A stretch of DNA of 22,991 nucleotides, from IMG/VR virus record IMGVR_UViG_3300031673_000509, positions 1 through 22,991 of that record; one strand, 5' to 3'. The position numbers and the translations under genes are program-made. Source of the stretch: a virus. The notes under the pieces are model-generated. The model made no database searches, was not told the DNA's origin, and saw nothing but the letters and a program-made list of their open reading frames with translations. Positions 1 to 22,991 of this stretch are shown piece after piece; position 1 is the first letter of the stretch; every line of letters starts with the position of its first letter.

Positions 1-644
1 TCGAACATATAAGTGCCAACTTGCTTTTCCTTACCGCAATATTTGGCCTTAATGCCCTCTTTCTCGGAAATGTCTATGGTGGCAGTAATATTGCATTCCC
101 GTACTGGAATATGAATAAAATCATCTGTCTCTTCAGGCTTGGTTATGGTTTCTAGTTCCTTGGTGGTAATCACCCCCTCATCTACTGCATTACGGAGGGC
201 GTCAGGGTTTGAGGGCACTGGCACAATGGAAATTTCCAATAGTTCTTGCTTGGTATATGTTCGCCTTGGTGCCTTTTCCCCATCACCGTCTTCCCACTTC
301 TTAGGGATAAAGCCCACCGATTCTGTTTTGAGATAGCCGGTTCCAACAAGCCTCTCCACAATGTCGGCGAATTCATAAGTGCCTTCAGGGGGGAACTCAA
401 CCGTGTTTTTTAGCTTACCGTCTGAAACCCATACCCGGGGTGCTTTCCCTATGGGCAGGCTACGGTAATCATGTGCATACATAATGACGGGATTCTTCTT
501 GAAATTCTTCAAATCCCAGCCGAGTGCTTCAATCACCTCCCCGTCCCTATCCTGAATTGAAGTGGATGCAGTGAATTCGTATTCCCTTTCTGTTAACTTC
601 TTGACTTCGCAATCATCCAAGACCTTATAAATCATTTCAGCCAT
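1..644 (-). CDS. HK97-family prohead protease (partial, 3' end outside window)
   Basis: The reading frame starts with ATG at 644 and stays open to base 1, giving 214 codons, so the C-terminus is missing. It encodes a phage capsid-maturation protease of the herpesvirus-assemblin/HK97 fold. Visible signature segments are MYAHD (His near residue 57), TESVGF (Ser near 100) and LLEISIVPVPSNPDAL (about 136-151), the hallmark core of this family. A further stretch after residue 170 contains a repeated-looking Lys/Cys pattern I do not recognise. The start has AGGAGGTT eight bases upstream and lies 12 bases after the portal stop, so the order is terminase, portal, protease; a major capsid gene would be expected next. 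In known phages this enzyme trims scaffold and capsid during head maturation. Confidence 0.93.
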   Translation of the reverse strand, partial: MAEMIYKVLDDCEVKKLTEREYEFTASTSIQDRDGEVIEALGWDLKNFKKNPVIMYAHDYRSLPIGKAPRVWVSDGKLKNTVEFPPEGTYEFADIVERLVGTGYLKTESVGFIPKKWEDGDGEKAPRRTYTKQELLEISIVPVPSNPDALRNAVDEGVITTKELETITKPEETDDFIHIPVRECNITATIDISEKEGIKAKYCGKEKQVGTYMF

Positions 645-656
645 AATTTAACCTCC

Positions 657-2522
657 TCATACGACTGGTATAAAAGTGCATCTGCAATTCGGGTGCACTG
701 GTATCATTCCATGACAATCCCCTGTGGGATAAGTGCTGCCATGATAACCCATACATTCATCACAGGCTCTTTCATCTAGAGCAGCATAGAATTCTGACTT
801 TTCAACCCCCTCCTGTTCATATCGCCACAATGCCCCCTCGTTGGAGGCAGCAATTACTTCTGTTCTGGCTACTAAAGGTGCCCGCCACTCATAACCGTTT
901 TCGTAGAATCCCCTTATCCGCCTTGTTAGTTTGGGGATGCTTTCGCCTTCGGCAAAGCCTTCGGCTAAAACTGCCCTTAATTGCTCTTCAGTAGTCCCAT
1001 TTACCATCTTGGCAAGGGACAATGACCTTTTAGCAATCCACGCCAAGGCTGCGGCATCTAATGGGAATTGTTTCATGGCTTCTTCGCTAGCACTCTCAAA
1101 TACATCAGTAATAAGGGGCTTGAATACCTTATCAAAGGTTTTTACTGCCTCATCTTCGTTAAATAAAGCATCTTCGGGCTTAGTAGCACCATTAAGTTTT
1201 CCCACTACCTCATCAGCCTGGTCATCAAATAGTTTCTTTAGAATTGATTTGAATGGCTTTTCTTGTCCCTCGGTTTTCTGGGCATAAGCCCGCCACCAGG
1301 CTTCCTTGTGCTCTTCGGTAAAGCTCTTAGTGAATGCTTTTTCCCCCTTAACCGGTGTCGGGAATAAATTCATTGGGAGAAGTAACTGGTCGCCCATAGG
1401 TATTGGGTCCCACCCAGTCATTTGCCTGCCATCATTGATAGTAAGATACCCTGCCTTAACACCAGATTCGGCACTTATTCGCCTTTGTTCAACTGTTTCC
1501 GGCACAACTTCATCAAAATCGAGCTCTACCTTAACCCCAGTCCTAAACATAGGTATTAATTGTTCGTTTAATTTGTTTTTAATCCTAGTTAGGGCTGGTT
1601 TTACTATCCACCGGGCAAAAAGATAATCGCCAGCCTCAGCATTGGCACGATTAACATTTTCGGTAATACCCATCACCGATAGGGGCATCCCAAAGGTAAA
1701 TAATAGATTTTCCCTGCTTAGTTTGCGTAGTTGTGGGAAATCCATGTCTTTCTGGGCAACCTGAATCTGTTTGTATTTAACTCCACCTTCTAAAATAGCA
1801 ACTTGATGAGCTTTGCTTAATCCCCCATATTTAGACCCCCATTGTTCTCTAAGACGTTCAAACTCTTCCTCGGTGAGCTTGTCTTCGTATTCCAAGACAG
1901 CATCAGCTCGCGCCGAATTGTAGAAGAAATTGCGATTCCATCGCCCAGCATAATCTTCAGAATCAAGCTCTATGGCCGCTGCCTGTGCATATCCAACCCC
2001 ACCATAGGGATTAAGGGGATCAGGCATGGGGAACCAAATAATTTCGTCCTTGGTGAAGGGTATCTTCTCAGTTCCAATAGTTAGGGTATAACCCTTGATA
2101 AAGTCCTTTCCTGAAGGCACTATCCGCATTTTGTCGGGGGGCAATAGCCATACCTCGGTAGGAACTCCTAATTGACCTCGGGGAAGATACCAGAAGGCTT
2201 TTCCTGCCAAATCCGAATGCAGTTGGTGGAGCTCAATGATTTCCTGTCCCGTCTGAAATTCATTGGCAAAGTCAAGCAATCTTAATATCGGGTGGTCGTG
2301 AATCAGTGTACGGTTTCCATTGGAAGCAACTTTATACAATCGCCATTTAACTTCACTAATCGCCGTAGCCCTGCGTAGGCAAATACCAAATAAGCTATAT
2401 ATCCTGCCATACGCTTCCAGAAAGCCCCTTGTATCCCTATCGGGGGCTTCCATCCAAGGGCTGGAAACAAACCCGCCCCTAAAGCTTTTTGCACCTTTCA
2501 AAAATCTATTCCAAAATGACAT
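657..2522 (-). CDS. Portal protein fused to a Mu gpF-like (MuF) domain
   Basis: This 621-residue protein joins two head proteins usually made separately. Residues about 1-420 resemble HK97-type portal proteins, for example the segment LSRENLLFTFGMPLSVMG followed by NRANAE and an Arg/Lys-rich stem. The portal is the dodecameric ring at the capsid vertex through which DNA enters. Residues about 480-621 match the Mu gpF/SPP1 gp7 minor-head domain: RTEVIAASNEGALWRYEQ, then DERACDECMGYHGSTYP and the terminal HPNCRCTF with its Cys/His cluster. The start codon directly follows the stop of the small upstream gene (TAAATG), with AGGCGGGG as ribosome binding site. Portal-MuF fusions are known in some phages and prophages; in relatives the C-terminal domain can also be a polymorphic toxin, but nothing toxin-like is evident here. 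Confidence 0.92.
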   Translation of the reverse strand: MSFWNRFLKGAKSFRGGFVSSPWMEAPDRDTRGFLEAYGRIYSLFGICLRRATAISEVKWRLYKVASNGNRTLIHDHPILRLLDFANEFQTGQEIIELHQLHSDLAGKAFWYLPRGQLGVPTEVWLLPPDKMRIVPSGKDFIKGYTLTIGTEKIPFTKDEIIWFPMPDPLNPYGGVGYAQAAAIELDSEDYAGRWNRNFFYNSARADAVLEYEDKLTEEEFERLREQWGSKYGGLSKAHQVAILEGGVKYKQIQVAQKDMDFPQLRKLSRENLLFTFGMPLSVMGITENVNRANAEAGDYLFARWIVKPALTRIKNKLNEQLIPMFRTGVKVELDFDEVVPETVEQRRISAESGVKAGYLTINDGRQMTGWDPIPMGDQLLLPMNLFPTPVKGEKAFTKSFTEEHKEAWWRAYAQKTEGQEKPFKSILKKLFDDQADEVVGKLNGATKPEDALFNEDEAVKTFDKVFKPLITDVFESASEEAMKQFPLDAAALAWIAKRSLSLAKMVNGTTEEQLRAVLAEGFAEGESIPKLTRRIRGFYENGYEWRAPLVARTEVIAASNEGALWRYEQEGVEKSEFYAALDERACDECMGYHGSTYPTGDCHGMIPVHPNCRCTFIPVV

Positions 2523-2693
2523 TTATCCCCGCCTTAGTTCAAATTCAATATAGTGATTATCCAAAGGCAAAATTAGTTTTTGGGGTTCGGCATTAGGCAT
2601 CGTAAGATGATATTTAGACCACCATACTTGTAATTCATCCAATTGCTTCTGCGATAGTGCCGAAGTTGTCGTTAAAAGCATTTCCCAACGCAT
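2523..2693 (-). CDS. Small hypothetical protein between terminase and portal
   Basis: A 56-residue frame beginning MRWEMLLTTTSALSQ and ending IEFELRRG. It is supported by a good ribosome binding site (GGGAGG, 7 bases before ATG) and by perfect packing: it starts 15 bases after the large-terminase stop and its TAA touches the portal ATG. It is Trp- and Leu-rich in the first half and contains no recognisable motif or signal peptide. Its place between terL and the portal suggests a head-assembly or packaging accessory role, but that rests on position only. I do not recognise the family. Confidence 0.75.
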   Translation of the reverse strand: MRWEMLLTTTSALSQKQLDELQVWWSKYHLTMPNAEPQKLILPLDNHYIEFELRRG

Positions 2694-2708
2694 ATATTAC
2701 CCTCCCTT

Positions 2709-4061
2709 TTATACCCACCTTATTGAAGGTTCTCTAGACGGAGCGTTCATAAAACAAAGCGCTAGGGCATCGGCTCGATCGGGGCTTTTTAATCCCCGCT
2801 GCTTCATTTCGTCTTTACTCTCAATGATTATTTGGTCATACCGGTTAAGGGGTTTCTTTTTAATATCCGTAAGTTGCTTGAGAAGTAACTTGTCATTCGG
2901 GATTTGTATTTCCCCAGCCTTGAATTTGTCGGCCAGGGTCCAAAACATCTCAGCACGGATATTGGCATAGAGCTTGCTGTTTTTAGGCTTGCCCTGAAAG
3001 CTGATACCATTTACTTTATGCTTCAATGCTCGGAGGCCATCCACTACACCAGGGTTATAACCCTCATCTATGTTGACAATTGCCCCCTCATATTCTCCAA
3101 GTTTATGAACTACATGCCCAATGGTCGCCTCGGTATCACTCTTCTTCCAGAAAGCCTTATCTATAACTTTATTGCCCCGTCTTACATAGAGGGCATTTTC
3201 ATCATCACCGAATCGGGCAGTATCAACCCCAATAGCGATTAAATCCTCTTTGTCTGGTTTTATTTCTCTATAAATGGCGGCTTCAGCCAGCCCAAAGGGA
3301 ATCAGCCTATCCGTTTCACCAGATGGGAAATCCCCCTTTATGTAAACTTCGTAAAGTGGATTATCTTCACCCCATTCTTGCCTTTTTTGCTCAACATATT
3401 CCTTACTTATTAAAAAGGGATAATTACCCTCACCGGTAAATGCCGGGGTATCAAAGGCCGATATGTGGAAGGATTTATAAACGGAACTGGCAAAGCTATC
3501 CCTGAATTTACCCACCGATTGAGTGGGATTGCCCAACCATAATGACCTGGTAAACCCGGCAGCTAGGGGATTTTCCAGAGCCCCAAATACCTCATCGGGT
3601 ATACCACTGGCTTCATCAATTATCTCTAGAACATGTTTATTGTGAAAGCCCGTTATCCTATCCGGTTCATCGGTAGAAAAACCAAAGGCAAACCAATCGT
3701 CAGCCAATGTTAAACTGGTCTGAGTAATATCACCACCAATGGGTATCCTGGCCTGTGCATGTTTTGCCCTTATCTCCCGCCATAATTGCTCCTTAATCTG
3801 GCGAAAGCTCTTGCCTGTTGTTAGAACCGTGGCCGGATTGAAAGAACATAAAAACCAGAGGGCAATACAAGCAGAAACACAAGTCTTTCCCACGGCCGAT
3901 GCAGACCGAACCGATGTCCCAGGGTTATCCCTTACCGATTCGACTATCTCAATCTGCTTCGACCATAAGTCTATTCCCAGTACCTCTTTTATGAAAACGG
4001 CGGGATTACCCCGCCACCACTCAATTATGTCTTTAATGTCTACATCAGGAGTTTGTATCAT
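2709..4061 (-). CDS. terL: Terminase large subunit (packaging ATPase-nuclease)
   Basis: The 450-residue protein has the two-domain architecture of phage DNA-packaging motors. The N-terminal ATPase domain shows a Walker A variant SASAVGKT (53-60) and Walker B VLEIIDEASG with the catalytic Asp149-Glu150, followed by the coupling segment WLGNPT (about 175-180). The C-terminal RNase H-like nuclease shows its acidic residues in GVDTARFGDDENA, VNIDEGYNPGVVDGL and DRADALALCF. The enzyme cuts concatemeric DNA and pumps it into the prohead through the portal encoded downstream. The ribosome binding site before the ATG is weak, so translation may depend partly on upstream genes. Length and motif order are normal for a complete TerL. 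Confidence 0.95.
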   Translation of the reverse strand: MIQTPDVDIKDIIEWWRGNPAVFIKEVLGIDLWSKQIEIVESVRDNPGTSVRSASAVGKTCVSACIALWFLCSFNPATVLTTGKSFRQIKEQLWREIRAKHAQARIPIGGDITQTSLTLADDWFAFGFSTDEPDRITGFHNKHVLEIIDEASGIPDEVFGALENPLAAGFTRSLWLGNPTQSVGKFRDSFASSVYKSFHISAFDTPAFTGEGNYPFLISKEYVEQKRQEWGEDNPLYEVYIKGDFPSGETDRLIPFGLAEAAIYREIKPDKEDLIAIGVDTARFGDDENALYVRRGNKVIDKAFWKKSDTEATIGHVVHKLGEYEGAIVNIDEGYNPGVVDGLRALKHKVNGISFQGKPKNSKLYANIRAEMFWTLADKFKAGEIQIPNDKLLLKQLTDIKKKPLNRYDQIIIESKDEMKQRGLKSPDRADALALCFMNAPSREPSIRWV

Positions 4062-4114
4062 AACTTAACGCACTACAATCAATTCCTAAGGGCTTAAAAT
4101 TAAATACGAGTAGT

Positions 4115-4267
4115 CTACATCCCAGGTATTACATACCCATCAGCATCAACCTTGCGTACCTTTACCGGAAACCCATACCGGTCAGCCAACATCATCTTTA
4201 CCGTTAAACGCCTCTTCCTCATATATGAACGCTGATAATTTACCTTCGCCTGTCCCTTTAGTGCCAT
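4115..4267 (-). CDS. Small basic hypothetical protein upstream of terL
   Basis: A 50-residue frame from ATG at 4267 to TAG at 4115, strongly basic at the N-terminus (KVNYQRSYMRKRRLTVK) and ending in YVIPGM. Small basic proteins with a YQR-YMR-KRR pattern are common in phage genomes close to terminase genes, and this composition fits nucleic-acid binding, though that is inference. The putative ribosome binding site is only GGGG about 10 bases upstream, inside a pair of 10-bp direct repeats (4268-4277 and 4281-4290). It lies between small and large terminase in the same orientation, which supports it being real. No function can be assigned. Confidence 0.6.
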   Translation of the reverse strand: MALKGQAKVNYQRSYMRKRRLTVKMMLADRYGFPVKVRKVDADGYVIPGM

Positions 4268-4553
4268 TGTTAGACCCCGTTGTTAGACCCTAGCCCTGAA
4301 CCTAAAATTGACTGGAATTTGTAAGAGGGTATCTTCTTCCGCCTCTCCAACTCTTTCTAATTTTTGGGGGGCATGCCCCTAACCACTTGTCATGGTTAGG
4401 CAACCTCACGCCTGACGGCTGTCTACAAGTTTACAATAATTGCTATACACGCCTAGGAATCCGCACATAAGATACATAGTGCGGCCCAATAGTGGTTTTT
4501 GTATCCGGATGTAACATAAATGGCGTAAGAGAAAAGGCGGAAATAACCTCCAC
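4268..4553. other. Non-coding stretch between small and large terminase genes
   Basis: About 286 bases with no convincing gene. It holds a 10-bp direct repeat (TGTTAGACCC at 4268-4277 and 4281-4290), a perfect 12-bp palindrome GGGGCATGCCCC at 4368-4379, and a 7-bp hairpin (CCTAACC 4378-4384 with GGTTAGG 4394-4400, 9-base loop) that overlaps the palindrome edge. Two short GTG-initiated frames exist but lack good start signals. Such dyads beside terminase genes can be packaging (cos/pac) or terminator elements; which, if any, applies here is unknown. Confidence 0.4.
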
Positions 4554-4952
4554 CTAGTTATTTACAGGGTTATCCTCGGGGTGGTATTTCCTATATAAAT
4601 CAGCAATGCTTTTCACCACATCCCCACCCCCTTGATATTTCTTAGCCCAATCCTGCACAATGTATTTAGCGCAGTCAAAGGATACTCTACTCACGCTGCC
4701 CGGTTTCTTAATTGCTTGTTCGAGCAAGGCGGTCGCTACTGCAACTAGGGCTATGAGTCTATCCGAATAAAGCTGGTTTACTAATTGCTTCAAAGGGGGC
4801 ATCTTTACCCATAGCTGTAATGTTCGTGGCGATACCCCCAGAACAGTTGCCATTTCCTTCTGTGTTGCCGGGGAGCGTTCCAGCGGGGGTAGCGCGAGCC
4901 ATTCCGCGAATACGGTTTGTTCGGTAGTGAGTGCGGTATGTTTTCTATCCAT
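4554..4952 (-). CDS. terS: Terminase small subunit (DNA-recognition protein)
   Basis: This 132-residue protein has an N-terminal helix-turn-helix of the phage-terminase type: residues about 31-50 read QKEMATVLGVSPRTLQLWVK, a typical recognition-helix pattern. A long helical stretch follows (about 55-105, LYSDRLIALVAVATALLEQA), suited to oligomerisation, and a polar tail. Size, HTH position and location one small gene upstream of terL fit a TerS of the phBC6A51-like group, which binds the packaging site and hands DNA to the large subunit. The start is ATG at 4952 with a poor ribosome binding site (AAAGC), preceded by an A/T-rich run and a hairpin-rich non-coding segment. Confidence 0.8.
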   Translation of the reverse strand: MDRKHTALTTEQTVFAEWLALPPLERSPATQKEMATVLGVSPRTLQLWVKMPPLKQLVNQLYSDRLIALVAVATALLEQAIKKPGSVSRVSFDCAKYIVQDWAKKYQGGGDVVKSIADLYRKYHPEDNPVNN

Positions 4953-5004
4953 TGCTTTGTATATTGTTACTTATTTATATATCCTTTATATTGGGTACGC
5001 AGTT

Positions 5005-5091
5005 GCGTTAAGCCCGTTGTGTCTGTTGATAACGCCTGGTCGTGGTGGTCTCACCCTTGCGGGAGCCTTCAACCTTAGTGCCGGCCACCAC
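5005..5091 (-). ncRNA. Candidate structured RNA or packaging element before terS
   Basis: The 200-base gap 4953-5152 carries nested dyads. A 9-bp stem pairs 5042-5050 with 5083-5091 (GTGGTGGTC/GGCCACCAC, one G-U type pair). Inside it, as transcribed from the minus strand, is CCC-GCAA-GGG, a GNRA tetraloop hairpin. A second stem, GCGTTA/TAACGC, pairs 5005-5010 with 5030-5035. GNRA loops favour an RNA function, but the place just upstream of terS would also suit a cos/pac site. No known RNA family was recognised. Confidence 0.35.
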
Positions 5092-5152
5092 CCCGTACTA
5101 ATAAGACGATTTTCTGCCGGAGGTGTGGTTATGATAGTCCGGTCCCTGCTTC

Positions 5153-6010
5153 TTAGACTGTTAATGTTGCATCGGAGGGGGTCGCTTCGGCCTCCTCTTG
5201 ATCTTCCCTCGCCATCTGTAGAAGTTTAGCTTCCTTCTCTTTCTTTTCCCGGCGCTTCAGTGCCTTGTCAAACGAATCACTATCATCATATAGGAACTTG
5301 AGTTCCTGCTCGTCAATGAACTCATAGATGCGCTCAGGGCAAACGCAGAAGTTCATCCAGGTCTGAACATCAAGATTAAATCCCATCTGCGTAATCGTAA
5401 CCCTCGCCGTAATACCTATCTGCTCACCTGTTTCAGCCAGAAATACGGAACCCCCTGAATTGCCGAATATCTGATCGGCATTGTTCATATAGTAGCGCTT
5501 GTTATCTATATCCTCGGTGAGATAGGTTATTTCACCCAGATTAGGGAAGGGGTCATGCAATAGTGAGCATCCCGCAGCATATACGGGCGTGAAAATCTTT
5601 ATGTCCCCGATACGTTCTTTAGGTATGATCTGCGCCACATACTCAACTTTCTTAGGACTATCTAGTTTTAGAACTGCAATATCATGGTACTTATCATATG
5701 CTACGATGTCAGCCCGATGAGAGTTGGAACTATTGACCTGTGACATATAAACATAGTCAAAGGTTTCTACGCTCACCTGCTCAAGTATTTCCTTCTCCAC
5801 TTTCTTTTTTAAGAGGCCATCCCAATCCTTTGCAGTCTTAATACAACTGTCCACAACGTGAGAACAAGTCAATATAAATGTTTGAAATTCCCCAGGCTTG
5901 ATCGGATTCGGCTTAGAGTATATAACAGTACCCGAACCCCCTGCGCTACCGGCTCTTATTCTTACCACTGGATACAAGATTTTCTCATGCCGTTCCTGTA
6001 AATTAAGCAT
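5153..6010 (-). CDS. Trypsin-like (chymotrypsin-fold) serine protease
   Basis: The 285-residue protein carries a full catalytic triad: His51 in LTCSHVVDS, Asp110 in HDIAVLKL and Ser185 in FGNSGGSVF, with the GSAGGSGTVI strand typical of S1/DegP-like proteases near the N-terminus. There is no signal peptide or membrane segment, so it should act inside the cell. The last 45 residues form a highly charged, probably coiled-coil tail (KRREKKEKEAKL). ATG at 6010 is chosen because GGGGTG lies 7 bases upstream; an in-frame TTG at 6049 lacks such a site. It follows a 32-residue membrane peptide gene and precedes terS. Possible roles are head or regulator processing, host takeover or superinfection defence; none can be chosen from sequence alone. 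Confidence 0.88.
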   Translation of the reverse strand: MLNLQERHEKILYPVVRIRAGSAGGSGTVIYSKPNPIKPGEFQTFILTCSHVVDSCIKTAKDWDGLLKKKVEKEILEQVSVETFDYVYMSQVNSSNSHRADIVAYDKYHDIAVLKLDSPKKVEYVAQIIPKERIGDIKIFTPVYAAGCSLLHDPFPNLGEITYLTEDIDNKRYYMNNADQIFGNSGGSVFLAETGEQIGITARVTITQMGFNLDVQTWMNFCVCPERIYEFIDEQELKFLYDDSDSFDKALKRREKKEKEAKLLQMAREDQEEAEATPSDATLTV

Positions 6011-6023
6011 AATCCACCCCCTA

Positions 6024-6122
6024 TTATTTTTTGCAACCCAATCGAGCAAGGTATATCAGGACAGCTACAACTGTCACAACCCCGAGTCCGACAAGAAAAA
6101 TGCCTATACAATAACTATCCAT
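6024..6122 (-). CDS. 32-residue single-helix membrane peptide
   Basis: The frame runs from ATG at 6122 to TAA at 6024 and encodes a peptide that is almost entirely one membrane helix (GIFLVGLGVVTVVAVLIYLA) with a short positive tail (RLGCKK). A GGGGG ribosome binding site lies about 4-8 bases before the ATG. It is 13 bases upstream of the protease start, so the two are very likely co-transcribed. Under the positive-inside rule the C-terminus would face the cytoplasm. Possible roles are a membrane anchor or substrate for the protease, a small toxin-like peptide, or a lysis accessory. No family is recognised. Confidence 0.6.
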   Translation of the reverse strand: MDSYCIGIFLVGLGVVTVVAVLIYLARLGCKK

Positions 6123-6353
6123 CAGTTCCCCCATAAGAGATATAACACTATCATCTTAAATGCAAAAGCCGCTCAAAATGTTGAATATATACTCAATATA
6201 CTCAATGAATTGAACGGCTTAAGACCTTTTTCTACACTTGGCAGATAAGGCTAGGCCCACCAGACCCTATGTAGCGATTGCAGTACCATGCAATTTATAT
6301 GCCACCATTCCGCCAACACACATGCATAGGACTTAACTGATGGGCTAATGTTT

Positions 6354-6397
6354 GAAGGGGAACCTCATAAGGACAGAACCTTACACCGTTCCCCTTC
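6354..6397. other. Two-tier hairpin (10-bp stem, internal loop, 5-bp stem)
   Basis: GAAGGGGAAC (6354-6363) pairs perfectly with GTTCCCCTTC (6388-6397). Inside, a symmetric 4x4 internal loop leads to TAAGG/CCTTA closed by a six-base loop. No U-tract follows on either strand, so it is not a simple terminator. It could be an RNA regulatory element, an RNase processing site or a DNA-level dyad; the internal symmetry favours RNA. Confidence 0.45.
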
Positions 6398-6410
6398 GTA
6401 ATAATACAAG

Positions 6411-6434
6411 ATGCCCGGTGTTTCTACCGGGCAT
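6411..6434 (-). terminator. Hairpin terminator downstream of the regulator operon
   Basis: ATGCCCGGT (6411-6419) and ACCGGGCAT (6426-6434) form a perfect 9-bp GC-rich stem with a six-base loop. On the minus strand it is followed by CTTGTATTATT, only a loose U-rich tail. It lies about 175 bases beyond the stop of the last regulator gene (6609), so it is a plausible, possibly weak or bidirectional, transcription terminator. Confidence 0.55.
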
Positions 6435-6561
6435 ACTTATACATCTTAACTATACACATACCACAACTATGGCTACTTTGTCAAGTTCTTTACCGATATT
6501 TCGGAACCTTCTATATTTCAGTGAGTATATATTATGTCCTTGTCCCACCCTACGCCCGTTT

Positions 6562-6590
6562 ACTGTAGATAGTACGGTTTATCGTACAGT
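6562..6590. other. Bulged hairpin or operator dyad
   Basis: ACTGTA (6562-6567) pairs with TACAGT (6585-6590), and the adjoining GATA pairs with TATC after a one-base bulge, giving ten base pairs around an eight-base loop. It starts only 19 bases beyond the stop of the small gene ending at 6609. It could be an operator or a 3'-end stabilising structure. Confidence 0.4.
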
Positions 6591-6608
6591 TGGCATCACC
6601 CCCTTTCA

Positions 6609-6857
6609 TCAAAACCTAAAATGTACCTTGTCATCCACTTCCCAGAAAAAATGTATCCACCCACTTGGGATGTAATGTGATACACCCTCACTATCTAATA
6701 GTCGATGCCCCCCGCTAGCTGATACATTCAACCATAAAGGCCTATTTATAGTGACTTCACCATTAGGAAAGATATATGTTCTATAGGTTTCATGGTCTAT
6801 ATTTTTGAATGTCAGATCGGGGTTATCACTCACTACTTCGGGTTTATCGTAGTCCAT
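6609..6857 (-). CDS. Hypothetical protein at the end of the regulator operon
   Basis: An 82-residue protein with a strong ribosome binding site, AAAGGAGGTGA, followed by two consecutive ATG codons; the second (6857) has the better spacing of six bases and is used here. The sequence alternates polar and hydrophobic residues (YIFPNGEVTINRPLWLNVS and YIPSGWIHFFWEV), suggesting a small mostly beta-strand domain rich in Trp and Phe. There is no membrane helix or metal site. It follows the late-regulator-like gene with a 26-base gap and precedes a long non-coding region, so it is probably the last gene of its transcript. The family is not recognised. Confidence 0.75.
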   Translation of the reverse strand: MDYDKPEVVSDNPDLTFKNIDHETYRTYIFPNGEVTINRPLWLNVSASGGHRLLDSEGVSHYIPSGWIHFFWEVDDKVHFRF

Positions 6858-6883
6858 CATTCACCTCCTTTCTATCCATTCTG

Positions 6884-7366
6884 TCATCTTCTAATTGCCT
6901 CTTTATGCTTGAGCCATTGCCTACGTCTATTATTCACCCACTCCCGGTATGACACCCCCTTCCTCTTTCCAGTAGCTATCCAGCGCGGGATAGGTCCACT
7001 CGCTATATAAGATACCGCCGACCTGATCCTCTTATATACCTCAAAGTCATCCATGTGTAGCATTTGAGCAATCTCTAACTCCGATAAGCCTTTACAATAT
7101 TCCTCTTCTACCAAGTATCTGTCGAGTCCCGTCCTGGCTAACCGTATATCAATTTCGGCAGCAACCTGGCACACTATTTCAAAAGGGGCTCGTTCAGTAA
7201 TTCTTTGTTGAACATCCACATATCCACTATCCTTTGGTTCTGGGGGATAATTCCCTTCTCTCAAGCTCCGCAATTGAGGAAGTAGCCACTCTACATGCTC
7301 AAGGCTATAATGCACAGCTCCAGGGGCTACCCAAATCAACTTGCCTTTATCGCGGTATTCCTTCAC
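6884..7366 (-). CDS. Helix-turn-helix regulator, probable late-gene activator
   Basis: This 160-residue protein has a sigma region 4-like helix-turn-helix at about residues 92-118 (GLSELEIAQMLHMDDFEVY, then KRIRSAV), followed by a basic tail (RKGVSYREWVNNRRRQWLKHK). Small HTH proteins of this architecture placed between replication genes and terminases are known as late transcription regulators (ArpU/RinA-like) in phages of Gram-positive hosts, so that role is inferred here from motif and position. The start is GTG at 7366, overlapping the stop of the preceding HTH gene as GTGA, which implies translational coupling. The hairpin-rich region 6123-6608 or the terS leader could be its target. Confidence 0.65.
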   Translation of the reverse strand: MKEYRDKGKLIWVAPGAVHYSLEHVEWLLPQLRSLREGNYPPEPKDSGYVDVQQRITERAPFEIVCQVAAEIDIRLARTGLDRYLVEEEYCKGLSELEIAQMLHMDDFEVYKRIRSAVSYIASGPIPRWIATGKRKGVSYREWVNNRRRQWLKHKEAIRR

Positions 7367-7614
7367 TCAATTATCCGCTTTCCTACTATCCTCTGAATCG
7401 TTCTTATCGAGATGCCGAAAGCCTTTGCTAAGTCTGATATACTTTCACCTTTACTGAGCCGGTTCCTTATCTCATCAGTCTTAGCCCTCTTACCCAGTGC
7501 GCGCTGCTCACTCACACTTAAATCAAAAAAACATTTAGGCAAAGGGCAAGAGAGACAAGACGGATATAGGTGGCATCCTTCATCTGGAGGAAAACGGTCT
7601 TTATGTGGCCCCAT
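7363..7614 (-). CDS. Four-cysteine plus helix-turn-helix DNA-binding protein
   Basis: The 83-residue protein combines a compact cysteine cluster, GCHLYPSCLSCPLPKC (Cys spacing 5, 3, 5), with a C-terminal homeodomain-like helix-turn-helix (RNRLSKGESISDLAKAFGIS, then IRTIQRIVGKR). The cluster could bind zinc or an iron-sulfur centre. ATG at 7614 is preferred because GGAG lies seven bases upstream and the frame before it has no start signal; it overlaps the previous gene by 14 bases. Together with the next gene it forms a pair of small HTH regulators just ahead of the packaging genes. Proteins with the same Cys motif plus HTH are, to my memory, frequent in environmental phage and Chloroflexota/Bacillota genomes. 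Confidence 0.75.
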   Translation of the reverse strand: MGPHKDRFPPDEGCHLYPSCLSCPLPKCFFDLSVSEQRALGKRAKTDEIRNRLSKGESISDLAKAFGISIRTIQRIVGKRIIE

Positions 7615-7807
7615 GACTTTCTCCGTGATATTCCGGCGGCTCCCGCATGAGCTGGTCAATTTCCTCCAAGCTCTCAATGTCTGTATATATGTCTATCATC
7701 AAGTCGAGTTTAAGACCGTAGTGCTTCCACTGATACATAATCAGTAGTGCCAACTGTTCAGGTTTCAGGCACATCCATAGCGGCCAGGTATTTACTTCAG
7801 TTTCCAT
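7601..7807 (-). CDS. Hypothetical protein, 68 residues
   Basis: Starts at ATG 7807 (METEVNTWPLWMCLKPEQLA), overlapping the end of the preceding membrane-protein gene by 11 bases and the start of the next gene by 14, which supports translation. An in-frame TTG at 7819 is an alternative; neither has a strong ribosome binding site, so coupling is likely. The protein is mostly helical, with Trp/Met-rich N-terminus and an acidic middle (DIYTDIESLEEIDQL). No motif or family is recognised. Confidence 0.65.
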   Translation of the reverse strand: METEVNTWPLWMCLKPEQLALLIMYQWKHYGLKLDLMIDIYTDIESLEEIDQLMREPPEYHGESHGAT

Positions 7808-7991
7808 ATTGAGTACCAAACCACATCAATAATATTCCGCATATAATCCTGACTAGACGTATAGAGTGGTCATATTTCCAACTCTGGACTCGCTTACCAG
7901 TCTCATCTTTAGCTGTTAGATATAACCGAATACTGATAATGCCATCGCAAAAAAGCCACATGCCTATTAAGCCAACCAAATAACCAATCAC
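7797..7991 (-). CDS. Small membrane protein with two helices
   Basis: Start GTG at 7991 overlaps the stop of the MazG-like gene as GTGA, with AGGA ten bases upstream; an upstream ATG at 8051 would overlap that gene by 64 bases and is less likely. The 64-residue product has a hydrophobic N-terminal helix (VIGYLVGLIGMWLFCDGII), a charged cytoplasmic-type loop (TAKDETGKRVQSWKYDH) and a second helix (LVRIICGILLMWFG). It is an inner-membrane protein of unknown role. Phages often carry such hairpin membrane proteins for superinfection exclusion or lysis control, but nothing specific marks either here. Confidence 0.65.
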   Translation of the reverse strand: MIGYLVGLIGMWLFCDGIISIRLYLTAKDETGKRVQSWKYDHSIRLVRIICGILLMWFGTQYGN

Positions 7992-8290
7992 GATTTCTTT
8001 TCCTTGCCAGTGAATCTTCCCATAGCTTTCTCTATGCCAAGTTCCTTCCACTCATCAAAATCCAGACCTAATGATTCGCAAACTAAAGCTAACTGAGCTA
8101 TAGCATCCATGAGCTCTGATTTATAAAAACCACGATGGGCTAAAATGGTTCTCTCATCCTCAGTCCATTTCATATACATGGCCTGCTCGAGCATCTTGCC
8201 AACTTCATAACACAGTACAGCCGTTGTCTCATATAGCGGTTCAGGGATACCACCTCTTTTTTTAGTTAGAGCATCAAAGAATTTACCCAT
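7988..8290 (-). CDS. MazG-like nucleotide pyrophosphohydrolase family protein
   Basis: The 100-residue protein resembles the all-alpha NTP pyrophosphatase superfamily. The first helix has YETTAVLCYEVGKMLEQ, corresponding to the family's ExxE region but with only part of the acidic residues, and the second has KSELMDAIAQLALVCESLGL with the ExxD pair (Glu and Asp of ELMD). Enzymes of this group remove pyrophosphate from NTPs or dNTPs; phage versions can clean the nucleotide pool or alter ppGpp signalling. Because the first acidic motif is degenerate, activity is uncertain. ATG at 8290 has GAGGGG 9-10 bases upstream and the gene sits 13 bases after the metallophosphoesterase. Confidence 0.6.
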   Translation of the reverse strand: MGKFFDALTKKRGGIPEPLYETTAVLCYEVGKMLEQAMYMKWTEDERTILAHRGFYKSELMDAIAQLALVCESLGLDFDEWKELGIEKAMGRFTGKEKKS

Positions 8291-8303
8291 CTGCCTAATC
8301 CCC

Positions 8304-9122
8304 TCATGACTCTATTGTGAACTCCTGTATATCTGGTGCTATATGAATTACCGGGCATCCAATACGGCTCGGTTTATAACCCTTTACCTCACCATAACTG
8401 GGTGCCAGGTGCTGGTTTGCTTTAGGTTGTGTATAGGTTCTTAACCAGGAGCCAGTAATAGTTGCCGCTAACTTGATACTTTTGACTCTACCTTTCTGAT
8501 AAATTAATCTGTCTGGTGTATGCTGTGTCATAGCATGTAGGTGTCCCATCAAATAGATATGGGCCTGTATATCATTAACCAGCCGGACCAACCTCATTAG
8601 CCTAGCGCCTTCTGTCTGTGCTGATCCTGCACCATGCCACGCATGTATAATTACCTGATAAGAATTAGATGATTTTCTCCAAGTGAAATTGAGGACTACG
8701 AAGCAGGAATAGCCACAATAAGGAACTTTGAGATCACCACATAGATTTCTGGTAATATCGTCTTGATGCCTAAGATGAATCTCATATTCATGGTTACCTT
8801 CAATTAAACCCAATAGCTTATTCCTTTTAGCTAAAGGTTTAAATAAATCCTTTACCCTTTGCCTTTGCGACTCGATAATATTGCCCTTCTCTAGCCAAGG
8901 AGCTAAACCTTCTATGTTGAAGCGAGGGTCATTCTTTCGGATGCAATCAGCATAATCACCCATACCTAGAACCAGAGAATTTTTGACTCTTAGGATTTCA
9001 GCAACCTTTTGATTTATGGCATCTTCAACGCAATCTATTGAACCTAGGTGAATGTCTCCTAACGGATAGAGGTGAAACACATCCCCTGGGTAACAGGTAA
9101 TTGTTTTCTCTATAACTTCCAC
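8304..9122 (-). CDS. Calcineurin-like metallophosphoesterase
   Basis: The 272-residue protein has all five metal-binding motifs of the superfamily in order: GDIH (Asp23, His25), GMGDYAD (Asp56), GNHE (Asn110, His111), a His in IIHAWHG (about 160-163) and GHLH (His194, His196). It should bind two metal ions and hydrolyse a phosphomono- or diester; the substrate cannot be read from sequence. Phage relatives include nucleases, protein phosphatases and nucleotide phosphatases. GTG at 9122 is preceded by AGAGGAGG at ideal spacing. Just upstream lies a terminator-like hairpin with a T5 run (9144-9184), so expression may be controlled by attenuation or driven at a reduced level. Confidence 0.9.
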   Translation of the reverse strand: MEVIEKTITCYPGDVFHLYPLGDIHLGSIDCVEDAINQKVAEILRVKNSLVLGMGDYADCIRKNDPRFNIEGLAPWLEKGNIIESQRQRVKDLFKPLAKRNKLLGLIEGNHEYEIHLRHQDDITRNLCGDLKVPYCGYSCFVVLNFTWRKSSNSYQVIIHAWHGAGSAQTEGARLMRLVRLVNDIQAHIYLMGHLHAMTQHTPDRLIYQKGRVKSIKLAATITGSWLRTYTQPKANQHLAPSYGEVKGYKPSRIGCPVIHIAPDIQEFTIES

Positions 9123-9143
9123 ACTTACCTCCTCTAATAAAAA

Positions 9144-9184
9144 GAGGCGAACCCAGAGCCTTTTACAGCTCCAAAGTTCGCCTC
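9144..9184 (-). terminator. Terminator/attenuator hairpin before the metallophosphoesterase
   Basis: GAGGCGAAC (9144-9152 on plus) pairs with GTTCGCCTC (9176-9184), nine perfect base pairs, with an inner GAGC/GCTC stem. On the minus strand the stem is followed directly by TTTTTATTAG and then the AGAGGAGG ribosome binding site of the next gene. This is the layout of a rho-independent terminator placed in a leader. The stem's 3' CCTC could also pair with the GAGG of the ribosome binding site. Confidence 0.65.
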
Positions 9185-9208
9185 AAGTGCTTTGATAGCG
9201 ATATTATA

Positions 9209-9373
9209 TTAGAGTCTTATATTCTTTTTAATATCGATAACCCTCACTGGTTGCCCGTCTTCTCCATGGACCTCAATTTTGAAAAAGTCAAGCTGACGCA
9301 TTAGCTGAATTAGCTTTCTTTCTTTCTCGGTCAGCATTATCTCTTTATCTAAGTTTACCCCTTTTTCTGGCAC
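9209..9373 (-). CDS. Small YezD/DUF2292-like protein
   Basis: GTG at 9373 is chosen because AGGAGTTTACAGA precedes it at good spacing, and the upstream gene's TAG overlaps this ribosome binding site. The 54-residue product reads as a helix (KERKLIQLMRQLDFFKIEV) followed by a beta hairpin and a KKNIRL end. This resembles the short DUF2292/YezD family (helix, then EIxVxDGxPVxI and KxIRL), whose function is unknown. The gene is the last before the leader terminator at 9144-9184, suggesting it ends the transcript that includes the Myb/HTH gene. Confidence 0.6.
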   Translation of the reverse strand: MPEKGVNLDKEIMLTEKERKLIQLMRQLDFFKIEVHGEDGQPVRVIDIKKNIRL

Positions 9374-9384
9374 TCTGTAAACTC

Positions 9385-9942
9385 CTAATACAATATCCCA
9401 GTTAGTATTTCTACGACTTGACAAACGTCTATGTTGCGCCCATGTAACTCATGGGGGTATTTACGGATAAATGACTTCAGATCTTCTTCTTCAATGTGCC
9501 AGCGAGCCCCACCATTTTGCTGTGGCTTTACACCATTATGCCAGCTTGCCTGTAGTGTCCCACAATCTATCCTCGCCTGTACCCAGTGATGGTCTACCCC
9601 TAATATCTCGCAAACTTCTTTTTTAGTGTACCAGCCATCCCGAGCCCGCCTCGATAATCCCATTCTCTTGATTTTAGTTATTATCGAGTTAGTACTTCGT
9701 TTCATCTTCCTAGCTACTGAATAAGGTGGATATTTCGTTATCAATTCGGCAAGTCGTTCTTCTTCCTCAAGTGTCCAATACTTTATATCAGGGCGAAAGG
9801 ATATACCCATCCTCTGCACTTGACCTTTGACTCCACAAAATGAGACACTAAGGTTGTCCGCTATCTGTTGAGCGCTTTGATGAGTGCCTCTATAATCACG
9901 CCTAACTATCTGGCGTTCCTCATCAGTCCACTTGTGACTCAT
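9385..9942 (-). CDS. Tandem Myb/SANT-like and helix-turn-helix DNA-binding protein
   Basis: The 185-residue protein has three DNA-binding-like units. Residues 1-47 (WTDEERQIVRRDY with IADNLSVSFCGVKGQVQRMG) and 54-97 (YWTLEEEERLAELITKY with SVARKMKRSTNSIITKIKRMG) are two Myb/GcrA-like repeats. Residues about 103-165 form an excisionase/MerR-like winged helix (YTKKEVCEILGVDHHWVQAR) followed by a conserved-looking end (FIRKYPHELHGRNID). This architecture is common among phage regulators of unknown target. Its ATG overlaps the previous stop as ATGA, and GGAGGAGTTTACAAAGGA precedes it. It probably regulates phage promoters or assists DNA metabolism; the direction of regulation is unknown. Confidence 0.7.
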   Translation of the reverse strand: MSHKWTDEERQIVRRDYRGTHQSAQQIADNLSVSFCGVKGQVQRMGISFRPDIKYWTLEEEERLAELITKYPPYSVARKMKRSTNSIITKIKRMGLSRRARDGWYTKKEVCEILGVDHHWVQARIDCGTLQASWHNGVKPQQNGGARWHIEEEDLKSFIRKYPHELHGRNIDVCQVVEILTGILY

Positions 9943-10199
9943 TCCTTTGTAAACTCCTCCAATTTAGAAAGGATAAACTCAACCTCATCTTTTTTCTTAG
10001 CTGGTCTAACTCGCATCATAGTGGTTGACTTTTCCCCCTTCTTGTCAAAAATAGGGTTTCTTATTCGCCATTCTTTTTCAATGACACAACCCCTAGCCCA
10101 AGCACCCAATCTATATTGCTCTACTCGTTTCTGCCTATCTATTTCAGACATCATGGGTGCTGGTATAATGCAATCACCACTAATAAACTCAGTTCCCAT
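9939..10199 (-). CDS. Hypothetical protein, 86 residues
   Basis: ATG at 10199 has AGGAGTTTATAA directly upstream and overlaps the stop of the 53-residue gene before it; its own stop overlaps the next gene as ATGA. The product has an N-terminal part rich in Ile/Pro, a central RQKRVEQYRLGAWARGC segment and a strongly charged Lys/Glu C-terminus (PAKKKDEVEFILSKLEEF). It appears soluble and partly helical. No domain is recognised. Its tight coupling with the methyltransferase and Myb/HTH genes suggests the same transcript and expression time. Confidence 0.75.
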   Translation of the reverse strand: MGTEFISGDCIIPAPMMSEIDRQKRVEQYRLGAWARGCVIEKEWRIRNPIFDKKGEKSTTMMRVRPAKKKDEVEFILSKLEEFTKE

Positions 10200-10350
10200 T
10201 TATAAACTCCTGCCCATTCCAACTAACCCGTTCTATGACCAGCCTAGATACCGGATACCCCAGAAACCGAGCCACTTCCAGCTTGCTTTTGGCCGGGTGA
10301 TAGCCCTGTATATTCTTGTCCTTTGACCTGTATTTATACCAGTGAGTCAT
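10189..10350 (-). CDS. Small hypothetical protein after the methyltransferase
   Basis: A 53-residue frame (MTHWYKYRSKDKNIQGYHPA start, ending VSWNGQEFINGN) overlaps the methyltransferase stop as ATGA and the next gene's start by 11 bases. The ribosome binding site GGAG lies inside the downstream copy of the 27-bp repeat. The middle segment KSKLEVARFLGYPVSRLVIERV looks like a short helix-turn-helix-like region, but it is too short to call. In a methyltransferase-free arrangement it would directly follow the gene at 11188-11643, using the same repeat-borne ribosome binding site. Confidence 0.65.
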   Translation of the reverse strand: MTHWYKYRSKDKNIQGYHPAKSKLEVARFLGYPVSRLVIERVSWNGQEFINGN

Positions 10351-11171
10351 ACCCCTAACTCCATTACGGATTGACTACACCTCTTGGCTGCGATTTCACA
10401 ATACCTTTCTTCTATCTCGATACCTATTGACCTGCGGTTTAACTTCTTGGCTGCAAAAGGCACAGTACCTATGCCCATAAATAGGTCGAGAATAATTGAG
10501 TCTGGCAGTGACCATCCTTGAATAAGTCCCATTGCCATACTCTTTGGTAGAACTGCTGGATGGTTAGGGTCATGCTCGGGTTGTATATGAGGCCATATAG
10601 TTCTACACCATTTTGATTTCCATTCATTAGATTCCTCCGGATATTGATAGACCCCTTTTCTACCACCTGGTTTGCGGAAGAACAAAACTCTTGAGTGCTG
10701 AACTAACAAAGCTGGACTACCTGGGGCACATGCCATCTTGCCAGCCATATTATTTACCCATCGGCCTCTATCCCAAATGGTTTCACCTTTGAAATACCAG
10801 CCTGCTTTATCCATAGCAACAGTCAAGTAGGCTGATGTTGCCATATTAAATTGCTCCTTCTGTTCGGGTAATGCATGAGAGTGTTCTGGTGATACATGTA
10901 AATCCTGTAGTTCACAAGTAATCCAAGCTCCACTGCCACATACCGACCACAGAGAGATAAAACAACTAATTAGCCAATCACGGTATTCATTCAAGGATTG
11001 CCATACCCCCTGCTCATATTCCATATTTGCATTAAAGGGCGGGCTTGTAACAACCAAGTCAATACTCTTATCTGGTATCAATGGTAATACCTCACGGCAA
11101 TCACCATGAACTATACAAGTCCATTCATCCCCGTAGTAAGGTTTAGTTATCCCGTATTCCTCATACCACAT
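10347..11171 (-). CDS. DNA methyltransferase (N4-cytosine/N6-adenine, beta class)
   Basis: The 274-residue enzyme has the catalytic motif IV TSPPF at residues 42-46 ahead of the AdoMet-binding motif I DLFMGIGT (229-236) and the GIEIEERYCEIAAKR segment, the beta-class order of the DNA_methylase N4/N6 family. It should methylate an exocyclic amino group of A or C at a specific site. No restriction partner is nearby, so it is an orphan phage methyltransferase, plausibly protecting phage DNA from host restriction or marking it. The target-recognition region lies between the motifs. The gene is bracketed almost exactly by a 27-bp direct repeat whose GGAG serves as its ribosome binding site (12 bases before ATG), suggesting it was gained as a cassette. 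Confidence 0.92.
   Translation of the reverse strand: MWYEEYGITKPYYGDEWTCIVHGDCREVLPLIPDKSIDLVVTSPPFNANMEYEQGVWQSLNEYRDWLISCFISLWSVCGSGAWITCELQDLHVSPEHSHALPEQKEQFNMATSAYLTVAMDKAGWYFKGETIWDRGRWVNNMAGKMACAPGSPALLVQHSRVLFFRKPGGRKGVYQYPEESNEWKSKWCRTIWPHIQPEHDPNHPAVLPKSMAMGLIQGWSLPDSIILDLFMGIGTVPFAAKKLNRRSIGIEIEERYCEIAAKRCSQSVMELGV
10356..10382. repeat. 27-bp direct repeat, copy downstream of the methyltransferase
   Basis: Identical over all 27 bases to 11180-11206. This copy codes for the last residues of the methyltransferase (RCSQSVMEL region) and carries the GGAG ribosome binding site for the following 53-residue gene. The two copies are 824 bases apart, the length of one methyltransferase cassette. 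Confidence 0.9.
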
Positions 11172-11179
11172 CAGATGTT

Positions 11180-11206
11180 TAACTCCATTACGGATTGACT
11201 ACACCT
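11180..11206. repeat. 27-bp direct repeat, copy upstream of the methyltransferase
   Basis: Identical to 10356-10382 but read in a different frame: here it encodes the end of the DPPW methyltransferase-like protein (GVVNP) and its stop, and supplies GGAG for the methyltransferase start. Confidence 0.9.
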
Positions 11207-11643
11207 ACTTCGAATAATCTACTCTTGACCTTTCTTAGTACGAATATGAGACTAATATGAGTGAAGGTCATTAACTGCCAAGTAGGACACCAGATTTCCT
11301 CGAGCTGTAACCCTGGACATTTCGGACACCAAGGGGCATTAAAGATAAGCTGCCCACCGAATTTCAGAATACGCCTCATCTCACTAATTAATTTTGGTTT
11401 GTAGACATAATCCATATCCCACGGTGGGTCACTTATTACACTATCAGCCACCTCAGATTTTATCGGCAGCCACAAAGCATCAGCTCTTATGTCAGTATGC
11501 TCGGTGAATTTATCTATGCGGATATCCCCCAATTTGCTTGTGCCATTCATTACATGTATGGTTAAACCTCGAGCCTTCGAAGCTATAAAATCTTCTACTT
11601 GCTCAGGCCATGACCATGCTTTCTTGTACTTCAGTTTATTCAT
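11188..11643 (-). CDS. Methyltransferase-like protein with DPPW motif
   Basis: The 151-residue protein has the Rossmann methyltransferase pattern in compact form: IHVMNGTSKLGDIRID as a degenerate AdoMet motif I (Gly-poor), DIRADALWLPI as the acidic motif and ADSVISDPPWDMDY as motif IV. DPPW is typical of MT-A70 and other N6-adenine methyltransferases. The remaining strands are present (RRILKFGGQLIFNAPWCP), but the protein is short and lacks an obvious target-recognition domain, so it may act on RNA, nucleotides or DNA with a partner, or be inactive. The ribosome binding site is weak (GGGAT). Fifteen bases just upstream repeat part of the 5' end of the neighbouring methyltransferase gene, a sign of local recombination. 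Confidence 0.7.
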   Translation of the reverse strand: MNKLKYKKAWSWPEQVEDFIASKARGLTIHVMNGTSKLGDIRIDKFTEHTDIRADALWLPIKSEVADSVISDPPWDMDYVYKPKLISEMRRILKFGGQLIFNAPWCPKCPGLQLEEIWCPTWQLMTFTHISLIFVLRKVKSRLFEVGVVNP

Positions 11644-11708
11644 CTTATCCCGTATTCCTGCATCTAATTAGCCTCTATATATCAATACTCTTACAAGAAT
11701 ATTTTCTT

Positions 11709-12068
11709 TTAACCCCTTTCTCCTATGTGTTCCTTCTCAAAGTCAGGTAATAACCAGATAACTAACGTGTATCTCTCACCCCTGTCGCCTATGACAGCAA
11801 GTGGTATCTTCCCATTAGGACAATTCGTTACCATTTGTGTTACCAATTTATCAAGGAAGACAGGTAATCTCTTGTGGTATTTGCACTCGATTGCATACTT
11901 CAAGGTGATTACATCCGGGGGCCTCTGGCAATTAACCTGAGTCCACTGATCGAACACCTTAACAGCTTTGCTCCTACCAACTCTTACCCCCTTGAATAGC
12001 TTGGCTATCTTGAGTTCAAACCATTTACCGCGGCCCTGTGCTTTCTTCTGCTCACTTACTTCCTTCAT
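11709..12068 (-). CDS. Holliday-junction-resolvase-like PD-(D/E)xK nuclease
   Basis: The 119-residue protein shows the nuclease pattern Glu18 (WFELKIAKLF), Pro51-Asp52 (RPPDVITL) and Glu61-Cys-Lys63 (AIECKYHKR), followed by a KLVTQM helix and a beta strand with IGDRG. Length and spacing fit archaeal-type Hjc and phage RusA-replacing resolvases, which cut branched recombination or packaging intermediates. ATG at 12068 directly follows the stop of the preceding gene with GGGGAATATAG upstream. It lies in the replication/recombination block with the helicase loader and annealing protein, consistent with a role in resolving replication concatemers before packaging. A restriction-like nuclease is the main alternative. 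Confidence 0.75.
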   Translation of the reverse strand: MKEVSEQKKAQGRGKWFELKIAKLFKGVRVGRSKAVKVFDQWTQVNCQRPPDVITLKYAIECKYHKRLPVFLDKLVTQMVTNCPNGKIPLAVIGDRGERYTLVIWLLPDFEKEHIGERG

Positions 12069-12539
12069 CTATATTCCCCAGTCTTTTAGTTGGTCTTGAA
12101 ATTCCTCTACAACGATAGGCACATCAACGATGGTTATAACCCTATCATTTCGTTTTATTTTGCGCGGTTTGAATAAGGCGGCAAATGCTATTTGGGATTT
12201 CATCCACTCCACCACTTCCTTCATACCTGCCTTCCTGGCTTGGCCCACCCTCTCCTGACACTCTTTATCTTTGGCATGTATAATTTGGCTCTGGTGTTGC
12301 CATAAAAGACCTTTGATGCCATCCATATTAAGCCGCCAGTTATAAATTGCAGCGGTAATCTCATTGAGTTCATCTTCATCTGTCAGCAAACTATCATCAG
12401 GCTGTGGCTTAAATAGCTGGCAACCTCGTCTCAGAGCACTAGCCAAGACATAGAAATTGACACCCAGTTCCTCCGCTAACCTTTCCGTTGATATTTCTCT
12501 ATCAATATACTTTTGTAGCGATTCCTCAATCCTGTTCAT
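12069..12539 (-). CDS. Hypothetical protein with N-terminal HTH-like segment
   Basis: The 156-residue protein begins with a helix-turn-helix-like stretch (REISTERLAEELGVNFYVLA, residues about 14-33), then a long helical region with many Gln, Lys and Glu (HQSQIIHAKDKECQERVGQ). The end contains a basic patch KPRKIKRNDR and beta strands VITIVDVPIVVEE. The start has a strong GGAGGAGGAG site and overlaps the previous gene by 14 bases. It sits between the helicase loader group and the resolvase, so a DNA-replication accessory role is plausible but unproven. No family is recognised. Confidence 0.75.
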   Translation of the reverse strand: MNRIEESLQKYIDREISTERLAEELGVNFYVLASALRRGCQLFKPQPDDSLLTDEDELNEITAAIYNWRLNMDGIKGLLWQHQSQIIHAKDKECQERVGQARKAGMKEVVEWMKSQIAFAALFKPRKIKRNDRVITIVDVPIVVEEFQDQLKDWGI

Positions 12540-12708
12540 TTTGTTGCTCCTCCTCCACTCGTAGCAATCTCACTTTAGGTTTATAGTGTGGGATGCTATC
12601 CATTAACCAACTCTCAAGCATCCTTACATGGTCTTTTGGTTCATGCCCCCAACCTGGTACAGGGTCAAGCCTAATCTTCACTTCAATAACTGATTGCTTA
12701 TATATCAC
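12526..12708 (-). CDS. Small hypothetical protein, 60 residues
   Basis: GTG at 12708 touches the previous TAA and is preceded by GGAGGTGGAGTAA, a strong ribosome binding site. The product begins with a beta strand (SVIEVKIRLDPVPGWGHEP) and continues as a helix (KDHVRMLESWLMDSI) ending in a second strand (KPKVRLLRVEEEQ). Short proteins with a DPVPGWGHEPxDH core appear, from memory, in other phage genomes, but no function is known to me. The compact strand-helix-strand layout could be a small binding domain. It is co-translated with its neighbours. Confidence 0.75.
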   Translation of the reverse strand: MIYKQSVIEVKIRLDPVPGWGHEPKDHVRMLESWLMDSIPHYKPKVRLLRVEEEQQNEQD

Positions 12709-13095
12709 TTACTCCACCTCCTTAATAACCTTGAGAACGGCTTGGATGGCTAAATCATAGACTTCCATTATCAGTCCACCTGGATGAGGCTTATAACGAT
12801 TCTCTATCCCCTCTATCTTCTCCAAATAATAAGCCATAACTAGAGAGAGGATTATTTTTGTTGCTTCATGTGGGCAAAAATGTTTATCGTTTAGCCATCT
12901 TGTTCGTTCGATACATTGTTCTACTTCCTCCACCAACTTCTCTGGTGCCAGAGAAGCATAGTAAGATTGGAGTTTGGCTACTTGGGCTTTGAGGATACTC
13001 TTTATATCCCAATAACTATCATCTCCCCCAAAATGTGCATTTGGTGTATTCTCATACTTAGCTATCTCTTCAATTGTCAATTCATACTCACTCAT
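12709..13095 (-). CDS. Hypothetical protein, 128 residues, mostly helical
   Basis: ATG at 13095 overlaps the helicase-loader stop as ATGA and has TAGGAGGTAACCA upstream. The protein begins with an acidic segment (YELTIEEIAKYENTPNAHFG), followed by several amphipathic helices (SILKAQVAKLQSYYASLAPE; LVEEVEQCIERTRWL) and a Cys/His pair (HFCPHEA). There is no membrane helix. It is translationally coupled to the helicase loader, which suggests a replication-related role, but no catalytic or binding motif is recognised. It resembles the general type of small helical phage proteins of unknown function. Confidence 0.75.
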   Translation of the reverse strand: MSEYELTIEEIAKYENTPNAHFGGDDSYWDIKSILKAQVAKLQSYYASLAPEKLVEEVEQCIERTRWLNDKHFCPHEATKIILSLVMAYYLEKIEGIENRYKPHPGGLIMEVYDLAIQAVLKVIKEVE

Positions 13096-13955
13096 TGGTT
13101 ACCTCCTATTTGTCTCCTACGGTAATCAGGTGCAGTATTAAGCACCATCTGGGCAACATCTGGGTCACTAAACCTTGAGAATATCCGCTCCGGTAGGCGA
13201 ATGGCATCCCCATTAGTTACCAGGACAGTAATTAACCGCTTTCTATATCGCGCAACTAATATTCCCTCTAGTTTGCTTTCTTCCCAACCAGTACCGAGTT
13301 TATATTGCCCATCTTCCCCAACCTCAAAAGCCTGGTCATCCAGAATTAAGGCATCTATCTCCTTGAGTACTTGTATATCTCTGTCTATCGTAAATGTCGG
13401 GATAGCCTGCTTTAGACTGCTTATCAGATCTGCTACAACATAAATCCTGACATTGATTCCACGCCAATTAAGAACAATCGCTAGGGCCTGACATAAGTGC
13501 GTCTTCCCATTTCCTACACCACCATAGCAGAGGAGGAAAGGTAAATCGGTTGTTCCATAAGCCAGATTATAAAAAGCCCGGTATGTTTCTTCGGTCCCTT
13601 TAATTGGCAGGAATTTTTCAAAGGAGGAGTTAGGTTGAGTAACGCCTATCTTAGCCAGATAACTTTCGCCCATGCGGTACTTCTGGCTTGAATCTGCAAG
13701 GCATCCCTTTGCTTTGCAGGAAAATGCTTGCCCAAACTGTTCATCACCAATAGGCACATCTTTATAAACCCAACCGATACCATGACACTTCTCGCAAAGC
13801 GGGTTCGGGCCATAGCCATCTTGAACCAATTGCTCTTGTGCTTCTATGACCATCTGCCTATCCACGGGCTTGCCCTTGTTGATGTTGCCGGCGGGCTTCT
13901 TCTGGGGGGGTGTAGTCTGTTGGAATCCCCCTAGCACTTTGCCGATGTGCTCCAC
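13092..13955 (-). CDS. DnaC/DnaI-like helicase-loader ATPase
   Basis: The 287-residue protein is an AAA+ ATPase of the DnaC/IstB type. Residues 54-85 form a zinc-finger-like cluster (CEKCHGIGW, then CKAKGC). The ATPase domain has Walker A GGVGNGKT (145-152), Walker B LILDD (203-207), sensor 1 VTNGD (246-250) and an RIFSRF box with candidate arginine finger (257-262). Such proteins load the replicative helicase at the origin; the zinc-ribbon-plus-ATPase form is like DnaI. The gene starts at GTG 13955 with AAGGAGGTCAAG upstream, and overlaps the initiator gene by 98 bases in another frame. Initiator plus loader is the lambda O/P-like pair in function. The helicase itself would come from the host. 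Confidence 0.9.
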   Translation of the reverse strand: MEHIGKVLGGFQQTTPPQKKPAGNINKGKPVDRQMVIEAQEQLVQDGYGPNPLCEKCHGIGWVYKDVPIGDEQFGQAFSCKAKGCLADSSQKYRMGESYLAKIGVTQPNSSFEKFLPIKGTEETYRAFYNLAYGTTDLPFLLCYGGVGNGKTHLCQALAIVLNWRGINVRIYVVADLISSLKQAIPTFTIDRDIQVLKEIDALILDDQAFEVGEDGQYKLGTGWEESKLEGILVARYRKRLITVLVTNGDAIRLPERIFSRFSDPDVAQMVLNTAPDYRRRQIGGNQ

Positions 13956-14652
13956 CTTGACCTCCTTTCTTCTGTTCTCGCCTTACCCAATTTAGAATAG
14001 TCGCATAATGGCTTTGAAACTTGTAGCCCTTGCTCTCAATACCAAAGGATAACTCTTCTATCCACTCCTTAGTTTTAGTTTCCCCAAGTTTATCTATAAG
14101 TTTTTGGTAGTCCTCATCAGTTAGTAAAACGTTTTGGAATTCCCCTTTTCTTTTGTATAGTTTCTTTTGTATAGTTTCTTTTTTCTTTTGTGTGACACGT
14201 GGGCTGCTAACTTTTGTTGACGATATTGCTAACTCAGTTGACAGAACTGCTAACTCTGGTTGACTATTCTGCAAACTTTTATTAGTTGACTGTTCTGCTA
14301 ACTTTGAGCTTAATGTTGACTGTTCTGCTAACTCCTGAACAGTTGACAGAACTGCTAACTTTTGCCATTGCTCCCAGTCCTTTTGAAAGCCGATATACTT
14401 ACCCTTGCGGTCAATAAGTTTCATATCGTTAAGGCTATGTAATGTCCTAGATACCACAGCCTTGCATAAACCAGTAGCCTCTACTATCTGAAAGTTAGCA
14501 ATATAGTCAACTTTCTTCTGAAAGCCGTAGGTCTTACGAATAATGCACAGAAGCACTTGCCATTGATTTGGCGATAGGTGCATCTTTATCAGATGCTCCA
14601 GTATTTCATTCGCTATCCTAGTGTGTCCGTCTTCAAGCTGAGGTTTCGCCAT
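13858..14652 (-). CDS. Replication initiator, lambda O-like winged-helix protein
   Basis: The 264-residue protein begins like the phage replication-protein-O family: residues 1-95 form a winged helix (TRIANEILEHLIKMHLSPNQ, then KAVVSRTLHSLNDMKLIDRK). Residues 98-146 are a repetitive linker with LAVLST, LAEQST, LAEQST, LAVLST and LAISST, which is simply the translation of the six DNA iterons at 14216-14360. A basic tract (QKKKETIQKKLYKRKGE) follows, then a helical C-terminal domain and a Gly/Gln-rich tail. By analogy with lambda, the N-terminal domain binds the iterons and the C-terminal domain recruits the helicase loader encoded next. It overlaps the HNH gene by 20 bases and the loader gene by 98. 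Confidence 0.85.
   Translation of the reverse strand: MAKPQLEDGHTRIANEILEHLIKMHLSPNQWQVLLCIIRKTYGFQKKVDYIANFQIVEATGLCKAVVSRTLHSLNDMKLIDRKGKYIGFQKDWEQWQKLAVLSTVQELAEQSTLSSKLAEQSTNKSLQNSQPELAVLSTELAISSTKVSSPRVTQKKKETIQKKLYKRKGEFQNVLLTDEDYQKLIDKLGETKTKEWIEELSFGIESKGYKFQSHYATILNWVRREQKKGGQGGAHRQSARGIPTDYTPPEEARRQHQQGQARG
14147..14190. other. AT-rich strand-asymmetric tract, probable DNA unwinding element
   Basis: Directly beside the iterons lies a pyrimidine-rich (plus strand), T-dominated tract containing a perfect 14-bp tandem repeat CTTTTGTATAGTTT at 14150-14163 and 14164-14177, then another CTTTTT/CTTTTG run. In lambda the iterons are likewise followed by an AT-rich, strand-biased region where melting begins. 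It encodes the KKKETIQKKLYKRK stretch of the initiator. Confidence 0.6.
14216..14360. repeat. Six 19-bp iterons inside the initiator gene (putative origin of replication)
   Basis: Six copies of a 19-mer start at 14216, 14237, 14259, 14285, 14315 and 14342 (spacing 21, 22, 26, 30 and 27). Plus-strand consensus is GTTGACtgttCTGCTAACT; copies 4 and 5 are identical, as are copies 2 and 6. The ends GTTGAC and GCTAAC make each unit an imperfect dyad, as in lambda iterons. A degenerate seventh copy may lie at 14192-14212. They fall in the linker region of the initiator coding sequence, matching the place of the lambda origin in gene O. Confidence 0.8.
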
Positions 14653-15100
14653 TTATTGTTGCTTCCTCGCTATGTCTCTTTACTAATTCAGCCAAGTATC
14701 CTTTTATCAGTTCCTGTTGTATTTCTGGCTCTACTAGTGCTCGCTTGTAAGCATCAGCCACAACCCCATCAATGTGTAACTTCTGCATAGAATTGAAACC
14801 ATCAGTAAATGTCTCTATTTCATCAGCAAAAAACAGTAAGCGAAGCACCCCTAGTAAGTCATTCTCAGCAACAGGACGAACCTTTCTTTCCTTTTCGTGA
14901 CACTCTTCACAAAGGGTAATCAAATAAGAATCAGGGTAATCCCAGGGGTCAGTATTGGGAAGATAGTCCCGGTGGTGGACAACTAGGGTAGATCCAGAGT
15001 CAAAGCATACCTGACAAGCCCACTCATCCCTTTCAAGGATCTCAAGGCGTTTCTTTTGCCAGCGCGGATCTTTCAGTTTTTCAGAATATTCACTTGGCAT
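14633..15100 (-). CDS. HNH endonuclease
   Basis: The 155-residue protein has a classic zinc-bound HNH fold: Cys29-x2-Cys32 (WACQVC), the His pair in LVVHHRDY (42-43), an Asn/Asp-rich turn (LPNTDPWDYPDSYL) and Cys64-x2-Cys67 with His68 (LCEECHE). The rest is helical and of unknown role. ATG at 15100 has AAGGAGGGG at five-base spacing; an in-frame GTG at 15127 with GAGGT upstream would add nine residues and cannot be excluded. Free-standing phage HNH proteins may be homing nucleases, packaging-associated nickases or replication nucleases; this one is in the replication block, directly before the initiator gene with which it overlaps. Confidence 0.85.
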   Translation of the reverse strand: MPSEYSEKLKDPRWQKKRLEILERDEWACQVCFDSGSTLVVHHRDYLPNTDPWDYPDSYLITLCEECHEKERKVRPVAENDLLGVLRLLFFADEIETFTDGFNSMQKLHIDGVVADAYKRALVEPEIQQELIKGYLAELVKRHSEEATINGETSA

Positions 15101-15136
15101 ATTCCCCTCCTTTTGTGGTCTAGCCACTTACGTACC

Positions 15137-15376
15137 TCAAAATAAAGTCCCTTGGCATTTAGCCAGTGCATACCAGTTAGAAAATAGCTGGTCTAGCACA
15201 TCCTCATAGTCCTCGCTTACCCACCACTCTTTAAAGGCTTCCCGCCATTCTCTACCGGTATGGTGAATTTCCCGCTTTAATTTCTCCACTAAATCGGCAT
15301 CGTAGCCAAACTTTATCAACCACCCGGTTTGACCTGTAGCATTGCCTGATTTAATACATTGAGTCAGATTAGCCAC
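15137..15376 (-). CDS. Small HARP-like domain protein
   Basis: GTG at 15376 with GAGGT upstream gives a 79-residue protein. The pattern WLIKFGYDADLVEKLKREI followed by GREWREAFKEWWV resembles the short HARP/annealing-helicase accessory repeat (FxYDxxLVxxLKxxxGRxWDxxxKxW), usually found at the N-terminus of SNF2-type helicases. Here it is free-standing and the helicase is absent, so it may be a DNA-structure-binding module used by phage replication proteins. The resemblance is by eye and moderate. It is followed closely by the HNH gene. Confidence 0.6.
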   Translation of the reverse strand: MANLTQCIKSGNATGQTGWLIKFGYDADLVEKLKREIHHTGREWREAFKEWWVSEDYEDVLDQLFSNWYALAKCQGTLF

Positions 15377-15392
15377 TTACCTAACCTCAACT

Positions 15393-15800
15393 TCAAAATA
15401 ATATTAGCTGCCTTGTAGCCAATGAATCGGTCTCTCTTATATCTTCCCTGCCGGGGAGTGGTACTATTCTGCCCTCTCTATATTCCTTGCTATAGACCGG
15501 GGAGGCAGACTCGGTGCCTATGCCAAAGCGACTCCAATGGTCATGCCATATAGCGCAGCGTAACTTCTCATGGTTAGTGATTTCCAGCGGCAGTAACCTC
15601 TTTTTCTCCTGGCCATATTCTTTCAATTCGCCGACTCGTTTTATCTTGGTAAGTTGGTCCTCCCGACATTCAACCTCTATATAGTTGTCCAACATAACCG
15701 TTATGCCCAAGGTCTGGCCACCTTTGTATGCGCCGCCGATGACAAAGCCGTCGCGGCCATCTGAGAGCCTTACCCTTTTGTCCAGGTCAAAGGTTATCAT
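15393..15800 (-). CDS. Hypothetical protein, possible SH3/KOW-like N-terminus
   Basis: ATG at 15800 overlaps the preceding stop as TGATG and has AAAGGAGAGTG upstream; longer readings starting at 15881 would overlap the previous gene by 82 bases. The 135-residue product starts with short beta strands (KRVRLSDGRDGFVIGGAYKG) of the kind seen in small barrel domains that track ligand or nucleic acid, then a helical and polar C-terminal half containing CAIWHDHWSRFG. No catalytic motif is visible. It is in an operon with the ASCH-domain gene. The family is not recognised. Confidence 0.75.
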   Translation of the reverse strand: MITFDLDKRVRLSDGRDGFVIGGAYKGGQTLGITVMLDNYIEVECREDQLTKIKRVGELKEYGQEKKRLLPLEITNHEKLRCAIWHDHWSRFGIGTESASPVYSKEYREGRIVPLPGREDIRETDSLATRQLILF

Positions 15801-16183
15801 CACTCTCCTTTTACCCACCTCAAGGTCAGCTTGTTCATCGGCTCTAGGACATTCCGGAGTCGGTGTGTGCGTCCTATCCAATCCACCATGTCAGCCCGGT
15901 TTTTGAATCCATCCAATACTGCCTCATCCTCTCTAACCACTTTAACCGCAAAGTAATCTCCATAGTGCTTCAGCTCACCACCTTCCGCATTAAGAACCCA
16001 TCTTCTTTCACTGCAAAATATTTGGGCAACGCCCAGGATCTCCCGCCCCTTGCTTCTCGGCTTATAGACCATCTGCGCTACCTCACCAACTTCCCAATCC
16101 CGGTCCCGCCGGCGGAAGCGGAAGGTGGTAACCTCGGGCTGCTGGAGCTTTGGCCACTTCTTTGAAAAGCCTAGTATTCTCAC
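15800..16183 (-). CDS. ASCH (PUA-like) domain protein
   Basis: The 127-residue protein resembles ASCH-domain proteins: an opening MRILGFSKKWPKLQQPEVTT with the FRFRRRDRDWEVGEVAQMVY segment, then GREILGVAQIF strands and a closing KNRADMVDW. ASCH folds are beta barrels related to PUA that bind RNA or modified nucleosides; some act as nucleases or regulators. Specific chemistry is not visible here. GTG at 16183 overlaps the upstream stop as GTGA, with AGGAG nine to ten bases before it. Phage ASCH proteins are thought to interact with RNA, translation or nucleotide metabolism, but none is proven for this subfamily to my knowledge. Confidence 0.75.
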   Translation of the reverse strand: MRILGFSKKWPKLQQPEVTTFRFRRRDRDWEVGEVAQMVYKPRSKGREILGVAQIFCSERRWVLNAEGGELKHYGDYFAVKVVREDEAVLDGFKNRADMVDWIGRTHRLRNVLEPMNKLTLRWVKGE

Positions 16184-16554
16184 TTTGGCATCTCCTGTCT
16201 CTGTATCTCAGCTACTTCCAATTCCCAATACCAGCCATCATCTTTCTTTATGGCTTTCTGACTCCGTACCAAGTGCCCTCGATATACTTCACCGGCATAC
16301 ATAGAATCATTAGGGCGGACTCGATAAATAGTTCCATGTTCTGCAAAGTTATAGGGTATATGAAGATACTGACAATTCTCTGCTATAAGACAATCATCTA
16401 CAAAGGGCTTCGGTGCTTTGTAGTCTTTCTCCCCCTTAAACAGGGCTATGTGAATACTCTTACCTTCCCAGTCAAACCTTGACCAATCAAAGTCGCGCCC
16501 AGGATAACCACAAACCGTAGAATTATGCTTGTTAATCTTATATTGCTTTATCAT
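16180..16554 (-). CDS. Hypothetical protein, 124 residues
   Basis: ATG at 16554 has AAGGATAGCTGAA upstream. The protein is rich in aromatic residues and His (RDFDWSRFDWEGKSIHIALF; YLHIPYNFAEHGTIYRVRP) with a central Cys (AENCQYLH) and ends in a polar helix. The alternating strands suggest a small beta-barrel. Its end overlaps the ASCH gene as GTGA, so the two are translated together. No recognised motif; a role in nucleic-acid handling would fit the company it keeps but is not shown. Confidence 0.75.
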   Translation of the reverse strand: MIKQYKINKHNSTVCGYPGRDFDWSRFDWEGKSIHIALFKGEKDYKAPKPFVDDCLIAENCQYLHIPYNFAEHGTIYRVRPNDSMYAGEVYRGHLVRSQKAIKKDDGWYWELEVAEIQRQEMPK

Positions 16555-16588
16555 TTCAGCTATCCTTCTTAAAGATAAGAGTTGTTAT

Positions 16589-16726
16589 CTACTTTGAAGT
16601 TAATACTAACAAGATACCTGCCAAGTAAAACGCTGGGGCAATTGCAGATATTAAGTCAGGCATAGTGAAGTAAGCCCCCATACAGAAAGCTCCTAATCCA
16701 GTTAAAATTACGCCAACCAATCTCAT
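16589..16726 (-). CDS. 45-residue two-helix membrane peptide
   Basis: ATG at 16726 with GGAGGTAGCGAA upstream; stop TAG at 16589. The sequence reads as two hydrophobic helices (LVGVILTGLGAFCMGAYF and AIAPAFYLAGILLVLT) separated by a short TMPDLIS turn, ending in SK. It is therefore a probable membrane hairpin. It sits between a zinc-ribbon gene and the 124-residue gene, all in the same orientation. Function is unknown; similar phage micropeptides can alter the host membrane or exclude other phages. Confidence 0.7.
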   Translation of the reverse strand: MRLVGVILTGLGAFCMGAYFTMPDLISAIAPAFYLAGILLVLTSK

Positions 16727-16809
16727 TTCGCTACCTCCAAGATAAGATTCAAAATCTATTTCCTTGTCTCTATCCAGTATCTAATGAGCCTAACTGCTGA
16801 CCCTAGAAA

Positions 16810-16953
16810 TCAGCTCCCGCCCTCACCTTTTTCGCTTTCCACATACAGCCTCTCACTTCCTCGGCTCTTTTTCTTTCTACACTTTGGGCATTTCTTAAAC
16901 CAGTCCTTAGCTGTATATTCATAACCGCATTTAGTACAGTGAAGTATCGGCAT
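16810..16953 (-). CDS. 47-residue zinc-ribbon protein
   Basis: The frame from ATG at 16953 encodes two CxxC knuckles, HCTKCGYEY and KKCPKCRKKK, spaced 12 residues apart, a standard small zinc ribbon, followed by a basic then acidic tail (GSERLYVESEKGEGG). It probably binds DNA, RNA or a protein partner. It is the first gene after the structured non-coding segment 16968-17170, whose 3'-most arm ends about 15 bases before the ATG, so its translation could be controlled by that structure. The ribosome binding site is moderate (AGGGTGA). Confidence 0.7.
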   Translation of the reverse strand: MPILHCTKCGYEYTAKDWFKKCPKCRKKKSRGSERLYVESEKGEGGS

Positions 16954-16967
16954 TACTTCTTATTCAC

Positions 16968-17170
16968 CCTGTGGGGGCTGTTTACTAAATCTGACTATTA
17001 GGTTTTAACCTTACTAATCAGCAACCTTCACCCCCACAGGTTGCCAGCTAGTATCTGTTGTCCAACTTCTAACCCCGATACAAGGGCGAGTAGTTACATC
17101 CTAGTCCAACTGACATCGGTATGTAGTTGGTATCCTTCCCTCTCGGGTAGCTGGCTCCTTGCTGGCTACC
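16968..17170 (-). ncRNA. Candidate structured RNA with pseudoknot, leader of the zinc-ribbon gene
   Basis: The 280-base gap 16954-17233 has dense secondary structure. In transcript order (minus strand): GGTAGC/GCTACC stem (17165-17170 with 17146-17151), CCC-GAGA-GGG tetraloop hairpin (17138-17147), a ten-pair hairpin with one bulge and a four-base loop (17106-17130), then GCAACC/GGTTGC (17039-17044 with 17021-17026). The loop of this last hairpin contains TGTGGGGG (17031-17038), which pairs perfectly with CCCCCACA at 16970-16977: an H-type pseudoknot ending just before the next gene's ribosome binding site. No known riboswitch or intron core was recognised. Confidence 0.5.
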
Positions 17171-17233
17171 TCTATCAGTATCAAAACGTCAGGAGTATTG
17201 CCACCAGCAAGCTATTCAGTTGTTAATCCTCCA

Positions 17234-18580
17234 TTACTTAGGGTTTCTCTTTATGTGGTCTACGACTTCGGTGATCTGATCGGGCTTCAAATCCTTGAAC
17301 TCTCGGATATTCCACCCCTTTTCGGCATTACAGAATTGGCCTATGTCCATTGTGCCCCAGTTGCAGAGCTGTGCCGTTTCCTTGAGGGCTTCTATTGTGT
17401 TTGCGGCTGGCTCATGTGGTGCCTTTGGGCTAGTTACCTCACTTGGCTGTGTGCTTGCTTGGGTTTCTGGTTTAGATTCGTTGTCCTTTTTCTTTTTCTC
17501 ATTGCACCAGCCACCTTCAGGCTTTTTGTGTGCGTAAAAATCCCCATACTTTCCAGTCTTTTTGTCAAAGGAGCAATTATGCTCCTCGCACCAGTGTTCT
17601 TTAGGGGGAGTAACAATTGGATCCGGCGGCTCTGCTGCCTCTGGTGGTAAGGATGGTTCCCCACCGTTAAGTTCTCTAGCCTCGCCCTCAATAACCTCAC
17701 CAGTCGCTTTGTCAACCACCTTATAGGCAGCTTCCATATATCGTTCATCTACCGTCTCAATATCTTGAGGCATCTCACCGGGATATTGCCTGTCCAGTGC
17801 CAGCCTTTCAGCACGCACACAAGCCTGATTGAGATGAGTGTTACCTTTATCCTGCCCCTTAATGCTTGCAGTTCTCTCAATACCTCTAAGTCCAAAAGCC
17901 TCAGCGCCGGTATCAACGTCCTTAATGTGGACAAATCCATAGATACAGTTAGGGTCAGCCGTATCACCGAGTATTTTATCAATTTCCATTTGGGAGGCTT
18001 TTCTCGGTGTCATATCAAGATAGGAGAAGTTATGCTTCCTCTGTGCCAACAGCCGGGTAGCCCCGATACCGATTTGTATTGACCAATCTATTACCGGATT
18101 GCCTTTCGAGTCTAATACTACTTTGCCGTCCTTTTTCCGCTTATACCCGACTAGATATAAATGCTTCATAAGCGGATTCAGCTGATAGGTCTGGCATAAA
18201 AGAATACACTTTTGCTTTTCGATTAGTGGCGCACTCCCCCAAAGGGTGTTAACTATTTCAGTAGCCACGTTCCGAGTAATAACGGCTGCCCCTTGATATT
18301 TCTCTAGTGCCTTAGTCATTCCAGGTCCGTATTCTTTTTCCATGATTTCCCTCCTCGTTTTTATATTTAGGCTCGCTAAACCCTCCCTTTCATAGCGACT
18401 TGCCTCTCTCTCGATGCCTTCATGCTGTGTTCTAAGCCAATCCCAGCAAGCTATGAATGCCTTGCCTGAATCTGGAGCAATATAGATGTTCAACTTAGTT
18501 CCACAGACTTTACACTTAGACTTTCGGCGGATTTTATCTAAGTCTGCTATGGTTGTCTTATCATCTTCCCAGATTGGCAT
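17234..18580 (-). CDS. RecT/Bet-family single-strand annealing protein with extra zinc modules
   Basis: The 448-residue protein contains a RecT/Bet-type core at about 100-290: LIEKQKCILLCQTYQLNPL, WSIQIGIGATRLLAQRKHNF and AFGLRGIERTASIKG, then NQACVRAERLALDRQYPGE. Such proteins anneal complementary DNA strands in phage recombination-dependent replication. Unusually it carries an N-terminal cysteine knuckle (CKVCGTK, Cys23 and 26, with Cys45 and His53) and a C-terminal Cys/His segment (HWCEEHNCSF...KPEGGWCNEKKKK) followed by a low-complexity Pro/Thr linker and a short helical end. The usual partner exonuclease is not seen next to it, unlike lambda exo/bet or RecE/RecT. ATG at 18580 has GGAGG about 11 bases upstream. 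Confidence 0.8.
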   Translation of the reverse strand: MPIWEDDKTTIADLDKIRRKSKCKVCGTKLNIYIAPDSGKAFIACWDWLRTQHEGIEREASRYEREGLASLNIKTRREIMEKEYGPGMTKALEKYQGAAVITRNVATEIVNTLWGSAPLIEKQKCILLCQTYQLNPLMKHLYLVGYKRKKDGKVVLDSKGNPVIDWSIQIGIGATRLLAQRKHNFSYLDMTPRKASQMEIDKILGDTADPNCIYGFVHIKDVDTGAEAFGLRGIERTASIKGQDKGNTHLNQACVRAERLALDRQYPGEMPQDIETVDERYMEAAYKVVDKATGEVIEGEARELNGGEPSLPPEAAEPPDPIVTPPKEHWCEEHNCSFDKKTGKYGDFYAHKKPEGGWCNEKKKKDNESKPETQASTQPSEVTSPKAPHEPAANTIEALKETAQLCNWGTMDIGQFCNAEKGWNIREFKDLKPDQITEVVDHIKRNPK

Positions 18581-18608
18581 TTAAGTTTCCGCCTCCGTTA
18601 TTAACTCC

Positions 18609-18797
18609 TTACTTTAACTCGCTTGCTGGTGCTTTAGCTTTAGCATATTCCAATAATCTCTCGGCCTCAGTTTGTACTAGGGACATATCATCCCCATTAG
18701 CTTCTACCTTAAAGCCAAGCGTACCTTTTACAGCAGCTTGTTCAAAGACTACCCGATACCTTTGCTCGATTTGATAATGCCTTATTTCCTCTACCAT
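18609..18797 (-). CDS. Small hypothetical protein, 62 residues
   Basis: ATG at 18797 is preceded by AGGTGGTAAGAG, overlapping the stop of the membrane peptide gene region. The protein begins with a helix (VEEIRHYQIEQRYRVVFEQ), has a beta strand around GTLGFKVEANGDD and ends in a helix (VQTEAERLLEYAKAKA). It may be a small strand-helix domain. It is directly upstream of the annealing protein gene, suggesting a recombination-related role by position only. The family is not recognised. Confidence 0.75.
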   Translation of the reverse strand: MVEEIRHYQIEQRYRVVFEQAAVKGTLGFKVEANGDDMSLVQTEAERLLEYAKAKAPASELK

Positions 18798-18800
18798 CTC

Positions 18801-18905
18801 TTACCACCTACCTTTCTTAGCCTGTTTTCTCACCATTGCAATGAGAACGATAACGGCTATTAGTAATGCTGTTCCCACTCCTACCAGTGACCATATAGCA
18901 ATCAT
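18801..18905 (-). CDS. 34-residue single-helix membrane peptide
   Basis: ATG at 18905 overlaps the preceding gene's stop as TAATG and is preceded by GGAGGAGGTAATTA, a very strong ribosome binding site. The peptide is one hydrophobic helix (WSLVGVGTALLIAVIVLIAM) with a positively charged tail (VRKQAKKGRW), so it is probably anchored in the inner membrane with the tail inside. It is one of several such peptides in this genome. Function unknown. Confidence 0.75.
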   Translation of the reverse strand: MIAIWSLVGVGTALLIAVIVLIAMVRKQAKKGRW

Positions 18906-19093
18906 TAATTACCTCCTCCCTGGGGGAAGCCAGACTGACTCCCCCCATATTTCTGTTTCACCAGCTCCTTGGTGGCTTCCTCTGTGTGATATGGTATCCC
19001 ACACATAAGGCAGTAAGGGTTTCCATCCTCGTCAGAGATTATGAGATGGCTACCACAATGTCTACAGATTTCCTTAGTCTTGGTTGTTACCAA
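18905..19093 (-). CDS. Zinc-ribbon protein, 62 residues
   Basis: The start is TTG at 19093, supported by GGAGG at seven-base spacing; no ATG is available in frame. Two knuckles, ICRHCG and YCLMCG, spaced by DEDGNP, make a zinc ribbon, followed by a helix (EEATKELVKQKYG) and a Gly/Gln-rich end. It probably binds nucleic acid or acts as a protein adaptor. It is coupled to the following membrane peptide gene (TAATG). Confidence 0.8.
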   Translation of the reverse strand: MVTTKTKEICRHCGSHLIISDEDGNPYCLMCGIPYHTEEATKELVKQKYGGSQSGFPQGGGN

Positions 19094-19125
19094 CTCTCAT
19101 CCTCCAGAGATAATGCGTGTTATCT

Positions 19126-19344
19126 TTAATCAGCCTTGATTAGTTCCTCAGCCAGCCTCTTGATATTCCTCTTCATGGATTCAAGCTCATCAATCCGGCC
19201 ATGACATACAGTACGGTAAGCATCTGAGAAAGATGGGGTGCCTGCTGTGTACCAAAGGTCACGTATTCTCTCGTCTATCAGGCAGTCTATTTTCTCTACC
19301 AATATCTCAATATCACTTCTTGCTTTTGCCGGTGCTTCTACCAT
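19126..19344 (-). CDS. Hypothetical protein, 72 residues, helical
   Basis: Two adjacent ATG codons (19347 and 19344) follow GGGAGGACTG; the second has the better spacing. The product is a helical protein with paired long helices (ARSDIEILVEKIDCLIDERI and GRIDELESMKRNIKRLAEEL) and a short aromatic hinge (RDLWYTAGTPSFSDAYRT). It overlaps the end of the LuxR-type gene. It may form a helical hairpin or dimer; no family is recognised. Confidence 0.7.
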   Translation of the reverse strand: MVEAPAKARSDIEILVEKIDCLIDERIRDLWYTAGTPSFSDAYRTVCHGRIDELESMKRNIKRLAEELIKAD

Positions 19345-19639
19345 CATCAGTCCTCCCAAATAAAATGAACCAGGCTATACGGATACGGTTTTTTAGTGGC
19401 AAGGATTTAATAGCAGTCTGTACTCTGGGATACCTACTTGTTTGTATATCAAGGAGCTTATACTTGATAGCCTTTAGCACAAGCTGAGTTCTGTTCTTTA
19501 CATTGAAGACACGGTAAAGCAATGTCAGGCGGTTCCTGATAGTGCCTTCCGTATAGTTTAGTGTCTTGGCTATGCGCAGTGTGCTATATCCCTGACTTAT
19601 CATGGTCATAATTGTCCTATCTAGTTCTGTTAGTTCCAT
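19313..19639 (-). CDS. LuxR/GerE-type helix-turn-helix protein
   Basis: ATG at 19639 gives 108 residues (GTG at 19648 is an alternative). Residues about 2-60 are a LuxR/GerE-type DNA-binding domain: ELTELDRTIMTMISQGYSTL, then RIAKTLNYTEGTIRNRLTLL and KNRTQLVLKAI, with the conserved Glu, Gly and repeated hydrophobic positions in place. There is no receiver domain, so it is not a two-component output protein. A basic C-terminal tail (TDDGRSTGKSKK) follows. In phages such free LuxR-type domains act as transcription regulators. A possible target is the operator-like dyad at 20953-20998. Confidence 0.8.
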   Translation of the reverse strand: MELTELDRTIMTMISQGYSTLRIAKTLNYTEGTIRNRLTLLYRVFNVKNRTQLVLKAIKYKLLDIQTSRYPRVQTAIKSLPLKNRIRIAWFILFGRTDDGRSTGKSKK

Positions 19640-19818
19640 CGCCACCACTTCATCGTTGAGAATATAAAATGGATGTCTAAACGAAACCAGCGGTCAAACT
19701 GTAATTTTCTCGTTACTACTTGCAAATTCTGCATCTGATTAGCAGAGTAATCTGGCGTAAGATTATTCAAATCGATGGTTTGTTTAGTATGGTCAACCCA
19801 CTGTTCAATAGTTTCCAC
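19630..19818 (-). CDS. Small hypothetical protein before the LuxR-type gene
   Basis: GTG at 19818 lies six bases after GGAGG; an earlier GTG at 19824 would touch it and is unlikely. The 62-residue product has a helical first half (VETIEQWVDHTKQTIDLNNL) and an aromatic-rich end (RWFRLDIHFIFSTMKWWRWN) that looks amphipathic rather than membrane-spanning. Its end overlaps the LuxR-type start by ten bases, suggesting coupled translation. The family is not recognised. Confidence 0.6.
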   Translation of the reverse strand: METIEQWVDHTKQTIDLNNLTPDYSANQMQNLQVVTRKLQFDRWFRLDIHFIFSTMKWWRWN

Positions 19819-19934
19819 TGCCACCCTCCGCTTTTAATAGAGATGACACCAAAAACGATTAGTGCTACAGGCGATAAAATAGATAAGCAACCACAAAAAG
19901 AATGCGATACATGCACATCTCGCCCATCGTATTT

Positions 19935-20153
19935 TCAATACTCACCCCCTACGGCTTCCCGGCACATATTGAGATGGTTTTCTAATTGATTTGGTGTATG
20001 AATCCTGGTAGGGTTTAGCCGGATATAGAAACCCTGGTCTGTTTCACTGACTGAAGTAGATATATCCATCCGCTTATCGAGCTTAACCTTAACCTTCCGA
20101 TTACCAGACAGATCATTTAACTCGGTCTGTATAGGATTAATGTCTATCTTCAT
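19935..20153 (-). CDS. Hypothetical protein, 72 residues
   Basis: ATG at 20153 with GAGGTGAGCG upstream. The product has an N-terminal strand-rich part with many Lys (NRKVKVKLDKRMDIS), a middle strand (QGFYIRLNPTRIHTPNQLEN) and a C-terminal helix with Cys (HLNMCREAVGG). Short proteins with a YxIRLNPxRIxxPxxLxxHLxxC pattern recall truncated metallopeptidase-like phage proteins, but no HExxH site is present. Function unknown; it is in the early operon. Confidence 0.7.
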   Translation of the reverse strand: MKIDINPIQTELNDLSGNRKVKVKLDKRMDISTSVSETDQGFYIRLNPTRIHTPNQLENHLNMCREAVGGEY

Positions 20154-20156
20154 CGC

Positions 20157-20378
20157 TCACCTCATAAACAGTCTTTTGATGTTTGCTATTACCCGGTGGC
20201 AAAAACCGCCCCAAAATCGGTTCTGTGCAGTCACAACAATGCTAGGATCGTTCTTGATTATGTGTACATACTGCCGGGTTACACCACCGTATTGCTTCCC
20301 CATCTTCCCCCCTAGTCCGGGCTTATAATCACGCTTTATGGCTATCTTGTCTTCTAATGTCAATCTTGATGGTCTCAT
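20157..20378 (-). CDS. Homeodomain-like helix-turn-helix protein, 73 residues
   Basis: Overlaps the preceding gene as ATGA. Residues about 6-45 (LTLEDKIAIKRDYKPGLGGK, then MGKQYGGVTRQYVHIIKND) have the spacing of a small helix-turn-helix like those of transposase or phage regulators, with a basic C-terminus (HRVIANIKRLFMR). It probably binds DNA. It lies near the start of the early operon, so a regulatory role is plausible. Confidence 0.6.
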   Translation of the reverse strand: MRPSRLTLEDKIAIKRDYKPGLGGKMGKQYGGVTRQYVHIIKNDPSIVVTAQNRFWGGFCHRVIANIKRLFMR

Positions 20379-20797
20379 ATCTCCGCTTCTTCTACTCCTG
20401 ATTCAATTAGGTCAAATACTGGTTGCCAGACCCTTTGATCGCCTATCTGGTAGTTTCTTATCGTCTCATCTTTCAACTCATTAGTTCTTTCTAAATCCCC
20501 AATCTTATTCTCAAGTCTTTGAACCAACCTTCTCCACTTAGTATCACGGTCTTGAATAAGCAGATAGAGACGCTTACTAATGTGCATATCACGGAGCGGC
20601 TCAGGAACACCCACATAGTGATAGATGGAGTCGTGCTCACAACCTGACTGTTTCTGGAACCATCCCTGTAGTCCGTACCCACCCCTTTTTTCGTCTCCAA
20701 ATTCCTGCCTACAAAACTCCCGGTGTCCTAAGAATTTGATCCTCTCAACTGTTTCGGGTTCCCTACCCTTAAACCTTAATTCAAAAGCTCTAGCCAT
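20375..20797 (-). CDS. First gene of the early operon; hypothetical coiled-coil protein
   Basis: ATG at 20797 (GGGAGG nine bases upstream) is preferred to a GTG at 20806 that would touch the ribosome binding site. The 140-residue protein has a mixed N-terminal domain (ELRFKGREPETVERIKFLGH, FCRQEFGDEKRGG) followed by a long coiled-coil helix (KWRRLVQRLENKIGDLERTN, ELKDETIRNYQ) and a short end. No catalytic motif is seen. It is the first gene downstream of the promoter and leader terminator, which makes it the leading candidate for an early regulator, for instance an antiterminator or DNA-binding protein. Confidence 0.75.
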   Translation of the reverse strand: MARAFELRFKGREPETVERIKFLGHREFCRQEFGDEKRGGYGLQGWFQKQSGCEHDSIYHYVGVPEPLRDMHISKRLYLLIQDRDTKWRRLVQRLENKIGDLERTNELKDETIRNYQIGDQRVWQPVFDLIESGVEEAEI

Positions 20798-20845
20798 TGT
20801 CTGCACCCTCCCCTCTTTGTTTTTATTTTTAGTGTAGACCAGTGG

Positions 20846-20855
20846 CCCCCCCCCC
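20846..20855. repeat. Homopolymer of ten C
   Basis: Ten consecutive C on the plus strand (G in the transcript) lie between the leader terminator and the first early gene, about 50 bases before its ATG. Such tracts are prone to slipped-strand length change and to sequencing error. It could tune a promoter or leader, but no promoter with convincing -35 and -10 boxes flanks it. Confidence 0.85.
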
Positions 20856-20901
20856 GAAGTTTTATTTAGTTAAAATTCAGTTAAAATTTGGTTAAAAAAT
20901 A

Positions 20902-20926
20902 AAGGCTAGGACTAAACCCTAGCCTT
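20902..20926 (-). terminator. Rho-independent terminator in the early leader
   Basis: AAGGCTAGG (20902-20910) and CCTAGCCTT (20918-20926) form a perfect nine-bp stem with a seven-base loop. On the minus strand the stem is followed by TATTTTTTAACC, a good U-tract. It lies downstream of the promoter at 20999-21028 and upstream of the first early gene. Confidence 0.8.
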
Positions 20927-20952
20927 ACTTAACGTAATATTTTTTAGCTTCG

Positions 20953-20998
20953 GTTAATAGACTATTTTGTCAAGTTAGCTAAAATTAAGTCTATTAAC
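20953..20998. promoter_or_regulatory. 11-bp inverted repeat over the predicted start site (operator)
   Basis: GTTAATAGACT (20953-20963) and AGTCTATTAAC (20988-20998) are perfect inverted repeats 24 bases apart. One arm overlaps the expected transcription start just downstream of the -10 box, the usual place of a repressor operator. A palindromic TTAGCTAA sits between the arms. As RNA it would also be a hairpin. Confidence 0.6.
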
Positions 20999-21028
20999 AT
21001 TATGGAGGCAAGATATATGTTCTGTCAA
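20999..21028 (-). promoter_or_regulatory. Sigma-70-type promoter of the early operon
   Basis: On the minus strand a perfect -35 box TTGACA (plus 21023-21028) is followed after 18 bases by CATAAT (plus 20999-21004), five of six matches to TATAAT. It points toward the early genes starting at 20797. Surrounding DNA is AT-rich. Confidence 0.65.
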
Positions 21029-21087
21029 GTAGTTTATTGACGACTTTTAGCTATCCCCTACTAAAGTACTACTTGGCGTTTATTGAC
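21026..21087. repeat. Direct and inverted repeats upstream of the early promoter
   Basis: GTTTATTGAC occurs at 21032-21041 and again at 21078-21087, and CAAGTAG (21026-21032) is inverted at 21069-21075 (CTACTTG). GTCAA and TTGAC also flank the eight bases after the -35 box as a short dyad. The arrangement suggests regulator binding sites upstream of the promoter. Confidence 0.6.
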
Positions 21088-21125
21088 ATAAGTATTCAGA
21101 TACCTAAAAAGGAAACAAAAAATAA

Positions 21126-21139
21126 GCCCCTTTCGGGGC
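21126..21139 (-). terminator. Terminator of the lysis-like operon
   Basis: GCCCC (21126-21130) and GGGGC (21135-21139) flank a four-base loop that reads GAAA on the minus strand, a stable GNRA loop. It is followed on that strand by TTATTTTTTGTTTCC, a clear U-tract, and lies 63 bases beyond the last gene of the block. Confidence 0.8.
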
Positions 21140-21201
21140 ATACATTTCATTACCTATTAACAGTAAAACGGCTGTAGATGAATCCTGATGCATCTCATGG
21201 G

Positions 21202-21399
21202 CTAATCAGAATTTGGGGACTCCAACCACCTTAGCTTGTAGAAAGCCACGTCAGCTTTAAGCTGCTCGTTCTCTCTAAGAATCTGGACAATATCAATCTG
21301 CTTATATCCCGGGGTATGTCCACACTTGGGGCAAACTCTCCGCTCGCCTATTGTTTCATATTCTATGCCATGTGTTGGGCAAGGCATCTCAGACTCCAT
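21202..21399 (-). CDS. Zinc-binding small protein with helical tail
   Basis: ATG at 21399 has GGAG nine bases upstream and overlaps the previous gene's stop by 11 bases. The N-terminal half (MPCPTHGIEYETIG, then RRVCPKCGHTPGYK) has Cys and His in zinc-ribbon spacing; the C-terminal half is a helix (IVQILRENEQLKADVAFYKL). It is the last gene before the terminator at 21126-21139. It may be an adaptor for lysis or early regulation; unproven. Confidence 0.7.
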   Translation of the reverse strand: MESEMPCPTHGIEYETIGERRVCPKCGHTPGYKQIDIVQILRENEQLKADVAFYKLRWLESPNSD

Positions 21400-21631
21400 A
21401 TATTTGAACTCCGTACAGGATACCAGTTCCTATTAGGATACCGATTATTACCCAGAAACATTTTTTAAGGGTGGATATTGATCTACTATTTCCCTTTACC
21501 TTTTCTACCAATCCACCATTCTGTGTATCTGGCACACCGAGGAGGACTGTCTTGATTACAGTCACATCTATAGCCACTGCATCTACCATTTTGGTTAATG
21601 AGTTAATTTTCTCATGTTCTTCTTTTGTCAT
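21389..21631 (-). CDS. XhlA-like membrane protein (lysis-associated candidate)
   Basis: The 80-residue protein has an N-terminal coiled-coil helix (EEHEKINSLTKMVDAVAIDV, TVIKTVLLG), a linker and one C-terminal membrane helix (CFWVIIGILIGTGILYGVQI). This is the layout of XhlA/hemolysin-type proteins found in phage lysis cassettes, where they anchor at the membrane and help holin and endolysin. Ribosome binding site GGAGGGATTGAAAA is good. Neighbours on the upstream side are two further membrane proteins, supporting a lysis block, but no endolysin is in view. Confidence 0.6.
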   Translation of the reverse strand: MTKEEHEKINSLTKMVDAVAIDVTVIKTVLLGVPDTQNGGLVEKVKGNSRSISTLKKCFWVIIGILIGTGILYGVQIYGV

Positions 21632-21654
21632 TTTTCAATCCCTCCAGTAAAGTC

Positions 21655-21963
21655 TTATGTTTTCCAATTCTGCTTGTAGTCACTAAGGGACTCACCCGGT
21701 GGCATCATAGAGTTGTTAGCGTCTTGATTTGGAGTATATTTCGTTCCCCAAAGTAGATGACCTAGTAATACACCGGCACTCAAAACTAACCAATCGTGCC
21801 ACTGTATGTGAATAAATCTATTGAAAAGGTAGCAAGCCCATAGGATCATGAAAGTCCAAAGGATAGGGTGGTTATGGTAGAAGTCTCTGATGATATAAGT
21901 CCAAGGTCTACCACCTATTCTTGACCACCACCAGCGATATGAGTTGTACCATTTATCTGTCAT
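21655..21963 (-). CDS. Membrane protein, 102 residues, lysis block
   Basis: The start overlaps the previous stop as TAATG. The protein has a Trp-rich, positively charged N-terminus (WYNSYRWWWSRIGGRPW), one membrane helix (ILWTFMILWACYLFNRF), a second (WLVLSAGVLLGHLLWG) and a polar C-terminal tail (PNQDANNSMMPPGESLS). It could be a holin or antiholin partner, but the fold is not one of the well-known holin classes. The membrane assignment is firm, the function open. Confidence 0.7.
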   Translation of the reverse strand: MTDKWYNSYRWWWSRIGGRPWTYIIRDFYHNHPILWTFMILWACYLFNRFIHIQWHDWLVLSAGVLLGHLLWGTKYTPNQDANNSMMPPGESLSDYKQNWKT

Positions 21964-22148
21964 TACTTATTCACCACTTTACTTATGCTCCAATGGATAC
22001 CCATTTCACCTAGGGGGAAACTAAAGAGAACCCACAATTCTATTGGAACTTCCTGCCCTGTGACAACCATGAAGCCGACACATGAGCCAAAGTAAACTGC
22101 TAAATAGGGCATAACAAACGCTTTGAACAGAGCTGCTAAGTCTTTCAT
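21963..22148 (-). CDS. Small two-helix membrane protein, holin candidate
   Basis: ATG at 22148 gives 61 residues; a longer reading from 22223 would overlap the fibre-like gene by 74 bases, and a GTG at 22163 is another option. The product has two hydrophobic helices (AFVMPYLAVYFGSCVGFMVV and PIELWVLFSFPLGEMGIHW) with a short turn and a charged end (SKVVNK), the layout of a class II-type holin. The ribosome binding site is poor, suggesting coupling to the previous gene. Holin identity is inferred from size, topology and place only. Confidence 0.55.
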   Translation of the reverse strand: MKDLAALFKAFVMPYLAVYFGSCVGFMVVTGQEVPIELWVLFSFPLGEMGIHWSISKVVNK

Positions 22149-22149
22149 T

Positions 22150-22578
22150 TTAACTATTATCACTTCTTGAGATTTCAACCCATTCAGTCCCATTATGGAT
22201 AAACATGATTCTGTCATCCACATGGTCCATTACAAAGTTGGCTCCACCTGCCAGTATAAATGTGTCTGCACCAGTAGCATTAGCTATAGTCACGGTGTCA
22301 TTGGCTCCAGATGTGGTGGCCTTAAGTATTAGAATTTCCCCCTCACTCCCTCCCTCACAAGTATCTAATTGGTCAGCACCTGCGCCTACACCGCCCTCGA
22401 CTGTGATAGTATGATAAGCCTTGGTCTTTGTAACTACCCCTGTAGCTATTGTTAATTCTACGGCAGCTTCTAAGGCTATATTAGCTTTTAGGAAGTTAAG
22501 ATTATCGCGGACATGGGTATTCATATCGGCGAATGTCAAAACTGCTGCTGCCCATGTTTTAGGATTAGTCCAACCCAT
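22150..22578 (-). CDS. Small structural protein, fibre/tail-associated
   Basis: The 142-residue protein starts with WTNPKTWAAAVLTFADMNTH and VRDNLNFLK, an opening that recurs in many phage tail-fibre-like and structural proteins, then a Val/Thr/Gly-rich, beta-strand-dominated body (HTITVEGGVGAGADQLDTCE; DTVTIANATGADTFILAGG). AAGGAGGTAACT is an excellent ribosome binding site. The fold suggests a trimeric or barrel-like surface element. It sits at the end of the structural region and before the lysis block, a usual place for fibre or adsorption genes. Confidence 0.7.
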   Translation of the reverse strand: MGWTNPKTWAAAVLTFADMNTHVRDNLNFLKANIALEAAVELTIATGVVTKTKAYHTITVEGGVGAGADQLDTCEGGSEGEILILKATTSGANDTVTIANATGADTFILAGGANFVMDHVDDRIMFIHNGTEWVEISRSDNS

Positions 22579-22588
22579 AGTTACCTCC

Positions 22589-22991
22589 TTAAGAACCTAA
22601 TATATGAGGCCCATCTAATTCGCTAGTATCTAATGTGAATAGTGTTAAGAGCTCATAAGCCCTTTGAATTTCCAACCCCCATACACAAGTTGGTATTCCA
22701 GTAGGATCATCACTAATTGAGATAGAGTTTATAAAACAATCGGCATTAAGTCCAAGATTGGTACAAACAACTGTTATCAAGTCGGATATTTCCCTGGTGA
22801 TTATCTGCGTCCTCAGGGCATCAGTGGAACCCTTTATGGTGCATGTGGTTCTAGCTATGGGGTCTTTATATCTAGCCAAATGATAGTTCACCAATGATTG
22901 CATTGCTTTTCTTTCTGTTCCCTCTGCCCATGTAAGATTCATAACACGCCTACCATATTCCTGTATGGAAGTAGAATCAGTGGCACGAACC
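22589..22991 (-). CDS. Structural/tail protein, C-terminal part (5' end outside window)
   Basis: The frame is open to the right edge, so only the last 133 codons are present. Before the first internal Met it reads RATDSTSIQEYGRRVMNLTW, a pattern seen in phage tail and baseplate proteins (Ser-Ile-x-x-Tyr-Gly-x-Arg). The rest is a mixed strand/helix domain ending with a Trp-containing loop (CVWGLEIQRAYELLTLF). It probably belongs to a longer tail protein. The next gene follows after 10 bases. The identity is moderate; the truncation is certain. Confidence 0.65.
   Translation of the reverse strand, partial: VRATDSTSIQEYGRRVMNLTWAEGTERKAMQSLVNYHLARYKDPIARTTCTIKGSTDALRTQIITREISDLITVVCTNLGLNADCFINSISISDDPTGIPTCVWGLEIQRAYELLTLFTLDTSELDGPHILGS

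Follow-up and report, generated by a model that had tools for sequence, protein, structure and literature searches.

The DNA analysed here, called the window, is the whole 22,991-nt stretch of the IMG/VR record IMGVR_UViG_3300031673_000509, which derives from an uncultured phage. Its gene set is that of a phage, including a portal protein, a terminase, a RecT-like annealing protein and a DnaC-like loader among others, with nearly all genes on the minus strand. At the locus of interest lies a replication initiator gene of the protein O type, followed by a gene for a helicase loader (Table 1); a preliminary description made from the letters of the sequence had read both genes in this way, and the profile matches bear it out. 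A homologue of the loader also lies just downstream of the initiator gene in the related records L002, L003, L004, L005, L007, L008 and L010. The GTG start of the loader gene follows the strong ribosome-binding site AAGGAGG and lies within the initiator gene, 98 bases from its 3' end (13858-13955), an overlap which suggests that the two genes are probably translated together. At the other end, the first 20 bases of the initiator gene are shared with an HNH endonuclease-like gene (14633-15127; PHROG 119, E=8e-17). Elsewhere in the window, an 11-bp repeat of the ATTTAGTTAAA type occurs three times in the intergenic stretch 20864-20897, beside a run of C, and is possibly an operator. The GC skew of the window shows no switch and is uninformative, as nearly all genes lie on one strand.

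Table 1. Features of the initiator locus in the window, with positions in the 22,991-nt stretch; iterons are numbered in gene order.
Feature	Position	Strand	Evidence or remark
Protein-O-type replication initiator gene, 264 aa	13858..14652	-	PF04492 Phage_rep_O E=8.6e-25; PHROGs 'replication initiation O-like' 2.5e-28
Winged-helix DNA-binding domain coding segment, residues 4-96	14365..14643	-	Pfam match
DnaC/IstB-type AAA+ helicase loader gene	13092..13955	-	PHROG 50 E=1.7e-22; PF01695 8e-8
Extra iteron-like (seventh) site, GTTGACTATATTGCTAAC on the - strand, inverted relative to the array; codons 48-53 VDYIAN	14494..14511	-	0-mismatch match
Iteron 1, GTTGACAGAACTGCTAAC	14342..14359	+	
Iteron 2, GTTGACTGTTCTGCTAAC	14315..14332	+	
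Iteron 3, GTTGACTGTTCTGCTAAC	14285..14302	+	
Iteron 4, GTTGACTATTCTGCAAAC, 1 mismatch, other reading frame	14259..14276	+	
Iteron 5, GTTGACAGAACTGCTAAC	14237..14254	+	
Iteron 6, GTTGACGATATTGCTAAC	14216..14233	+	
Half-iteron encoding KVSS, AAAGTTAGCAGC on the gene strand; lies between the array and the AT-rich tract	14194..14211	+	
Probable DNA unwinding element: AT-rich tract containing ACAAAAGAAAC repeats	14147..14190	-	14-bp repeat; motif recurs in O-type genes

The AlphaFold2 model of residues 1-98 of the initiator (pLDDT 84.7) consists of helices at residues 8-23, 28-41, 53-60 and 64-76 and a wing with strands at 80-83 and 86-89. The closest PDB folds found by Foldseek are the winged helices of the CRP/FNR and MarR proteins, matches that are generic and weak (best E ~1.5e-3), and a PDB sequence search gave no significant match.

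The middle of the initiator gene carries an array of six dyads of the form GTTGAC-N6-GCTAAC (14216-14359). The six dyad iterons reported previously are therefore present, with a core of 18 bp rather than the 19 bp given for them. The sites fit the pattern GTTRRC-N6-GYYAAC, the fourth in gene order with one mismatch, and are spaced, from 14216 upwards, 21, 22, 26, 30 and 27 bp from start to start. With up to two mismatches allowed, the dyad pattern occurs 14 times in the window, a number that none of 100 shuffles reaches (shuffle mean 6.6); without mismatch it occurs six times, always within the initiator gene, where simple base counting would give about 0.02 for the whole window. Two features were absent from the preliminary description, namely a seventh exact site, inverted, at 14494-14511 and a half-site between the array and the AT-rich tract. 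The residues encoded by the half-site are invariant in a five-sequence alignment, and a degenerate site with two mismatches occupies its position in L002, L008 and L015.

Nine relatives of the initiator, with 46-63% protein identity to it, come from viral contigs and one Dehalococcoidia assembly. Dyad iterons are found in all nine at about nt 289-460 of the gene, with half-sites that have drifted in L010, and so the repeats are kept in related initiator genes; a lack of such conservation had been named beforehand as a finding that would refute the origin. Exact iteron matches are confined to the initiator locus in eight related viral records, while the L010 record has no exact match because its iterons diverged. 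The one cellular relative, L015 of the Dehalococcoidia assembly, is 77% identical over the domain, a hint that the window phage infects Chloroflexota; a PF04492 search of 400 genomes of the phylum returned mostly marginal matches. Scans of viral contigs with the DNA pattern also matched L022 and L023, as well as L017 and L020, which were set aside as unrelated chance matches.

Repeats inside a coding sequence may in principle be a feature of the protein, in this case a linker of the LAxxST type that grew by tandem duplication and has no part in an origin. Five of the six window copies do encode LAxxST in one frame, and tandem duplication occurs in the family, as L057 has an intact second copy of its wing-plus-QKDFEKW segment. 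Against this, the copy at 14259 reads SLQNSQP in another frame, and across the window and its relatives the same 18-bp DNA is read as LAxxST in frame 2, as VSxxAN in frame 0 and also in frame 1. Copies that occupy all three reading frames and encode different peptides are kept as DNA and not as peptide, and on this ground LAxxST as a protein repeat was rejected. The dyad form is retained, the copies adjoin a common AT-rich motif, and the annotated O-binding iterons of lambda lie at the same place of their gene (nt 349-433 of gene O vs nt 294-437 here). A protein repeat without origin role is hence very improbable. The irregular spacing and the LAxxST linker, both previously regarded as distinctive, lose that distinction, being by-products of conservation that acts at the DNA level.

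On the 3' side of the array lies the AT-rich tract, and the 14-bp tandem repeat described for it is confirmed as 2.6 exact copies at 14147-14182. Of 55 O-type genes, 41 have the motif ACAAAAGA(A/C)A in the 110 nt that follow the array, among them those of P22 and of lambda, whose sequence at this position is ACAAAAGACACTATTACAAAAGAAA. The motif starts a median of 5 bp past the last repeat and is concentrated there, as 100 copies fall in the 5,956 bp behind the arrays and 18 in 39,124 bp of the remaining gene sequence. The tract is therefore a probable DNA unwinding element.

Since lambda it has been known that an origin may lie within the gene of its initiator. Lambda and the lambdoid phages, such as phi80, P22 (gene 18), Gifsy-1, HK97-like and Stx phages, have an initiator of the same Pfam family as the window. 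They share with it the dyad iterons in mid-gene at a near-identical place, the 3' AT-rich tract with ACAAAAGA(A/C)A, and the order of winged-helix part, iterons, AT-rich tract, C-terminal part and loader or helicase gene. Together with the PF04492 match of the N-terminal domain and the conservation of the iterons as DNA in several frames in all nine relatives, the position, the order and the shared motif place the putative window origin in the lambda type. This assignment is supported by every feature that can be tested in sequence, and the lambda-like origin proposed earlier for this gene stands. Taken alone, such an origin is ordinary and of an already known sort. There are differences as well. 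In lambda gene O four O-binding iterons are followed by an AT-rich tract, and Stx phages have six iterons (PMC7466680). The window differs from lambda in iteron sequence and in having six iterons instead of four, and from lambda and the lambdoids in its more irregular spacing and its DnaC/IstB-type loader. Geobacillus phage GBK2 and Brevibacillus phage Jimmer2, whose DnaD-like/O-type initiators are annotated as DnaD-like, likewise have an iteron array inside the initiator gene, but their iterons are different and no embedded site was found in them. In Lysinibacillus phage SDFMU_Pfc and Virgibacillus phage Mimir87 the O-type domain is present and no array is detectable. Two Bacillaceae phages, L085 and L086, have an O-type domain and no iteron array in the gene, which implies that their origin lies elsewhere or has a different look.

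The seventh site lies inside the segment that codes for the DNA-binding domain, about 135 bp upstream of the array, and is strongly supported as a fact of the sequence. Scored with a position weight matrix built from the array only, it reaches 21.8, where the weakest array copy has 20.5. In the model it falls just before helix 53-60 and outside the wing (codons 48-53 vs wing residues 80-89). Seven of the ten genes formed by the window and its nine relatives have the site at gene nt 142, and these seven belong to one clade of eight in a tree (support 96/83) in which few deep forks are resolved. Between them, the codons of shared residues elsewhere are 34-57% identical and the site codons are identical (7/7). 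Of the 48 invariant degenerate residues of the domain, only seven are written with the same codon throughout the seven genes, and all but one of these form a consecutive run (K47, V48, D49, I51, A52 and N53). The chance of this run is 5.7e-7 by shuffling, or about 2e-5 for a run anywhere. Judged by its codons, the seventh site is under selection as DNA. L007 and L011 lack it, and in L010, where the iterons changed, it has decayed; it is thus not essential to every such origin.

Selection on these codons could also have a cause other than binding of the initiator, such as codon usage, mRNA structure or another protein. The site encodes part of a conserved KKxDxIxxxQ motif, and its inverted orientation makes pairing of the mRNA with an iteron conceivable (95% complementary). 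However, its half-sites and their spacing match the array exactly, the conserved codons are those of the half-sites, with variation in the spacer (CGT in L004), and other O-type genes have cognate copies of different iterons within the same domain. Such an explanation is accordingly regarded as unlikely, and a site that binds the initiator remains the preferred reading. The window very probably combines a lambda-type origin in the initiator gene with an extra site, selected as DNA, in the winged-helix coding segment.

The extra site is one case of a wider pattern. In a first set of 50 O-type genes, a matrix made from each array alone was used to scan the gene and its flanks. The coding part of the N-terminal domain held 21 cognate sites in 14.7 kb, the C-terminal part none in 18.5 kb and the flanks three in 143 kb, an enrichment of the N-terminal part over the flanks with p 3e-19. 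New genes from a further scan, with 26 arrays, served as a hold-out under the same settings and gave 27 sites in 7.7 kb of N-terminal parts (a slightly high count, as L116 repeats a contig of the first set and the domain boundary of L161 is misplaced), three in C-terminal parts and none in 61 kb of flanks (p 3e-26). Further weak rows of the hold-out are L146 and L167, with sites in the C-terminal part. Chance was rejected as the source of the embedded sites, since the flanks and C-terminal parts have almost none. In the first set the sites lie at two places: the clade of the window has them at nt 142-162, and a second group has them in the wing codons or, in one case, just ahead of these. Most embedded sites fall in the wing of the domain, and none was found in the genes of the lambdoid phages tested, which in this respect differ from the window.

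Phages with a wing site, all uncultured (L049, L059, L064, L080, L148, L155 and others), resemble the window in the domain, the array position, the AT-rich motif and the presence of a cognate site inside the DNA-binding-domain coding segment. Their extra site falls at about nt 221-300, usually in the orientation of the array and with its start 56-78 bp from that of the array, whereas the site of the window occupies nt 142-159, is inverted and has a start-to-start distance of 152 bp. For example, the L049 site (residues 80-85) lies in the first strand and the turn of the wing in the AlphaFold2 model. Two iteron copies within the DNA-binding domain are seen in L148 (1722-1760), L155 (1739-1776), L150, L149, L153 and L166. 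One copy belongs to the wing and the other to the end of the recognition helix or its vicinity, and in several cases the two are in different frames. The wing group needs at least three state changes on the tree, so that the wing site was gained or lost repeatedly.

For these relatives it may be asked whether the array itself arose by repeated copying of wing-coding DNA, so that the wing copy would be a remnant without a present role. The wing and linker copies mostly encode the same peptide, and L057 shows a duplicated unit from the wing to QKDFEKW. By contrast, in most wing genes none of 49 other N-terminal parts scores as high as the gene's own, which indicates that, even between phages that have diverged, the wing copy follows the sequence of its own array. 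The domain of L148 contains one 16-base sequence two times, read once as LLSKKI and once as VIQKDN. With the protein sequence taken as given, codon choice favours the site (p<=0.05) in 19 of the 37 genes from non-enterobacterial phages and in 10 of the 23 from the hold-out, but in only one of the remaining eight (seven enterobacterial phages and Jimmer2); in the hold-out the codons fit the site beyond the need of the protein with a Fisher p of 5e-11. A remnant without function is on these grounds improbable, and it has no direct bearing on the window, whose site lies elsewhere in the domain. The tandem duplication in the initiator gene of L057 spans about 1747-1930 and shows that copying of DNA that encodes the domain is one way for such arrays to grow.

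A broader proposal can be put forward tentatively, as something possible but short of probable. In a wide group of O-type phage initiators, a part of the domain that reads the DNA, mostly the wing, may be encoded by a copy of the very site that it recognises, with both changing together. In the clade of the window, a different part of the domain carries the embedded site, which is codon-invariant. No named cultured phage with an embedded site was found among 17 isolates. Likewise, no description of an embedded cognate site was found in the literature searched, which includes a minority of subscription papers, or by a term search within lambda and Stx origin papers.

By analogy with lambda, the course of initiation may be pictured as follows. 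The N-terminal winged-helix domain of the initiator, probably as a dimer, would bind the six 18-bp dyads found midway along the gene that encodes it, and the ACAAAAGAAAC-rich tract next to the array would then melt. The C-terminal part and the DnaC-type loader from the next gene would bring in the host replicative helicase. The seventh site most likely also binds the same initiator, and would then either form an outlying part of the origin complex or restrain transcription of the initiator gene.

An origin within the initiator gene is already known; what is new, as far as the literature searched shows, is the recurrent copy of the cognate site in the coding sequence of the DNA-binding domain. 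Origins of uncultured phages can also be sought by looking in PF04492 genes for iterons with ACAAAAGAAAC repeats behind them. The embedded site makes it testable how a phage may alter the specificity of its origin and still keep the initiator matched to it. If the proposal holds, a site and a protein segment that change together would allow initiator and origin to shift specificity in step.
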